Shown here one piece after another: positions 1 through 64,000 of a stretch of DNA of 64,000 nt. The notes under the pieces are model-generated. The model was not told where the DNA came from. It made no database searches and was given only the letters and a program-made list of their open reading frames with translations. This stretch comes from Sulfurovum sp. XGS-02 (lineage in GTDB: Bacteria > Campylobacterota > Campylobacteria > Campylobacterales > Sulfurovaceae): the NCBI RefSeq assembly GCF_023213175.1, contig NZ_CP093312.1, positions 1,798,001 through 1,862,000 of the forward strand, written 5' to 3'. The position numbers and the translations under genes were made by a program. Each line of letters begins with the position of its first letter. The stretch's first letter is position 1.

Positions 1-684
1 GAACAGAGTGAACGTGCAAAAACCTTTGCAAACCTTCTGGCACAAGGTGCCATCAAAAAAGGGATTGATATCCTCTTCACAGGTTCTACGGAAGCAGAAG
101 CGGTAAAGCTCTTTTCAAATACTTTCCTAGCAATGAGAGTGGCCTACTTCAATGAACTCGACTCCTATGCAGAGACACACCATTTAGATACCAGACAGAT
201 CATCGAAGGTGTAGGACTTGATCCTAGAATAGGTATGCACTACAATAATCCTTCATTTGGATATGGCGGATACTGCCTGCCTAAAGATACCAAACAGTTA
301 CGCGCGAACTACAAAGATGTACCTAGCAGCCTTATTGGTGCTATTGTAGAGGCGAACACTACAAGAAAAGATTTTATTGCTGATTCAATCATTAAAAAGA
401 ACCCTTCTACTGTCGGTATCTACCGTTTGACCATGAAAAGCGGATCAGACAACTTTAGATCCTCATCGATCCAAGGTATCATGAAACGTATCAAAGCCAA
501 AGGGATCAATGTCGTGGTCTATGAACCCGTATTGGATGAAGAGGAGTTCTTTCACTCCAAAGTCATAAAAGATCTGCAGGAGTTCAAAGATATTTCAGAT
601 GTGATCGTAGCAAACAGGCTCTCAAATGATCTCAAAGATGTCGAAGCGAAAGTCTATACCAGAGATCTCTTTGGCAGCGACTAA
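1..684 (+). CDS. ugd: UDP-glucose 6-dehydrogenase, C-terminal part (5' end outside window)
   Basis: The frame is open from base 1, so about 227 residues are visible and roughly 160 N-terminal residues (the NAD-binding Rossmann domain) lie upstream. The enzyme oxidises UDP-glucose to UDP-glucuronate in the cytoplasm. The central-domain helix with [17 protein letters not shown] is seen, followed by the active-site motif [15 protein letters not shown]; the catalytic Cys codon is at 274-276. The rest is the UDP-binding C-terminal domain. It lies 9 nt before an epimerase that would use its product, suggesting a UDP-glucuronate/galacturonate supply operon for the polysaccharide locus. The close match of the active-site motif to E. 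coli-type Ugd makes other nucleotide-sugar dehydrogenases less likely. Confidence 0.93.
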
Positions 685-693
685 AGGTAGAAG

Positions 694-1701
694 ATGAAGA
701 TATTGGTTACAGGAACAGCCGGATTCATAGGATTTCATTTGGCAAAAAAATTGCTTGAGCGTGGTAATGAAGTCGTAGGACTTGATAATATCAATGACTA
801 TTATGATGTGAATCTAAAATATGGCCGTTTAAAAGAGTTAGGCATTGATCCTTCAAACATCGAGGAGAACCGACCTGTCACTTCGAGTATTTTTCCAAAA
901 CATACCTTCATCAAATTAGATCTTTCCGATAAAGATCAAATGGAAGCCCTGTTTAAAAAAGAAAAGTTTGATGCGGTTTGTAACCTTGCAGCACAGGCAG
1001 GTGTACGGTACAGTCTTGAGAATCCCCATGCCTATATCGAAAGTAATGTACAGGGCTTTATGAACATCCTTGAAGGGTGTCGAGAAAACGGTATCAAAAA
1101 CCTCTCATACGCTTCGAGCTCTTCTGTGTATGGACTCAACAAAGAACAACCTTTTAAAACCACGGATCAAGTGGATAGACCCATCTCTATCTATGCGGCT
1201 ACCAAAAAATCAAATGAACTGATGGCACATACCTACTCTCATCTCTTTGGTATCTCTACAACCGGTCTTAGATTCTTCACCGTCTATGGTCCATGGGGAA
1301 GACCCGATATGGCACCTATGCTCTTTGCAGATGCCATTCTTCATGACCGTGCCATTAAGGTCTTTAATCAGGGAGATATGAGCAGAGACTTTACCTACAT
1401 CGATGATATTGTAGATGGCTGTATCAAGGTGATCGACAATCCCAATGAAAAAGATCTCTATCAGATCTATAATATCGGGAACAACACTCCAGTACAACTG
1501 ATGGACTTTATCAAGGCCTTGGAGAATTCTCTAGGAAAAGAAGCCAAGAAAGAGTATCTTCCTATGCAGCCAGGCGATGTCAAATCAACCTATGCAGATG
1601 TCAGTGGTCTTATGACTGACTTTGATTATAAACCTAATACTTCCATACAGGAGGGTGTGAACAAATTTGCACAATGGTATAGAGCGTTCTACCATATCTA
1701 A
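694..1701 (+). CDS. NAD-dependent UDP-sugar epimerase, UDP-glucuronate 4-epimerase type
   Basis: A 335-residue extended short-chain dehydrogenase. The N-terminal NAD motif GTAGFIG (residues 7-13) and the catalytic Tyr167-x3-Lys171 (YAATK), preceded by SSSSVYG, are intact. The segment DNINDYYDVNLKYGRL near the N-terminus is characteristic of UDP-glucuronate 4-epimerases (LpsL/Cap1J type), which fits the upstream UDP-glucose dehydrogenase: the pair would make UDP-glucuronate and then UDP-galacturonate. GalE-like activity on UDP-GlcNAc or UDP-glucose cannot be excluded. The start ATG is preceded by AAAGGTAGAAG. The next gene converges on it with a 13-nt gap. Confidence 0.88.
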   Translation: MKILVTGTAGFIGFHLAKKLLERGNEVVGLDNINDYYDVNLKYGRLKELGIDPSNIEENRPVTSSIFPKHTFIKLDLSDKDQMEALFKKEKFDAVCNLAAQAGVRYSLENPHAYIESNVQGFMNILEGCRENGIKNLSYASSSSVYGLNKEQPFKTTDQVDRPISIYAATKKSNELMAHTYSHLFGISTTGLRFFTVYGPWGRPDMAPMLFADAILHDRAIKVFNQGDMSRDFTYIDDIVDGCIKVIDNPNEKDLYQIYNIGNNTPVQLMDFIKALENSLGKEAKKEYLPMQPGDVKSTYADVSGLMTDFDYKPNTSIQEGVNKFAQWYRAFYHI

Positions 1702-1714
1702 AAAACAATTTCTT

Positions 1715-3295
1715 TTACAGGTTCGTAAATTTTAATATATCCATCTTTTGATCATACACTTCACTCTCCACATCAAACAGTCCAAGCAGTGTGGAGAAAA
1801 GATTGTCTTGGGAAAATTCATGTGAAGCTACTTTTCCGATCTCTTCCTTATCCAGAGGAAAATTTTTCCCTAGCCACAGTACGGAAGCCACATGTTTTTG
1901 TGTATCCGGTGCTATAAAATAGGGAAGTCCATGCAGGTATAATCCCCCTTCGCCCAAAGACTCTCCATGATCCGCCATATAGAACATTGCAGTATCTACA
2001 GTATCTTCATACTTCTTCAAAATCCCTATCGTCTGTGAGAGAAAATGATCTGTATAAAGCAGTGCATTGTCATAGGCATTGGCGATCTCTTCTTGGGTAC
2101 ATTCTTCTAACTGATTGGTCTGGCAAGTGGGTGTAAATCGTTCAAATGCTTTTGGATAACGTTTATAGTATGCAGGGCCGTGATTACCCATTTGATGAAG
2201 TACTATGATCATATCTTTATCACTCTCTTCGATCAGTCTATCCAGGCCAACCAGCATACCTTCATCCCTACATTCTCCCTCACACATAGTATTATTCTCA
2301 GGGGTTTTGTAATGCTCATACTGGACTCTGTCCGCCACACCTTTAGAATCGGAGTTATTGTCTCTCCATAACACCTCTACACCGGCATGTGAGAGCACGT
2401 CCAGCACATTCTCCCTATGAAGCCCTTTTTGGGTATCATAGTCGCTTCTGTCATAAATAGAGAACATACAAGGTACAGAGACTGCTGTAGTGGTCCCGCA
2501 AGAGTACATGTTTGAAAAATTGATAATATTTTCTTTTTTGACCTGAGGGTTGGTCTCTCTATGATACCCATTGAGTGAAAAATGATCAGCACGTGCTGCT
2601 TCACCCACCACCATCATCACCACTTTTCTCTTTTCCCTTTTCTCTATCTTAGCATCTAATCCTGTTTCTATGAGTGGCATATTGGTCTCTGTGACCTGCG
2701 CTTTGACATAAGAACCTAAAGCATAAAGTCCGTAAGTTGGATTGGTATAAGAACGTAAAATCTTATGCTCTCTGAAAAAAGAAGTATAGTGTTTGGAAAA
2801 AGGGAGCATCACAACAAATATCAAGACAAAGCTGCCTACACTCAATTTTAGTTTTGAAGACAACTCATTTCTAAATCCACGATACACGACAGGTGTTTTA
2901 TAAATAATGTATGAAGGCAGTACTCCGAACAATAATACATAGCCAAACAGTTTCCAACTCATTAGATCGGATGCTTCATTTATATCTGTCTGCACTGTAT
3001 TTTCGATCATCGTTGTATCTATGATGATATTGTAGGTCTGCATAAAGTAGTTGACTGTCGCAGCAGTCATCAACATGACTATGAGCATTGGCTTAGTAAC
3101 ATATCTCCAACTTAAAAGTGAGAACAGAAGGGTTAAAAAGAGGAAAAGTACCACACCTTGCGAGATAACAAATGGTGCATAGGTACTGTCAAAGGGGTAT
3201 ACCTCCAATACATGCTTGAAAAATGAAACATTGGTAAAAAGTACGATAAATAATGAAACTCCTATAATAAGAGTTGCTGATGTTCTAGATTTCAA
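1715..3295 (-). CDS. eptA: Phosphoethanolamine transferase, EptA/Mcr family
   Basis: A 526-residue inner-membrane enzyme that transfers phosphoethanolamine from phosphatidylethanolamine to lipid A (or another surface glycan). About five N-terminal membrane segments (roughly residues 8-28, 43-62, 70-88, 118-136, 152-170) precede a periplasmic sulfatase-fold domain. Metal-site and nucleophile elements are visible: VVGEAARADHFSLNGY with the Glu ligand, CGTTTAVSVPCM with the predicted Thr nucleophile 38 residues later, NHGPAYYKRYP, and ADHGESLGEGG with the Asp-His pair. It reads from a TTG start with AAGG six bases upstream. It is a stand-alone gene opposite in direction to its neighbours. In this family activity commonly confers resistance to cationic peptides; here that is inference. 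Confidence 0.9.
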   Translation of the reverse strand: MKSRTSATLIIGVSLFIVLFTNVSFFKHVLEVYPFDSTYAPFVISQGVVLFLFLTLLFSLLSWRYVTKPMLIVMLMTAATVNYFMQTYNIIIDTTMIENTVQTDINEASDLMSWKLFGYVLLFGVLPSYIIYKTPVVYRGFRNELSSKLKLSVGSFVLIFVVMLPFSKHYTSFFREHKILRSYTNPTYGLYALGSYVKAQVTETNMPLIETGLDAKIEKREKRKVVMMVVGEAARADHFSLNGYHRETNPQVKKENIINFSNMYSCGTTTAVSVPCMFSIYDRSDYDTQKGLHRENVLDVLSHAGVEVLWRDNNSDSKGVADRVQYEHYKTPENNTMCEGECRDEGMLVGLDRLIEESDKDMIIVLHQMGNHGPAYYKRYPKAFERFTPTCQTNQLEECTQEEIANAYDNALLYTDHFLSQTIGILKKYEDTVDTAMFYMADHGESLGEGGLYLHGLPYFIAPDTQKHVASVLWLGKNFPLDKEEIGKVASHEFSQDNLFSTLLGLFDVESEVYDQKMDILKFTNL

Positions 3296-3447
3296 TATGA
3301 ACCTTCAAAAATTTTCGTTATGGTATCTGAAAAAGGTTAATATATCTAAGATAGCGAAATTATGATATAAAAGTGACATCAATAATTCTAATATTCTATC
3401 CTAACCATTAAATCAAAAATCTAATGCATCGTTAACTATCCTTTAGT

Positions 3448-3453
3448 TATAAT
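3448..3453 (+). promoter_or_regulatory. Predicted -10 element in front of the wecB remnant and flippase run
   Basis: A TATAAT hexamer in the sequence TTTAGTTATAATC, about 29 nt before the ATG of the wecB scar. It sits in the otherwise gene-free interval 3296-3482 between the divergent eptA and the polysaccharide run. No good -35 hexamer is seen, which is usual in Campylobacterota. It probably drives transcription into the scar and the flippase gene. Confidence 0.5.
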
Positions 3454-3482
3454 CTTCACAATCTTTAAAACGAAAGTTCACT

Positions 3483-3614
3483 ATGACCCAAAAAATATTA
3501 ATTGTCTCTGGAAGGCGCCCAGAGGCAATTAAAATGGCACCACTTGAAAAAGACGCACAAGCACTCCATGGTGACGGTAATACATACTGTAAAATTGTCG
3601 ATAGCGTAAGATAA
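3483..3614 (+). pseudogene. Internally deleted wecB remnant (UDP-GlcNAc 2-epimerase N- and C-termini joined)
   Basis: A 43-codon open frame. Its first 21 residues ([21 protein letters not shown]) resemble the conserved WecB N-terminus; the intact copy on the other strand at 16079-17209 begins [20 protein letters not shown]. Its last 14 residues, GDGNTYCKIVDSVR, align with the WecB C-terminus [16 protein letters not shown] with identical GDG-to-IVD spacing. About 330 central codons are missing. The simplest reading is an in-frame internal deletion that kept the promoter and both gene ends. It lies 7 nt before the flippase start, so it may act as a translated leader. Loss of the whole catalytic core rules out epimerase activity. 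Confidence 0.8.
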
Positions 3615-3621
3615 ATAAATT

Positions 3622-5097
3622 ATGCCAAAAAAAACTCCTAAATTTAAACAATTATTTATTGGCGATACATTGCAATCAAAAATATCAAAAGGTATAGCAT
3701 GGTCTTTTTTAGGTACATTTTTATCAAAAGGCCTGATGCTGCTATCCTTTATATTAATTGCAAGAATAATAACCGTTGAAGAGTACGGACAAGTAGGTGT
3801 TATTCGAAATACAATAGCAACTTTTGCTGCTTTTAGTGTCATGAGTTTTGGTGTAACTGCCACTAAATACTTAGCCATTTATAAAGATACAGATTCAATA
3901 CGTGCAGAAAGAATACTAACATTCACTAGAGGTACAGTATTTATCATTTCAGTGCTTATTTCTATTATCATTTTTGTTTTTTCAGATTTTATCGCATCGA
4001 CTATGTTAGATGATATATCACTCTCTTTTGAGGTAGAAATAAGTTCATTCACAATTTTTTTTACTGCTTTAAATGGTTATCAAAATGGGCTTCTGGCAGG
4101 ACTTGAAAAATTTAAGGAAATATCTTTTATCAATATTTTCAATGGTATATTAACTTTTCCAATTTTAATTATTATGGCCTATCTATATCAAGTAAATGGA
4201 ATTGTCATTGGTTTAGTTATCATAAGTTTATCTACATGGATAATATCTGATTATTATATACGGTTATCTATGAAAAAAAATTCATTAAAATATAGATTTG
4301 ATAGTTTTTATAAAGAGTTGGAAATCATTAAAAACTTCACACTTCCTTCATTTTTAAGTGGCCTTTCGATCACTCCCGCTATTTTAATGACAAATTTAAT
4401 TTTAGCACATCAAGACAATGGCTATTATCACTTAGGTGTTTTTAACGCAGCTTATTTTTTTTCAATAATTACTAGTACAATAAATGGAATAATAGGTCAA
4501 GTGCTCTATCCGTATGCAATGAAGCAATATAATAAAGATAATAAGAGATTTGAATATTTTAATATCATCAGCCCATGGATTATAGGAATAATACTGAATT
4601 TACCTCTAATTATTTTACCAGAAGTTATGGTCATTTTTTTTGGTTCCCAATATGATAATGAAGATTTTAGAGTTTCAGTGGTCATGGTAGCTTTATTTAG
4701 TATTATTATTGCTCACCGTCAAGGTATAGCTAGAAATTTTGCTGCCGCAAACTTAATGTGGTGGAGTGTTTTTGGAAATGCCATTTGGGGAATTTTTCTA
4801 ATATTATTTACATATATCTTTGCTTCTTATGGTTCTATTGGTCTTGCCATTGCTTTCCTCACTGCATATGCATTCAATTCAATTATCTTTTTGCCTCTGT
4901 ATCTGAAATGGGGACTTGTCAAAAGAGAACTGTTAATTTCATATCCCGTGTTAATTATCTGGTTACTTTTACTCTTCAGCTCAATCATTTACTTTTTTAT
5001 AGAAAATACTTTTTTTAGAGTTAGCTTCTTGATAGTAATATTACTATCAATAAACTATTTATTTTTAATACTTTGGAGAAGTTATCATGTTAAATAA
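3622..5097 (+). CDS. Polysaccharide flippase, Wzx/MATE-like
   Basis: A 491-residue very hydrophobic protein with about 12-14 predicted membrane segments from residue ~25 to the C-terminus, typical of the polysaccharide biosynthesis/flippase family that moves undecaprenyl-linked repeat units across the inner membrane. The N-terminal pattern SKGIAWSFLGTFLSKGLMLLSF followed by ARIITVEEYGQVGV is the usual family opening. The gene is markedly AT-rich with many runs of A/T, unlike the flanking housekeeping genes, consistent with a horizontally exchanged O-antigen/capsule block. It starts the rightward biosynthetic run just after the wecB scar and overlaps the next gene by 11 nt. Confidence 0.88.
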   Translation: MPKKTPKFKQLFIGDTLQSKISKGIAWSFLGTFLSKGLMLLSFILIARIITVEEYGQVGVIRNTIATFAAFSVMSFGVTATKYLAIYKDTDSIRAERILTFTRGTVFIISVLISIIIFVFSDFIASTMLDDISLSFEVEISSFTIFFTALNGYQNGLLAGLEKFKEISFINIFNGILTFPILIIMAYLYQVNGIVIGLVIISLSTWIISDYYIRLSMKKNSLKYRFDSFYKELEIIKNFTLPSFLSGLSITPAILMTNLILAHQDNGYYHLGVFNAAYFFSIITSTINGIIGQVLYPYAMKQYNKDNKRFEYFNIISPWIIGIILNLPLIILPEVMVIFFGSQYDNEDFRVSVVMVALFSIIIAHRQGIARNFAAANLMWWSVFGNAIWGIFLILFTYIFASYGSIGLAIAFLTAYAFNSIIFLPLYLKWGLVKRELLISYPVLIIWLLLLFSSIIYFFIENTFFRVSFLIVILLSINYLFLILWRSYHVK

Positions 5098-5629
5098 GTT
5101 TTTTATTATCCTAAATAAAATTAATACATTAATTCACAATTTAAAAATTAAAAGTATTAAGTTCGGTCAAAAAGGTTCACATATACAGATTGAGAGGGGA
5201 TTTAATTTTATTAAACCAGAGCATATTCATATTAGTGATTATGTGTATATTGGTCCAATGTCAACTATATATGCTCACGGGAAAGTCAGCATCAAAAAAG
5301 GTTCGATTATTGGTCCAAAAGTAACTATTTATACTGCAAATCATAATTTTAAATCAGGATCGCATGCAATCCCATATGATAAGAAGCTAGATATACGCCC
5401 AGTTGAAATTGATGAAAATGTATGGGTTGGCGGGAACGTAATACTTCTACCAGGTGCAAAACTCAGGGAAGGTGTTATTGTCGGAGCAGGTTCTGTTATA
5501 TCAAAGGAAATTCCAGCGTATAGTATTGTTGTCGGTAATCCTTGTAAAATTATAGGCACAAGAGATATAGATGAGTATCATAGACTAAAAAAAGCCAATG
5601 CAATTTATCTGTTAAATAAAAAATTATAA
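5087..5629 (+). CDS. Left-handed beta-helix acetyltransferase (maltose/galactoside O-acetyltransferase-like)
   Basis: A 180-residue hexapeptide-repeat protein. Repeats of the [LIV]-G-x4 type are visible through residues ~40-155 (for example YVYIGPMSTIYAHG, VWVGGNVILLPGAKL, VIVGAGSVISKEI, SIVVGNPCKIIG), with the NHNF segment near residue 86 carrying a likely catalytic His. Family members acetylate sugars with acetyl-CoA as donor; here a role in O-acetylation of the surface polysaccharide is inferred from context. Its start overlaps the flippase stop by 11 nt, implying translational coupling. The acceptor sugar cannot be told from sequence. Confidence 0.85.
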   Translation: MLNKFFIILNKINTLIHNLKIKSIKFGQKGSHIQIERGFNFIKPEHIHISDYVYIGPMSTIYAHGKVSIKKGSIIGPKVTIYTANHNFKSGSHAIPYDKKLDIRPVEIDENVWVGGNVILLPGAKLREGVIVGAGSVISKEIPAYSIVVGNPCKIIGTRDIDEYHRLKKANAIYLLNKKL

Positions 5630-5700
5630 ATATTTCTCAAATAGTTATTATTTTCGTTAATAATAAAGACTCTATATTAGTGATAAAAAGGAGATTCTAA

Positions 5701-6852
5701 ATGCTGAAAAAATATAAAATTGCCATTCTCGGCGGTTATGGATTAGGAAATTTTGGCGATGATGCATTAATGTATATTTTATATAAGAAGATTTCATCTA
5801 TCTATAAATCAGAAGATATCGCTTTTATTTGTACTCCAGAAAAATATTTATCAAGCATTGTTGATGACAGTGACATTATAGGCTTTAACAAAATAAATAC
5901 TATACAAACGGATTTGCTACTTTATGGAGGGGGCACTCAGTTTTATTCATTTAAACCTAAAAAAAATATACTGGCTAAAATATTATATTACATAAAACAT
6001 CCAAAAGATTTTTCATATAGACTATTTTCTAAACTAGCGGCCATGAACATTTATAATCAGAAAAATATTCAGAATCGAATTGCCGCTATAGGAATAGGAG
6101 TCGGACCTTTTTTAGAAGATGCCGATCAATCAATAGAGCAGAATACAAAAAAACTCTTTCTAAAAATGGATTTTGTTGGTGTTCGAGATACTTATAGTTA
6201 TGAAAAGTGTAAGGACTGGGGTGTTAAAGATGCAAAGCTTTATTCAGACTTATGTTTTTTAATGGATGATGAGTATGCCATAGAGAATAAAAGATCTGTA
6301 AACACACTTAAAAAAATTGGAATTATAGTGCGAGATTGGGATCAGACAGATGAAGGTGCAGCTTATTATGAAAAAATCATTCCGCTTTGTTCAGAATTAA
6401 CTTTAAAAGGATATGAAGTAAATATCATTATCTTTTCACTTAAACGGGATCTGTACTGGTGCAACAAACTTAAAACAAATACCAATGTATTATTTTGGAA
6501 TCCGAATGAAGATAATATAGACACTTTCCTCAAATTATTAGATAATTTTGATCTTTTTATTACTGCAAGATATCATGGTGCTATTTTTGCTTCTTTACTT
6601 GAGAAACCATTTATAGCAATAGGAGTTGAACAAAAACTGGAGTTAATTTCCGATCTCTATCAGAATGGATCTGAAAAATGGCTTTATCCTTTTGATCTTC
6701 ATCAATGCCTGTCTTACGTACAGGATATTGAAAAAAACTATAGTTCCTATCAAACAGGTATTCGTGATGAAACTATCATTCAAAAAAAATTAGCACGACA
6801 AATGTTAAAAGACTTTAAAGATCATTTTAATTTATTGAAGGAAACAAAATGA
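5701..6852 (+). CDS. Polysaccharide pyruvyl transferase family protein
   Basis: A 383-residue protein of the CsaB/WcaK-like superfamily. The N-terminal GGYGLGNFGDDAL (residues 11-23), the central LLLYGGGTQFY (73-82 region) and the C-terminal ARYHGAIFASLLEKPFIAIG are the family landmarks. Members transfer pyruvate as a ketal to glycans, using phosphoenolpyruvate, although some homologues do other glycan chemistry. A clean AAGGAG ribosome site precedes the ATG. The stop overlaps the next glycosyltransferase start by 4 nt (ATGA). Function in modifying the repeat unit is inferred from the cluster. Confidence 0.82.
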   Translation: MLKKYKIAILGGYGLGNFGDDALMYILYKKISSIYKSEDIAFICTPEKYLSSIVDDSDIIGFNKINTIQTDLLLYGGGTQFYSFKPKKNILAKILYYIKHPKDFSYRLFSKLAAMNIYNQKNIQNRIAAIGIGVGPFLEDADQSIEQNTKKLFLKMDFVGVRDTYSYEKCKDWGVKDAKLYSDLCFLMDDEYAIENKRSVNTLKKIGIIVRDWDQTDEGAAYYEKIIPLCSELTLKGYEVNIIIFSLKRDLYWCNKLKTNTNVLFWNPNEDNIDTFLKLLDNFDLFITARYHGAIFASLLEKPFIAIGVEQKLELISDLYQNGSEKWLYPFDLHQCLSYVQDIEKNYSSYQTGIRDETIIQKKLARQMLKDFKDHFNLLKETK

Positions 6853-8060
6853 AAATAGCTATTGTGACCACTTGGTTTGAACGTGGAGCAGCTTATGTGT
6901 CCAAGCAATTCCATCATACATTATCCAAAGAAAATGAAGTATTCATATATGCGAGAGGAGGAGAAGAATATGCATATGGTGATTCAGAATGGGATAAGGA
7001 ATATGTGACATGGGGAAAGAGAATTGATTTTCCGATACCAACATATATTGATATCAAAGATTTTAAAGCATTTCTTTCAAAAAATAAAATAGATCTTGTA
7101 ATATTTAATGAACAATGGTGGTGGGAACCAATTATAGTTTGTAATCAATTAAATATTAAAACTGCCGCATATATTGACTATTACACTGAGTTGACAATTC
7201 CTTTTTTCTCAAATTATGATTTTCTCATATGTAATACGCGTAAACATTATGAAGCATTTAAATGGCATAAACAATGTTTTTACGTACCTTGGGGGACAGA
7301 TACTAATTTGTTTAAACCTAAAGAATATAATTTAATACATAAAGGTAAAGTCACTTTTTTCCATTCTTGCGGAATGAACCCTCATAGAAAAGGGACTGAC
7401 CAATTATTATTAGCTTTAGAAAAACTAGAGGGAAATTTTTCACTTATTATTCATGCACAAATTGATTTAATGAAAGAACTATCACCTAGGTTTCAAAAAG
7501 TTTTAGAAAAATTAATAGCAAATAATAAAGTGGAATTACTTACAAAGACTATTAAAGCCCCAGGTGCATACTTTATGGGGGATGTATACGTTTATCCAAC
7601 AAGATTAGAGGGTATAGGGTTAACTATATGCGAAGCTTCAGCATCAGGATTACCAGTCATTGTACCTAACAACTCACCTATGAATGAATTTATAAAGGAC
7701 AATGTAAATGGTTCTTTAGTTGAGATTGAAAAACTATACTCTAGATCGGATGGCTATTTTTGGCCTCAATGTGAAATAAATATAGAATCTTTGAGCAGTA
7801 AAATGCAATATTATATTGATAATGTAGATAAAATTTCTACATTTAAAAAGAAGAGTAGAGAATACAGTTTAAAATATTTAGACTGGGAACAAAACTCTCT
7901 AGAGTTAAATAAAATAGTCTGTAGCGTTAAATTATTAGATAAGTTGCCTAGTGCACAGAAAAATGCTCTTAACTTTTATAATAAGAAATATCCTTCTATT
8001 AGTAAGTATAAACTTTTATATCAAATCGTGTTCTATGTTTATCGAAAATTTTTCTCTTAA
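6849..8060 (+). CDS. Glycosyltransferase family 4 (GT-B) protein
   Basis: A 403-residue glycosyltransferase. The C-terminal half carries a group 1 GT signature: donor-site ending PTRLEGIGLTICEASASGLPVIVPNNSP (acidic E and E spaced as in the EX7E motif) around residues 255-280, preceded by a CGMNPHRKGTDQLLLAL segment. The N-terminal Rossmann half begins MKIAIVTTWFERGAAYVSKQ. It is expected to add one sugar of the lipid-linked repeat unit at the cytoplasmic membrane face. It overlaps the previous gene by 4 nt. A 214-nt AT-rich gap follows, containing a short hairpin (8067-8083) and no gene. Confidence 0.86.
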   Translation: MKIAIVTTWFERGAAYVSKQFHHTLSKENEVFIYARGGEEYAYGDSEWDKEYVTWGKRIDFPIPTYIDIKDFKAFLSKNKIDLVIFNEQWWWEPIIVCNQLNIKTAAYIDYYTELTIPFFSNYDFLICNTRKHYEAFKWHKQCFYVPWGTDTNLFKPKEYNLIHKGKVTFFHSCGMNPHRKGTDQLLLALEKLEGNFSLIIHAQIDLMKELSPRFQKVLEKLIANNKVELLTKTIKAPGAYFMGDVYVYPTRLEGIGLTICEASASGLPVIVPNNSPMNEFIKDNVNGSLVEIEKLYSRSDGYFWPQCEINIESLSSKMQYYIDNVDKISTFKKKSREYSLKYLDWEQNSLELNKIVCSVKLLDKLPSAQKNALNFYNKKYPSISKYKLLYQIVFYVYRKFFS

Positions 8061-8274
8061 CTATAGATTGATTAAAAATCAATGAGCATTATAGATAACA
8101 ATTTTTATAATTATTTAGCTTGATTACAATAAAATATGTCAGACTATTAGTGCTTTGAGCATATAAGTTTTATTAACTACTTACTGATTAATACTGTTTA
8201 TATCATTCAAACATTTTAACTATGTAACTTAAAAAGTGACTTAGAATTTTAATTTTAGGAGACCATCAGTATCA

Positions 8275-9327
8275 ATGAAACAAATAAAATTTTTACTTAT
8301 CTCAAATATGTATCCAAAAAATGACAATGATTTTTTTGGTGTTTTCATTAAAAATATTGAAGATGGCTTACAAAGCAATGGTATAGATGTTGACAGGATT
8401 GTGATTGCAGGACAAGGCAAAAGTGTACGTGAAAAAATAAAAAAATACTTCACTTTTTACCGAGAAATACTCAAAGCAGATTTTGACAAATATGATATAG
8501 TTCAAATAAGCTATCCCTCACATACTTACTTCCCTATCTTATTTAAAAGATTTCACAAAACAAAATTTATCGTACGTCTACACGGGCATGACCTCATTCC
8601 TATCAGCTTATTCCAAAAAATCGTTTTATTGTTTACTAAAATGTCTATTTCAAAAGCTGACATGGTGGTCTTGCCAAGTAACTATTTTTACACTGAACTC
8701 TTGAAAATTGGAATTCCGAAAGATTATTACATATACCCTAGTGGCGGATTAGATACTCAAAGATTTTACCCAAAAAACAATACCAAGAACAAAACATTTA
8801 CCATTGGTTATGTCGGTCGTATAAGTTCAGGAAAGGGAATTGATGTGCTCTTAACAGCCGTGACAAAACTTGATTTTGATTTTGAGCTTATTATAGTGGG
8901 TTCTGGAGAGCTGGAAAAGGAGATGAAAGCACTGGCCAGCCGGTTGCCAAAAGAGAAAAAAATCTCCTTTGTTGGTAAGATACCTAATGACAAACTCGTA
9001 GATTTCTATAATGTTTTTGATATTTTTATTTTTCCAACAATGATGAATGAAAGTTTTGGAAATGTGGCCATTGAAGCAATGGGGTGTAAACTACCTATAA
9101 TCGGTTCTAATATCGGTGGATTGACCGATTATATATTTGATGGAATCAATGGTTATCTTTTTGAACCTGGAAATTCAGATGAACTTGCAGACAATATTAC
9201 TAAGTTTTACAAACTATCATCTACAGAGAAAGACACTATGGCTGAAGAAGCATATAAAGTTGCAATGGGTTATGAAAAAAGTTCTGTAACTCAAGGCTTT
9301 ATTGCTAAGTTGAAAGGTCTTTTATGA
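8275..9327 (+). CDS. Glycosyltransferase family 4 (GT-B) protein
   Basis: A 350-residue GT4-type enzyme. It starts MKQIKFLLISNMYPKNDNDFFGVF, has the acceptor-side segment RLHGHDL near residue 105, the IGYVGRISSGKGIDVLL segment opening the C-terminal Rossmann domain, and the donor-binding MNESFGNVAIEAMGCKLPIIGSN (EX7E). It probably adds a repeat-unit sugar. AGGAG lies upstream of the ATG. The 4-nt overlap with the acetyltransferase that follows suggests one transcript. Donor and acceptor sugars are unknown. Confidence 0.87.
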   Translation: MKQIKFLLISNMYPKNDNDFFGVFIKNIEDGLQSNGIDVDRIVIAGQGKSVREKIKKYFTFYREILKADFDKYDIVQISYPSHTYFPILFKRFHKTKFIVRLHGHDLIPISLFQKIVLLFTKMSISKADMVVLPSNYFYTELLKIGIPKDYYIYPSGGLDTQRFYPKNNTKNKTFTIGYVGRISSGKGIDVLLTAVTKLDFDFELIIVGSGELEKEMKALASRLPKEKKISFVGKIPNDKLVDFYNVFDIFIFPTMMNESFGNVAIEAMGCKLPIIGSNIGGLTDYIFDGINGYLFEPGNSDELADNITKFYKLSSTEKDTMAEEAYKVAMGYEKSSVTQGFIAKLKGLL

Positions 9328-9872
9328 AAACAATATGTCAAAAGCTTTTTTTGATCGTCTATTATCTTATCTTATGGAATTTGCCTAGTAGTAAATTTTG
9401 TAAGTTTTGTACAAAATTACGACTTTTTTATATAGAAAAGATATTGAAGATAAAATCCAGTAATCATGAATATACACATATAGAAATGTTTGAAAGTCAT
9501 ATCTATATTTCAGATGCATCCAATATTAAAATTGGCTTTGGATGTCAAATTAATGAAAATGTGTTTATACAGGGCGGTGAAATAGGAAATTATGTGATGA
9601 TTGCTCCTAATGTAGCAATTCTTAATAGTAAACACAACATAGAGAGGATTGATCTCCCCATGGTCATGCAAGAAGATGATTGGGGGATAAATCCTATCAT
9701 AGAAGATGATGTTTGGATTGGTAGAAATGCTATTATCATGCCAGGTATTACTATTGGGAAGGGGTCTATTATTGCTGCCGGTGCAGTGGTAACCACCAAT
9801 GTAGAAGAGTATACCATTGTAGGTGGAGTACCTGCTAAGTTTATCAAAACCAGAAAACCTGATGGGGCGTAA
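9324..9872 (+). CDS. Left-handed beta-helix acyltransferase (WbbJ/VatD-like)
   Basis: A 182-residue hexapeptide-repeat acyltransferase. Repeats run from residue ~60 (IKIGFGCQINENVFIQGG) to the C-terminus (VWIGRNAIIMPGITIGKGSIIAAGAVVT, IVGGVPAKFIKTRKP). The NSKHNI element is at about residue 107 and carries the likely catalytic His. The N-terminal 50 residues are hydrophobic and basic, perhaps membrane-associating. Acetylation of a sugar in the surface glycan is inferred from the neighbours. It overlaps the upstream glycosyltransferase by 4 nt and the next gene by 11 nt. Confidence 0.83.
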   Translation: MKTICQKLFLIVYYLILWNLPSSKFCKFCTKLRLFYIEKILKIKSSNHEYTHIEMFESHIYISDASNIKIGFGCQINENVFIQGGEIGNYVMIAPNVAILNSKHNIERIDLPMVMQEDDWGINPIIEDDVWIGRNAIIMPGITIGKGSIIAAGAVVTTNVEEYTIVGGVPAKFIKTRKPDGA

Positions 9873-10611
9873 GAAGTTGAAGATAGAATTTTTGGAATAT
9901 AAAATTGACAACCTGTCGATGAATGAGACATTGGATTATATTGAAAATGCTATAGATAATAACCAACATATTATTAGGGAAGATCTAAATGCCGCAAAAG
10001 TAGTTTGGATGAAAAAGGATCGTGATTATGCAAAATTAATTATAGATGCTAATCTCATCAATGCAGATGGCCAATCCGTTGTAACAGCTTCAAAATGGCT
10101 AGGTAATCCCATCAAAGAAAGAGTTTCCGGCATTGACCTTATGGAGAACCTCATAAGATTAGCATACAAAAAAGGTTATACAATTTTTTTCTTTGGTGCC
10201 AGGGAAGAAATTGTACAAACTGTGGTTGAAAAATATAGTAATGAATACTCATCTTCTATCATTGCAGGTTATAGGAATGGTTATTTTACAACAGAGGATG
10301 AAGCAATCATTGCCGAAGAGATAAGACAAAGTGGTGCAAATATTGTCTTCATCGGTATCAGTTCACCTCTAAAAGAACAGTTTGTTCATAACTATAAAAA
10401 TAAAATGAATGTTAACTTACTTATGGGCGTAGGAGGTAGTTTTGATGTGATTGCCGGTAAGGTAAAACGGGCTCCACTATGGATGCAAAGATCCGGATTA
10501 GAATGGTTCTATAGATTTTTACAAGAACCTAGACGGATGTGGAAAAGATATCTTTATACAAACAGCATGTTTATATGGTTGGTTTTTAAAGAGAAGTTAC
10601 TCAAAAAGTAA
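9862..10611 (+). CDS. WecG/TagA/CpsF family glycosyltransferase
   Basis: About 249 residues from the ATG at 9862; a longer in-frame start at 9823 exists but would overlap the previous gene by 50 nt and adds residues that look unlike the family. Family landmarks: NAAKVVWMKKD, the LINADGQSVV segment with the conserved Asp, KERVSGIDLMENLI, and the FFFGAREEIV loop, then GVGGSFDVIAGKVKRAPLWMQRSGLEWFYRFLQEPRR near the C-terminus. Members transfer ManNAcA, ManNAc or glucose to undecaprenyl-linked precursors at the membrane (GT26). The product is likely the second sugar on the carrier lipid, but the donor is not identifiable. Confidence 0.88.
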   Translation: MGRKKLKIEFLEYKIDNLSMNETLDYIENAIDNNQHIIREDLNAAKVVWMKKDRDYAKLIIDANLINADGQSVVTASKWLGNPIKERVSGIDLMENLIRLAYKKGYTIFFFGAREEIVQTVVEKYSNEYSSSIIAGYRNGYFTTEDEAIIAEEIRQSGANIVFIGISSPLKEQFVHNYKNKMNVNLLMGVGGSFDVIAGKVKRAPLWMQRSGLEWFYRFLQEPRRMWKRYLYTNSMFIWLVFKEKLLKK

Positions 10612-10665
10612 TTATAGACTACAGTGTATTTGCTATAATATTAAAAAAATAAAAAGAGTGTGTAT

Positions 10666-11985
10666 ATGAAAGAACTTTTTGCTAAATTAATATTTGTTTG
10701 CATAGATATTCTTATCATATTTATCTCTCTTATCTTAGCATATCTACTACGAAACCTTTTTGCAGACATTTTTGGTGGTGTAGACAGCTATCCTTTAACC
10801 AATTATACTGGTTTTTACACTCTTTACATCGTTACTATGACTCTACTTGCTTATGAAGGAATATATAACCATCGTTATGATTTTTGGCATGAAAGTAGAG
10901 TCATATTAAAAGCTTTACTATTTTCTTTTCTGATCATATCTTCATATCTTGCCATGACAAAAAGTGTTCAAGAGTATTCAAGAGCGGTGATCATCTTCTC
11001 CTTTCTTTTTATGACTCTACTTTTACCTCTTTTTAAAAACATATGTAAAAAGTTACTTTTCAAACTTGGATTGTGGCGAAGGAAGGCAAAGATTTATAGT
11101 AATGACTCATTCTTAAAAAATGAGATATTCGAGAACCATTACCTTGGATATATTGATGCAAAAGAAGATAAACCTAAAACGGTATTTATTAACTCAAATA
11201 ATACCGATGTAGACAAACTCAAACATATAATACAACAAGAGATGGAACAAAGTCATGAAGTAATCTTCATCCCGCTAGTAGATGAATATGATTTAACACG
11301 TTCTCATATTTACGGATTATCTAATACCCGTACAAATCTCATCGTATTTCAAAATCGTTTAAAGTCTCGATACAGACTATGGGCAAAGAAGGTTTCTGAT
11401 TTAAGTATGTCCATTATAATTTTCCCTTTACTTGTTCCTATCATGCTCTATATTGCTTATAAGATACGAAAGGAAGAGCCTGGTAGTTCGATTCTTTTCA
11501 AGCAAGATAGATTAGGACAAAATGGCAAGGTATTTACCTGTTACAAATTTAGAACCATGTATGAAGAGAGTGATGAAAAACTAAGGTCATACTTGGAAGA
11601 ACACCCTGAAGAAGTTGATTTTTATAATATTTATCACAAATATCAAAATGATCCCCGTATCACAAAGATAGGAGATACGTTACGAAGAACCTCTTTAGAT
11701 GAACTCCCACAGATCTTCAATGTTTTCAAAAATGAGATGAGCTTTATAGGGCCACGTCCTTATATGCTGAATGAAAAGGATAAAATAGGCCAAGACATCA
11801 ACACTGTACTCACTGTCAAACCGGGGATTACAGGTCTTTGGCAAGTGAGTGGACGCAGTGATGTTGATTTCCACTCTCGTGTGGAACTCGATGTTTGGTA
11901 CATTAGAAACTGGAACCTTTGGATGGATCTTGTTATTTTACTCAAAACAGTTAAAACGGTTTTACTTAAAGATGGTGCCCAATAA
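10666..11985 (+). CDS. Undecaprenyl-phosphate sugar-phosphotransferase, WbaP/WcaJ type (initiating transferase)
   Basis: 439 residues from the ATG at 10666; the GTG six bases upstream is too close to the AAAAAGAG ribosome site. Four or five N-terminal membrane segments (within residues ~5-130) are followed by a soluble linker and a C-terminal catalytic domain with FKQDRLGQNGKVFTCYKFRTM, the DELPQ and GPRPYM motifs, and PGITGLWQVSGRS. It transfers a sugar-1-phosphate from a UDP-sugar to undecaprenyl phosphate, the first step of repeat-unit assembly. The linker is somewhat shorter than in Salmonella WbaP. Galactose or glucose as donor is a guess from the family. Confidence 0.92.
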   Translation: MKELFAKLIFVCIDILIIFISLILAYLLRNLFADIFGGVDSYPLTNYTGFYTLYIVTMTLLAYEGIYNHRYDFWHESRVILKALLFSFLIISSYLAMTKSVQEYSRAVIIFSFLFMTLLLPLFKNICKKLLFKLGLWRRKAKIYSNDSFLKNEIFENHYLGYIDAKEDKPKTVFINSNNTDVDKLKHIIQQEMEQSHEVIFIPLVDEYDLTRSHIYGLSNTRTNLIVFQNRLKSRYRLWAKKVSDLSMSIIIFPLLVPIMLYIAYKIRKEEPGSSILFKQDRLGQNGKVFTCYKFRTMYEESDEKLRSYLEEHPEEVDFYNIYHKYQNDPRITKIGDTLRRTSLDELPQIFNVFKNEMSFIGPRPYMLNEKDKIGQDINTVLTVKPGITGLWQVSGRSDVDFHSRVELDVWYIRNWNLWMDLVILLKTVKTVLLKDGAQ

Positions 11986-12064
11986 TTATTAGGTGTTATC
12001 TTAAAGAGGCATTTTACTTTTTATTATATAATTCTATTTGAATTTTAATATAAAGACGATACGT

Positions 12065-13300
12065 ATGAATATTACAAACTATATGCCTAGTATATATCAA
12101 AAATTTCAAGAAAAAATCTCATTTGCAAAAATATTTCAAATTATTTTGTTTATCTGGATTTTTTCTATTCCACTTAAGAATAGTCTTTACCAGATCAGTA
12201 CTGTTTTAATCATAATTCTCTTCTTAATACATTATTTTTACTATAAACAAAAAGATTTTCTATTGGAAGTTTTAACCACTTATAAAAAATTACTTATAGT
12301 GTTTTTTCTTTTTACTGCTTCTATGTTACTTTCTTCCTTATTAGGCATTAGTATGAAAAGTGAAATGCTTGGAATAGCCAAATATATTTTCAGATATATA
12401 TTTATTTTGATCATTCTACTATACTTTTATAAGCAATCTTTTTTTTCAAGAAAATACTTGTTGTCTACCATATTTATTGTATTAGTGATCCACTCATTAG
12501 ATGGCATCTATCAATATTTTGTAGGCGTTGACTTTATCATCAGTAAGCCACCTGATGCCCCATCAGACATGTTAACGGGGGCTGTCTACCAGCACAATCC
12601 TTTTGGTCTTTTTATGGCGATTGGGGCAAGTATGTCCCTGGTTTTCTTTTTTGACAAGAACAATTATACGACCTTTAAATATGATAAAATCATCTATTTT
12701 ATTTCTTTATTCGTGTTTCTTTTTACCTTGTTTCATTCACAATCAAGAGCTGCTTGGGTTATGTTTGGAATTTTTTCACTAGGTTACTTGTTACTCTATA
12801 TAAAAAATAACGGTATGGATAAAAAACTACTTTATACTATATTATCCTTACTCGTTGCTTCGATGATACTTTTTCTGATGGATGATACTCTGTCTAACAG
12901 ATTAATACAATTATTTCAGGGGAACAGTTCGGGAAGAACAACAATCATTTGGCCGTTTACTATAGATAAGATCATAAATTCTCCAATTTTTGGATATGGT
13001 ATAAAAACGTATAAACTGTTGTCGCCTCCTTGCTGCAATGGCGTACATAATTTATTTCTAGAATTGTTACTTTATACAGGTATGATAGGACTTCTTATAT
13101 TTACATCTATCATATGGCTGACACTGAAGGAAAGTTTTACAGAGAGTAAAATGATCTATTTTACTCTTTTCCTATCATTTATCGTTCTCATGCAGTTTGA
13201 TGGTAGTCTCATAGATAGTAAAGTACATCTGAATATCTTTATATTACTACTATTTTTTATCTACTCTTTTAGATTAGATAAACATCCTTCTAGTAAGTAA
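12065..13300 (+). CDS. O-antigen ligase/polymerase (Wzy_C family) membrane protein
   Basis: About 411 residues from the ATG at 12065; an in-frame TTG at 12038 is possible but less likely. There are around ten hydrophobic segments, and a periplasmic loop begins near residue 170 (HNPFGLFMAIGA). The QSRAAWV motif near residue 235 carries the conserved Arg of the Wzy_C family, and GRTTIIWPF and HNLFLELLLYTGMIG correspond to the second loop and its conserved His. It either ligates completed O-chains to lipid A-core (WaaL) or polymerises them (Wzy). It ends the rightward run 23 nt before a converging gene. Confidence 0.85.
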   Translation: MNITNYMPSIYQKFQEKISFAKIFQIILFIWIFSIPLKNSLYQISTVLIIILFLIHYFYYKQKDFLLEVLTTYKKLLIVFFLFTASMLLSSLLGISMKSEMLGIAKYIFRYIFILIILLYFYKQSFFSRKYLLSTIFIVLVIHSLDGIYQYFVGVDFIISKPPDAPSDMLTGAVYQHNPFGLFMAIGASMSLVFFFDKNNYTTFKYDKIIYFISLFVFLFTLFHSQSRAAWVMFGIFSLGYLLLYIKNNGMDKKLLYTILSLLVASMILFLMDDTLSNRLIQLFQGNSSGRTTIIWPFTIDKIINSPIFGYGIKTYKLLSPPCCNGVHNLFLELLLYTGMIGLLIFTSIIWLTLKESFTESKMIYFTLFLSFIVLMQFDGSLIDSKVHLNIFILLLFFIYSFRLDKHPSSK

Positions 13301-13323
13301 TGTGTAGAAATCTACCCAGACTA

Positions 13324-14232
13324 TCATGTTATGGCTTGATTAAAGGCATTATGTGATTTCCTCCAACTATCATCAAATCTATTATGTGTAAAAATACCTT
13401 CACCCACACCTATTTTATAATTTTGATCTCTCCACCATTTGGAATTTAAAGATTTTTCTAAATCTTGAAATCCATTGGCTGTTCTTGAAGAAGGGTTTTT
13501 AAATGCATATTCCAGTAATTTACCATAAAATGTATGCTTCAAAAGTACACTTTGATTTGTCCATGTCATTATACGAGAACTAACAGAAAACAGTTCATTA
13601 TCTACTTTTTTTATAAATTCAGGGAAAATTGTCTCAGGATGTTTTTCAAAATACAGTGCATAACCAGATATTCTATCTGCTTTAGATGGTCTAAAAAACC
13701 TTTTTATAGGCTTTATGAAGTGATCAAATAAATTATAATCTATTGTGTCATGACAATATTTTTCATGAAGATTTTGTACATCAAAATACTCTAGATATTT
13801 TTCCAAACTAAAACTTTCGCCGAATTTCCATCGATGTCTCAATCTCATAACATCAATCGTTCCATTTTCCAATAGTGTAAGTGCTTGACTTAATCTTTGA
13901 AATGAAGTATCAGTATCTTCAATAATTGGATTGTCATTTTCCAAGACGAGTATATAATCGGTTGTGATGTTATCGTGAATTAATTGATGTCCGTGTTGGA
14001 TCCCAAGATTCTCTTTGGTACCTATATAGTCATAGCCATATTTTTCAGCAAGTTTTTTATCCTCTTCTGATATCTCCTGAAAAATAATCTTTACTTCATC
14101 AAAAAAATCTTTAAATCCAATCTCTTCATAACTCTGTAAACTTTTTTCTAAAGTTTTATGGGATTTCCAACTGAGTATTCCTACCCCTACAGTACAATTT
14201 GCTAGAGATGAAAGCTTTTGTATATGATTCAT
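13324..14232 (-). CDS. Predicted GT-A type glycosyltransferase, specificity unknown
   Basis: 302 residues from the ATG at 14232, which has AGGG upstream; a TTG at 14256 would overlap the previous stop. The opening VGVGILSWKSHKTLEKSLQSY, followed by KIIFQEIS and NLGIQHGHQLIHDNI, is the layout of GT2-like nucleotide-sugar folds, and YILVLENDNPI supplies an END acidic motif where DXD is expected (residues ~100-110). The C-terminal half has no recognisable motif. It is the terminal gene of the leftward polysaccharide run. The family assignment rests on this pattern only. Confidence 0.6.
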   Translation of the reverse strand: MNHIQKLSSLANCTVGVGILSWKSHKTLEKSLQSYEEIGFKDFFDEVKIIFQEISEEDKKLAEKYGYDYIGTKENLGIQHGHQLIHDNITTDYILVLENDNPIIEDTDTSFQRLSQALTLLENGTIDVMRLRHRWKFGESFSLEKYLEYFDVQNLHEKYCHDTIDYNLFDHFIKPIKRFFRPSKADRISGYALYFEKHPETIFPEFIKKVDNELFSVSSRIMTWTNQSVLLKHTFYGKLLEYAFKNPSSRTANGFQDLEKSLNSKWWRDQNYKIGVGEGIFTHNRFDDSWRKSHNAFNQAIT

Positions 14233-14246
14233 ATTTTCTGCCCTGT

Positions 14247-15032
14247 CTAATACCAATAATCTTTAATCCATGCCGTAGGCTTACATACTTTATATAATTT
14301 TTTCCATTTTGGATCATTTCTTTCATTCCAGATTCCTTCAATAGCTTCATCTGGCTTAGGTAATCCATGAAAATTAATGACTTTCAAATTCGGTCTATTT
14401 TTAGGAATTTTTGGCGTGATAAAGTGTCTTAGTGGTCCAAATCTAGGCATACAATGGAACCTAAAGGAACAAAACCAATCTTGAGGCCAAAAATTTAAAG
14501 CGCCGAATTTTTCAATCACTTTCATAGACAAATATTCTTGTGACGCAGTATGAAATTGATTGACTACTTCTTGTGGATTCTTTTCATAATATTCTTTTAT
14601 ATATCCTAATGTACCTACTACCCATGAGTAACAGGTTGCTTGCCCCACGGTATCACCTTTAGAGTTCCAATCATCAATAATATAAAATTTATCATTTTCC
14701 GGGTATTCAAATAATGCATCCAGGTTAGAAACGATCACCACATCTAAGTCAAAAAAGAAAACCCTTTGATTTTCTAATCCACCCAAATTATCATCACATA
14801 AACCGGCTTCTTTTCTGTATCCATACATTGTCTGATACTCTTTAGTAGTATTTAAAGTGGGAAGAGGCTTTATGATGATATCTTTGTCCAAACCATTGGC
14901 ATCCTCTGTAAAGCAATAAAAATTAATATCATAAGAAGTATTTCTTTTGACCATACTATACAACTTATTGACATATTCCGGGTCATACACATTCCCCCAT
15001 TTAATACATATTACATTTTTGATTTCTTTCAT
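14247..15032 (-). CDS. Predicted glycosyltransferase with DXD motif, specificity unknown
   Basis: A 261-residue protein beginning MKEIKNVICIKWGNVYDPEYVNKL. The segment RVFFFDLDVVIVSNLDALFEY (residues ~90-110) has a DLD metal/nucleotide-sugar motif as in GT8/GT32-like enzymes. The KWG and CFTEDANGL motifs near the N-terminus are also typical of uncharacterised O-antigen-locus enzymes. The C-terminal part contains WPQDWFCSFRFHC and INFHGLPKPDE, where the HG may complete the metal site. It is followed at once by another predicted glycosyltransferase and lies 30 nt after a GT-B gene. Assigned by motif and context. Confidence 0.66.
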   Translation of the reverse strand: MKEIKNVICIKWGNVYDPEYVNKLYSMVKRNTSYDINFYCFTEDANGLDKDIIIKPLPTLNTTKEYQTMYGYRKEAGLCDDNLGGLENQRVFFFDLDVVIVSNLDALFEYPENDKFYIIDDWNSKGDTVGQATCYSWVVGTLGYIKEYYEKNPQEVVNQFHTASQEYLSMKVIEKFGALNFWPQDWFCSFRFHCMPRFGPLRHFITPKIPKNRPNLKVINFHGLPKPDEAIEGIWNERNDPKWKKLYKVCKPTAWIKDYWY

Positions 15033-15062
15033 TCAAGTCCTTTTATAACTGCTTTATTCTTG

Positions 15063-16079
15063 TTAACGTTTAACACACTCATTTTCCCACTCATACGCTT
15101 CAGTATAATCCAAATCAAATATGGCTTCTATCATAAACTTAGCAACCCTGGTTGAATTATATGATTTATGCGCTTTTGTCCATCCATTACATGCTACTTC
15201 TTTTCTTTTTTCATCATTTGCAGAATAGTATTTGATCAGATCAATACATTCATCGAGGGTATCAAAAAATATGATCTCTTTGTCATCAAATAACATATCA
15301 AAATCAGGTATTCTTTTTGAAATAACCATGGAACCATTTCCAAGAAGTTGTATCAATCGATCAGAAGTATATAAGGGTGACTCATGGTCCCTGCTAAGAT
15401 TTAATGAAATTTTACTTTTTGCAATAGTTTGCAGGAACTGGCTTCCTAAAAGAATATTATTTTTTGTATTTCCAAAAATATCAAATTTTAAAGGGTCGAG
15501 TGATTTTTGTAAATGTGTTAAAAATGCTTCTCTTTCTGTATCTAATCTGCCTGCAAAGAAAAGATCTCTATCATAACTTTTCTCTTCAAAGGATTTATAG
15601 ACTTCTATAGAATCATCACACATATTTGGCAAATAACATATTTTCAGATTTTTCTTCTGGATATCTTTGAGAGTAGGATCATTGATACCCGTGGTGACAA
15701 ATAACACATCTAAATAATCCATTTTTGTTTGAATTGAAGAAAGGTTTTTGAGCCAATCCACCCACCACATTGCTATCTTAATATTTGGATATTTGGATTT
15801 TAATTGACCTAAAAATTGGCCATCTATTAACTCTGAGTGACCTAGCAGAATTAGTTCTGGCTGTAAATTTTCAATGGTCATAAACAGTGACTTCAGCATT
15901 TTATCTATACCTGTTTTTTTCACACCAAAAACTCTTTTTATTTTTGACATATCTCTGTAACTAAAATCTGATACAAAATGGCCATTTCTTATCAATCCAT
16001 TGGATATTTTCCTATCGATCGAGTAAAATACAGCATCATTTTTCAGCCATGAAAAGTTTGCAATATGAAGAATTCTCAC
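15063..16079 (-). CDS. GT-B glycosyltransferase, CgeB/DUF3880-like
   Basis: A 338-residue protein. The N-terminus MRILHIANFSWLKNDAVFYS and the C-terminal SPLYTSDRLIQLLGNGSMVISKRIPDFDMLF resemble the spore-maturation CgeB-like glycosyltransferases found in many polysaccharide loci. The C-terminal donor domain ends with a typical NGWTKAHKSYNSTRVAKFMIE helix. It shares one base with wecB upstream (stop/start overlap), suggesting co-translation. Its sugar is unknown; the pairing with wecB hints that ManNAc-containing glycans are built here, which is inference. Confidence 0.68.
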   Translation of the reverse strand: MRILHIANFSWLKNDAVFYSIDRKISNGLIRNGHFVSDFSYRDMSKIKRVFGVKKTGIDKMLKSLFMTIENLQPELILLGHSELIDGQFLGQLKSKYPNIKIAMWWVDWLKNLSSIQTKMDYLDVLFVTTGINDPTLKDIQKKNLKICYLPNMCDDSIEVYKSFEEKSYDRDLFFAGRLDTEREAFLTHLQKSLDPLKFDIFGNTKNNILLGSQFLQTIAKSKISLNLSRDHESPLYTSDRLIQLLGNGSMVISKRIPDFDMLFDDKEIIFFDTLDECIDLIKYYSANDEKRKEVACNGWTKAHKSYNSTRVAKFMIEAIFDLDYTEAYEWENECVKR

Positions 16080-17209
16080 TATACCCTCTTTATAAAATCA
16101 ACTATTCTTTCACACGCCTTTCCATCACCATAAGGATTATGTGCTTTGGCCATCGTATTGTATGCATCTTCATCATCGAGTAACTTTTGTGCTTCAGTTA
16201 TGATTGTTTCCTTATTGGTCCCAACAAGTTTAACCGTTCCTGCTTCTACTGCTTCAGGACGTTCGGTGGTATCTCTCATTACAAGTACTGGTTTTCCCAA
16301 ACTAGGAGCTTCTTCTTGAACCCCACCTGAATCTGTGATGATGAAATATGAGTGATTCATCATATAAATAAAGCTTTCATACTGAAGCGGTTCTATTAAA
16401 AATACATTTGATACATCCGAGAGTATCTCTTTTACAGGTTGTTGTACGTTTGGATTTAGATGAACAGGATATACGATATCTATCTCTGGATTATTTAACG
16501 CTAATGTTTTTAGTGCTTCACAAATATTGATAAATCCTTGTCCAAAGTTCTCTCTCCTATGCCCGGTTACAAGTACCAATTTCTTGGTATCATTTAATTG
16601 ATACTGAGAATTGATAGATACAATGATTTTATGTTTTAGCTGAGGATTATTTTCTATTTTATCTAAGGCTAAAAATAGTGCATCTATAACCGTATTACCG
16701 GTTACTAATATATTATCTTGATTTTTATTCTCTTTAAGAAGATTCTTTTCACTTGTAGTGGTTGGAGCGAAATGATAATTCGCCAGTACTCCTGTAATTT
16801 GTCTATTTGCTTCTTCCGGCCAGGGGCTGTAGATATTGCCTGTCCTAAGTCCTGCTTCTACATGTCCCACTTTTATTTTATGATAAAAAGCAGCAAGTGA
16901 ACTTGCACTTGTAGTTGTCGTATCTCCATGGACCAATACAATATCAGGCTTGAAATCACTTAATACATCTTTTAGCCCTAATAAAACATTTGAGGTCACA
17001 TCAAATAAGTCTTGCCCTGGTTTCATAATATTTAAATCATAATTAGGGATGATATCAAACATATCAAGAACCTGATCTAACATCTCTCTATGTTGCGCAG
17101 TTACACAAACTTTTGATTGAATGGAAGTCTCTGTTTCACAGGCTTTCACTAATGGTGCCATTTTTATAGCTTCTGGTCGTGTTCCAAATACTAGGAGAAC
17201 TTTTTTCAT
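16079..17209 (-). CDS. wecB: UDP-N-acetylglucosamine 2-epimerase (non-hydrolysing)
   Basis: A 376-residue full-length enzyme that interconverts UDP-GlcNAc and UDP-ManNAc in the cytoplasm. It opens [21 protein letters not shown] and carries the catalytic-site segments [26 protein letters not shown] (with Glu), [45 protein letters not shown] and the C-terminal [16 protein letters not shown]. Length and motifs are complete. It is embedded between glycosyltransferase genes with 1-nt and 4-nt overlaps, so it is part of the leftward operon. It is the intact counterpart of the deleted remnant at 3483-3614. Confidence 0.95.
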
Positions 17210-18303
17210 TTTAATAATTCCTTATACTCATAAAGTGTCTGCTCTGCAATTTTAAGCCAATCAAAGTTTTGATTTACAAATTCTTTTGATTTATTTCCCA
17301 TCCCCACATAGTCATTTTCTAATAACTTATCTATTTTTTCTGCTAGATCTTGAGGATTTTCCGGTTCACAAAGGTACCCATTAACTCCATCTTTGATTAA
17401 AACGGGAATACCACCAACCCTTGTCCCGACCAAAGGTAAAGAAGCAGCCATTGCTTCTAATCCACTGATACTTGTAGCCTCCATTAGGGATGGTAATATG
17501 GACAGATCTGAGGCACTGTAATAATCGATGATCTCATCATGTCTTTTCGAGCCTAGCAAGATGAATCTGTTTGTAAAATTTTCTTCTAGAATTTTCTTTA
17601 CCTCTTCAAAATCTTCACCATCACCTATGAATAAAAACTTTAACTTCTTATTTTTGATATATTTTGTTGACTTCGCAAGATATTTTACACCATTTTTCCA
17701 AACCATTCTACGAGTGATGATAGCCAGGATTTCATCATCCTTTATTCCAAGTGTACTTCTAAGTTCATTTCGTATCTTTTCATTTCTTGTAAACTTATCA
17801 GAGATAACACCATTTGAGATAAACACTTTCTTGGCTTTGATTTCAAATGGTACTTCAAGCAACTCCTCGCTAGGGGCTAAAAATAGTTTAGGTTTATCAA
17901 ATAATCTTTTAAGTAAAGGGATTCTATATCCCCCTTTTCTGATTCTTTTTAAATAGCCGGAAGTATGATTGGTATAAACCAGTGGTATATCTTTAATATT
18001 ATAAAATTCAAGTGGTCTCATACCATGAATATGAATGATATCGAAATCTTTTTTACGTATTAGATCCTTTACAAACTTATTGATCTGATACCCATAGGTA
18101 AAGCCAAAAAACTTTAGATCGAACCTATAAATATCAACACCATCTAACGTTTCAAAAGGCTTTTGCCCCTTATTGACAAACTTTGTAGCAATAGTAACAT
18201 GACATCCTATTCTTCTTAAAGCCTGACTAAGTTCGTAAACGTGCGCGGTAATGCCCCCTACCGTTGGTACATAATCCAAACTAACCATTAAAACATTCAT
18301 CAT
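17206..18303 (-). CDS. Glycosyltransferase family 4 protein
   Basis: A 365-residue GT-B enzyme. It begins [28 protein letters not shown] with the glycine-rich acceptor loop, contains [14 protein letters not shown], the [17 protein letters not shown] segment, and the donor motif [27 protein letters not shown] (residues ~275-300). It is followed by the last helix [16 protein letters not shown]. The 4-nt overlap with wecB implies coupling. Two adjacent Met codons could serve as start; position 18303 or 18300 makes little difference. Confidence 0.88.
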
Positions 18304-18314
18304 TCTCTTCTTCC

Positions 18315-19421
18315 TTATACCCTTTCATTATTGACAAGATCCGTATAAACACTCATATTTTTATCAACCATCTGTTCCAATGAAAAATTTTCTCTGATAT
18401 ACTCTGCCATCTCTTCTTTATCAAAAGAACTCTGCTGTACTTTAATAATCAGACTTGACAATCCCTCTGCATCATTTGGTTCAAATAAGAATCCATTCTT
18501 ACCTTCAATCACATAATCTGCAGTCGCACCAATGTTTGTAGCTATCAATGGTGTACCCATAAAAATACTTTCAATATTGGCTCTTCCGAATGTTTCAGGT
18601 TTATTGGATGCAGAGATACTCACATCCGATAACGAAAATATCTCTTTAATATGTTGCTGATTGCCGGTAAAAATAATATCATTGCTATAAGGACTCTCTT
18701 CAACCATTTTGTTAAGCTCTTCATAGTAATTGATTCTACTCTCATCAACACTTCCGACAAAAAGCAGTTTGGCATTTTTAATATGCTTTTTGACTTCCAT
18801 AAATGCTTTTATCGCTGTTTTTTGATCTTTCCAATGTGTAATTCTTGCTACATGCGTAATAATAAAACAATTATCAAGCTGATATTTCTTTTTAAAATCA
18901 TCTATAAAATCATGATCTAATTCTTTACTAAAGGCATCCATGTCCACACCCCGAGGTATCAAAACAATTTTATCCATAGGTGTCTGATAATGTTTCACAA
19001 TATGTTCGATCATAAATTTGCTACCACATATAACTTTATCTCCATAAGTCATCACTTTACTATAGGGGTTCACACTATTAAAGCCATGTACAGTTGTAAC
19101 AAAGGGGAAATGTAATGTTCTATTCGCAAGATAGGTCAGCCATGCAGGTACCCTGCTTCGTGCATGAAGTATGTCCGGTTTTATATCTTTTAGGATCTTT
19201 CTAAGTTTTAAAACTCTGAAAGGAGCGGTGAAAAGATTTTTACTGTAGACATCAAGAGTAATATGTTTCCCTCCATCTTTTTCTATCTGATCTTGTAATT
19301 TTCCACCTGCAGAGACCACAATGCTCTCATGTCCCTGTTTTACCAATTCACGGCTTAACTCCATGACACCACGCTCTACACCGCCTTCATTGAGTTCAGG
19401 CAATAACTGTACTATTCTCAT
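18315..19421 (-). CDS. Glycosyltransferase family 4 protein
   Basis: A 368-residue GT-B enzyme. It begins MRIVQLLPELNEGGVERGVMELSREL, has ILHARSRVPAWLTYLA and VTTVHGFNSVN (acceptor-side His), then ITHVARITHWKDQKTAIKAF and the donor-site NKPETFGRANIESIFMGTPLIATNIGA. The pattern is that of LPS-core or O-chain transferases. It overlaps the ELM1-like gene by 4 nt and ends 12 nt before the next glycosyltransferase. The sugar transferred is unknown. Confidence 0.88.
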   Translation of the reverse strand: MRIVQLLPELNEGGVERGVMELSRELVKQGHESIVVSAGGKLQDQIEKDGGKHITLDVYSKNLFTAPFRVLKLRKILKDIKPDILHARSRVPAWLTYLANRTLHFPFVTTVHGFNSVNPYSKVMTYGDKVICGSKFMIEHIVKHYQTPMDKIVLIPRGVDMDAFSKELDHDFIDDFKKKYQLDNCFIITHVARITHWKDQKTAIKAFMEVKKHIKNAKLLFVGSVDESRINYYEELNKMVEESPYSNDIIFTGNQQHIKEIFSLSDVSISASNKPETFGRANIESIFMGTPLIATNIGATADYVIEGKNGFLFEPNDAEGLSSLIIKVQQSSFDKEEMAEYIRENFSLEQMVDKNMSVYTDLVNNERV

Positions 19422-20308
19422 ATGTTCACCTCTGTAAGGTATGTTTTAAAGTCTATTTTTTTATTTTTATTTTTTATAGTTCCGTCAAAAATGTGCAAAT
19501 ACCCCTCTTTTTCCAAAACATCTATAAATCGTATAAATTTGTTATCTCTCTTACTCTCTAAAGGTAAAACCATCACATTGGAGTTACCATAAGAGACCGC
19601 TTCAGAGATCATCGAGGTGCTATCCCCTGTGATGAAGACTGTTTCGCACTGATCAAGGAAATCAGGGATGGGGTTGATGGGATTTTTAGAAAAGGTCACC
19701 TCATAATCAAAGGCATAGGACGCTATCAGATCTTCTATCTCTTTACTGGTTCTAGGAGATGTGGTGACAGCTACCTCATACTCTTTGTATCTATCAACTA
19801 TCGTGTCTAATTGTAGTTGCAGTTTTTCTTTCGACATCGTAAAAAGTTTATTGTCTCCACCGATCACGATACCGATTGACTTCTTCTTTGCCTGATAAAG
19901 CCCTTGAGGCTCCACATACGCAAAGTTTGCAGGAATCTCTATGATGTTCTTCTGTTTAGGCGGGTTATCATGGCTTTGGGCAAAGATGATATCAAAATCA
20001 TAACGATACCCTCGAGGCAGCATCATCGCTACTGATCTTGCATCCATTTTCTTGGCAAACACTTTCGTCGCGTAGGATGTTGTAGAGCCTGTTCCCACGA
20101 CCATATCATAGGTTCTATCTATCTGTAGATCAAACAGTTTATCTGTGTACATCCCTATTTTGTCAAGTATGTAGCTCAATGCTTTAACCCATTTATATTT
20201 AAACCTCACAGAGACCACATCATAAGGTACATTCAAGTACTTCACCAAGGCAAGAGACTGGTTCAGATGCCCCGGACGGTCATCACTGAGTATAAGGACT
20301 CTACTCAT
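19418..20308 (-). CDS. ELM1/GtrOC1-like predicted GT-B protein
   Basis: 296 residues from the ATG at 20308, which forms an ATGA overlap with the upstream acyltransferase stop and has AGGTGG before it; a GTG nine bases upstream is also in frame. The opening SRVLILSDDRPGHLNQSLALVKYL and later GTGSTTSYATKVFAKK, IGIVIGGDNKLFTMSKEKL and VFITGDSTSMISEAVSYGNSNVMVLPL are hallmarks of the family named after plant ELM1, in bacteria often found with LPS acyltransferases and glycosyltransferases. A role as a lipid A/core glycosyltransferase is inferred from the fold and position; no activity is proven for this group. Confidence 0.8.
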   Translation of the reverse strand: MSRVLILSDDRPGHLNQSLALVKYLNVPYDVVSVRFKYKWVKALSYILDKIGMYTDKLFDLQIDRTYDMVVGTGSTTSYATKVFAKKMDARSVAMMLPRGYRYDFDIIFAQSHDNPPKQKNIIEIPANFAYVEPQGLYQAKKKSIGIVIGGDNKLFTMSKEKLQLQLDTIVDRYKEYEVAVTTSPRTSKEIEDLIASYAFDYEVTFSKNPINPIPDFLDQCETVFITGDSTSMISEAVSYGNSNVMVLPLESKRDNKFIRFIDVLEKEGYLHIFDGTIKNKNKKIDFKTYLTEVNI

Positions 20309-21189
20309 ACCCGCCACCTATTGTGCATCCAGAACCATTGTTCAGGATATTTTTTGACGATATCTTCTATGGCCTGGTTGTATTTCAAAGTCATTGCTTC
20401 AAGCTTCTTCTGCTGGTCCTCGATCTCATCTGCCACATACTCGACACCTTCATTGATCACCAGCTCATACAACCCTTCACTGTTTCTCACCACAAAAACA
20501 GGTACGACCAAAGGATCGAGCTTCAATTTCAATGAAGCAACAGAAAGCGTTGTCTCGGCAGGTTTGCCAAAAAAGTCTATCTTGGCACTAAGTGGACCTC
20601 CCGATTTCTGATCGATAAGCAATCCCACATTTCCCTTGGCCTTCAATCGTTTCATCATGGAGAGCATGGCTTTGTCTTTACTTGCAGCGCTATTGCCGTA
20701 TTTTTCACGAAACGGTGTTGTAATATTGGCTTCTATCAGTCTATTGTTTCCCTTGCGTCCTATAACGATCATAGGAAGTCCGTTTTTTGCGATAAAGTGT
20801 GCCATGAGTTCCCAGTTGGAGAAATGTGCCGTCATAAAGACAATACCATGTGGACTGTTTTGTGCCAGTTCTTGTAATTTCTCTTGGACTTCTTCTCTGT
20901 TTTTTATCGCATGATCGATATCGAACTTTCCCGTAAACATCAACAAAATTTCAGAAATCGTTTTAGAGAGTTCAATATACACCTCTTTAGAGAGAAGCAC
21001 TATCTCTTGAGGAGTTTTCTCAGGAAAGGCCATGGTAAGATTTGTGATGGTAAGGTGGCGTCTTTTTTTATCTATATGGTAAACAAGAAGGGTAAGCGCT
21101 TTCATCATAGTGTAAATGAATGATGTAGGTGCTATCTTTGCCAGCCACAAAAATAGTCTTACAAAAGCATACTCTGTTTTTTCTCTCAT
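20305..21189 (-). CDS. lpxL: Lipid A biosynthesis acyltransferase (LpxL/HtrB family)
   Basis: A 294-residue inner-membrane acyltransferase that adds a secondary acyl chain to the lipid A precursor. The catalytic HX4E motif is seen as MTAHFSNWELMAHF (residues ~120), followed by VIGRKGNNRLIEANI and LLIDQKSGGPLSAKIDFFGKPAETT; a hydrophobic N-terminal helix anchors it. The C-terminus PEQWFWMHNRWRV is diagnostic of the family. It is the first gene of the leftward polysaccharide/LPS operon and is divergent from hisH across a 130-nt intergenic region. LpxL versus LpxM position specificity cannot be set. Confidence 0.92.
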   Translation of the reverse strand: MREKTEYAFVRLFLWLAKIAPTSFIYTMMKALTLLVYHIDKKRRHLTITNLTMAFPEKTPQEIVLLSKEVYIELSKTISEILLMFTGKFDIDHAIKNREEVQEKLQELAQNSPHGIVFMTAHFSNWELMAHFIAKNGLPMIVIGRKGNNRLIEANITTPFREKYGNSAASKDKAMLSMMKRLKAKGNVGLLIDQKSGGPLSAKIDFFGKPAETTLSVASLKLKLDPLVVPVFVVRNSEGLYELVINEGVEYVADEIEDQQKKLEAMTLKYNQAIEDIVKKYPEQWFWMHNRWRV

Positions 21190-21277
21190 TCCTATCCTGT
21201 TTGCAATTTAATACGTAATTTTACCCAAATAGCCTAAAGGATACAGACCCCAAACATCTGCTTTCAATTTAATTTGC

Positions 21278-21283
21278 TATAAT
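21278..21283 (+). promoter_or_regulatory. Predicted -10 element of the hisH operon
   Basis: A TATAAT hexamer within TTTGCTATAATCACGG, 37 nt before the hisH GTG start, in the divergent lpxL-hisH intergenic region. No clear -35 box is recognisable. Confidence 0.5.
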
Positions 21284-21319
21284 CACGGTAATTTATAAGA
21301 GTATCAAAGGAATACAATC

Positions 21320-21943
21320 GTGATAGGAATCGTCGATTACAAAATGGGGAACTTGGCCTCTGTCATCAATGCGTTTGCTAAGGTCGGGGCAGATGCCACC
21401 CTGGAGAGTGACCCTTCCAAACTTGACCAATATGATAAACTCATACTGCCCGGTGTAGGTGCATTTGGCGATGCTATGGAACACCTCAAAACAAACGGTA
21501 TGGATAAGGCGGTCATTGATTTTGCTGCCTCAGGGAAACCGCTTTTGGGTATCTGTCTCGGTATGCAGTTGCTCTTTGAAAGTTCTGAAGAGTTTGCAAA
21601 AGATGAACACGGTACAAAAGGTTTGGGACTTATCCCGGGTAAAGTCGTCGCGTTTGATGAAAACAAATTTGACCATCACCTCAAAGTACCGCATATGGGA
21701 TGGAATGAACTCTTCCAACAAAAAGAAACAGCTCTTTTTGCAGAAATGAAAAAAGATTTTTATCTCTACTTTGTACACTCATTCCATGCAGTCTGTGATG
21801 ACGCATATGCCATAGGAAAAACACACTATGGGTATGAGTTTGTATCGGCCGTACAGAACGGGAACATTTACGGCATCCAGCCACACCCTGAAAAAAGCCA
21901 TGAAAATGGTTTGAAGATTATAGAAAATTTTGCAAAATTATAG
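21320..21943 (+). CDS. hisH: Imidazole glycerol phosphate synthase, glutamine amidotransferase subunit
   Basis: A 207-residue class I glutamine amidotransferase that supplies ammonia to HisF in histidine biosynthesis. It begins [17 protein letters not shown], has the oxyanion-strand [11 protein letters not shown], the nucleophile Cys in [11 protein letters not shown] (residue ~78), and the His/Glu of the triad in QPHPEKS near residue 190. The start is GTG with AAAGG nine bases upstream. hisA follows by 11 nt; hisF is not in the window, so the synthase partner is encoded elsewhere. Confidence 0.96.
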
Positions 21944-21954
21944 GAAAAGAACAG

Positions 21955-22668
21955 ATGACAATACTACCAGCAATAGACCTCAAAGACGGTAAAGCCGTAA
22001 GACTCAGCAAAGGACTCATGGAGTCTGCAAAGATATACTCGGATGAGCCTTGGCAAGTGGCGAAACGCTTTGAAGAGCTTGGATCTGAGTGGGTCCACCT
22101 TGTTGACCTTAACGGTGCCTTTGCAGGTAAGCCTGAGAACTTGGAGCAGATCAGACAGATCCGTGAGCACTGCAACCTCAAACTTGAACTGGGTGGCGGT
22201 ATCCGTGATGAAGAGACCATCAAAATGTATCTGGAACTGGGCATTGATCGATTGATCTTGGGCTCTATCGCTGTAAAAGATGCGCAATTTGTGAAAGATA
22301 TGGCAGCAAAATACCCTATCGTTGTCGGTATCGATGCGATAGATGGAATGGTCGCTGTGGAAGGCTGGGGAGAAGTGAGTGATATGAAAGCCACTGATCT
22401 CGCACGTGAATTTGCCAATGCAGGTGTACAGGCTATCATCTGTACCGATGTAGGACGTGACGGAATGATGACAGGTGTCAATGTAGATTTCACGTTAGAA
22501 ATTCAAAAGGCTTCAGGTGTTGAAACGATTGCTTCTGGCGGATTAAAAGATATGACAGATATCAATGCGCTCATAAATGCGGGCATCGATGGTACGATCG
22601 TAGGCAAAGCATTCTACGAAGGAACACTTGACTTGGAAGAAGCATTTAAGGTCGCTAATGCAAGATAA
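21955..22668 (+). CDS. hisA: Phosphoribosylformimino-5-aminoimidazole carboxamide ribotide isomerase
   Basis: A 237-residue (beta/alpha)8 barrel enzyme of histidine biosynthesis. Asp in [14 protein letters not shown] (residue ~8) and Asp in [15 protein letters not shown] (~128) are the catalytic pair; the phosphate-binding [18 protein letters not shown] and [11 protein letters not shown] loops are all present. It lies 11 nt after hisH and its end overlaps the prmA start by 11 nt, so the two pathways are tied in one transcript. Confidence 0.96.
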
Positions 22669-23485
22669 ATATTATGAACTCACCATCACGCTTAATGATG
22701 ATTTTGTAGATTTTATCGCAGACTTCATTGCCAATATTTATGGTGAAGGATTGGAACTTGGTAAAGGGAAGATCATCCTACGTAGTGAGTCTGATTTAAC
22801 TTTCGTTAAAGATGCGCTTGTATCATTGTCCGGAACTTTAAATGATACCATCACAATGGACTATACACTCGAAGAGAAAGAAAATGTAAACTGGATCAAG
22901 ACCTATCAAGACTCTATCCAACCTATAGAAGCCGGTAAATTTTACATCTTTCCAAGCTGGTATGAGCCCAAAGAAGAGTGTATCAATATCAAAATAGACC
23001 CAGCACTTGCTTTTGGTTCGGGACACCATGCCACAACATTTTCATGTTTAGAGGCTATCAGTACTTATGTCGATGCAGGAAAATCTGTTATCGATGTCGG
23101 TTGCGGTTCTGGTATTTTGGGTCTTGCGTGTAAGAAACTGGGAGCAAATGTAGAACTTTGTGATACGGACCCTCTCTCTGTTGAAAGTTGTCAAGAGAAC
23201 TTTGCGTTAAACGAAGAAACCTATGACAAGCTCTGGGAAGGCTCCATAGACAAAGCAGAAGGTACCTATGATGTGGTCATCGCAAATATCATAGCAGATG
23301 TACTCAGATTTATCGCCAAAGATTTAAAATCTGCCTGTAAAGAGGATGGTACCTTGATACTTTCAGGTATTTTGGATAAAAAAGAAGATCTGGTCGTAGA
23401 ATCATTTAAAGAACTTACACTGGTAAAAAGAATACTTAAAGATGAGTGGGTCACACTCGTATATAAGAAGGAAATCAATGGCTAA
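22658..23485 (+). CDS. prmA: Ribosomal protein L11 methyltransferase
   Basis: About 275 residues from the ATG at 22658, which overlaps the hisA end by 11 nt; a start at 22628 would lie deep in hisA. N-terminal substrate-recognition domain ([13 protein letters not shown]), then the linker segment [22 protein letters not shown] and the class I SAM motif [20 protein letters not shown], and [10 protein letters not shown] as motif IV. It trimethylates the N-terminus and lysines of ribosomal protein L11. Its end overlaps ftsH by 8 nt. Confidence 0.93.
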
Positions 23486-25451
23486 GCAAAATAATAACCA
23501 AGAGAATAATAACAATAATAATTTTTTTAACAACAATCCACTATTGGCATTTGCACTCTTTTCTATCGTCATCATCATGATCTTTAAATCATTTGTAGGC
23601 GATAGTGGCGGTCTGGGCAATATGCTCGACAGCAGCAACAATGTCACACAAACCAAAACGGTCAAATACTCAGAGATCAAGAGTGAAATAGAAAAAGGGT
23701 CGGTCACCTCCGTAAAGCTTACGCCTACCACAGTAGAAGCAATCGCTGATGTTAATGGGCGTAAAACACGTTTTGTTGCACAAAATGTCCCTACCTATGA
23801 CAAAGACCTTATCCCTCTTTTGGAAGAAAAACATATCACTTATGAAGGTATCATGGGTGGTGGCTTCCTTTCAGATCTTTTAGGATCATTGGTGCCTATT
23901 CTGATCTTCTTTGCTATTTGGATCTTCTTAGCCAAAAAAATGTCCAAAGGTATGGGCGGTGGCATACTGGGTGCCGGTAAAGCCGATAAGCTGATCAACT
24001 CTGAAAAACCTGATACGAAGTTTCATGATGTACAGGGTGTTGAAGAAGCCAAAGATGAAGTCAAAGAGATCGTTGATTTCCTTAAATTCCCTGAACGCTA
24101 CATAGAACTGGGGGCAAAGATCCCTAAAGGTCTGCTTTTAGTAGGACCTCCGGGAACAGGTAAAACACTGCTTGCCAAAGCTGTGGCAGGTGAGGCATCT
24201 GTACCTTTCTTCTCTGTCAGCGGTTCAAGCTTCATTGAAATGTTCGTGGGTGTCGGTGCAAGCCGTGTACGTGACCTTTTTGCCCAGGCGAAAAAAGAGG
24301 CCCCTGCGATCATCTTCATTGATGAGATCGATGCTATCGGTAAAAGCCGTGCGTCGGGTGGACAGATGGGCGGAAACGATGAGAGAGAACAGACACTCAA
24401 CCAACTTCTCGCAGAGATGGATGGTTTTGGTACAGATACCCCTGTCATCGTACTCGCTGCAACGAACAGACCCGAAACACTCGATGCGGCACTGCTCAGA
24501 GCAGGACGTTTTGACAGACAGGTACTGGTAGACAAACCAGATTATGACGGACGTTTGGCTATCTTGAAAGTACACTCCAAAGATGTAAAACTAGCAGCCA
24601 ATGTTGACTTGACCATTGTGGCAAAACAGACAGCCGGTCTGGCAGGTGCAGACTTGGCGAATATCATCAACGAAGCTGCCCTTCTGGCCGGAAGATTTAA
24701 CAAAAAAGAGATCGAACAAGAAGATCTTTTGGAATCTATAGAGCGTTCATTTGTGGGACTAGAAAAGAAGAACAGAAAGATCTCAGAAGTAGAGAAAAAG
24801 ATCGTAGCCTATCATGAAAGTGGTCATGCACTGATGGCAGAGCTTACAGAAGGTGCCACACGTGTGACCAAAGTCTCTATCATTCCTAGAGGGTTGGGTG
24901 CACTGGGCTATACCCTGCACCTTCCTGAAGATGAAGAGCGTTTCTTAAAACAAAAGCATGAGCTTATGGCCGAGATCGATGTACTTCTCGGTGGCCGCGC
25001 AGCCGAAGAGGTTTTCATCGGTGAGATCAGTACAGGTGCAGGTAATGACCTTGACCGTGCAACGGCTATCTTGAAAGATATGGTCTCTGTCTATGGGATG
25101 ACCGATGTGGCAGGGCTTATGGTGCTTTCCCGCAGCCAAAACTCTTTCCTTGGCGGTGGTGCAGTATCCACAGACTATAGTGAGAAGATGGCAGAAGATA
25201 TGGATAACTATATCCGTTCCACGCTGAATGAGCGTTATACCTATGTCAAGAATACGTTAACTGAATACCATCAAGCCATAGAAAACATGACGAATGTACT
25301 TTTGGATGTTGAAGTGATCGAAGGTAAAAAAGTACGTGAGATCATAGAGAATTATGAAAAAGAGCATAATATGAAAAGCCGTCTAGCACATGGTGACAAG
25401 ATAGCCAAAGCAGAAGCTGAAGCTGCCGAGAAAGAAAAAACCGACGAGTAA
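23478..25451 (+). CDS. ftsH: ATP-dependent zinc metalloprotease FtsH
   Basis: 657 residues from the ATG at 23478 (GAAGGAAATCA upstream); longer in-frame starts lie within prmA. An unusual Asn-rich cytoplasmic tail ([20 protein letters not shown]) precedes the first membrane segment (~21-38); a periplasmic domain and a second segment (~134-153) follow. The AAA module shows [18 protein letters not shown] and the second region of homology RAGRFDRQ; the zinc site is HESGH. FtsH degrades membrane and regulatory proteins, including LpxC in some bacteria (lpxC is at 57 kb here). The gene sits 3 nt before pssA. Confidence 0.97.
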
Positions 25452-25454
25452 CGA

Positions 25455-26171
25455 ATGAAAAATGCAAAGCTTATCTATATCCTGCCAAATCTGTTTACTG
25501 CAAGCAGCATTTTTGTAGGAGTGATAAGTATGGTCGAAGCAAGTCAGGGGAACGTTGTACTTGCTTCATGGCTCATTCTCTTGGCACTTCTCTTTGACGG
25601 TTTGGATGGGCGTATCGCACGTATGACAAACACGACAAGCCAGTTTGGTGTAGAGTTTGACTCTTTGGCAGACATTATCTCTTTTGGGATCGCTCCTGCC
25701 ATGCTACTCTACTTTTTCATAGGCCATGAATTTGGACGTTTTGGTATCCTCGTCTCTGCACTCTATGTGATCTTCGGGGCGATCCGTTTGGCACGATTTA
25801 ACATCTCTACGGCCAAGACCGACCCCAATGTATTTATAGGACTGCCCATCCCTACTGCAGCCATCTTTGTCTCGATGTGGATACTCCTCTTTCACAAATA
25901 TACACTTGAAGGTTACGGCATTATATTGCTTTTTTTGACGCTTGGCATTGCTGTGCTGATGGTAAGTAACTTTCGTTACCCTTCATTTAAGAAAGTAAAC
26001 TTGGACAAACACATGGTCTTTAAAACTATGATCATGCTGATGCTGACAGCTTCGCTGCTCTATCTTTTTTCGGCAGAAGGCTTTGCCATTATTATCTTTG
26101 GATATATACTTTATGGTCCGCTACGTGCATTACGGACATTAAATGTACGGAATATCAAAATTAAAAGATAA
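25455..26171 (+). CDS. pssA: CDP-diacylglycerol-serine O-phosphatidyltransferase
   Basis: A 238-residue integral membrane enzyme making phosphatidylserine, the precursor of phosphatidylethanolamine. The CDP-alcohol phosphatidyltransferase motif DGLDGRIARMTNTTSQFGVEFDSLADIISFG (residues ~48-79; D-G-x2-A-R-x8-G-x3-D-x3-D) is complete, with about six to eight membrane segments. It follows ftsH by 3 nt and ends the hisH-hisA-prmA-ftsH-pssA group. Its product line feeds the phosphoethanolamine used by the EptA-type enzyme at 1.7 kb, which is only a functional, not genetic, link. Confidence 0.93.
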   Translation: MKNAKLIYILPNLFTASSIFVGVISMVEASQGNVVLASWLILLALLFDGLDGRIARMTNTTSQFGVEFDSLADIISFGIAPAMLLYFFIGHEFGRFGILVSALYVIFGAIRLARFNISTAKTDPNVFIGLPIPTAAIFVSMWILLFHKYTLEGYGIILLFLTLGIAVLMVSNFRYPSFKKVNLDKHMVFKTMIMLMLTASLLYLFSAEGFAIIIFGYILYGPLRALRTLNVRNIKIKR

Positions 26172-26181
26172 TTATTATCCC

Positions 26182-26210
26182 TTGTATTTTGTTTTTAAAT
26201 AGTGTATAAT
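26182..26210 (+). promoter_or_regulatory. Predicted sigma-70 promoter of the leuA leader transcript
   Basis: TTGTAT (26182-26187) and TATAAT (26205-26210) are separated by exactly 17 nt, just downstream of pssA. A start near 26217 would give a leader RNA of about 277 nt before leuA, unusually long and containing the Leu-rich peptide. Confidence 0.7.
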
Positions 26211-26233
26211 CACAAAAATTTAAAGGAGAGATT

Positions 26234-26305
26234 ATGAAAACTATCATAAACCAGCATACTATTTTCACTAAAGATAGCTCTCTCCTGCTGCTGCTCGCAC
26301 TCTAA
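26234..26305 (+). CDS. leuL: Putative leucine leader peptide upstream of leuA
   Basis: A 23-codon open frame with a strong ribosome site (AAAGGAGAGATT before the ATG). It translates to MKTIINQHTIFTKDSSLLLLLAL, with six Leu codons among the last seven codons (five consecutive: CTC, CTG, CTG, CTG, CTC). It lies in the leuA leader between a predicted promoter and leuA. Such a run is the classical sensor of charged tRNA-Leu in ribosome-mediated attenuation: stalling at the Leu codons alters downstream folding. The sequence was too short for routine gene calling. A role in leuA control is inferred from position and codon content; the terminator it would control is not clear-cut. Confidence 0.78.
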   Translation: MKTIINQHTIFTKDSSLLLLLAL

Positions 26306-26493
26306 TCGTCTAACGATCCATCCCTTTTTACATAATAGATAAACAATTAGTTTCTAATAACTACAATTTAGGTAGAATTAGACAATCATTTACACCCGTA
26401 CTTTAAAAAAGTATGTTATTCACCCTCGCTGCCAGGTGTAGCTTTAGTGAGAGGAAGGTAATGTGGCATTGCCGCATTATGAGGAGAAAGAAA
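26306..26493 (+). promoter_or_regulatory. leuA 5' leader downstream of the leader peptide, candidate attenuator region
   Basis: This 188-nt stretch has no gene of its own. Possible RNA hairpins: AATCGT-CTA-ACGATC at the leader stop, followed after seven bases by TTTTT (26329-26333 region); TACTTT-AAA-AAAGTA near 26400; CTCGCT paired with AGTGAG; and AATGTGGC-ATT-GCCGCATT just before the leuA ribosome site GAGGAGA. TGCCA near 26429 could alternatively pair with TGGCA near 26465, giving mutually exclusive structures. No textbook terminator with a strong U-run is seen, so the exact mechanism (transcriptional or translational) is open. Confidence 0.5.
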
Positions 26494-28044
26494 ATGGAAA
26501 CCATAAAAATATTTGATACCACATTAAGAGACGGTGAGCAGAGCCCGGGGGCTTCAATGAATACCGAAGAGAAGATCCAGATCGCTGCACAGTTGGAGCG
26601 TTTGGGGGTAGACATCATTGAAGCGGGATTTGCAGCTGCGAGCCCCGGAGATTTTGATGCGATAGACAAGATCTCACAAAGGGTAACAAACTCTACGGTC
26701 TGTTCTTTGGCTAGAGCCATAGACGCAGATGTGAAAGCGGCAGGAGAAGCCATCGCAAAAGCGAAGATGAAACGTATCCATACATTTATTGCTACATCCA
26801 GCATACATATGGAACACAAGCTTAAAATGAAACCCGATGAAGTGATCAAAAGAGCGGTAAGAGCCGTTGAGTATGCCCGTACATTCGTGGATGACGTAGA
26901 GTTCTCCTGTGAAGATGCAGGCCGCTCGGACATCGGTTTTATGAAAGAAATCTCCGATGCCGTCATAGAGGCAGGTGCAACTACCATCAACTTACCTGAT
27001 ACAGTGGGATTCAGGCTTCCTTTTGAGATCGGTGCAATGGTTAAAGAGATGAGTGAATACACCAAAGGCAGAGCGATCATCTCTGTACACAATCATAATG
27101 ACTTGGGATTAGGTGTCGCAAACTCTTTAGAGGCGGTTATCAATGGTGCAAGACAGATAGAGTGTACGATCAACGGTTTGGGTGAAAGAGCCGGGAACGC
27201 TGCACTTGAAGAGATCGTTATGGCATTAAAAACACGTTCAGATGTCTTTTCCGACTATCAAACCAATATCAACACTAAAGAGATCTATCCATCAAGCCGC
27301 TTGATTGCCAATATCACAGGGATAGAACCTCAGCCGAACAAAGCCATTGTCGGGAAAAATGCTTTTGCACATGAAAGCGGCATACACCAGGACGGTATGT
27401 TGAAAAATAAAGAGACCTATGAGATCATCCGTCCAGAAGACATCGGCTTGGATATGGATGACACGTTGGTCTTAGGTAAACATTCTGGTCGTGCGGCATT
27501 TAAAGACAAGTTGGCAAAATTAGGGTTTACTTTGAGTGATGAGGCGTTAAATGCTTCCTTTGAACGCTTTAAGATCATGGCAGATAAAAAGAAAGATATT
27601 TATGATGATGATTTAAGGGCTTTGGTCACCGATGAGATGACGACGGCGCCTAAAGTCTTTGAATTGGTCTCTTTACAGTTGATGGATTGCTCTAATGGTG
27701 TACCATCAGCAGCTGTCAGTATCAAAAAAGATGATAAAGAGATCATCGATGCAGGGATAGGTGAAGGTACTATCGATGCAGTCTTTAAAACCATAGATAG
27801 AATTTCCGGTTATGAGGGTCAATTAATGGACTATAAAGTCAAATCGGTAAGTCAAGGGAAAGATGCCTTGGCAAATGTTACCGTTAAAGTCTCATTCAAC
27901 GGTGAACCTGCCATCATAGGACATGGATTGAACATAGATACGATGTTAGCCTCTGCAAGAGCCTACATTGGTGCTTTGAATTCCTATTTGAGTATGGAAG
28001 GGAAGTTGAAGTCTCGTCATGCTGACAGTTCAAAGACTGTCTAG
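26494..28044 (+). CDS. leuA: 2-isopropylmalate synthase
   Basis: 516 residues from the ATG at 26494, chosen because GAGGAGAAAGAAA precedes it and [19 protein letters not shown] is the usual N-terminus; an in-frame ATG at 26413 would add 27 unconserved residues inside the leader. It condenses acetyl-CoA with 2-oxoisovalerate, the first committed step of leucine synthesis. [26 protein letters not shown] (metal-binding His pair) and [13 protein letters not shown] are present, and the C-terminal regulatory domain for leucine feedback is full length. It is monocistronic here; leuBCD are not in the window. Confidence 0.96.
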
Positions 28045-28073
28045 TCTTATTCACTTTATTGATCTTCGGGCTT

Positions 28074-28105
28074 TTTCATCTACTCTTTTACAAAAGTAGA
28101 TGAAA
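28074..28105. repeat. Perfect 11-bp inverted repeat after leuA
   Basis: TTTCATCTACT and AGTAGATGAAA are exact reverse complements around a 10-nt loop, 30 nt after the leuA stop. No run of T follows on either strand, so it is either a weak terminator or a copy of an interspersed palindromic repeat. The 187-nt leuA-hemD gap holds nothing else recognisable, apart from a short direct repeat TATGTCACT at about 28125 and 28149. Confidence 0.6.
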
Positions 28106-28231
28106 GTCATCACCGCTCTCAAATTATGTCACTTTAAGGTCGTTCGCTATGTCACTCTTTATGCTGTTAATGAACAGTTAAATACAAAGTTGTACTATCT
28201 TCTCACTCAATATTAAAAAAAAATGTGAATC

Positions 28232-29134
28232 ATGAAAAAAATACAAAACATACTGGAACCATTGAATTTAATCTACTATACCTATGATGAGAAAATGAAT
28301 CTTTTAGTATTGGATAACAATTGGCCCAGTGAATATACCTACAATGAATTGATCAAGATCACGCATGCACTCAGTAAAAAGCATATCCACTTTTTTATTG
28401 ATGAAAATAAATCTATCGTGATCGCAGATTCAGATACTTTAGTGAAAAAAATAAAAAGATACTTCAGCTCAATGATCACGAATATAAAGAACAGCAGAAT
28501 GCCTATCTATATCTTGAGTGACAAAAAAGTTAAATGGGCAAAGAACCTACCGGTCTTTGCCATAGAACCGATACCACAAGATGTTGACCTGTCTTCTTAT
28601 GACGCTTTGGTCTTTACATCCAAAAATGCCATTTATTCCTTAGATTCTATGGATAAAACTTGGAAAAAAAAGCCCGCGTATGTGATAGCTCCTGAGACGG
28701 CTAAAATAGTTAAACACTTGGGTGGAAAACTTGCATTTGTCGGCAAAGAAAAACATGGGGACAAGTTTGCCCTGGAGATAGCAGAAAAATATAAACATCA
28801 AAAACTTCTTTATATCAGAGCTTCTAAAGTTGTCTCAAACCTTGTGAACATTTTAAATAGTAATGGCATCATATGTGACGAATTGATCATCTATCAAACG
28901 GTTTGTAAACCATTGGATAAAAAAATAACCTTACCTAAAAATTCAACGATCATCTTCTCTTCACCTTCGACCATTGAATGTTTTTTTAAAAATATATCCT
29001 GGGATGAAAGTTTTAAAGCCATATCCATAGGGAAGACAACAGCGCAATATTTTCCACAAAACATTACGCCTGTCATTTCTGATACTTCTTCACTGGAGTC
29101 TTGTGTGAAAAAAGCGATAGAATTGAACAGCTAG
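28232..29134 (+). CDS. hemD: Uroporphyrinogen-III synthase-like protein with N-terminal extension
   Basis: A 300-residue protein. Residues ~90-300 match the HemD two-domain fold: PIYILSDKKV, the domain-1 YDALVFTSKNAIYSL, the hinge KLLYIRASKVVSNLVNIL and STIIFSSPSTIECFF followed by KAISIGKTTAQYF. HemD closes hydroxymethylbilane to uroporphyrinogen III in haem biosynthesis. The first ~89 residues are not part of the usual enzyme (~210-250 aa) and match nothing I recognise; in-frame Met codons at 28472 and 28499 could start a normal-length HemD, but neither has a convincing ribosome site. It stands alone between leuA and converging HPP. Confidence 0.78.
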   Translation: MKKIQNILEPLNLIYYTYDEKMNLLVLDNNWPSEYTYNELIKITHALSKKHIHFFIDENKSIVIADSDTLVKKIKRYFSSMITNIKNSRMPIYILSDKKVKWAKNLPVFAIEPIPQDVDLSSYDALVFTSKNAIYSLDSMDKTWKKKPAYVIAPETAKIVKHLGGKLAFVGKEKHGDKFALEIAEKYKHQKLLYIRASKVVSNLVNILNSNGIICDELIIYQTVCKPLDKKITLPKNSTIIFSSPSTIECFFKNISWDESFKAISIGKTTAQYFPQNITPVISDTSSLESCVKKAIELNS

Positions 29135-29141
29135 TTATTAC

Positions 29142-29705
29142 TTACCGCCAGTAACGCGGATAGTGTCGATTTGGGTTGTTTGACATGTTATTGACTGCAA
29201 GTGCGATGATCAATAAAATGAAAGTACCTGTTGCAATCGGTGTCAATACGAACCTATAGCCTAATTCATGGATTTGGGAACTTCCGATAACAGCAATTAA
29301 GGCTGTTGCACCTCCAGGGGGATGTAGAGTGCGTGTAATGTGCATTGCTACAATAGATAAAGAGACAGCCAAGGCACTGAGAAGTGAAAGTTCCAATGGC
29401 AAATATTTATATACCGTGATACCTATAAGTGCCGAAATGATATGCCCTCCAATTAAATTGCGAGGCTGGGACAACTCTGCATTAGGCACCCCGTATAGTA
29501 ACACTGCAGAAGCGCCGAACGAACCAACCAGAAAAAGTGTGTCTGCCGTGTTCACAAAAAGATATTGATTAAGCACCGATATGAGGTAAATTCCAAGGAA
29601 AGCTCCTATGCCTGACCAGATAATATGAGGTATGTGTGCTCGGGATGGTGAAGCTTCCAACCCCCGCATTCGATTGAAATAGCCATATACATGTCGACGC
29701 ATCAC
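29142..29705 (-). CDS. HPP family membrane protein
   Basis: A 187-residue protein with about five membrane segments. The motif RTLHPPGGATALIAVIG (residues ~127-143) names the HPP family, whose members include a chloroplast nitrite transporter and many uncharacterised bacterial proteins. VGSFGASAVLLYGVPNAELSQPRNLIGGHI is the second conserved stretch. AAGGAG precedes the start. It lies behind the globin gene, separated by a strong hairpin. Nitrite transport would suit the NO-related neighbours, but this is inference from family and location. Confidence 0.85.
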   Translation of the reverse strand: MMRRHVYGYFNRMRGLEASPSRAHIPHIIWSGIGAFLGIYLISVLNQYLFVNTADTLFLVGSFGASAVLLYGVPNAELSQPRNLIGGHIISALIGITVYKYLPLELSLLSALAVSLSIVAMHITRTLHPPGGATALIAVIGSSQIHELGYRFVLTPIATGTFILLIIALAVNNMSNNPNRHYPRYWR

Positions 29706-29737
29706 TATCTCCTTTGAAGGGGGTATTGTTTACGATA

Positions 29738-29765
29738 CAAGCTAATAGAATTTTCTATTGGCTTG
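29738..29765 (-). terminator. 13-bp hairpin between globin and HPP genes
   Basis: CAAGCTAATAGAA and TTCTATTGGCTTG form a 13-bp stem (one G-U wobble) with a 2-nt spacer, which as RNA would open to a larger loop. It starts 11 nt beyond the globin stop in the direction of transcription. A U-run is lacking, so it could be a pausing or processing hairpin rather than a strong terminator. Confidence 0.55.
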
Positions 29766-29775
29766 AATGTTTTAT

Positions 29776-30201
29776 TTATGATGCGTATAGCTCTTTTTCT
29801 CTGGCGATCAAAATATCAGCCAGGAAAAAATAGGCTTCTTTCCAAGCATCAAGGATCTCATCTGTGGCAGCATCTCCCAAGACCTCTTTAATAGCACCAA
29901 GAATGGCACTACCCACCATTGGATAGTGTTCAGGTCTGACATGGGTACGTACATGGCTTTGTGCCATCTTCTCGACCGCTTTAGACAGAACCTCCAGATT
30001 ATCGATATTTGCAGCATAGGCACCCACTGCCGAAGCAAGTTTTTTATGCTGATCCGGATCCGCATCTTTAAATAACTCTTTGAGTTCTGGATTCTGGTTA
30101 AAAAGGATCTCATACATTTTTGTTGTAATAGCCTCGGCATTTTGAGAAACTGTACCAGCTGTAGCTTTGACCGTATTGATCGTTGATTGTGAAAGGGACA
30201 T
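29776..30201 (-). CDS. Single-domain bacterial haemoglobin (Vgb/Cgb type)
   Basis: A 141-residue globin, full length for the class. Proximal His F8 is H83 in AQSHVRTHVRPEHYPMVG; Tyr30 (B10) in KMYEILFNQNPELKELF and Gln51 (E7) are as in Vitreoscilla haemoglobin, and the stretch GAIKEVLGDAATDEILDAW is almost the same as in that protein. These globins bind O2 and detoxify nitric oxide as dioxygenases with a partner reductase, which is not encoded next to it. A perfect TTGAT-N4-ATCAA operator lies 59 bases upstream, and a Crp/Fnr regulator is three genes away, resembling the Campylobacter NssR-Cgb system in logic. Confidence 0.94.
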   Translation of the reverse strand: MSLSQSTINTVKATAGTVSQNAEAITTKMYEILFNQNPELKELFKDADPDQHKKLASAVGAYAANIDNLEVLSKAVEKMAQSHVRTHVRPEHYPMVGSAILGAIKEVLGDAATDEILDAWKEAYFFLADILIAREKELYAS

Positions 30202-30259
30202 TTAAACTCCTGTTTTTTATAAAGTCTTCGAAGTATATCCCAAAACATGATTTACGAAA

Positions 30260-30273
30260 TTGATTTATATCAA
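30260..30273. promoter_or_regulatory. FNR/DNR-type operator upstream of the globin gene
   Basis: TTGATTTATATCAA is a perfect 14-bp palindrome of the TTGAT-N4-ATCAA class. It is 59 nt upstream of the globin ATG on the minus strand, at a distance compatible with class II activation. The other two copies in this neighbourhood are at 31930-31943 and 32777-32790. Confidence 0.82.
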
Positions 30274-30386
30274 GTTTGGATATGTAAGCATTTAATCGAG
30301 TAGACATGTCAAAATTTCAGTCTATATACGTTATTTCATTCAAATCATCTAAAAATCACCCTAGCAAAAAACTAACTCACGCGTAT

Positions 30387-31001
30387 CTAATAGACTTGAA
30401 TCATTTTATCTCTTAACATTTTGGTAAGTAAAATCTCTTTGACTCTCTCTTGCCATAACGCTTTGAAAATATTTCTCTCTTGCTCAGATGCCTTTCCCTG
30501 CAATATTTTTCCCATCAAAGGTTTTAATCTTTGATCTCCAGGGATCACCGAAGGGTCATAGCTGAGTGAAACGGAGAGATTAGTATCAATTCTTCCCAAC
30601 GTTACATCTCCCGCCATTGGCTGATCATAAGCAATCAAATTGTTCCTTGAAAAATTCCCCTGTATCCCCTTAAATCCTTCTTCTCCATTCGCCCCAACAA
30701 TAAATGAGATAATGTTTCCCGTTACACCTACTGTCCCTTCGCTTCTTTTTCCCTTCATACTGATAGTGATGTCCCCACGCTGCGGCAGTTTGGAACCATA
30801 GAGCATTTTTAATCCTATCACTGTCATAAGATAAGCGCCTGCAACAGTGGGACAGGAGTGGCCTGCTTGCTTGACACAATCTAAATAACTGATCTCAACT
30901 TTACCCTCTTCACATGCACCTAGAAAATCACTGAGCGGATCATAAAGTAATATTGAGTCAACTTCATCAAAAAACAAGGGATATCGCATTTTCCTCACCA
31001 T
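30387..31001 (-). CDS. FmdE-like domain protein, function unknown
   Basis: A 204-residue soluble protein with a GHSCPTVAGAYL segment (residues 47-58) preceded by Cys42; Cys42, His48 and Cys50 make a plausible metal site. The arrangement resembles the FmdE family (named after formylmethanofuran dehydrogenase operons), which is often seen in organisms without methanogenesis and has no settled role. The rest (GNIISFIVGANGEEGF, YDPSVIPGDQRLKPLMGKILQG) is not recognised. The start may be ATG 31001 or ATG 30989. It lies between the cytochrome c and the globin, 72 nt after the former, so it may be under the same operator. Confidence 0.6.
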   Translation of the reverse strand: MVRKMRYPLFFDEVDSILLYDPLSDFLGACEEGKVEISYLDCVKQAGHSCPTVAGAYLMTVIGLKMLYGSKLPQRGDITISMKGKRSEGTVGVTGNIISFIVGANGEEGFKGIQGNFSRNNLIAYDQPMAGDVTLGRIDTNLSVSLSYDPSVIPGDQRLKPLMGKILQGKASEQERNIFKALWQERVKEILLTKMLRDKMIQVY

Positions 31002-31073
31002 CCTATTTCATCCATACTATCGGATCCTTATCTGGAACCAGCCTACAGATACTAAAATCAAGGGTTAAAATAA

Positions 31074-31865
31074 CTATTTATATTCCCAGAAAGGAAGTAA
31101 ATACTCTATCTGCTCATCATCGAGTATCTCCAGTGTCTGAGAGATACATTGAATATGCACTTTTGTTACAGATGCTTTCAGTTTCGCTATTTCATCTATT
31201 TTACTCTCCAGGTTTTTTGGGGATTCATCATCCATGAACAGAGCTTCCATCATTTCCGTCTCTAAAGTATCAATCTTTCGTTTTGCTTTTTGAACCTCTC
31301 CTATCGTATGATCTCGAATCACAAGAAGTTTCTTTTTCTGCTCGTCACTCAGTCCCAAAGCCTGTTTATCCCAATGTTTGATCAGCAGCTTTGTCATATG
31401 GGGCAACGCTTCCTTATTGATCAGAAATGGAGAGTTCTGTAGTGCATTCATTTTGTCATTTCTTTGAATTTCATCGATCATATCTACAAATTCTTCGGAA
31501 GGGTAGTGCTCGATCAGGTAATCCGCGATCTTAGAGAGCTCCTCTTGGGTAATACTCCCTTTAAGCGAAGGCATCACACCGTACTGTTGTACTTTATTTG
31601 ACTCACAGACTGATTTTTTTGCCGCAGGGTTTATCACATAATCAGTAATAAAATCTTTCATTGCTTGCTTATCAGCCATCACCAACTTCGTATGATACAT
31701 CACAGCTCCCATAGGTGGTGCTTTTAAGGTAGGTATCATATCAGGTGTCGGTTTTTCAAGCATATGGCATGTAGCACATTTCGTCTTTACTAGATCAACG
31801 TCACCTGCATATAATGTACTAACCCCAATAATAGCTGTGGCTACGATAACATTTATTTTTAACAT
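31074..31865 (-). CDS. Exported cytochrome c fused to a Spy/CpxP-like helical domain
   Basis: 263 residues. A signal peptide (about residues 1-20, ending LYAGD) directs export. A single haem site C30-A-T-C33-H34 lies at the mature N-terminus, with Met-containing APPMGAVMYHTKL as possible distal ligand region, and residues ~95-125 (MPSLKGSITQEELSKIADYLIEHYPS) close a class I cytochrome fold. Residues ~155-263 are charged helices with LSDEQKKKLLVIRD and CISQTLEILDDEQIEYL, an LTxxQ-like pattern as in Spy/CpxP/ZraP periplasmic metal or stress sensors. A perfect TTGAT-N4-ATCAA box lies 65 nt upstream. A role as periplasmic redox or NO/metal stress protein is inferred. Confidence 0.82.
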   Translation of the reverse strand: MLKINVIVATAIIGVSTLYAGDVDLVKTKCATCHMLEKPTPDMIPTLKAPPMGAVMYHTKLVMADKQAMKDFITDYVINPAAKKSVCESNKVQQYGVMPSLKGSITQEELSKIADYLIEHYPSEEFVDMIDEIQRNDKMNALQNSPFLINKEALPHMTKLLIKHWDKQALGLSDEQKKKLLVIRDHTIGEVQKAKRKIDTLETEMMEALFMDDESPKNLESKIDEIAKLKASVTKVHIQCISQTLEILDDEQIEYLLPFWEYK

Positions 31866-31929
31866 ATTTTATCCTTCAGACTTTTCATAATTTTTTAGTG
31901 CATCTTAAATAAAAAATATGAAAAGTGTA

Positions 31930-31943
31930 TTGATATTTATCAA
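31930..31943. promoter_or_regulatory. FNR/DNR-type operator upstream of the cytochrome c gene
   Basis: TTGATATTTATCAA, a perfect TTGAT-N4-ATCAA palindrome, in the 88-nt gap between the Crp/Fnr regulator stop and the cytochrome start. It is 65 nt upstream of the cytochrome ATG on the minus strand. Confidence 0.82.
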
Positions 31944-31953
31944 GATTCACAGC

Positions 31954-32580
31954 TTAAGGTACTTTATAACCCGTTGAAACCTGTATCAGTTTTTCCTCCT
32001 TCAGTAATTTGGAGATATTACGAGAGAGTGTTTCCGGTGTCATACTGAGTATAGAGGCTATCTCATACTGTTTGAGATCTAATGCCAACTTAGGGTTTTT
32101 CTGATAAAAATTTAATACTTTCTCTTTGGAGGTTGCCGCAAGGTTAAAATGTATATTTTGTTGGAGGAGATCGATCTTTGCAAGCAGTGACTGAATAATT
32201 TCATACGCAAGTCTGGAATGACTGAGAAGAAAACTTTCAAAACCATCGAGTGAAATTTTAAGAATAGAACCGTCTGTTTGAAATCTTGCAGATGAAGGTA
32301 ACGGAGTCTTTCTTAAAGTAGCCGCCTCAGCAAGCAGTGCATACCGGTTAAAGTATCCGATCACAACTTCATTTCCTTTACTGTCATGTTTATAGATACT
32401 CACGACCCCATCGATCAATATCATGACATTTTCACTCATCTCACCTTGTGTAAAAACGATCGAATCTTTATGATAATGAGATATCTGCGTCACGGTTGCG
32501 AGTTCACTGAGCTCTTTTTCACTTAATGAAGAGAAGAGAGTGATCTGCTTCAGTATCTCCGTAATATTCGATTTTTCCAT
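31954..32580 (-). CDS. Crp/Fnr family transcription regulator, cysteine-free (DNR/NssR-like)
   Basis: A 208-residue protein: N-terminal cyclic-nucleotide-like beta-roll (residues ~8-120, with IVFTQGEMSENVMILIDGVVSIY), dimerisation helix (~121-145) and C-terminal winged helix. The recognition helix reads PETLSRNISKLLKEE, i.e. E-x2-S-R, the FNR-type residues that read TTGAT. There are no Cys residues, so no FNR-type iron-sulfur cluster is possible; NO sensing through haem, as in DNR, is a plausible alternative. Three matching operators lie within 2.6 kb, ahead of a globin, a cytochrome c and a hemerythrin. I infer an NO- or redox-responsive local regulator. Confidence 0.88.
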   Translation of the reverse strand: MEKSNITEILKQITLFSSLSEKELSELATVTQISHYHKDSIVFTQGEMSENVMILIDGVVSIYKHDSKGNEVVIGYFNRYALLAEAATLRKTPLPSSARFQTDGSILKISLDGFESFLLSHSRLAYEIIQSLLAKIDLLQQNIHFNLAATSKEKVLNFYQKNPKLALDLKQYEIASILSMTPETLSRNISKLLKEEKLIQVSTGYKVP

Positions 32581-32776
32581 AATGCACCTTACTTTTATTT
32601 ATCTTATACTGAGGCACTCTACACTTCTATGTTTGATAATAAGGCTTCGAGATCGTTCAGGTTTTTGTATTAATACTATAGAAAGTGAATTATATCACAA
32701 CTCTCAAGTCCTCTCCACGCCTCCTTCAAAGAGATCACTCACTGCGACAGGTAGATAGAAGACTTATAGAGGCCTA

Positions 32777-32790
32777 TTGATTTTTATCAA
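32777..32790. promoter_or_regulatory. FNR/DNR-type operator upstream of the first hemerythrin
   Basis: TTGATTTTTATCAA, a perfect TTGAT-N4-ATCAA palindrome 48 nt before the hemerythrin ATG. A TATACT hexamer follows at 32808-32813, which places the operator centre roughly 37-41 nt upstream of the expected start of transcription, a class II activator position. The regulator gene starts about 200 nt away in the other direction. Confidence 0.85.
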
Positions 32791-32838
32791 TATACTTTTA
32801 ACACTTCTATACTACAATGAACGAAAAAGGAGCCTAGC

Positions 32839-33273
32839 ATGGGATTGATTTATGCAGAACAGGTAGAGTATATGAGTGTCGATGAGATGCAGAAGACACA
32901 TGAGGATGAAATTAAAATTATCAATGAGATCGAGAAGCTTACTGTAGGATATGAAAGAGGTACAACAGAACAAGCTGAGCTGGAACATAAACTGGACGAA
33001 TATATCGCACATGTGAAAGCACACTTTGCGAATGAAGAGCGTTTAATGCAAGAGTATGACTTTCCATCTTACGAGATGCATAAATTGGCACATGATATGT
33101 TTTTAATGGATCTTCAGTATGCAACAAGACAATGGAAAGAGTTTGGGGATATCAAGAAGATCATCAACTTTGTAGCCAAGACACCTGAGTGGATTATCAT
33201 GCATGTAAAGTCGGTAGATGCCCCCACAGCAGATTATCTTGCGAGAAAAATGGAACAACAGAACGAAGCGTAA
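32839..33273 (+). CDS. Bacteriohemerythrin (1)
   Basis: A 144-residue four-helix-bundle protein with a complete di-iron ligand set at canonical spacing: H21, H62-x3-E66, H81-x3-H85 and H122-x4-D127. Hemerythrins bind O2 (and NO) reversibly; in microaerophiles they store or deliver O2 or protect iron-sulfur enzymes. AAAAGGAG precedes the ATG. There is no membrane or sensor domain. It is preceded by the FNR-type operator and followed 90 nt later by a second hemerythrin. Confidence 0.95.
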   Translation: MGLIYAEQVEYMSVDEMQKTHEDEIKIINEIEKLTVGYERGTTEQAELEHKLDEYIAHVKAHFANEERLMQEYDFPSYEMHKLAHDMFLMDLQYATRQWKEFGDIKKIINFVAKTPEWIIMHVKSVDAPTADYLARKMEQQNEA

Positions 33274-33363
33274 GAGAGGGATTCCCCTCGGTCTTCTTAA
33301 AAGTGAAATATATGGAAAACCTTGAAATAGAAAAGCGAAATGAGAACAACATAAGGATAAATC

Positions 33364-33765
33364 ATGCTGATAGACGTTAAAGATATACAACAAGTTTCCA
33401 ATGATATGATGAATATATTACACGAAGAGGAGATCAGGATCATTAATGATTTTCATGATGCTGTCCTGACAAAAGATAAGGAGAAGATAGATGAACTCTT
33501 TAAGGTCGTCCAGTTTGATGTAGAAGATCATTTTTCTACAGAAGAAGCAATGATGGAAGAGAGTAAGTTCTATGCTATGCAAATGCATAAAAGTGAACAT
33601 GACACGATGAGAAAAAAGCTCGATCAACTCCAAAAAAGCTGGGAAAGCCATAGGGACCCTGAAGAGATACAAAAGTTCCTGGAAGATGAATTCAAACATT
33701 GGCTGGTACTACATGTTGCAAGATGGGATTCCGAAACTGCAATGCATCTTGGAGATTCGATGTAA
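33364..33765 (+). CDS. Bacteriohemerythrin (2)
   Basis: A 133-residue hemerythrin with ligands H20, H56-x3-E60, H75-x3-H79 and H117-x4-D122, again complete. Outside the ligand motifs it is quite diverged from its neighbour (different N-terminus and helix 3), so this is an old duplication or separate recruitment. AAGGA precedes the ATG. It has no operator of its own in the 90-nt gap, so co-transcription with the first hemerythrin is likely. Confidence 0.94.
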   Translation: MLIDVKDIQQVSNDMMNILHEEEIRIINDFHDAVLTKDKEKIDELFKVVQFDVEDHFSTEEAMMEESKFYAMQMHKSEHDTMRKKLDQLQKSWESHRDPEEIQKFLEDEFKHWLVLHVARWDSETAMHLGDSM

Positions 33766-33853
33766 GGAGATATCTCTATTTCTAGGCAACCGATAAAACT
33801 TCATCACTCATGTTACGAAATATTGAAAAAAAAAGGATTCAATCATCCTGACA

Positions 33854-33883
33854 ATGAATAGACAGTACAATCTGTCTATTCAT
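33854..33883. terminator. Perfect 12-bp hairpin between converging hemerythrin and serS
   Basis: ATGAATAGACAG and CTGTCTATTCAT are exact reverse complements with a 6-nt loop, in the 133-nt gap between two converging genes. It probably acts as a bidirectional terminator, although a long U-run is lacking. Confidence 0.65.
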
Positions 33884-33898
33884 AGGTATTAAGTAAAT

Positions 33899-35143
33899 TT
33901 ACATATACTTCTGAAGCACAGTAGGAATGGTAATGCTTCCATCTTCGTTCTGATAGTTCTCCATGATAGCTATCAATGTACGTCCTACCGCAAGTGCTGA
34001 GCCGTTGAGCGTATGAACAAATCTGTTTTTCTTACCGTCTTTGAAACGGATCTTTGCACGTCTTGCCTGGAAATCTCTTGTGTTTGAGATAGAAGATATT
34101 TCGCGGTATTTGTTCTGTCCCGGGAGCCACACTTCCAGGTCTATGGTCTTTGCTGCACCAAACCCAAGGTCTCCGCCACAGAGTTCTACGACTCTATGCG
34201 GTAATCCCAGTGCAGTGAGTATATCAGAAGCATTTTCTACCATCATTTCAAACACTTCATCACTTTTGTCAGGATGTGCGATGGCCACCATCTCTACTTT
34301 ATCAAACTGGTGTTGACGTATCATACCGCGTGTGTCACGTCCAGCGGATCCCGCTTCTTTTCTGAAACATGGTGTGTATCCTGTCATCAGTACTGGAAGC
34401 TCTTTCTCTGTGAGTATCTCATCATGATACATATTGGTCAGAGGTACTTCTGCCGTAGGGATAAGGTAAAGGTCCTCTTCATCGATTTTAAAGAGATCAT
34501 CTTCAAACTTAGGAAGCTGTCCTGTACCTTGCAGCATTGCACTGTTATTCATAAATGGTACACAAAGCTCTTCAAAGCCTTTAGCAGCATTCGTATCCAG
34601 GAAAAAGTTGATCAGTGCTCTTTCCAATCTTGCAGCTTCACCACGCAGCACCGAGAAACGGCTTTTTGCAAGCTTTACACCGCGTTCAAAATCTATCCAC
34701 CCATTGCTCTCGGCCAATGCCCAGTGTTCTTTGGGTTCAAAAGAGAAACTTTTAGGCTCCAACACTTTACGTAGCTCAACATTATCCTCTTCATCTGCAC
34801 CCTCCGGTACACTCTCATCTGGAAAATTCGGGATTGCCAACGCTACATTATAAAGTGCCTCTTCGGCTTCTCTGGCTTTCTCCTGAAGTGGAACCATCGC
34901 TTCTTTGTTGGCATCTACTTTCGCTTTAAGTTCAGTAATGTCCTTGCCTTCACGCATATACTGTCCAAAGAGCTTAGACATGCTGTTCTGCTCCGCTTTT
35001 GCAGCTTCCAGTGCTGCATTGGCTTCTTTCAGCGATAGAAATAAACCTTGAAGGTTTTCAAGCGCAGTTGTATCTACACCTTTTTTTTGGAGTTTTGCAC
35101 TGGCCTCTTCGAAGTTGTTTTGGAGATATTTTAAATCGATCAT
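33899..35143 (-). CDS. serS: Seryl-tRNA synthetase
   Basis: A 414-residue class II aminoacyl-tRNA synthetase charging tRNA-Ser. The N-terminal coiled-coil arm (residues ~1-105, [22 protein letters not shown] onward) binds the tRNA long arm; the catalytic domain has [19 protein letters not shown], the motif 2 segment [26 protein letters not shown] and motif 3 [20 protein letters not shown]. Length and motifs are complete. It is followed in the same direction by nothing; the 5' neighbour 35267-36148 is 123 nt upstream. Confidence 0.97.
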
Positions 35144-35266
35144 ACTCTTTACCTAGATATGGAATGTTTATGAAATTATAGTGGAAAGTTTAAAAGAAGT
35201 GGATTAAGTCTCTTCAGTAAAGTGAGAGTAAGGCCTCTTAACCTTCTCCCGTGCTCTTATGATCGC

Positions 35267-36148
35267 TTATGACTCTGATCGTAAGAGTATTGGCAACTGC
35301 TCATTCATAAATACTTTAAACGCTTCTTTGTCACGGATCGCATCAAAACTGCTTTCACTCTCAATATCATTTGCCAACACCGGAGAGATCTTGATCGCTT
35401 TGATGATGTCACTGACTGCATTCTCTATATTTCCCATTTCTGCATTCACACAGCTCCGCTGCCAATAAGAATAGGCATATCCGCTGTCCAAATCCAATGC
35501 CTTGTTACACAGGTTCAGTGCCCACTCTTTTTGTCCTAGATCCAGTACTGCATCTGCTTTATAGGTCAATGCCTCTACATTATTCTTGTCAATTTCAAGG
35601 ATCTGGTCGTAGATCTCGACTTTTGCCTGAACATTATCTTCAAGATTGCTTCTTCTCCAAAGCGCATGTATGGCATTGGAACGGGCGATGCTCTCCTGAT
35701 TCGTGATGATATCTTCAGAACGGCTCTGCATCTCTGCTTCTATTTTTGCAAGTTTTTCTGCATACTCTTTCGTAATCTCTTCCAGTTTTTGCTGCACAAC
35801 CAGTTTGGTCTGTTCTTTGGCATCCTTGACACTTTTCCATCCTAAAATGGCGATTAGAGAGGCTATGGCAGTAAGGATCAAAAAAATATTACTCACGGTA
35901 CTGGTCATATAGTTCATCGCACGATCCGAAACATCCAAACGGGCCTGCGCGATCTTTTCATGCATCTCCACACGTAAGCTTTGCTGCTCCATACGCAGGT
36001 TCCTGACCTCATCCAACATGTAGCGTTCGACCAGAGGTTTATACATAGGCTCCTTTAAAGCATCTACCTCTTTTTGTACTTCCATCACATCACTTTGGGA
36101 AGAGAAAGAAAAAAGTGACAGAGATAGATAAAATAGTATAACCCGCAT
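35267..36148 (-). CDS. Predicted membrane protein with coiled coil and TPR-like C-terminus, unknown
   Basis: About 293 residues from the ATG at 36148, preferred over 36178 because GGAG lies six bases upstream and MRVILFYLSLSLFSFSSQS then forms a signal peptide. A helical segment follows (residues ~20-80), then one membrane helix (IFLILTAIASLIAILGW, ~90-106) and a Glu/Lys-rich coiled coil (~110-160). Residues ~165-260 contain TPR-like repeats (AKVEIYDQILEIDKNNVEALTYKADAVLDLGQKEWAL). An N-out protein with a cytoplasmic TPR region is suggested. Partners are not known. Confidence 0.6.
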   Translation of the reverse strand: MRVILFYLSLSLFSFSSQSDVMEVQKEVDALKEPMYKPLVERYMLDEVRNLRMEQQSLRVEMHEKIAQARLDVSDRAMNYMTSTVSNIFLILTAIASLIAILGWKSVKDAKEQTKLVVQQKLEEITKEYAEKLAKIEAEMQSRSEDIITNQESIARSNAIHALWRRSNLEDNVQAKVEIYDQILEIDKNNVEALTYKADAVLDLGQKEWALNLCNKALDLDSGYAYSYWQRSCVNAEMGNIENAVSDIIKAIKISPVLANDIESESSFDAIRDKEAFKVFMNEQLPILLRSES

Positions 36149-36305
36149 GACAACTCCATTTTTCTTTGAGTGTAACATACTTTTTAAAAAATAGGCCTAA
36201 TGCAAAAAAAGGTACGTTCTTTTTTCAATTGACATTACAACCATGCTCTGTTAGAATAGTGTAATGAGGACCCAAGGGTCTACTGATATCCACAAGGATC
36301 GCCGT

Positions 36306-37514
36306 ATGGAAGAGATGCAAAAGATCATCAATTATCACACAGATAGACGAAAATGGGGCAAATGGGCGATACTTTTCATGGGCATAACACTTCTCTTTGT
36401 CTATGTTTTCTTTTTCAGAGACCCCCGAGGGATGGAGTATCGTTATGTCTCGGAAATATTGAAAAAATCTGATCTTTCTCTCACCGTATCGGCCAGCGGG
36501 TATATTCAGCCACTTGAAAGTGTGGATGTGGGGACAGAGGTCTCAGGTACCATCGAAGAGGTCTATGTCGACTATAACGATCAGGTCACAAAAGGAGAAC
36601 TCTTAGCCCGCCTGGATACCACCAAATATCAAAGTGCCTATGACAGGGCCAAAGCTGCACTGCAAGTGTCGAAAGCAGCATTGCAGAGTGCACAGGCACA
36701 ATATTATCAGGCCGAAACAACCGTCAAGCGCTATGAAAAACTCAAAACCTCTTCCAAGGGGACACTCCCTACACAAAGTGACTGGGACAGGGAGTGGGCA
36801 AACTTCCTGCTGACCAAAGCACAGATCGCCAATGCCCAGGCTCAGATAGCCCAGGCCACCCACGCTTTGAAGGCCGCACAGTATGATCTTGAACGTACAA
36901 AGATCTATTCGCCTATCAACGGAACCGTTTTGGTAAGAAATGTCGACCCGGGACAGACGGTAGCTGCGACATTCCAGACACCTGTGCTTTTCAGCATTGC
37001 CAAAGATCTGAGTAAGATGGAGCTTCAGATCAGCATTGATGAAGCAGATATCGGAAAGATCGAAACAGGGCAAAAAGCAAGTTTCAGCGTAGATGCCTAC
37101 CCCGATACCACCTTCGATACAACGATCCGTCAGGTCAGGATCAACTCAGAAGTACTGGAGAGTGTTGTCACCTATAAAGCGATTATGGAAGTGGACAACA
37201 AAGATCTGCTGCTCAAGCCGGGTATGAGCGTCAATGCCGACATTGTGACAAACATGCTCAAGGATGTATTTGTAGTCAAACGCTCTGCCCTGCTTTTTAT
37301 CCCTGTCAAGCCAGAATCCCAATCCTTTTTTGGTGGCGAGAGAAATGAAAAGATAGAGGTTGATCCCAAACCTCATGTCTGGATACTCGAAGAGGGTGTA
37401 CCTAAAAAAGTCTATGTGAAGGTACTGGGCAATAACGGCCCTTTAAGTGCGATAGAGAGCAGTGATCTTCAAGAGGGACAAAAGATCATCATCAATCAGG
37501 AAACGGCACCATGA
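36306..37514 (+). CDS. macA: Periplasmic adaptor of a MacAB-type efflux/secretion system
   Basis: About 402 residues from the ATG at 36306 (AAGGATCGCCGT upstream); an in-frame ATG at 36264 is less well placed. One N-terminal membrane helix (WAILFMGITLLFVYVFFF) is followed by the adaptor layout: lipoyl half-motif VDVGTEVSGTIEEVYVDYNDQVTKGELLARLDTTKY, a long alpha-hairpin (~85-165), the second lipoyl half TKIYSPINGTVLVRNVDPGQTVAA and the beta-barrel/membrane-proximal domains. It links inner-membrane ABC transporter and outer-membrane channel. Its stop overlaps the ATPase gene by 4 nt (ATGA). No TolC-like gene is adjacent. Confidence 0.9.
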   Translation: MEEMQKIINYHTDRRKWGKWAILFMGITLLFVYVFFFRDPRGMEYRYVSEILKKSDLSLTVSASGYIQPLESVDVGTEVSGTIEEVYVDYNDQVTKGELLARLDTTKYQSAYDRAKAALQVSKAALQSAQAQYYQAETTVKRYEKLKTSSKGTLPTQSDWDREWANFLLTKAQIANAQAQIAQATHALKAAQYDLERTKIYSPINGTVLVRNVDPGQTVAATFQTPVLFSIAKDLSKMELQISIDEADIGKIETGQKASFSVDAYPDTTFDTTIRQVRINSEVLESVVTYKAIMEVDNKDLLLKPGMSVNADIVTNMLKDVFVVKRSALLFIPVKPESQSFFGGERNEKIEVDPKPHVWILEEGVPKKVYVKVLGNNGPLSAIESSDLQEGQKIIINQETAP

Positions 37515-38191
37515 TCACTTTAAAGAATATCAGCAAAGTGTATGGGGAAGGAGATGCCGAAACAACCGTACTTCATGGCATCGACCTAAAGATAGAAAAA
37601 GGGGAATTTATCGCTATCATGGGGCCAAGCGGAAGCGGCAAATCGACACTTTTAAATATTCTGGGTACGCTCGATGTCCCAAGCAGCGGAGAGTACATTT
37701 TTTTAGACACGCAGATAGCCTCTCTCAGTGCAGACCAGCGTGCATTGTTCAGAAGGTATATTTTAGGGTTTATCTTTCAAGGGTATAACCTTTTAAAAAA
37801 AACCACTTCACTTGAAAATGTGGAAGTACCCTTGATCTACCAAGGGCTTGACAGCAAAGCACGCAAACGCATGGCAACCGAGGCACTCAAGGATGTAGGC
37901 CTGGAAGACAGACTCTATTATGACCCCGGCCAGCTTTCAGGGGGACAGCAGCAGCGTGTAGCGATTGCCAGAGCGATGGTAACACGTCCAAAGATCCTCA
38001 TTGCAGATGAACCTACTGGAAACCTCGATACCAAACGCGGCCATGAGATCATGGAGTTGATCAGAACCTTTAACCAGCAGGGGATCACTGTGATTATGGT
38101 GACTCACGAAGATGATATCGCAGCCTATGCTTCAAGAACGATCTATCTGCGTGACGGGACCATCGAAAAAGAGGTCAATCGTGTTTCGTAA
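37511..38191 (+). CDS. ABC transporter ATP-binding subunit, MacB/LolD type
   Basis: A 226-residue ATPase. Walker [10 protein letters not shown] (residues 38-46), Q-loop region FIFQGYNLL, signature [15 protein letters not shown], Walker [14 protein letters not shown] and the switch His VTHEDD are all intact. In E. coli MacB this domain is fused to the permease; here it is a separate gene overlapping the permease by 11 nt. Together with the adaptor and permease it forms a three-gene exporter; substrate unknown (macrolides, lipopeptides, toxins and haem compounds are known for the family). Confidence 0.93.
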
Positions 38192-39392
38192 TGCATTTTT
38201 GCTTGCACTGCGTGAGATCAGACGCAACCTTATGCGTTCACTGCTTACTGCTGTGGGTATTGTGATCGGTATCGCTTCAGTGATCGCGATGGTCAATATA
38301 GGCCAAGGTGCCAGCGAATCGATCACACAGAGTGTAGAGCAATTAGGAAGCAATACACTCTATATCATGCCCGGACAACGCAGAGGGCCTGGGAGCAGAG
38401 GCGTGATCGAAAAACCTTTCAAAAAGAAAGACCTTGAGATCATCCGTTCCTCGATCTATGCGCTTGATGCGATCTCACCTGTGGAGAACAGTTCCATGAC
38501 GGTGATCTACAAGGAACAAAACTACCGTACCAATATCAGAGGCATTGAAAATGAGTATCTACAGATACGAAACTGGAAGCTCAAAGAGGGAAGAGGCTTT
38601 GAAAAGAATGAACTAAGAACAGGACAGAAAGTATGTATCATGGGCCAGAGCATCATCAAAAACCTTTCAGCGACTCCAGACACGATCCTGGGCAATAAGA
38701 TCCGTTTGAAAAACTTTTCGTGTGAAGTGATCGGCGTACTTGAGGAAAAAGGTGCAAATACATTCGGACAGGATCAGGATGATGTGGTGTTGCTCCCTTT
38801 TACTCTGTTTCAGAGACGTATAAGCGGAAGTGACAACCTTCATTTGATGATGGCTGCCGTCAAAGAGAATGTTCCTTTGGAAGAAGCAAGAATTCAGATA
38901 GAAAGAGTCCTCAGGGAGCATAGACATATCGACAATCCCATGGATGATGATTTTCAGGTCAGAAGCATGACAGCACTGCTTGATACTATCTCACAAGTGA
39001 CGACAGTACTGACGGTGATGCTGGGAGCCGTAGCGGCGATCTCTCTGATCGTAGGAGGCATAGGTATCATGAATATCATGCTGGTCTCCGTAACGGAACG
39101 TACAAGGGAGATCGGTATACGTATGGCCGTGGGAGCCATGGCAAAAGATATCCTGATACAGTTCCTTATAGAATCAATCGTACTCTCAGGCCTGGGAGGC
39201 ATCGTAGGCATACTATCGGGTATACTGATCACCTTTGGTGTGGCACAATGGCTTGATATCGTGCTGGTGATCGATCCTTCTATCACTGTGATCGCGCTTG
39301 TATTTTCCATGTTGATCGGTATTATATTCGGTATCATACCTGCACGGAAGGCCGCTTCGATGAACCCTATCGATGCCTTACGCTATGAATAA
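38181..39392 (+). CDS. ABC transporter permease, MacB type
   Basis: 403 residues from a GTG at 38181, selected because AGAGG sits six bases upstream and the product [33 protein letters not shown] has the classical MacB permease start; earlier frames run within the ATPase gene. Architecture: membrane helix 1 (~20-42), a large periplasmic MacB_PCD domain (~45-240), then three C-terminal helices with IGIMNIMLVSVTERTREIGIRMAVGA and the PARKAASMNPIDALRYE end. It is the mechanotransmission permease partner of the two upstream genes. Confidence 0.93.
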   Translation: MFRNAFLLALREIRRNLMRSLLTAVGIVIGIASVIAMVNIGQGASESITQSVEQLGSNTLYIMPGQRRGPGSRGVIEKPFKKKDLEIIRSSIYALDAISPVENSSMTVIYKEQNYRTNIRGIENEYLQIRNWKLKEGRGFEKNELRTGQKVCIMGQSIIKNLSATPDTILGNKIRLKNFSCEVIGVLEEKGANTFGQDQDDVVLLPFTLFQRRISGSDNLHLMMAAVKENVPLEEARIQIERVLREHRHIDNPMDDDFQVRSMTALLDTISQVTTVLTVMLGAVAAISLIVGGIGIMNIMLVSVTERTREIGIRMAVGAMAKDILIQFLIESIVLSGLGGIVGILSGILITFGVAQWLDIVLVIDPSITVIALVFSMLIGIIFGIIPARKAASMNPIDALRYE

Positions 39393-39464
39393 CCAATTAG
39401 ATGAAATTAAGAAAATTTTTTATATAGTGTTCACTAGTTTTATACTCATAAAAAAGGAATAATC

Positions 39465-39893
39465 ATGAATAGAAGAGATGCATTAAAAGTGGCAGGTGTA
39501 ACAGCCATGATGGCAGCAGTGAGTGCGGAAGCAAAAATGGCTGTAGAACATATGAACCGTATGGAGATGAAACCAAAAGATCCGTCAAATATGGACAAAG
39601 GCGAGCTCAAGCACTCTCCGCTGATCACCATCAAAGAAAAAGATGCCAATGGATATACGGATGTATATATCACTGTAGGTCAAGGGGGGATCATCCACCC
39701 GAGCACACCAGATCACTGGATCGATTTCATCGAACTCTATGCAGATGATACACTGGTAGGTAAAAGTGTCCTTGAACCGGAAATTTCACGCGGAGCAGCT
39801 TCTTTTGCAGTCAAGCTTGACAATGTCAAAGAACTCAAAGCAAAAGCAGGCTGTAATCTACACGGTATCTGGACCACAACGGTAACACTCTAA
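39465..39893 (+). CDS. Exported superoxide reductase (neelaredoxin/desulfoferrodoxin type)
   Basis: A 142-residue protein. A twin-arginine-like start (MNRRDALKVAGVTAMMAAV) ends near AEA (residue 23), so export by Tat is likely. The mature domain carries the square-pyramidal iron site ligands H50 (LKHSP), H78 (IIHPS), H84 (PDHW), C130 and H133 (CNLHGIW). The catalytic Lys is K49, but the Glu normally preceding it is replaced by Leu. It reduces superoxide to peroxide without making O2. There is no N-terminal rubredoxin-like Dx centre. A promoter-like TATACT lies before the AAAAAAGGA ribosome site. Confidence 0.88.
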   Translation: MNRRDALKVAGVTAMMAAVSAEAKMAVEHMNRMEMKPKDPSNMDKGELKHSPLITIKEKDANGYTDVYITVGQGGIIHPSTPDHWIDFIELYADDTLVGKSVLEPEISRGAASFAVKLDNVKELKAKAGCNLHGIWTTTVTL

Positions 39894-39933
39894 TCTCATA
39901 GAGTGTTCTATGCATGCACAAAGGAAGTGACCA

Positions 39934-40284
39934 TTGGCTTACTATATAACAAAACTCGTGATCACCACGGTTTTAATCGTATTGATCTCCGAGATCTCCA
40001 AGAGAAGCAGTTTGATAGGTGCCATACTGGCAGCTATCCCTTTGGTATCTATATTGGCCATGACATGGATGTATATAGACACTAACAGCAGCAACAAAGC
40101 CGTAGAGTTTTCACAGAATATTGTTTGGCTCATTGCACCATCCATGACACTCTTTATCGCTTTTCCGATTTTGATCAAAAAAGGGCTCAGCTTTTATCCG
40201 AGTATGCTTATCTCGATCTTTTTAACGGTTTTGGCCTATTACAGCGTGATCTTTCTTCTCCATAAAGTAGGTCTTAGATCATAA
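39934..40284 (+). CDS. DUF3147 family membrane protein
   Basis: A 116-residue hydrophobic protein with about four membrane helices: VITTVLIVLISEIS, IGAILAAIPLVSILAM, IVWLIAPSMTLFIAFPIL and SMLISIFLTVLAYYSVIFLL. The pattern SKRSSLIGAILAAIPLVSILAMTWMYIDT is typical for DUF3147. The start is a TTG with AAAGGAAG seven bases upstream. It follows the superoxide reductase by 40 nt and may be co-transcribed. No function is known. Confidence 0.72.
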   Translation: MAYYITKLVITTVLIVLISEISKRSSLIGAILAAIPLVSILAMTWMYIDTNSSNKAVEFSQNIVWLIAPSMTLFIAFPILIKKGLSFYPSMLISIFLTVLAYYSVIFLLHKVGLRS

Positions 40285-40289
40285 ACATG

Positions 40290-40309
40290 AAGGTGTTGCT
40301 CAACACCTT
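40290..40309. terminator. Hairpin between converging DUF3147 and mntP genes
   Basis: AAGGTGTT and AACACCTT form a perfect 8-bp stem with loop GCTC, just after the DUF3147 stop and before the converging mntP stop. A bidirectional terminator is likely. Confidence 0.62.
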
Positions 40310-40331
40310 GCCTATATTCTATACCTGTCTG

Positions 40332-40883
40332 TCAATAGAGCGTATGCTCAATGAGTATCTTTAAACCGATAGCAATTAAAATGATACCCCCTACTCTTTC
40401 TGCCTTCTCTTCTAAAAATCCACCACCCTTGGAACCGATATAGACACCCCAAACACTAAATAGAAATGTCACAACTCCTATAATGATCATAGAAATATAT
40501 GGGTCTAACTGAAGCAGATTGAGCGTGAACCCTGCTGCCATGGCATCTATACTTGTAGCAATAGCCAAATAGAATAGTAGTTTATTGGTTATTTGTCTGA
40601 TATCATCTTCAATATTTTCACCAAAACTCTCATAAAGCATTTTCCCGCCAAGTATACCCAATAAAATAAAAGCAACCCAGTGATCAATGGACTCTATAGC
40701 ACTTCCCAGACCCACATTCGAGAGATAACCGAACAGCGGCATGATACCTTGAAAAAAACCAAAAAAAAGTCCCACTTTCAATGCTAAAAATTTATCGAAA
40801 TATTGATTTTTCACACCAATACCTATAGAAACTGCAAATGCATCCATACTCAGAGCAAATGCCAATAATAAAACCTCTAACAT
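40332..40883 (-). CDS. mntP: Manganese efflux pump MntP
   Basis: A 183-residue membrane protein with six helices and an internal two-fold repeat. Repeat 1 has LLLAFALSMDAFAVSIGIGVKN and repeat 2 ATSIDAMAAGFTLNLL; the paired acidic residues D17 and D118-type motifs (SMDA/SIDA) are those needed for Mn2+ export. Its proximity to a superoxide reductase and a CDGSH protein suggests a metal/oxidative-stress group. The 106-nt region upstream shows no recognisable yybP-ykoY riboswitch core. Confidence 0.93.
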   Translation of the reverse strand: MLEVLLLAFALSMDAFAVSIGIGVKNQYFDKFLALKVGLFFGFFQGIMPLFGYLSNVGLGSAIESIDHWVAFILLGILGGKMLYESFGENIEDDIRQITNKLLFYLAIATSIDAMAAGFTLNLLQLDPYISMIIIGVVTFLFSVWGVYIGSKGGGFLEEKAERVGGIILIAIGLKILIEHTLY

Positions 40884-40989
40884 GATTTAATTCCTACCTT
40901 TATCTGACTTCAAATTTTATTTTTGAAATAGTATCAAAATAGAGATATAAACTTCTTAGTCATGATTCTCTTGATACAGGAATCATGCC

Positions 40990-41208
40990 TTATAATTTCC
41001 TATGTGTACCATCACAAAATGGAAGGTTTCCACTTTTTTTACAGGCACATAGAGAATACACTTTTGTGGTATCGACTGTAAAGGGTTGTGGTCTATAATT
41101 TGTGCCTTTATGGCTGCCGTCACACAGTACTCCGTCTGCACTCTTACCACACGTACAAAAATAGTGTGTTTTATCTGCTTCCAATTCAACTTTTACCGGT
41201 GTTGCCAT
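40990..41208 (-). CDS. Tandem CDGSH iron-sulfur protein
   Basis: A 72-residue protein with two CDGSH-type [2Fe-2S] motifs: C18-x-C20-x8-C29-x3-H33 (CDGSH) and C54-x-C56-x8-C65-x3-H69 (CDGTH). The two-motif form is a bacterial mitoNEET-like class with redox and cluster-transfer properties. No signal peptide is present. It reads in the same direction as mntP, 107 nt upstream of it. Confidence 0.92.
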   Translation of the reverse strand: MATPVKVELEADKTHYFCTCGKSADGVLCDGSHKGTNYRPQPFTVDTTKVYSLCACKKSGNLPFCDGTHRKL

Positions 41209-41242
41209 GATAGATCCTTTTTAGAATGTTTTATATCTTTGC

Positions 41243-41316
41243 CTACGTTTTCATACCTTCAGCTACAAGACTGATCTTCACTTTATCACCTACAATCATA
41301 CCATGCAAGCTTTTAA
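41243..41316 (-). pseudogene. Probable 3' remnant of a YceI-like gene
   Basis: On the minus strand, the short frame ending at 41243 reads LHGMIVGDKVKISLVAEGMKT-stop. The pattern G-x-x-V-G-D-K-V-x-I-S-L-x-x-E is the usual C-terminus of YceI-like periplasmic lipocalin proteins. No upstream coding potential continues; the frame only extends about 20 more codons of unconserved sequence. I regard it as a decayed remnant left after deletion. The short match limits certainty. Confidence 0.4.
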
Positions 41317-41742
41317 AACACAAAAGGGGTCATTGAATATATTTTATAGGGTTCGTAGAGAATGAATCATTCATAGTGGAGTTTTGGGAAGGAGGTAACT
41401 TTTAAAGGTTTTGGACAAAATTAAAGGAAGCATACACACAAAAAAGAGTGATGCGATCTAAAATAAAAGTTACCAGAAAACCAGAAGTATCAAAAAGGGG
41501 AAAGAATCCTTCATGGAGTTCATAGCGCCAGTATAGTCTTCTTGTGTGAAATAAGTGTGAAGTTGTTGTTCATTTTACTCAAGCTTTGAAAGTAAGTACA
41601 TAAGAGGATTATAGATGACTTGGATGTATTAAAAAAGGGACTTGAACGTACCAAATCCGACGCATCTAGTATACTCACAAGAATTCACTACACAGGCAAT
41701 ACACACTTTCATAATATTCTATAAAAAAAGAGGAGAATAGTC
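41317..41742. other. Gene-poor AT-rich interval with decayed coding traces
   Basis: No complete gene is seen. A frame open from 41596 to 41724 without an ATG reads DDLDVLKKGLERTKSDASSIL and ends in stop; it may be the tail of a lost gene. A 12-base stretch AGGGACTTGAAC (41636-41647) is identical to the T-arm of the tRNA at 44.0 kb. GGAGGAG-like bases precede the lipoprotein gene at its right end. Confidence 0.4.
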
Positions 41743-41961
41743 ATGAAAATATTAAAAATTAAAAGCATTTTAGTTGCTATTTCAGTTGCTGGATTGATGT
41801 CAGGATGTGCTCAACCTGGCCCAAAAACACAAAAAGGTGCTCTGATTGGAGCCGGTACAGGAGCAGTGGTTGGTGCTGTATCTGGACGTTCAGTACTTAA
41901 ATCAGCAGCCGTTGGTACAGCTATAGGTGCAGGTGTTGGATATTACGAAGACACAAAATAA
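41743..41961 (+). CDS. Small glycine-zipper lipoprotein
   Basis: A 72-residue protein. A lipoprotein signal peptide ends in the lipobox LMSGC (Cys22). The mature part has an alternating glycine-zipper membrane helix pair (GALIGAGTGAVVGAVSGRSVLKSAAVGTAIGAGVGYYED), as in SlyB/OsmB/17-kDa-antigen-type proteins. Outer-membrane stress lipoprotein is the likely class. AGAGGAG precedes the ATG. It is immediately downstream of the gene-poor interval. Confidence 0.78.
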   Translation: MKILKIKSILVAISVAGLMSGCAQPGPKTQKGALIGAGTGAVVGAVSGRSVLKSAAVGTAIGAGVGYYEDTK

Positions 41962-42303
41962 GACAAACACCCTTTTTTACAATCAGGAGAACTCTATTCT
42001 AATACAAGTTCTCCGAGCTAATGCATAATAGAATTACTCTACTATACAATCTACTTAAATTTTTAAATAAAATCTTTTTTAAAGTTTAGAGACAAAAATC
42101 GGGACAAAACTTTACGAACGACACTTAGAATTATATTAAAAAAATACACACATGATTATTCATCAAAAGCTTATAAAATATTTTAGATTATAAAGTATTT
42201 ATTTTTCAAAAACTATCACTGTATATAATGGAACCTTAATATGATGCATATGTCTATTCTAACTTGATATAATATAAAAGATTTCATATACAAGGTTTGA
42301 GTA
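41962..42303. other. Intergenic interval with hairpin and TCGGGACAAA motif
   Basis: No gene is seen. An 8-bp hairpin GGAGAACT/AGTTCTCC (41986-42014) is a possible terminator for the lipoprotein gene. A TCGGGACAAA motif at 42099-42108 is repeated twice at 43896-43916 beyond the next two genes. The rest is very AT-rich, with a probable promoter before the Sel1-repeat gene. Confidence 0.45.
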
Positions 42304-43197
42304 ATGAAAAAATTATTACTAGTATTTTTCTTGTTATTTGGAGGATCTACAAGTATTAGTGCAGATTCCATTAAGGAAAATAAGAAAGCATGTGAGGCAG
42401 GTAACATGATAGGTTGTGCTAATCTTGGTATAGCCTATGCAGCGGGGAAAGGCATAACACAAAACTATTCTAAGGCAGTTAAATACTTTTCAGAGGCCTG
42501 TGAAGGTGGTGACGGAGCAGGATGTTCCTTACTTGGAACGATGTATGAAGATGGTAAAGGTGTAAAACAAAGCTATTCCAAAGCAATAAATTACTTATCT
42601 AAGGGTTGTAATTTAGGGGATCAAGGTGGATGCAATAATCTTGCTAACGCTTACAGATATGGGGAAGGTGTCAAACAAAATTATTCTAAAGCAATTAACT
42701 TGTATAAAGAAGTGTGTAACAAAGGTTTGTCTACCGGATGCTATAACCTTGGAAGAATGTACGATAATGGAGAAGGTATTAAGAAAAATAACTCAAAAGC
42801 AGTAAAGTATTTATCTAAAGCTTGTAATCTTGGTCATGGTCTCTCTTGTTTAGGTACTGCTTTAAAGTATGCGAAAGGAGAAGGTGTTAAAAAAAATGTT
42901 TCTAAAAGCATTCAATATTTTACTAAAGCATGTAATCGAGGTGTACCATATGGTTGTACTATGAACGGTATTTTCTATTATCATGGAAGCGGAGTTAAGC
43001 GCAATCTGTCTAAAGCTAAAAAGTTTTCTATGGAGGCATGTATAAAAGGAGATGGTATGGGATGCTATCATGTTGGTGTTCAGTACAAAAATGGAGAAGG
43101 TGTTAAAAAAGATCTTTTTAAAGCAAAACAGTATTTTCGTAAAGCTTGTGACTTGAATGAAAAAGATGGTTGCATGGCATATAAAAAAATAAAATGA
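42304..43197 (+). CDS. Exported Sel1-repeat protein, Helicobacter Hcp-like
   Basis: A 297-residue protein with signal peptide (cleavage near residue 20, SISA-DS). It consists of Sel1-like repeats of about 36 residues; eight C-x7-C pairs (first C30/C38: CEAGNMIGC) recur once per repeat, together with G-x-G-[VI]-[KT]-[QK]-[ND]-[YL]-S-K-A. This disulfide-bridged repeat design is that of the Helicobacter cysteine-rich proteins HcpA-E. Roles proposed for that family include penicillin binding and host interaction; here no function is claimed. It is AT-rich and lies in the accessory interval, 8 nt before an unknown membrane protein. Confidence 0.88.
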   Translation: MKKLLLVFFLLFGGSTSISADSIKENKKACEAGNMIGCANLGIAYAAGKGITQNYSKAVKYFSEACEGGDGAGCSLLGTMYEDGKGVKQSYSKAINYLSKGCNLGDQGGCNNLANAYRYGEGVKQNYSKAINLYKEVCNKGLSTGCYNLGRMYDNGEGIKKNNSKAVKYLSKACNLGHGLSCLGTALKYAKGEGVKKNVSKSIQYFTKACNRGVPYGCTMNGIFYYHGSGVKRNLSKAKKFSMEACIKGDGMGCYHVGVQYKNGEGVKKDLFKAKQYFRKACDLNEKDGCMAYKKIK

Positions 43198-43205
43198 GGT
43201 GACAT

Positions 43206-43853
43206 ATGTTTGATAAGTTCAAAAATGAGAAAGGGTTTTCCTTTCCTAAAGCTATGCTCTACATACTTATAACATTTGGTTTTGTACTTATTATAATGCT
43301 TTTTTTCACTCTTGATTTTAAAAACTATTTAGGTCCAATTGCAATTTTATTAGCTTCTCAAATAGCTGGTTATTCTGTCATCACAACTATTAATAATACA
43401 AATCGAATAGAACAGGAAAAAGAAAAAGAAGAAGAAAGAAAAACAAAAAAAGTTCTTAGCTCCTATTTTAGACATTTACTCGTTTTAGCCGAAGAACAGA
43501 TAAAGTATTTTCATGAAGCAGAAGAGAGGATAAACAAACATCCAACTACTCACTTAAAACATTTAATGATTGCTGAAACATCATTTGAAGATGAGTTAAA
43601 TACAATCGCCTTTATCAATCCTATTGAAAGCATGTTAAACCCTGATCTGCATAAACACTCAGATGCAGAAATGCTAGACCTTATATTGAATATCAAAGAT
43701 AAAACCCTAAAAATGATACACAATATGAAAATATTAAAAAGTACGCTTGTAGATAATAATGAGAAAGATAGTGTTTTAACTCTATTGATTCAGATGCAGA
43801 GTGATATAAAGATTATGATACAGGATTGTGAAAAATATACAAATATGACCTAA
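43206..43853 (+). CDS. Unknown membrane protein with coiled-coil linker
   Basis: A 215-residue protein not recognised. Two membrane helices (about residues 18-36 and 43-62) are followed by a highly charged coiled segment EQEKEKEEERKTKKV (~69-83) and an all-helical C-terminal domain (~84-215). GAGGTGAC precedes the ATG. It follows the Sel1-repeat gene by 8 nt and may be co-transcribed. AT content and codon use match the Sel1 gene and differ from the core genes, suggesting joint transfer. Confidence 0.6.
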   Translation: MFDKFKNEKGFSFPKAMLYILITFGFVLIIMLFFTLDFKNYLGPIAILLASQIAGYSVITTINNTNRIEQEKEKEEERKTKKVLSSYFRHLLVLAEEQIKYFHEAEERINKHPTTHLKHLMIAETSFEDELNTIAFINPIESMLNPDLHKHSDAEMLDLILNIKDKTLKMIHNMKILKSTLVDNNEKDSVLTLLIQMQSDIKIMIQDCEKYTNMT

Positions 43854-44019
43854 CAAAATAGTCTTTTACTTTCTCCTAGAGAAGCCCCCATCAATTCGGG
43901 ACAAATTCGGGACAAAAAATTAGACCCTCGGCTCAAAAATAGAAAAATATAAATGTGGGAATAATTTTGATCAATCGTCAGAAGATTAAGTAAATAAGGG
44001 GATTGCTAATAATTTGAAT
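43854..44019. other. Short intergenic region with tandem AATTCGGGACA repeat
   Basis: AATTCGGGACA occurs twice in immediate succession (43893-43903 and 43904-43914), 105 nt from the 3' end of the tRNA gene. Its TCGGGACAAA core is shared with 42099-42108. No gene is visible. The frame around the tandem copy reads IRDKFGTKN-stop, which may be a fragment of a lost gene. Confidence 0.5.
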
Positions 44020-44096
44020 GGTGTCAAGAGAGGGACTTGAACCCTCGACCTCCGGCTTATGAGACCAGCGCTCTAACCAGCTGAGCTACCTTGACA
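44020..44096 (-). tRNA. tRNA-Met (anticodon CAT)
   Basis: Read on the minus strand from 44096. Acceptor stem GTCAAGG/TCTTGAC (last pair G-T), D-arm GCTCAGCTGGTTAGAGC, anticodon stem CTGGT/GCCGG with loop CTCATAA (anticodon CAT), T-arm GAGGG-TTCAAGT-CCCTC, discriminator A and an encoded CCA end. The G1-C72 pair and D-loop exclude initiator tRNA. Elongator tRNA-Met is most likely, but a lysidine-modified tRNA-Ile(CAT) cannot be ruled out by eye. Confidence 0.9.
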
Positions 44097-44234
44097 TCGT
44101 TGTGAAGAGACGGAATTCTATCTAAAGATACCTTTATTGTCAACACATTTGGTAAAAAAAATGTAAAAAGCCTTTATTTAACAAATTGTTTAGTCCATGT
44201 CACTCATATTACTTAAATAATTTAAAGAAAGTTG

Positions 44235-44263
44235 TTGACATTTTTAGAAAAAATCACTACAAT
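44235..44263 (+). promoter_or_regulatory. Near-consensus sigma-70 promoter of groESL
   Basis: TTGACA (44235-44240) and TACAAT (44258-44263) are separated by exactly 17 nt, 37 nt before groES. No CIRCE (HrcA) palindrome is seen between the tRNA and groES, so heat regulation may act by another operator or not at this site. Confidence 0.8.
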
Positions 44264-44300
44264 GCAACTATAAAATTAAATCACAAATAAAGGAGTCACT

Positions 44301-44567
44301 ATGGCATTTGAACCATTAAAAGACAGACTACTCGTTCTTCGTGAAGAGCAGTCAAATCAAACCGCTTCTGGGCTATATATTCCAGATACAGCCAAAGAAA
44401 AACCACTAGAAGGAAAAGTCATTGCAGTTGGACCTGATGCAAAAGAGGATGGCATCAATGTAGATGATACTGTAGTCTTTGCGAACTTCAGTGGGATGGA
44501 GATCATGATCGAAGGTACAGAGTACCTCATATTGACAAGCAAAGAAGTGCTTGGTTTAATCAAATAA
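44301..44567 (+). CDS. groES: Co-chaperonin GroES
   Basis: An 88-residue co-chaperonin, shorter than E. coli GroES (97). It opens FEPLKDRLLVLREEQSNQTASGLYIPDTAKEKPLEGKVIAVGPD, including the mobile GroEL-binding loop (residues ~17-30). It caps the GroEL ring for protein folding. AAAGGAG is placed before the ATG. groEL follows by 17 nt. Confidence 0.97.
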   Translation: MAFEPLKDRLLVLREEQSNQTASGLYIPDTAKEKPLEGKVIAVGPDAKEDGINVDDTVVFANFSGMEIMIEGTEYLILTSKEVLGLIK

Positions 44568-44581
44568 TTTTAAGGAGATAG

Positions 44582-46213
<1,632 letters not shown>

Positions 46214-46239
46214 ATCAGACACTATATCTGATCTACACC

Positions 46240-46269
46240 GCACAAACCTCTCTTCATGAGGTTTTGTGC
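46240..46269 (+). terminator. Hairpin after groEL
   Basis: GCACAAACCTC pairs with GAGGTTTTGTGC (11 pairs with one bulged base) around a 7-nt loop, 26 nt after the groEL stop, followed by a pyrimidine-rich stretch. It is the probable terminator of groESL. Confidence 0.7.
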
Positions 46270-46453
46270 ACTTCTACAACTCTCTTTAAATTGTACAACT
46301 TTTCTTCAAAACAAACAGCTATCAAACTAGGTCATCCAACTGTTAGATAACCTCAACAAATCAATGATTATTAATAAAAAAAAAGCGTTTTATCTAAAGA
46401 TGAAATTGACTTGATTTTGTTAAAAATTTACAATTAATTAACACTTTATTGGT

Positions 46454-46550
46454 TATACTTCCGCGGTCAAAATAACTTAAAGTATGGAAGCATACTTATC
46501 TGGTTGATCCTCATCTAGATAAGACCATAAATGTTTCTCTCTTTTTTAAC
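46454..46550 (+). ncRNA. Structured RNA candidate between groEL and a small membrane peptide
   Basis: A TATACT -10 element (46454-46459) predicts transcription starting near 46466, at GGTC (46465-46468). GGTC can pair with GACC (46523-46526). Inside, AAGTATG-GAAG-CATACTT (46480-46497) forms a 7-bp hairpin, and CTTATCT (46495-46501) can pair with AGATAAG (46517-46523); these two share bases and so compete. A U-rich run TTTCTCTCTTTTTT follows (46534-46547). This layout suits a small RNA or a cis-acting leader for the peptide at 46629. No known RNA family is recognised. Confidence 0.42.
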
Positions 46551-46628
46551 TTTTTCCTTCACCTTTTAAAGATGAAACGGTATGGCATGAGTTAGTTATT
46601 TTATAATTTAAACGAAGAAAGGACGAGA

Positions 46629-46718
46629 ATGGAGTTACAATATATCTTTTTTGGTATCCTGACGGCATTAGTAATTACTACAGGTGCTATTGTGGCAATA
46701 AATAAACCTAAGAACTAG
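46629..46718 (+). CDS. Small single-span membrane peptide, unknown
   Basis: A 29-residue open frame with AAAGGACGAGA upstream of its ATG. It reads MELQYIFFGILTALVITTGA then a short tail IVAINKPKN: one membrane helix (residues ~5-24) and a basic C-terminal tail. The size and design resemble small accessory subunits such as CydX or KdpF, but no family is recognised. It lies in the 650-nt groEL to GGDEF/EAL gap, downstream of the structured RNA candidate, and is followed by a hairpin at 46814. Confidence 0.5.
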   Translation: MELQYIFFGILTALVITTGAIVAINKPKN

Positions 46719-46813
46719 ACAAGAGAACAAGGACAAGAGATTCCGACTACGTCCAAAATCACAAAAAGTCATTCATTCAATCATACATAGAATAGAGAAT
46801 AATTCATTAAGGG

Positions 46814-46837
46814 AGAAGCTGCTAATCGGTAGCTTCT
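46814..46837. terminator. Hairpin before the converging EAL gene
   Basis: AGAAGCTGC pairs with GTAGCTTCT (9 bp, one G-U) with a 6-nt loop, followed on the plus strand by TTCTCTCTT. It can end transcripts from the small peptide and, as AGAGAAAG on the other strand, perhaps from the converging gene. Confidence 0.65.
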
Positions 46838-46867
46838 TTCTCTCTTATGATGATTGTCAAATACCCA

Positions 46868-48685
46868 TTATCTGATCAGTTTTTGAAATTCAAACACAGG
46901 TAATGGTTTTGAGAAATGATACCCTTGCAGATAATCACATCCATAAGAGGATATCATATCAACCATTTGTTGATTTTCAATACCTTCAACCACTATTTTC
47001 ATGCCTAAAGTATGTGCCAATTCTATGATCGCTTTTACAATTCTTTGATCTTCTTCATTGGTCAAGATATAATCGACCAAACTTTTATCAATTTTTACAA
47101 TATCTGCAGGAAATTTCTTCAAATATCCAAAAGAGGTATACCCCGTACCGAAATCATCCAACGAGATACCTACCCCCAGTTTTTTTAATGCAAGAAAGTA
47201 TTTTACAGTCTGCGCTTCATTGAGCATGGCGATACCCTCTGTAATTTCAAATTTGATACATTCCGGATCAAGCTGATGCTCCGCCAGTTTTCTTTCTACA
47301 TGTTGCACAAACTCACCCGTATTGATCTCAACCATGGAGACATTGATCGAAATCTCGATACGATTAAAATTGAACAGTTCCCAGCGTTTTTGCTGTTTTA
47401 GGACTTCATCCAGTATAAATTGGCCCAACTTCACAATAAAACCTGTTTTCTCCATGAGAGAGATAAAGACATCAGGTGGGATCATACCATACTGCGGATG
47501 TTTCCATCGGATCAGTGCTTCGGCCGCCACAACTTCCTGATCTCCGACCCTGACAATAGGTTGATAGTAGACTTCAAATTCGCCTCTGCTCAATGCACCC
47601 GGCATATCACCATGGAGTCTCAATTCATCATACGCAGCGGTAAATTTTTCAGGTAAGAATATGGTAATGTTATTGTCACCTTCTTTCTCTGCTTCCGCCA
47701 ATGCTTTATAGGCATGATCAAGCAGTAGACGTATATGTCCGCTGTCAGGATAGATACCGATACCTGCCGAAACAGTCAGATGTAAATGTACATCATCCAT
47801 TTTATAAAATGTGGCCAATTTCTTTTGAATATCTTCTACAAACACTTTTGCCTCATCAATGGAATGCAAGTTCTTTACCGTCAGCAAGAAATGGTTATCA
47901 AAGGTGTGATAGACCGATACATTGACGTTCTTCGTCAAAGTCTCCAAGTATCTAGCAAATTTTTTGAGTACATCATTGGTCTGTTCATCTCCAATAATGG
48001 AGCGTAACCTTGAGAGGTTGTCCAGACTCATAAGCACTAAAGCCAGTTTATTTTTTTCTAAATGTGCTTTCGAAAAGAATGCCGGTAGATCATTATAGAG
48101 CTGAAATTGGTTGGGCAAGTGTGTCAGTGGATGCTTAAACTCCGCAGCAGAGCGTTCCTTGACTTTGCTTAGATCTTGTATCGATATCACATCACACACG
48201 ACATCTTTTGGCATTTCCATTACGATAGTATCTAAATATGCATTCACGGGTATCTCATCATCTGCTGAGATCTTTAACGTAGCATGAGGATACGCTTTCA
48301 CTTTATCCTTAGGTTGTGTACGCTGCTCTTGAATCAATTGATCTAACCCTAGCCAATCCTTTTTTATTTTTATTTGCACCGTACTTTTATACTTTTTCAA
48401 TAAAAAATCACTTTTTAGCTCTAAAAGTCGCACCATAGCATTACTTGCATACATCACTTTATTTTGAGGGGAAAGAATCAACACAGCATCATCAGAAATA
48501 TCAAAGGCCTTTTGAAAAACCCTCAGGTTATTTGCAAGCGTTGCCCTTAATTTCTTTTTTTGTCTGGAAAGGAAATAGGTATAGAATGCAAAGAGAATGG
48601 ATAAGAGGATTATTGCCATGATTGCATACTCTTCACGTGTAATTTGAACTATAATCTCTTGAACTCTTTCCAATGTGCTATCCAT
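46868..48685 (-). CDS. Membrane PAS-GGDEF(degenerate)-EAL protein, predicted c-di-GMP phosphodiesterase
   Basis: 605 residues. One N-terminal membrane helix (YAIMAIILLSILFAFYTYFL), a PAS domain (~45-160, AFDISDDAVLILSPQNKVMYASN), a GGDEF-fold domain (~185-345) and an EAL domain (~355-600). The GGDEF signature is replaced by FDNHF in YHTFDNHFLLTV, so cyclase activity is unlikely. The EAL domain keeps EALIRW, INVSMVEIN, FEITEG, DDFGTGYTS, VKIDKSLV, VEGIEN and LQGYHFSKPLP, so hydrolysis of c-di-GMP is likely. It may tune motility or biofilm behaviour in response to a PAS ligand. Confidence 0.92.
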   Translation of the reverse strand: MDSTLERVQEIIVQITREEYAIMAIILLSILFAFYTYFLSRQKKKLRATLANNLRVFQKAFDISDDAVLILSPQNKVMYASNAMVRLLELKSDFLLKKYKSTVQIKIKKDWLGLDQLIQEQRTQPKDKVKAYPHATLKISADDEIPVNAYLDTIVMEMPKDVVCDVISIQDLSKVKERSAAEFKHPLTHLPNQFQLYNDLPAFFSKAHLEKNKLALVLMSLDNLSRLRSIIGDEQTNDVLKKFARYLETLTKNVNVSVYHTFDNHFLLTVKNLHSIDEAKVFVEDIQKKLATFYKMDDVHLHLTVSAGIGIYPDSGHIRLLLDHAYKALAEAEKEGDNNITIFLPEKFTAAYDELRLHGDMPGALSRGEFEVYYQPIVRVGDQEVVAAEALIRWKHPQYGMIPPDVFISLMEKTGFIVKLGQFILDEVLKQQKRWELFNFNRIEISINVSMVEINTGEFVQHVERKLAEHQLDPECIKFEITEGIAMLNEAQTVKYFLALKKLGVGISLDDFGTGYTSFGYLKKFPADIVKIDKSLVDYILTNEEDQRIVKAIIELAHTLGMKIVVEGIENQQMVDMISSYGCDYLQGYHFSKPLPVFEFQKLIR

Positions 48686-48734
48686 CCCTAATCTTGTAAG
48701 TCTTAAATTAACTTATATTATCCAATATTCCATC

Positions 48735-49985
48735 TCATGTTTTACTTAAACATAAAGCTTCTATACGAGTCTCCGCATCTTGAACCGTAAATTTCTGATT
48801 GACCTCAATGGCGCTCAATTCAATGGTCTTATCCTCTGCTGATATTTGTGCCCATCCTTTACGACACTGTAATTTAGGATCATTCATCCTCAATTTTTTA
48901 TCCATAAACTCCAAATACTGACTTTTTTGCTCAAGAATGAACACCATATTCTGCCTATACTTTTTGGACATTTCAGGTAACAAAGAAGAAAAACGCTCTA
49001 ACTTATACATCATCACCCTCTTAAATTCATCTTCTAAACGTATAAACTCTATCTGTGTCTCTTTGAGCTGTCTGCTGGGCGAACTTCGGAACAATATCTC
49101 TTCTGTATGCTTTAATTCACGTAGAAGATGCTGCAGCTTTTGATTCATCACATAGGTAAATCGCTCACCCTGCTCATTTAAAGTATAGAGTATCTCTCTC
49201 ATATCAGGAAGTATCATTTCCATCGCAGCACTCGGAGTCGGTGCACGCAGATCTGCCACAAAGTCACTGATCATCACATCCACTTCATGCCCCACCGCAC
49301 TCACTACGGGTGTTTGCATAGCAAACAGCGCATCGGCTACGATCTCTTCATTAAAACTCCACAGATCTTCTGCACTTCCCCCGCCACGCCCTACAACAAC
49401 CACATCCACACCTAAACTGTCCGCATAGTGCAAAGCATGGGCTATCTGGGCTGCTGCATCATCTCCTTGTACCAGTGTATCTACGATCACAACCTCTAGT
49501 AAGGGCCAGCGCTGTTCGATGATCTTCAGCATATCATAGAGCGCAGCACTCTCTTTAGCTGTGACCAATGCTATTTTTCTGATATGTTTGGGAATGGGTT
49601 TTTTTCTTTGTGCATCAAAGTATCCCTTCTCTTTTAAGCGTTCTTTGAGTTGTTCATAGGCCAATGCCAAGGCACCCTTGCCGTAAGGTTCAACATGCAC
49701 CGCATAAAATTGGTATTCACCTCTGGGGGTATAGACACCTACAGAACCCTCTATGATGATATGCATCCCTTTTTCTATACGAAATTTTAGTTTTGAAACC
49801 GAAGAGCGCCACATCACACATTTGATACTGCTCTGCTGGTCTTTAATGGAGAAATAGATATGTCCTGAAGTATGATAGGTCACGGATGCCACTTCGCCTT
49901 CAACAAGGATATGCATAAATGTGGCTTCAAGCAGTGATTTGATTTTTGTATTGAGCGAGGAGACACTCATCATTGATTGACTCAT
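48735..49985 (-). CDS. xseA: Exodeoxyribonuclease VII large subunit
   Basis: A 416-residue nuclease subunit. An N-terminal OB fold (SVSSLNTKIKSLLEATFMHILVEGEVAS..HIYFSIKDQQSSIKCVMW, residues ~7-65) precedes the catalytic domain with ALVTAKESAALYDML and VVVVGRGGGSAEDLWSFNEEIVADA (~198-222), and a coiled C-terminal part. With XseB it degrades single-stranded DNA into oligonucleotides. xseB is not in the window. It follows ubiE by 24 nt in the same direction. Confidence 0.94.
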   Translation of the reverse strand: MSQSMMSVSSLNTKIKSLLEATFMHILVEGEVASVTYHTSGHIYFSIKDQQSSIKCVMWRSSVSKLKFRIEKGMHIIIEGSVGVYTPRGEYQFYAVHVEPYGKGALALAYEQLKERLKEKGYFDAQRKKPIPKHIRKIALVTAKESAALYDMLKIIEQRWPLLEVVIVDTLVQGDDAAAQIAHALHYADSLGVDVVVVGRGGGSAEDLWSFNEEIVADALFAMQTPVVSAVGHEVDVMISDFVADLRAPTPSAAMEMILPDMREILYTLNEQGERFTYVMNQKLQHLLRELKHTEEILFRSSPSRQLKETQIEFIRLEDEFKRVMMYKLERFSSLLPEMSKKYRQNMVFILEQKSQYLEFMDKKLRMNDPKLQCRKGWAQISAEDKTIELSAIEVNQKFTVQDAETRIEALCLSKT

Positions 49986-50009
49986 GGTACTCCTTTTTTG
50001 ATCTATACG

Positions 50010-50747
50010 TTATATTTTTTGTGCAACAAGAAGGGTCGATATGCCCATAGAGAAAGATTTGACATATTTCATCTCAAACCCGGCTTCTTCCAACTCTTTG
50101 GCCAACATCTCTGTGGTCAGAAACTCTTCTATCGAGTCCGGCAGATATTTATAGGCTTCGTAATTCTTGGAAATGAGACCGCCCACACGAGGAAGCACCT
50201 TCTTCATACCGAAATCAACAATCTTGTCTACCATACCGCTTCTTTCTTGTTTGGTAAACTCCAAGATCATGACTATACCGTTTGGCTTGAGTGCACGGTT
50301 GAACTCTTGCAGTGCCTCTACTCTGTCAACCACGTTACGGATACCATAAGAGATGGAGATAACATCCGTACTCTCATCTGCTATGGGCAGTTTCTGAGCT
50401 TTACCCTCAATAAACTCTGCGAAATCCACTTTTCCTCTTGCCACCTCTAGCATACCCACAGAGGGGTCGATCCCTACATATCTTCCGATCTTTACACCGT
50501 TTTTCTTGGCTTGTTCTTTCCAGTAGATCAACAGGTCGCCTGTACCTGTTGCCACATCAGTCACCTGTGTCAACTCTTTTTTATCCAAGATCTCAAAGGC
50601 TTTATCGCACCCTTTTTTGCGCCACTGGATATCGATACCGAAACTCAATACCCTGTTCGCCAGGTCATAAGTGGTTGCGATATCGTCAAACATCGTAACA
50701 ATTTTTTCTTGTTTTTCTTCTTTATCTGTTAATTTCTCAATGCCCAA
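50010..50747 (-). CDS. ubiE: Demethylmenaquinone methyltransferase / UbiE family
   Basis: A 245-residue class I SAM-dependent methyltransferase. It opens KQEKIVTMFDDIATTYDLANRVLSFGIDIQWRKKG, has motif I VTDVATGTGDLLIYW, motif VGIDPSVGMLEVARGK and the family block ISISYGIRNVVDRVEALQEFNRALKPNG. It makes menaquinone (or methyl-menaquinone) for anaerobic and microaerobic respiration. The start is a TTG at 50747 overlapping ribD by 11 nt, with GGAG eight bases upstream. Confidence 0.93.
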   Translation of the reverse strand: MGIEKLTDKEEKQEKIVTMFDDIATTYDLANRVLSFGIDIQWRKKGCDKAFEILDKKELTQVTDVATGTGDLLIYWKEQAKKNGVKIGRYVGIDPSVGMLEVARGKVDFAEFIEGKAQKLPIADESTDVISISYGIRNVVDRVEALQEFNRALKPNGIVMILEFTKQERSGMVDKIVDFGMKKVLPRVGGLISKNYEAYKYLPDSIEEFLTTEMLAKELEEAGFEMKYVKSFSMGISTLLVAQKI

Positions 50748-51729
50748 TGTGTTTGCTCCATATCATCAAATCTTTCTCTTTTTTATCTTGATGCAGAAAA
50801 TGTAAATTCATAGTGGTATTATAGGTTAAATTATTCGTAGAGAGCTTAGGTGTTTGGTAAATAAGCATCCAATCTATCTTCTCATGAATTGCTTTGAGCA
50901 TCCCTTCTCCGCCCTCTACCAAAACAAAAGAAGGTCTCTCTAAAAAATCCAATCTGTTGATGATCTCTACACTCCGTTTCTCAACAGAGAAAAGCGGGAT
51001 CTCCCTGTCGAAATTATCTTCCTTGGCATAGATCTTGACATTCGGTGCCTCTGCTTGTATAAATCTGCAATCCAAAGTAGGCCTGTCTTCTCTTACGGTA
51101 TTCCCGCCTATGAGAAGTGTATCGCACACTTCTCTGAGCTGATGCACGTGAGTCAAGGAAGCTTTGGAACTCAAGTAGCCTCCACCGATACGCCCGTTGG
51201 TCGTTTGTGCAAGTTTGAACAATACAAAGGCTCTATTCTGCCATATCATAAAAGGCTCTATCAGTGCCTGACACTCCTTTTTGAGTATACCGACACTCAC
51301 ATTTCCCAACTGCTTCATACCGCCGCCGTGTCCTTCTATAGGGTCATCTGTACCTATTACTACCCTATGTAAAGCAAGTGACTGCAATAAAGAAGCACAA
51401 GAGGGGGTTTTACCTGTATGTGAACAGGGTTCAAGTGTCACATAGATCGTGCAGTCACTAAAGAAGTCTTTGGGAAGGGCTAAAAGAAAGTCATGTGCTT
51501 TACGGGAATCATAGGGATCAAAATCTATAGATCGGTTTGTGAGTGTTTCGTAGGCAGATAGCAGAGCCAAAACTTCAGCATGGGAAGTGCCTGCTTTCTG
51601 ATGCGCCTCGATGGATAAAATCTTATCCTCTAGCATGACTACTGCACCTACCGCAGGATTGGGATAGGTCAAGCCTTGGTATTCCCAAGCTTTATCCAGA
51701 GCAAGCTGCATATAAAATTCATCTCTCAC
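50737..51729 (-). CDS. ribD: Riboflavin biosynthesis protein RibD (deaminase/reductase)
   Basis: A 330-residue bifunctional enzyme. The N-terminal cytidine-deaminase-like domain has the zinc ligand and Glu in H50-A-E52 and the Cys pair in EPCSHTGKTPSC. The C-terminal RibD reductase domain (~150-330) starts RAFVLFKLAQTTNGRIGG and contains TLLIGGNTVREDRPTLDCR; it is a little shorter than in E. coli (367 aa total). It catalyses steps two and three of riboflavin synthesis. It is followed by ubiE with an 11-nt overlap. Confidence 0.94.
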   Translation of the reverse strand: MRDEFYMQLALDKAWEYQGLTYPNPAVGAVVMLEDKILSIEAHQKAGTSHAEVLALLSAYETLTNRSIDFDPYDSRKAHDFLLALPKDFFSDCTIYVTLEPCSHTGKTPSCASLLQSLALHRVVIGTDDPIEGHGGGMKQLGNVSVGILKKECQALIEPFMIWQNRAFVLFKLAQTTNGRIGGGYLSSKASLTHVHQLREVCDTLLIGGNTVREDRPTLDCRFIQAEAPNVKIYAKEDNFDREIPLFSVEKRSVEIINRLDFLERPSFVLVEGGEGMLKAIHEKIDWMLIYQTPKLSTNNLTYNTTMNLHFLHQDKKEKDLMIWSKHIGH

Positions 51730-51758
51730 AGCAACCTCTCCTTTATCTAAAAGTAAAT

Positions 51759-52190
51759 CTAGTTCCAGTCAAAATAGGTTTTTGCTGTCCCCAATGCTCC
51801 ATACTCAAAGCTTTCATCACCCTGCTTTGTCTCCACAACGATACCATTGTCATCAGCACTTTTGAGGGTCCCTTTTACTTTGTCACCGCCTGTGATCTTG
51901 AGCTTTACTTTTTCACCGATCGCATTTTTAAAGTGCACAGGTTTTGTAAGTTTTCTCTCGATCCCAGGTGAACTGACCTCCAGTCGATATTTCTGGCTCA
52001 TAGGAGGGTGGACATCCAGAAAAGGGGAGAGTTCATGAGAAATATCTGCACACAAATCAAGGTCCACACCGCCTGCTTTTGTGATCAAAACACGAAAGAT
52101 CGTCTCTTCGAACTCTGTCACGATCTCTATATCATACAGGGATGCACCATTGGCTTCTATAATTTTAGCGATTTGTGTTTCAAGATTCAT
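51759..52190 (-). CDS. rimP: Ribosome maturation factor RimP
   Basis: About 143 residues from the ATG at 52190 (GGGAG seven bases upstream); an in-frame ATG at 52208 adds six residues read inside rbfA. It begins NLETQIAKIIEANGASLYDIEI; LTKPVHFKNAIGEKVKLKI and the PGIERKL box with preceding YRLEVSSPG are diagnostic. It assists 30S subunit maturation. In most bacteria rimP heads a rimP-nusA-infB-rbfA operon; here it trails rbfA, overlapping it by 11 nt. Confidence 0.9.
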   Translation of the reverse strand: MNLETQIAKIIEANGASLYDIEIVTEFEETIFRVLITKAGGVDLDLCADISHELSPFLDVHPPMSQKYRLEVSSPGIERKLTKPVHFKNAIGEKVKLKITGGDKVKGTLKSADDNGIVVETKQGDESFEYGALGTAKTYFDWN

Positions 52191-52566
52191 CTGTAGACTC
52201 CCCGTCATCTTTTGTTTTTCTGGTACTTATTTGCTTAAAGAGATCTTCTATTCGACTCACCTTTTCTAACTGATGATCGAACTCAAAGGTAAGTCTTGGG
52301 GCCTTGAACCACCCTTCACTCTGTTTACAATGGTTTTGTATATACCCTGCTACGGCCCGTAGCTGCCTGAGTGCTGCATTCTGTTCTTTCTCATTCAGAA
52401 ATGAAGTATCAAGGTAGACTTTTGCATCCGATCTACCCTTTGAACACACCACGTCAGTCACTGTCAGTCCGTTGATACGCTCATCATCCAAACTGCCGAG
52501 TGCTTCAGGAATAATCTCTTTAAGTATAGATTCTACACGATGCCTTTTGATCTCTTCATGTGTCAT
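52180..52566 (-). CDS. rbfA: Ribosome-binding factor A
   Basis: About 128 residues from the ATG at 52566 (AAAGG six bases upstream; a TTG is two codons earlier). EIKRHRVESILKEIIPEALGSLDDERINGLTVTDVVCSKGRSDAKVYLDT is the KH-type core of RbfA. It binds free 30S subunits during maturation and cold adaptation. The C-terminal tail is acidic and overlaps the rimP start by 11 nt. Confidence 0.92.
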   Translation of the reverse strand: MTHEEIKRHRVESILKEIIPEALGSLDDERINGLTVTDVVCSKGRSDAKVYLDTSFLNEKEQNAALRQLRAVAGYIQNHCKQSEGWFKAPRLTFEFDHQLEKVSRIEDLFKQISTRKTKDDGESTDES

Positions 52567-52666
52567 CTTCAACCTTTCTTATGCATAATGCGACGGATCG
52601 CATAAACCAACGTCTGAAATGACATCAGCGTTAGCATTGTCACTTGGACTTTGTTCAAATGACGTC

Positions 52667-55321
52667 CTATAGAGTAACCTGTTCTTCAACATCTTTAAAG
52701 GTTTCAATCACGTCACCCTCTTTAATGTCATTATAGTTTTCAAGCATGATACCACACTCATAACCGTTCTTCACTTCTTTGGCATCTTCATTGAAACGCT
52801 TCAGTGAAGCGATCTTGCTTTCATAAATGACCACACCGTCACGGATGAGTCTTGCTTTTGAGTTTCTGGTGATCACACCGTCAGAGACTTTACATCCGGC
52901 GATTGTTCCTACTTTACCTACAACAAATGTCTCACGTACATCCGCCTGTCCTGTGACTTCTTCGGAGATCACCGGACTCATCATACCACCAAGCAATGCT
53001 TTCACATCATCAAGAAGGTCATAAATGATCGTATAGGTACGTATCTCTATACCCAACTCTTTTGCCTTCTTTTTCACCGCACCCGTAGGACGTACATTAA
53101 ATCCAAGTACCACGGAGTGCTCAGATGCATCGGCAAGCGTAAGATCACTCTCTGTCACACCACCTACACCTTCATGGATGATATTGACTTTTACCTCTTC
53201 GTTTCTAAGCTTCTCTAAGCTGCCTTTGATCGCTTCAAGTGAACCTTGAACATCCGCTTTGATAATAACAGGAAGTGACTTGAGCTGTCCTTCAGCGATC
53301 AGTGCAGAAAGATCATCAAGAGATGCTTTGGTACTCTTAGAGAGTGCTTTTGCTCTGTCATATTCCGCTCTTTTTTCAGCCAGTTCACGTACTTCTTTAT
53401 CTGTATCCATTGCGATCAGTTCATCACCCGCTCCTGGTACTTCATTCAATCCTACGATCGCTGCAGGTGTACTCGGTCCGATCTCTTTGGCATTACTTCC
53501 ATCATCTAGTTTGATCGCTTTAATACGTCCATACGTCTTACCAACGATCACATTATCACCCACATGCAGTGTACCGTTTTTAATGATCACATTGGCCACC
53601 GGTCCAAAGCCTTTTTCAAGCGAACTCTCTACCACAACCGCTTTTGCTTTTCTACTCGGATTGGCTTTGAGTTCCATCACTTCTGCCTGTAAAAGAATGG
53701 TCTCAAGCAGATCATCGATACCCATACCTGTATGTGCAGAAACAGGGACGAATTCATACTCTCCACCCCAATCTGCTGCCATGACACCGATCTCTGCCAA
53801 TTGTGACTTCACATGTTCAGGGTTGGCACTCTCTTTGTCCATTTTGTTGATCGCAACGATAAGAGGTACGCCTGCCGCTTTGGTATGTGCGATCGCTTCT
53901 TTTGTCTGAGGCATCACACCGTCATCGGCTGCAACAACGATAATTACGATATCTGTCGCCTGTGCTCCACGTGAACGCATCTCTGTAAATGCTTCGTGAC
54001 CCGGAGTATCCACAAAGGTGATCTTCTTCCCATTCTTTTCTACCTGGTAGGCACCTACGTGCTGTGTAATACCACCGGCTTCCTTATCTGCAACTTTTGA
54101 AGTACGGATCCTGTCAAGAAGTGAAGTCTTACCGTGGTCAACATGTCCCATGATCGTGATCACCGGCGGTCTCTCTTCAAGATTCGCCTCATCCTCTTCT
54201 ACGTCATGATCCTCTGCAATTTCAAGTTCATCAAGAGGGTTGACAGTTGTTACTTCCACTTCAAACTCTTCAGCCAATATCTCGATCTCGTCTTTACTTA
54301 AAAAGTCGTTCTTCGTTACCATCATACCCAATGCAAACAGTACACCGATCACTTCACCTACAGAACGGTTTACCTTTTCAGCAAACTCGTATACCCTTAC
54401 GTTCTCAGGGATCTCTACGGAAGTCACCACTTCTGTACTTTCAGCTTTCTCATACTTCTTACGTTTACCGCCACGCTTCAAAGAACGTTTCTGTTGTGGA
54501 CGGAATCCTTGTCTTCCTTTACCGGTACCCGCGCCTGAAAGCTCTCTTTTTTTCGCTTCTTCTTTACGTTTTTGCTCTTGACGCATCATATCTTCATAGA
54601 TATTCTTATCAGAGAAATCTAAGAGTACGACTTCTTCTTCACCAAAACCGCTGTCGATATCACCGCTCATACTGTCATGGTTGAAGATATCTATCTTGGT
54701 ACCGCTGTCTCTGGCCTCTGCTACCTTTTTAGGTTTCTTCTTCGGTACATACGGTGTCTGATCCTCCATAGAGATCTTCTTTGCCGCCCTTACCGGTGCA
54801 GGTTTTGCTTTTCTTACAATTTTAATTCCACCCCGAGAAAGTGTTTTTTTCTGCGGTTTATCTTCAGCCTCTTCTATCGTAACAGGGGCTTCAGTTTCTG
54901 CTTTCTTGCTTACAACAGAGATCCCTTTACGTTTCTTCACCTTTTTGACTGCAGGTTTTTCAGTGCTTTCCGAAACCGCTGGCTCAGCCTTCTCTTCTGT
55001 TGTCACTTGAGGAGTATCGACTGTAGTTTCCGCTGCCGGCTTAGATACTGGCTCAGTTTCATCTGCAGGTGTCGCAGCTTTTTTCTCTACCGCTTCCTCT
55101 TTCTTCTTGACTACAGTAATTTTTGCTTTGCTGCCAGGTTTCTTGAAGCCTTTTGGCAATGTTCCGCTAATCGCATAATCTACGAGGATACCAGCATTTT
55201 CCATACTGATAGTACTGTTAGCTGCTTTGACATCAAAACCTAACTCTTTGGCTTTGTCTAGCAAATCTGCGTTTGACACTCCTGCTTCATCTGCTATTTC
55301 TTGGATCTTAACTTTATCCAT
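52667..55321 (-). CDS. infB: Translation initiation factor IF-2
   Basis: An 884-residue GTPase. The N-terminal IF2_N module ([25 protein letters not shown]) is followed by a long charged Lys/Glu/Ala/Pro-rich linker (~70-290), a second IF2_N-like module ([26 protein letters not shown]), and the G domain: GHVDHGKTS (G1, near residue 392), DTPGHEAF (G3), NKMD (G4). The C-terminal fMet-tRNA-binding domain ends [23 protein letters not shown]. It recruits initiator tRNA to the 30S subunit. It reads between ylxR and rbfA. Confidence 0.97.
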
Positions 55322-55350
55322 TCTTGATTAACTCCTTTAATATACTGCAA

Positions 55351-55605
55351 CTAGTTGCATATGTTGACTTCATTTGCCAACGTTTCCAATAACCTGGTAA
55401 ATCGTTCTTCATCTTGTTTAAAACGCTTCACTAAGCCTTTCATTTTTTTTTCATTATGTATACACATATCACAGAGGTAAAAGCTTCTCCCCTTACCATC
55501 AAATCCTACTACCTCGCTACCCTCTTGTTTTAAACGGATCAAAGTGTTTTGAGGAAGTCTACTTCGGCAAGCGATGCACATACGTGTTGGCTGTGATTTA
55601 TTCAT
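55351..55605 (-). CDS. ylxR: YlxR family RNA-binding protein (DUF448)
   Basis: An 84-residue basic protein. PTRMCIACRSRLPQNTLIRL (CIACR motif) and GKGRSFYLCDMCIHNEKK are the YlxR signatures. It is a small nucleic-acid-associated protein encoded in infB operons; in some bacteria it influences transcription or ribosome biogenesis. It precedes infB by 29 nt. Confidence 0.9.
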   Translation of the reverse strand: MNKSQPTRMCIACRSRLPQNTLIRLKQEGSEVVGFDGKGRSFYLCDMCIHNEKKMKGLVKRFKQDEERFTRLLETLANEVNICN

Positions 55606-55640
55606 GCGTATTATACCTAAAAAGAGATTAAGCGTACAGC

Positions 55641-56522
55641 TTAACTCTTAGTGATGACACCATTATTGTCTAAAGAGAGAATAAAAACCCTGAATTGAGG
55701 GAATCGTGCCTGCAGTGCCTGTGCTATTTTATTGGCATCTTTCTCGTATGCAAGGTTAAAAAAAGTGGAACCTGAACCTGAAAGCGTACTCATCAGTGCA
55801 CCATGTTTCAGTGCCAACTTCTGTACATCGAACAGTTCAGGCATCATTTTCATTCGTCTTGCCTGATGCAGCTTATCTTTGGATGCGATACGCAAAAGGT
55901 CCCAGGATTCGCTCATAAAAAGTGCTGTCATATAAGACGAGCGTGAGAGTGAATAGACGGTCTCTTCTTTTCTGTACATTTTGGGCAGGACAGTACGCGA
56001 TTTTGCCGTAGATATCGTACGGTTAGGTACGACCACTACCGCTTTGAGATAATCAGGCATACGTCTTTTTTTGCTGTAAACCCTGTCACCTTCTACACAG
56101 GCGACATTGAATCCGCCCATCACTGCCGGTGTGATGTTGTCCGGGTGATGCTCATAGCGTAATGCATGGTTGAGTATTTCTCTTTTGTTGTATCTCTTGC
56201 CCGCCGCAGTATACGCTGCACTCAATGCAGCCACGATCACCGCAGAAGAACTTCCCAATCCTCTTGAGATGGGAATACGGTTATGAAATTCAAATCTAAA
56301 ATTATCCTCTCTTCCGGTCAGTCTTTTGTAATTTTCATTGAAAATACTTAAGAAGAGGGAATTTTTCTTTATTTTAGGATTGTCATCACCCTCCCCATGT
56401 GTAGAGAGACTCAAAAATTTTGAAGGTGTGATCGTGATTTCATTTCTTAGGTCTACTGCAAGCCCCAAGGTATCAAATCCGGGGCCTAGGTTTGCAGAGG
56501 TTGCAGGTACGCTTATAAACAT
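55641..56522 (-). CDS. thrB: Homoserine kinase
   Basis: About 293 residues from the ATG at 56522, where AAGGA lies six bases upstream and the standard opening [20 protein letters not shown] begins; an ATG one codon earlier and a longer in-frame start at 56561 exist. The GHMP kinase ATP-loop is [19 protein letters not shown] (~85-103), and the C-terminal motif [14 protein letters not shown] is intact. It phosphorylates homoserine in threonine synthesis. It leads ylxR by 36 nt; threonine genes otherwise are not adjacent. Confidence 0.93.
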
Positions 56523-56620
56523 CATTGTCCTTATTTTGAACGCTTTTAGAGGGATCTCCAAAAACTACGCTGACACTTTGTCAACTTCAGCTGTTCGATC
56601 ATGCGACAGATCACAGGATT

Positions 56621-57091
56621 CTAAACAGCTGGAAGTATGTACTCAGGTGTTGATTCTTCATCCAATTCAAGATCTTGAATACTCTGAGGCAATGTAAATT
56701 TTACATTGATCGCTTGTTCAAATTTTTTTGTAATTATAGTCTCTTTTTCCTTGATAAAATAAAGGTTTCCTACCGCTTTGATAGGTTCCCCTTCATTTAA
56801 TGCAAAACCGCTGCATCCGACACACTTTATCCCCTGCAGGATCTCTATCGTTTTAAGCATGATATAGGTGAGTTTTATCGCCATATAGGAGCCGGGACCC
56901 CTGGTATAGATGATCCTGCTGATATCGTATTTGTCCAGGCATGTTTTGATCAGTGGCAAAAGGATCTCGGAAGTTTTTAGTTCACTGGAGATAGTATCGA
57001 TCAGCTTACCCTCTTCATAGACCCCCAGCAACAGAGGCGAAGAGATAGATATAACGAGGAGTTCGTATCTCTTAGGCAAAGCTTTTTGCAA
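56621..57091 (-). CDS. tsaB: Short TsaB-like tRNA t6A synthesis protein
   Basis: A 156-residue protein, markedly shorter than E. coli TsaB (231). ELLVISISSPLLLGVYEEGKLID corresponds to the N-terminal IDTS-type strand pair, though the usual Asp is replaced by Ser. YTRGPGSYMAIKLTYIMLKTIEILQGIKCVGCSGFAL matches the GPGSFTGLRIG region. With TsaD/TsaE/TsaC it forms threonylcarbamoyl-adenosine on tRNAs. Only one lobe of the ASKHA fold seems complete, so it may be a dimerising scaffold. The start is TTG 57091 (overlapping lpxC by 20 nt) or TTG 57079. Confidence 0.75.
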   Translation of the reverse strand: MQKALPKRYELLVISISSPLLLGVYEEGKLIDTISSELKTSEILLPLIKTCLDKYDISRIIYTRGPGSYMAIKLTYIMLKTIEILQGIKCVGCSGFALNEGEPIKAVGNLYFIKEKETIITKKFEQAINVKFTLPQSIQDLELDEESTPEYILPAV

Positions 57092-57956
57092 ATGCTCTAC
57101 TTTGTAACTCTTCTACAGCGACAAGATCATAGTTCTTACTGTCTGAGAGCAATTTAGATGTAAGTTTATAATTCAAATCATGACTGCCTGCAAAGGATTC
57201 ATATTTTGCCAGTATATTATGACCGGAGACCAACATATCACCCATGGCATCCAAGATCTTATGTCTTGCAAATTCATTCTCAAAACGCAACCCTTCAGGA
57301 TTGAGCACTTTATGATCATCAAGCCCTATGGCATTTTGCAGTGTTGCACCCAGTGCCAAATTTTGACTTTGCAAATACTGTATATCTTTCGCAAATCCGA
57401 ATGTTCTTGCTCTTGCGATCTCTTCTACAAACGCTTTGGTACTGAACTCAAAATGCTCCTGCTGATCACCGATGACCGGATGGTCAAACTTGATACGAAA
57501 GTCAAACTCTGCACTCTCATGCGGGAAGAGACGCACAAATTTATCACCTTCACGTACCTCAACAGGCTGCTTCACACGGATGATTTTCTTTAGAGCATCC
57601 TGTTCGTGAATCCCTGCCTCTTCCAACAAAAGACAAAAAGAGATGGAGGAACCATCCATGATCGGCATCTCATTCCCATCCACGATCACACGCATATTGT
57701 CTATACCATAGGCGTAGACAGCAGAGAGAAAATGCTCGATGGTCGAGATATACCCTTTCTCATTCCCTATGACCGTTGCCATACGTGTATCAATGACCGA
57801 GTCAGGAGAAAGCGGTATTCTCATCGCCAGGTCTTCACGGTAAAACATAATACCCGAATCTACATCCAGCGGTTCAAGTCTCAACTTGATCGGTTCACCT
57901 TTATGCAGACCTATACCTACAACTTCCACAGCTTTTTTCAGTGTTCTTTGTTGCAT
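57072..57956 (-). CDS. lpxC: UDP-3-O-acyl-N-acetylglucosamine deacetylase
   Basis: About 294 residues from the ATG at 57956, which has a strong AAAGGAGGAAGTG site; a start 18 nt earlier is unlikely. It opens QQRTLKKAVEVVGIGLHKGEPI. Zinc ligands lie in STIEHFLSAVYAYGIDN (His of the EHF/HxxSA motif) and HKILDAMGDMLVSGH; AFVEEIARARTFGF is also typical. It commits lipid A synthesis at the cytoplasmic membrane. Levels are usually controlled by FtsH. Confidence 0.95.
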   Translation of the reverse strand: MQQRTLKKAVEVVGIGLHKGEPIKLRLEPLDVDSGIMFYREDLAMRIPLSPDSVIDTRMATVIGNEKGYISTIEHFLSAVYAYGIDNMRVIVDGNEMPIMDGSSISFCLLLEEAGIHEQDALKKIIRVKQPVEVREGDKFVRLFPHESAEFDFRIKFDHPVIGDQQEHFEFSTKAFVEEIARARTFGFAKDIQYLQSQNLALGATLQNAIGLDDHKVLNPEGLRFENEFARHKILDAMGDMLVSGHNILAKYESFAGSHDLNYKLTSKLLSDSKNYDLVAVEELQSRAFAKSFA

Positions 57957-58048
57957 CACTTCCTCCTTTCTCATTTTTTATTGGCGTATTATAGTATAAT
58001 ATAATAATTATTGCAAAGTGTATACTTTTGCTCTGTATAATTTTTAGG

Positions 58049-59440
58049 CTATTTACCTTGAATGATCTTGTCTGCAGCCTTAAAAACATTGTCCACATTC
58101 TTTCTGATCCACTCTTGGTCAAACCATTCTACCGGTCTGACCTCTATACCTTGAACCAAAAGGCCAAAATGGAGGTGATCACCCAATGCCAGACCCGAAA
58201 CACCTGTTTTTGCTATGGCATCTCCCGCTTTTACTTCATCACCTTCGCTAACCAAGAGTTGAGAACAGTGCCCATAGAGTGAATAAAGACCCAAACCATG
58301 ATCGATCATAGGCATATTTCCATAGATCCCATTTTCATTGGCAAAAACGACCTTACCATCATTAGAGGTTTTGATCGTCGCCATTTTTGTACTGGCCAGG
58401 TCATATCCTACATGATATGAGAGGGAGACTTCATTCTCCTTGCTCCCATAGTAGTAATGTCTCTCATCACCGTAACTTGCAACCTTCTGTCCGTTTCTAA
58501 GCGGGTAGAATTTTTTTATTTTCCAACTTTCCAGTACATCAGAAGAGAGCTCTTTACTTAAAGAGTGGATCAAAGCTTCATTCTTTAAACGCATCGTTTC
58601 ATTGATCGCTTTTAACTTTTCGAGTTTATTGTCGATATGCGCATACTCAGGGTCACTTGATGCAAGATCTGTGATCTTCCCGTCTATGAAGTTATCTTTT
58701 GCCCTGATCCATGAAACTTTATACTGATGGTTTTTGACATAAAAAGGGATACCCACAGTACGTTCGTTTTTCGCAGCATCTATCGCAACCACTTTCGCTT
58801 TAAACTCTGTATCTGTAAATGGCCATGCAATAAGCGCCGCATAATATCCTTCTTTTTTATAAGGCTGTGCTTTAAACTTTGTCTCACCGACTTCTATATA
58901 GAGTCTATCCAGATTCTCATCATCTGCTTGAAATACGACCAAAGCACTCCCGCCTTGGGTAATACTGTAGGAGTTTGCAACGACATTGACATTGGGTCTT
59001 GTATAATCCACATTGATGTCGATCACTTTTTCACTCTTATTCCCCTGGGAAAAGTTCCATAGACTGCTGTCAGTGACCACAACTTTTAATTTTAGTTTAG
59101 TTGCTTTTGCATCGAGTGTTTTACTTTGAGGATAGTTCACCAGAAGCATTTGTTCTTTTGGTTTTCCTTCCAACGTTCCCTCTCCAACGATCAGACTGTT
59201 GGTGCCGTCACTCAGGATCAATTGAAAGCTTTTTAATCCTTCATTGTCAGCAAGTTTCACTTTCAACGGGTCCTTGCGGTTCCAAAAGAGATGTTGTTCA
59301 CTATGTACTGTCGGTACTTCTCTTTCAAACTCCGGTGCCGTATATACATACCCTGCTCCCGCAACTAAAGCCAACAATACAACTAAAAATAATCCGCCCA
59401 CTAGTTTTGCTCCGCTTTTTTTACCACTTCTATTTCTCAT
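58049..59440 (-). CDS. Membrane-anchored M23 family metallopeptidase (LytM)
   Basis: A 463-residue protein with an N-terminal signal anchor (KLVGGLFLVVLLALVAGAGYVYT, residues ~13-35), a long beta-rich periplasmic region (~50-320) and a C-terminal LytM domain (~335-450). The zinc site is visible as SYHVGYDLAS (H-x3-D) and GDHLHFGLLV (HxH). It likely cleaves peptidoglycan cross-links and may shape the cell, as Csd/Pgp peptidases do in Helicobacter and Campylobacter, but its family is different in the N-terminal part. It overlaps the DHH gene by 11 nt. Confidence 0.88.
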   Translation of the reverse strand: MRNRSGKKSGAKLVGGLFLVVLLALVAGAGYVYTAPEFEREVPTVHSEQHLFWNRKDPLKVKLADNEGLKSFQLILSDGTNSLIVGEGTLEGKPKEQMLLVNYPQSKTLDAKATKLKLKVVVTDSSLWNFSQGNKSEKVIDINVDYTRPNVNVVANSYSITQGGSALVVFQADDENLDRLYIEVGETKFKAQPYKKEGYYAALIAWPFTDTEFKAKVVAIDAAKNERTVGIPFYVKNHQYKVSWIRAKDNFIDGKITDLASSDPEYAHIDNKLEKLKAINETMRLKNEALIHSLSKELSSDVLESWKIKKFYPLRNGQKVASYGDERHYYYGSKENEVSLSYHVGYDLASTKMATIKTSNDGKVVFANENGIYGNMPMIDHGLGLYSLYGHCSQLLVSEGDEVKAGDAIAKTGVSGLALGDHLHFGLLVQGIEVRPVEWFDQEWIRKNVDNVFKAADKIIQGK

Positions 59441-60410
59441 CCAATAATCCTAACTCTTCTATCTTTTCTAAAATTGTATCGATACTTTCTTGTAATCCGC
59501 ATTGTGACCCCCTATCATCCAAGATGAACCCTGCAGCCACCTTATGCCCACCGCCACCAAAGGCCATTGCCACTTTGGAGACATCCACTTTCTTACTGCG
59601 CAAAGAGATACGAATACCCTGCTCCAGTTCCATGGCAAATATCGCTATCTCTACCGTCGCTAAAGACCTGGCGTAGTCGACCACACCCTCCATATCCGGT
59701 ACAGTCGCACCTGATGCACGTATATCTTCCTTGGTCACCATCAGTGCAGCTATCTCCGCGTCATGGTATAAAGACAAAGAGCCCAAAGCCCTTTGCAAAA
59801 TACGCAATGAACTCAAAGGCCGTCTCTGGGTGAAGTGACGGGCAATTTCATCAGGTAAAGCACCTGCCTGAACAAGCTCTTTTGCTACGGTAAACACTTC
59901 TTCATTGACCGAAGAGGTTGTAAAGAACCGTGTATCTGAGAGCAGTGCTGTGTAAAAACAGCTTGCTGCATCAGCCTTGATAGGATAAAGTGCTTTAAAC
60001 AAGGCAAATGCCACCTGTGATGCAGAGGCATACTCTGGTATCACCACGTTGATACTCCCGTAGCGTGTATTGCTCTGATGGTGATCGATATTGATAATAT
60101 CTCGCCCCTTTAGATCAAACCCCAGCCTATCCACACTCCCGCAGTCGCAGGAGATTATCACACTGTCAGCATAATCGATATGATGCTTGATCTTTTTAAA
60201 GTTTGGCAGAAAATCAAGATAAAGCGGTAACTCCGTTGAAGCATTGACTATTTCAACCTTTAATCTTTTATCACTACTTAACAATCCATAGATACCCAAC
60301 GCCGTTCCTAACGTATCTGCATCCGGGTTCAGATGGGAAAGTATGGTGATAGAACCCGCATCTTCTATCTTGTTTCGGACTTCATCATAGGGGAGGCTCT
60401 CACGTATCAT
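59430..60410 (-). CDS. DHH-DHHA1 phosphoesterase (NrnA-like oligoribonuclease/pAp phosphatase)
   Basis: A 326-residue enzyme. DHH-domain motifs: TILSHLNPDADTLGTALG, VIISCDCGSVDRLGF, NIDHHQSNTRYG (the DHH) and LFKALYPIKADAASCFYTALLSDTRFF; the DHHA1 C-terminus has AFGGGGHKVAAGFIL. NrnA-like enzymes degrade nanoRNAs or 3'-phosphoadenosine 5'-phosphate; some degrade cyclic-di-AMP intermediates. It is followed by the M23 gene with overlapping stop and start (GATGAGAAATAG). Confidence 0.9.
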   Translation of the reverse strand: MIRESLPYDEVRNKIEDAGSITILSHLNPDADTLGTALGIYGLLSSDKRLKVEIVNASTELPLYLDFLPNFKKIKHHIDYADSVIISCDCGSVDRLGFDLKGRDIINIDHHQSNTRYGSINVVIPEYASASQVAFALFKALYPIKADAASCFYTALLSDTRFFTTSSVNEEVFTVAKELVQAGALPDEIARHFTQRRPLSSLRILQRALGSLSLYHDAEIAALMVTKEDIRASGATVPDMEGVVDYARSLATVEIAIFAMELEQGIRISLRSKKVDVSKVAMAFGGGGHKVAAGFILDDRGSQCGLQESIDTILEKIEELGLLDEK

Positions 60411-60476
60411 TTTATTCTTTCTTGGTTTAATTCACACGGTCAGAGATTATATACAAAGAGTATTAATAAAGTGTTA

Positions 60477-61295
60477 CTACTCCACCTTCATAGACAGATC
60501 GATCCAATTTGCCTGATGAATGATCGAGCCTGAACTGATCGCATCGACTCCAGTACTTGCTATCTCTTCGATCGTTTCAAGGGTTACATTACCGCTGGCC
60601 TCGAGCAGAATATGGGGGAAGTTTTCATTTCTGTATGCAACGACTTTAGCGGTCTCTTCTGTTGACATATTGTCGCACATCACGATATCTGCTCCTGCTT
60701 TCATCGCTGTTTTCACCATCTCAAGGCTTTCACACTCTATCTCAACCTTCGAAGTAAAGGGTATTTTCTGTCGTACCTCTTTCATAAAGGCATCCAGATC
60801 CTCTATGGTCTGCAGATGTGTATCTTTGAGCATAAGACAGTCATCCAGGCCCATACGGTGATTGATCCCTCCGCCGCAGCGTACGGCATATTTCTCAAAC
60901 TCTCGCAGTAAAGGTCTGGTTTTTCTTGTATCCAGCAACTTCACACCCGTATCTTTGATGGCATCCACATACTTAGCCGTCAAAGTCGCTACAGAACTTG
61001 CATGAATGACCATATCCAAAATAGAACGTTCCAAAGAGAGAATGGTTTTAGAATCTCCTGAGATAAAAAGAAGTTTTTCACCTTTGCTGAAGCGACTCCC
61101 GTCAGATTTTTCCCACTCCAGTGTCAGGTCATACATCTTTGCCAGGGTTTCGACATACTCTTGCCCCGCAAGTACACCATCACTCTTAGCAATGATATAT
61201 GCCCGTATGGATTTACTCGTACTGATACGCGAGAAAAGGTCTCCGCGCCCCAGGTCTTCAGCTACTAAAGCCTTTAAAAATCTCTCTTTTAACAT
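60477..61295 (-). CDS. nadC: Quinolinate phosphoribosyltransferase (nicotinate-nucleotide pyrophosphorylase)
   Basis: A 272-residue enzyme of de novo NAD synthesis. EDLGRGDLFSRI (start), LDTRKTRPLLREFEKYAVRCGGGINHRMGLDD (PRPP/substrate loop) and VEIECESLEMVKTAMKAGADIVMCDNMS are standard; the C-terminus has LLEASGNVTLETIEEIASTGVDAISSGSI. It converts quinolinate and PRPP to nicotinate mononucleotide. Its start shares one base with the nadA stop, so the two are translationally coupled. Confidence 0.96.
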   Translation of the reverse strand: MLKERFLKALVAEDLGRGDLFSRISTSKSIRAYIIAKSDGVLAGQEYVETLAKMYDLTLEWEKSDGSRFSKGEKLLFISGDSKTILSLERSILDMVIHASSVATLTAKYVDAIKDTGVKLLDTRKTRPLLREFEKYAVRCGGGINHRMGLDDCLMLKDTHLQTIEDLDAFMKEVRQKIPFTSKVEIECESLEMVKTAMKAGADIVMCDNMSTEETAKVVAYRNENFPHILLEASGNVTLETIEEIASTGVDAISSGSIIHQANWIDLSMKVE

Positions 61296-62302
61296 TATTT
61301 TATCGCCAACATACGTTCTAATGCCACATTGGCATATTTGATCGTATCGGGGTCCACTACGATCTCATTGATAGGCTGGTTATCTTCTATGGACTTGAGT
61401 GTATTGTACAAGTCTTCCAGAGTGGTTTCATTCATCGTAGGACACTCCGGTTTGGTGGAAGAGAGTACATAGGTATTTCCCTTTCTCATTCTGTTCACAA
61501 GATTGTACTCTGTACCTATGGCTACTTTTTGTTCAGGGTCGAGCTCATTGACATACTTGATAAGCTGTGAGGTAGAACCTGAAAAATCTGCTGCAAGCAC
61601 CACACTTGGGTCACATTCGGGGTGTACGGCTATTTTAATGCCTGGGTACTTGTTTCGGTAGAACTCTACATCATCGACCGTAAAGAGTTGATGGACAGAA
61701 CAGAAACCGTTAAAACAGATGATATCCGCTTCTTTAGGATCACACTCTTTCCCCTCTTCCTCTACACCGATCACACAAGACTTCAATCCCATCTGTATCG
61801 CGAAATTCTGTCCCAGACATCGATCCGGAACAAAGAGGATCTTCTTCCCGCTCTCCAAACCTTTCTCGATGATCTTGTATGCATTGGAAGATGTACATAC
61901 CAGTCCGCCCATCTTTCCTACCTTTGCCTTAACCGAAGCATCAGAGTTAATATAGGTAATAGGCAGGATATCCTCTTTGGCGATACCTCTATCTACCATA
62001 TACTGTACCGATTCGTCAAAATACGATCCATCCATCATACGTGCCATAGCACAACACGCGATTTTTGGCATGAGCACACGTTTTTCAGGGGCAATGACCT
62101 TGACACTTTGGCCCATGAAACCGACACCGCAAAAAACGACCCAAGGATTTGTATCTGCCTGGCATCTGCGTGCCAGTTCAAGACTGTCCCCAGTGATATC
62201 AGCCATTTCAAATACTTCATCACGCTGATAATAGTGTGCCACAACCGTAACATCCAATTCTTTTTTTAGTCTGTTTATCTCAGCTTTATAATCAATACTC
62301 AT
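61295..62302 (-). CDS. nadA: Quinolinate synthase A
   Basis: A 335-residue [4Fe-4S] enzyme making quinolinate from iminoaspartate and dihydroxyacetone phosphate. VVAHYYQRDEVFEMADITGDSLELAR is the N-terminal substrate site; Cys ligands are in FCGVGFMGQ, CFNGFCSVH and TKPECPTMNETTLEDL; HPECDPSVV is also typical. It precedes nadC directly. nadB is not in the window. It diverges from plsY across an 80-nt promoter region. Confidence 0.96.
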   Translation of the reverse strand: MSIDYKAEINRLKKELDVTVVAHYYQRDEVFEMADITGDSLELARRCQADTNPWVVFCGVGFMGQSVKVIAPEKRVLMPKIACCAMARMMDGSYFDESVQYMVDRGIAKEDILPITYINSDASVKAKVGKMGGLVCTSSNAYKIIEKGLESGKKILFVPDRCLGQNFAIQMGLKSCVIGVEEEGKECDPKEADIICFNGFCSVHQLFTVDDVEFYRNKYPGIKIAVHPECDPSVVLAADFSGSTSQLIKYVNELDPEQKVAIGTEYNLVNRMRKGNTYVLSSTKPECPTMNETTLEDLYNTLKSIEDNQPINEIVVDPDTIKYANVALERMLAIK

Positions 62303-62382
62303 CTTATATATCCTTAACTATTGTGGCTATTTTATCAAAATTCGGTTAAAATTGCAGTATAAATTTTAATTGTGGACAAATC

Positions 62383-63006
62383 ATGGACTTTTTAACAAAT
62401 CAGAATATTTTACTCTATCTTGCAGCCTATCTTATATCGGGGATCCCATTTGGATACCTACTCGCTAAAAAGTTTGCTGGTGTGGATATCAAAGAGGCCG
62501 GAAGCGGGAATATCGGTGCGACCAATGTACTTCGTGTGGTCAAAGAACAAGACCCAAAACTGGCAAAAAAACTAGGGGCGATCACACTCTTTTTGGACGC
62601 TATCAAAGGTGCACTTGTGATACTCATAGCGATGATGCTCAATGCACCCGAAAGTGTACTCTGGACCCTTGCAGTACTTGCTGTTGTGGGCCACTGTTTT
62701 TCGGCATTTTTGTTTTTTGAAGGAGGAAAAGGTGTGGCAACCGGCTTTGGTGTACTCCTCGTCATGATGCCTAAACCTGCACTCATAGCCATTGTGGTAT
62801 GGTTGATAGCCGCTAAAGGGCTGAAGATCTCATCACTCTCGTCACTTATTGGACTTGCAGCGTTCATTGTGGCCTCTTATGTCATTTATCCCGAAGTGCC
62901 TGGTATAGGTTCCCATGCACCGATCTGGATCATTGCCTTTATCATCTTTTATAAACATATTCCAAATATCGTAAGACTTTTCAAAAAAGAAGAAGGCAAG
63001 GTCTGA
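62383..63006 (+). CDS. plsY: Glycerol-3-phosphate acyltransferase PlsY
   Basis: A 207-residue membrane protein with about five to seven helices. Conserved motifs are SGIPFGYLLAKKFAGVDIKEAGSGNIGATNVLRV (motif 1), GHCFSAFLFFEGGKGVATGFG (motif 2) and the final KHIPNIVRLFKKEE (motif 3). It uses acyl-phosphate from PlsX to start phospholipid synthesis. folB follows after one base. Confidence 0.95.
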   Translation: MDFLTNQNILLYLAAYLISGIPFGYLLAKKFAGVDIKEAGSGNIGATNVLRVVKEQDPKLAKKLGAITLFLDAIKGALVILIAMMLNAPESVLWTLAVLAVVGHCFSAFLFFEGGKGVATGFGVLLVMMPKPALIAIVVWLIAAKGLKISSLSSLIGLAAFIVASYVIYPEVPGIGSHAPIWIIAFIIFYKHIPNIVRLFKKEEGKV

Positions 63007-63007
63007 T

Positions 63008-63334
63008 ATGACCATACACATAGAGGATCTGACTTTTGATGTGATCATCGGCTTACTGGACTTTGAAAGAGACAGACCCCAGCGTGTCATCATCAATCTT
63101 CAAGCCTCTTATGATTACAGCGATGATCAATTTATCGATTACGCAGATATGGTACTGCTGATACAAAATGAGCTCAAAGAAAAACGTTATGAACTTTTAG
63201 AGAATGCACTTTTAGGACTCAAAGAATTACTCTATACAACCTACCCGCAGCTTCAGACACTTTCACTCAAAATTTCTAAACCCGATATCTTACCCCAATG
63301 CACGGTTTCCTTAAGTAAAACTTGGAATTTTTAA
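63008..63334 (+). CDS. folB: Dihydroneopterin aldolase-like protein
   Basis: A 108-residue T-fold protein. IHIEDLTFDVIIGLLDFERDRPQRVIINL (with the substrate-loop G-x-x-x-x-E/R-pattern), DYADMVLLIQNELKEKRYELLENALLGLKELL and ISKPDILPQCTVSLSKTW follow the FolB layout. It is slightly short (typical ~118). It would act in folate synthesis. It is adjacent to plsY (one base) and followed by hsrA after 76 nt. Confidence 0.8.
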   Translation: MTIHIEDLTFDVIIGLLDFERDRPQRVIINLQASYDYSDDQFIDYADMVLLIQNELKEKRYELLENALLGLKELLYTTYPQLQTLSLKISKPDILPQCTVSLSKTWNF

Positions 63335-63364
63335 ATTTTTTTTAAAAAGCGCTCTTTTTTATGT

Positions 63365-63370
63365 TATAAT
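63365..63370 (+). promoter_or_regulatory. Predicted -10 element of hsrA
   Basis: A TATAAT hexamer (in ATGTTATAATTATT), about 40 nt before the hsrA ATG. The T-rich stretch ahead of it replaces a canonical -35 box, as in Campylobacterota. Confidence 0.55.
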
Positions 63371-63410
63371 TATTAAACAAATCTTAAAAGATTAAAAAAA
63401 GGTGCATGTT

Positions 63411-64000
63411 ATGAGAATATTGATCATAGAAAATGAAGTGACACAGAGTAAGACACTTTCAGATACGTTGACGCAAGAGGGTTATCAAAATGATGTAGCT
63501 GAAAATCTTGATGATGCAAGATATTTTCTGCAGATCAGAAACTACGATCTAGTACTACTTGGATGGCCGTCCGGCAGTGATAAGAATCTAGATATCATCT
63601 CTACTATCAAAACAGAAGCACACAAAACCTCTGTCATTGTTCTTTCTGAACGTGAAGACAAAGAGAGTGAGATCAAAGCACTAAGATCCGGTGCCGACGA
63701 CTTTGTCAGAAAACCTCTTGATTATGATATTTTACTGGTACGTATTGAAGCGAAGCTACGCTTTGGTGTTTCTAACATTATCGAAATAGATGACCTTATC
63801 ATCAATCCTGAAGAGGAGAAGATCATCTATGAGGGGGAAGAGATAGAGCTCAAGGGGAAACCATTTGAAGTCTTGACCCATTTGGCCATGCATAAAGATC
63901 AGATCGTCTCTAAAGAGCAGCTGCTTGATGCTATCTGGGAAGAGCCTGAGCTGGTAACACCGAATGTGATCGAAGTCGCTATCAACCAGATCCGTCAAAA
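63411..64000 (+). CDS. hsrA: HsrA/HP1043-type atypical OmpR-family response regulator (3' end outside window)
   Basis: About 196 residues are visible. The receiver domain (MRILIIENEVTQ onward) lacks the phospho-acceptor: where strand beta-3 should end in Asp it reads YDLVLLGWPSG (Gly51), as in the phosphorylation-independent orphan regulator of Helicobacter and Campylobacter. The DNA-binding domain is very close to that protein: KGKPFEVLTHLAMHKDQIVSK, QLLDAIWEEPELVTP and NVIEVAINQIRQ. In those genera it is essential and controls growth and redox homeostasis genes. AAAAGG lies before the ATG. There is no histidine kinase next to it in the visible part. Confidence 0.93.
   Translation, partial: MRILIIENEVTQSKTLSDTLTQEGYQNDVAENLDDARYFLQIRNYDLVLLGWPSGSDKNLDIISTIKTEAHKTSVIVLSEREDKESEIKALRSGADDFVRKPLDYDILLVRIEAKLRFGVSNIIEIDDLIINPEEEKIIYEGEEIELKGKPFEVLTHLAMHKDQIVSKEQLLDAIWEEPELVTPNVIEVAINQIRQ

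Follow-up and report, generated by a model that had tools for sequence, protein, structure and literature searches.

A group of genes for gas-binding proteins surrounds a Crp/Fnr-family regulator, here called REG, in the window, the 64,000-nucleotide stretch of Sulfurovum sp. XGS-02 DNA that was analysed (Table 1). The single-domain globin matches the NCBIfam model for NO-inducible flavohemoproteins over the globin part only (E=7e-50). The gene for the HPP-family membrane protein adjoins the globin gene, in the close relatives G137, G138, G090 and G091 as well, and is probably its downstream partner. A stem-loop at 29738-29765 separates the two genes. The exported cytochrome fusion carries an invariant CxxCH at residues 30-34. 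Its matches to Pfam Cytochrome_CBB3 and Metal_resist both fall below threshold, and a sequence search against solved structures returned weak matches only. Its AlphaFold model is of low confidence (pLDDT 69), and its two parts resemble cytochrome c6/c551 and CnrX with E-values that are not significant. For the FmdE-like protein, the same kind of sequence search gave no match among solved structures.

Table 1. Genes, operators and predicted -10 hexamers of the REG locus (window coordinates)
Feature	Position	Strand	Remarks
HPP-family membrane protein, 187 aa	29142..29705	-	Pfam TM_HPP E=2e-57
Single-domain globin, 141 aa	29776..30201	-	Pfam Globin E=9.7e-16
-10 hexamer TATACT	30232..30237	-	Globin promoter; centre 32 bp from box centre
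Operator TTGATTTATATCAA	30260..30273	.	Perfect, intergenic; 58 nt 5′ of globin start codon
FmdE-like protein, 204 aa	30387..31001	-	Pfam FmdE E=3.3e-4, below curated cut-off; downstream of cytochrome fusion
Exported monoheme cytochrome c + CnrX/Spy-like helical hairpin fusion, 263 aa	31074..31865	-	
-10 hexamer TAAGAT (4/6)	31902..31907	-	Cytochrome promoter; centre 32 bp from box centre
Operator TTGATATTTATCAA	31930..31943	.	Perfect, intergenic; 64 nt 5′ of cytochrome fusion start codon
REG, Crp/Fnr-family regulator, 208 aa	31954..32580	-	Pfam cNMP_binding E=4e-16, HTH_Crp_2 E=8e-7
Operator TTGATTTTTATCAA	32777..32790	.	Perfect, intergenic; 48 nt 5′ of hemerythrin 1 start codon, 196 nt 5′ of REG
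-10 hexamer TACAAT	32813..32818	+	Hemerythrin 1 promoter; centre 32 bp from box centre
Hemerythrin 1, 144 aa	32839..33273	+	TIGR02481 E=4e-17
Hemerythrin 2, 133 aa	33364..33765	+	TIGR02481 E=9.5e-16; second gene of hemerythrin unit

REG belongs to the Crp/Fnr superfamily, with PF00027 followed by PF13545, both above cut-off. The first-pass annotation had described it as a cysteine-free regulator with an E-x2-SR recognition helix, and both points hold. REG has no cysteine, and its recognition motif, TPETLSR, recurs as such or in near variants in 32 of 32 orthologues, with E, S and R always kept. No cysteine is conserved across these 32 proteins, which a branch supported at 100/99 sets apart as one side of the tree. 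For want of cysteine ligands, O2 sensing by REG through an FNR/ANR-type [4Fe-4S] cluster is ruled out. The position of CRP Arg82 is occupied by a serine, within PSSARF, when read by eye. His144 is invariant and His65 nearly invariant among the orthologues; a role for either in heme binding is speculation.

Three perfect copies of the palindrome TTGAT-N4-ATCAA lie where the first-pass annotation had placed them, at the globin, cytochrome fusion and hemerythrin 1 genes. Its further claim, that no other perfect copy was seen outside the 4.6-kb stretch, fails: a fourth is found in the window at 6692-6705, within coding sequence, and a pattern search of the complete 2.19-Mb genome returned 14. This genome scan, which the annotation had itself proposed, leaves the three boxes standing as intergenic sites, though not as the only ones. 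All 14 copies were read in context; eight fall within genes, and the six intergenic copies comprise the three above together with a single box before gap and a pair before nrdD. The relaxed form TTGAY-N4-RTCAA matches 22 sites in the genome, and each of the seven added sites that were read, out of eight (all except the one at 2160634), lies within a gene. These genome-wide statements derive from pattern searches and from the stretches fetched around the matches. The intergenic share of 6/14 has P ~0.0015 if 10% of the DNA is taken as non-coding, and the clustering of 3/14 boxes in 2.5 kb has P ~0.0016; the evidence from spacing and conservation is far stronger than either value. Elsewhere, the same scan found 40 sites in G133 and 30 in G080, genic and intergenic pooled, both being genomes with few Crp/Fnr proteins.

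At a class II FNR-dependent promoter the box is centred at -41.5, which places it 32 bp from the centre of the -10 hexamer. Each of the three boxes in the cluster lies at this distance from a predicted -10 hexamer, and the gap and nrdD promoters both have TATAAT at 32 bp, centre to centre; the more distant of the two nrdD boxes has no -10 hexamer at 32. Among promoters of this and related genomes, a predicted -10 with at least five of six matches stands at exactly 32 bp in 34 of 41, against a background of 1.2% at sampled upstream positions, although the promoters are kin by descent and the fraction is no strict probability. (Of 42 sites listed, L121@513 was left out as a stray unrelated to globin.) From this spacing, activation of the class II FNR type is to be expected.

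The combination of regulator, box and globin recurs widely. REG orthologues (at least 55% identity) occur in 25 of 175 genomes of the family and globins in 26, with both in 20. In all 18 other regulator-positive Sulfurovaceae genomes with a readable upstream region, the globin is preceded by TTGAY-N4-RTCAA; one truncated contig was left out of this comparison and second globin copies were counted apart. The boxes of regulator-positive genomes lie 47-64 nt upstream of the globin, and in the four close relatives they are perfect and 56-58 nt upstream. Second globin copies, in G000, G090, G137 and G138, have no box. Six genomes have a globin and no REG orthologue, and four of these globins lack a box. 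Named REG orthologues come from Sulfurovum, Sulfurimonas, an Arcobacter MAG and unclassified Campylobacterales, and mostly adjoin a globin gene; for the distant orthologues in Sulfurovum, Sulfurimonas and Arcobacter, a box precedes the neighbouring globin.

The other targets are distributed more narrowly. The hemerythrin 1 box stands at 48 nt in all four close relatives, with one change in G137. In L196, which the tree places beside the window's species group, REG sits between homologues of hemerythrin 2 and hemerythrin 1 with one box each, and the hemerythrin 2 homologue has TATAAT at 32. The cytochrome fusion box is perfect in G091 and has one change in G137 and G138; in G090 a hemerythrin gene has been inserted, and the cytochrome-side box (one change) precedes the inserted gene. 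Boxed cytochrome fusions are confined to the cluster of the window's species group, and homologues elsewhere, with or without REG, are unboxed. As judged from these comparisons, the core of REG, box and globin is conserved, the hemerythrins join in one subclade, and the cytochrome fusion came in only in the window's species group. The locus would then illustrate how a small regulon grows: from a fixed core, by addition of hemerythrins in one subclade and of a cytochrome fusion in one species group.

The four close relatives also bear on which protein reads the boxes. In G137, G138, G090 and G091, REG is the sole Crp/Fnr transcription factor, the other PF00027 match lying in a frame of ~611-622 residues. 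In all four the boxes persist, none with more than one change, and the gene order is retained apart from the insert and a different flank in G090. Away from the cluster, G090 has a box with TATAAT at 32 at each of two further genes, a hemerythrin 2 homologue that has moved and an additional homologue of hemerythrin 1. Its perfect boxes outside the cluster include these two at hemerythrins, and nearly all others that were read lie within genes. Boxed hemerythrins in a genome with REG alone are the best evidence that REG probably reads the box and that the hemerythrins are true members of its regulon.

What the sequence provides directly is the boxes, their spacing, their conservation and the family of the regulator. 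By every comparative test run, the boxes appear functional. The local regulon that the first-pass annotation had proposed, in which a cysteine-free Crp/Fnr protein and an FNR-type box go with heme and non-heme diiron O2/NO-binding proteins, is well borne out at this level. REG very probably switches on the neighbouring genes for O2/NO-binding proteins, through a shared box and spacing, in many relatives. We consider it likely that REG is a DNR/Nss-like, class II activator of three units, with NO as the most likely signal. REG would bind TTGAT-N4-ATCAA centred at about -41.5 at three promoters and, in class II manner, recruit RNA polymerase. The units switched on would be globin-HPP, cytochrome c/CnrX-like fusion-FmdE and hemerythrin 1-hemerythrin 2. 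Nitric oxide would most likely be perceived through heme or another non-iron-sulfur route, since REG is without cysteine, with low O2, or possibly some other signal, as the alternative. The globin may then bind and detoxify NO, and the hemerythrins may buffer O2 or protect iron enzymes.

An alternative to which we give less credence is that REG responds not to NO but to low O2 or the redox state, in the way that Anr controls a Pseudomonas hemerythrin (PMC12403760). The presence of hemerythrins in the gene set would suit it, as would the terminal oxidases of the genome, for which aa3-like and cbb3-type subunit I were found. The genome search gave no NorB-like third COX1 protein, and none of its four molybdopterin oxidoreductases reaches the NapA cut-off, the fourth having been scored on a truncated frame. 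Respiratory denitrification and an internal source of NO are thus not evident from the NapA and COX1/NorB searches, and the signal could possibly be NO from neighbours, or O2. Nonetheless, a protein without cysteines cannot carry the FNR/ANR-type iron-sulfur cluster, and the conserved core partner of REG is a flavohemoprotein-type globin, which in Campylobacter is the target of an NO-stress regulator (PMC1274295). A bolder extension, which we regard as doubtful, is that the locus represents a denitrification-independent gas-buffering regulon of Campylobacterota. In it, a cysteine-free Crp/Fnr clade with a new NO/O2 sensing route (for example, heme at the invariant His144, in the presumed dimer helix) would coordinate heme and diiron gas binders with an exported cytochrome c sensor-like protein.

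REG is not the only candidate reader in the strain. PF00027 matches three frames of the genome: REG, a second Crp/Fnr protein termed REG2 (genome positions 241093-241677) and a frame of 631 residues, which is not the size of a Crp/Fnr protein. REG2 adjoins nrdD and nrdG, and its recognition motif, TPETLSR, is the same as that of REG. Two assumptions of the first-pass annotation give way here, since gap and nrdD bear the same promoter type outside the 4.6-kb stretch, and a single regulator need not account for all boxes once REG2 shares the motif. The boxes might then be read mainly by REG2, or by REG and REG2 jointly, within one larger network that includes gap and nrdD. The perfect TATAAT at 32 in both of those promoters fits such a network. 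So do the intergenic boxes of this type that several genomes have close to REG2-like genes, and the REG2-side Crp/Fnr genes that in G135 and G173 adjoin a NapA-like gene. We consider this reading unlikely, because the four closest relatives lack REG2 and still have the boxes at the globin, cytochrome and hemerythrin genes, which disfavours REG2 as their sole owner. Moreover, REG and REG2 fall on opposite sides of the 100/99 branch, and no perfect box read in those four relatives lies at gap or nrdD, which suggests that the gap and nrdD boxes go with REG2. Cross-control of boxes by REG and REG2 is possible in the window's strain. Other Crp/Fnr proteins can evidently own such boxes too, as G108 and G081 have a globin with a perfect upstream box and no REG orthologue.

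A chance origin of the boxes in AT-rich intergenic DNA is very improbable: perfect copies do arise in coding DNA, but the constant 32-bp distance to the -10 hexamer, the conserved distance to the same genes and the unboxed paralogues speak against it, and for the globin and hemerythrin boxes the comparative evidence rejects it.

REG as a predicted activator of genes for gas-binding proteins has clear parallels. DNR, a Crp/Fnr regulator of Pseudomonas and beta-proteobacteria, uses the box TTGATnnnnATCAA, as REG appears to, and for Acidithiobacillus a cgb-type globin operon has been predicted as the target of a DNR paralogue (PMC1274295). REG is only weakly similar in sequence to P. aeruginosa DNR (PDB 3dkw, E=5.8e-8; the top PDB match is 3h3z/3fx3). 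It also differs in its predicted targets, with hemerythrins and a cytochrome c fusion among them and no nir, nor or nos target at the boxes of its genome. The Nss proteins of Wolinella succinogenes, also a member of the Campylobacterota, respond to nitrate, NO and N2O (PMC6682613), and TTGA-N6-TCAA is given as their site (PMC11539149). NssA, NssB and NssC share with REG the box type and, as stated for NssA and NssB, a Dnr-type DNA-binding domain. By description, they differ in controlling nitrate, nitrite and N2O reductases, where REG would control gas-binding proteins. The REG locus pairs the DNR/Nss-type box, TTGAT-N4-ATCAA or more loosely TTGA-N6-TCAA, with the E-x2-S-R recognition helix.

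A parallel by host and core target is NssR of Campylobacter jejuni, also a Crp/Fnr regulator of a single-domain globin in the Campylobacterota. NssR recognizes TTAACnnnnGTTAA with the determinants A180/Q181, and the texts consulted describe no hemerythrin or cytochrome fusion in its regulon (PMC1274295). REG has TTGAT-N4-ATCAA with E-x2-S-R instead, so that the difference in boxes pointed out in the first-pass annotation is genuine. The NssR-type box TTAAC-N4-GTTAA, allowing one mismatch, has its only match in the window at 22796, away from these genes. In P. aeruginosa, control of mhr by Anr is a case of FNR-family control of an O2-binding hemerythrin, as proposed here; Anr is an O2-responsive FNR-type protein, whereas REG lacks cysteines. 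A text search of the literature, with most subscription papers outside its coverage, returned nothing joining Sulfurovum with a Crp regulator and hemoglobin. On comparative grounds, then, the predicted regulon is real, conserved, DNR/Nss-like and class II, ordinary in kind and new in its members. For Sulfurovum and related Campylobacterota it would add a conserved clade of regulators whose promoter code is precise, together with one switch linking bacterial hemerythrins with single-domain globins in relatives of bacteria from O2/sulfide interfaces.

Finally, the FmdE-like gene has a wider distribution of its own. Homologues occur in 162 of 299 genomes of the order, some of them exceeding the Pfam FmdE cut-off. 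Among 29 homologues fetched from other genomes, 22 have a box at most 260 nt upstream, 18 of them with a -10 hexamer (at least five of six matches) at 32, which puts the gene in the same promoter class independently of REG. In Sulfurovum relatives the FmdE-like gene comes first in a row with genes for hemerythrin-domain and DUF2249 proteins. In other Campylobacterota it lies opposite a gene that is NapA-like by its N-terminal sequence. The promoter code of the REG locus marks this gene in many Campylobacterota, often beside a NapA-like gene.

Elsewhere in the XGS-02 genome is a locus in which gap, nrdD and nrdG lie with REG2, a second Crp/Fnr gene. Three perfect TTGAT-N4-ATCAA boxes occur there, two of the three with a TATAAT hexamer 32 bp away, and the locus is probably a second local switch. 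The window also holds one perfect copy of the Campylobacter NssR-type box, TTAACTTTCGTTAA.

Two hairpins lie between neighbouring genes of the cluster. The globin/HPP stem-loop has no T-run on its transcribed side and could act as a brake on read-through. The two hemerythrin genes, separated by a weak hairpin, are not certain to be co-transcribed.

Coordinates of features in and beyond the window
Feature	Sequence	Position	Setting
gap, nrdD, PAC_bac-domain gene, nrdG, REG2	genome (L016)	236422-241677 (6423-11771)	outside window
Stem-loop, 12 pairs	window	29738-29765	between globin and HPP genes
Weak terminator-like hairpin	window	33276-33289	between hemerythrin 1 and hemerythrin 2
NssR-type box	window	22796-22809	
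Protoglobin-PsiE fusion	L060	10447-11391	near REG orthologue
Protoglobin-PsiE fusion	L201	3491-4393	near REG orthologue
Truncated (bacterial-like) globin	L219 (G090)	1456-1863	divergent to boxed hemerythrin 1 paralogue
Second single-domain globin	genome (L131)	1072447-1072866	

Near REG orthologues lie genes in which a protoglobin domain is joined to a membrane domain of the PsiE type; similar 301-residue genes, resembling these fusions by N-terminal sequence, adjoin the regulator in L062 and L074. The close relative G090 carries a truncated globin gene. The second XGS-02 globin, 54% identical to the first, is without a box.

Across Campylobacterota, FmdE-like genes (L251-L279) frequently have a TTGAY-N4-RTCAA box and, at class II distance from it, a -10 hexamer; frequently a NapA-like gene lies opposite, or the FmdE-like gene comes first in a hemerythrin-DUF2249 row. 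A different Crp/Fnr type stands repeatedly beside small hemerythrin-like and cupin-like genes (L083, L086, L088, L210-L212).
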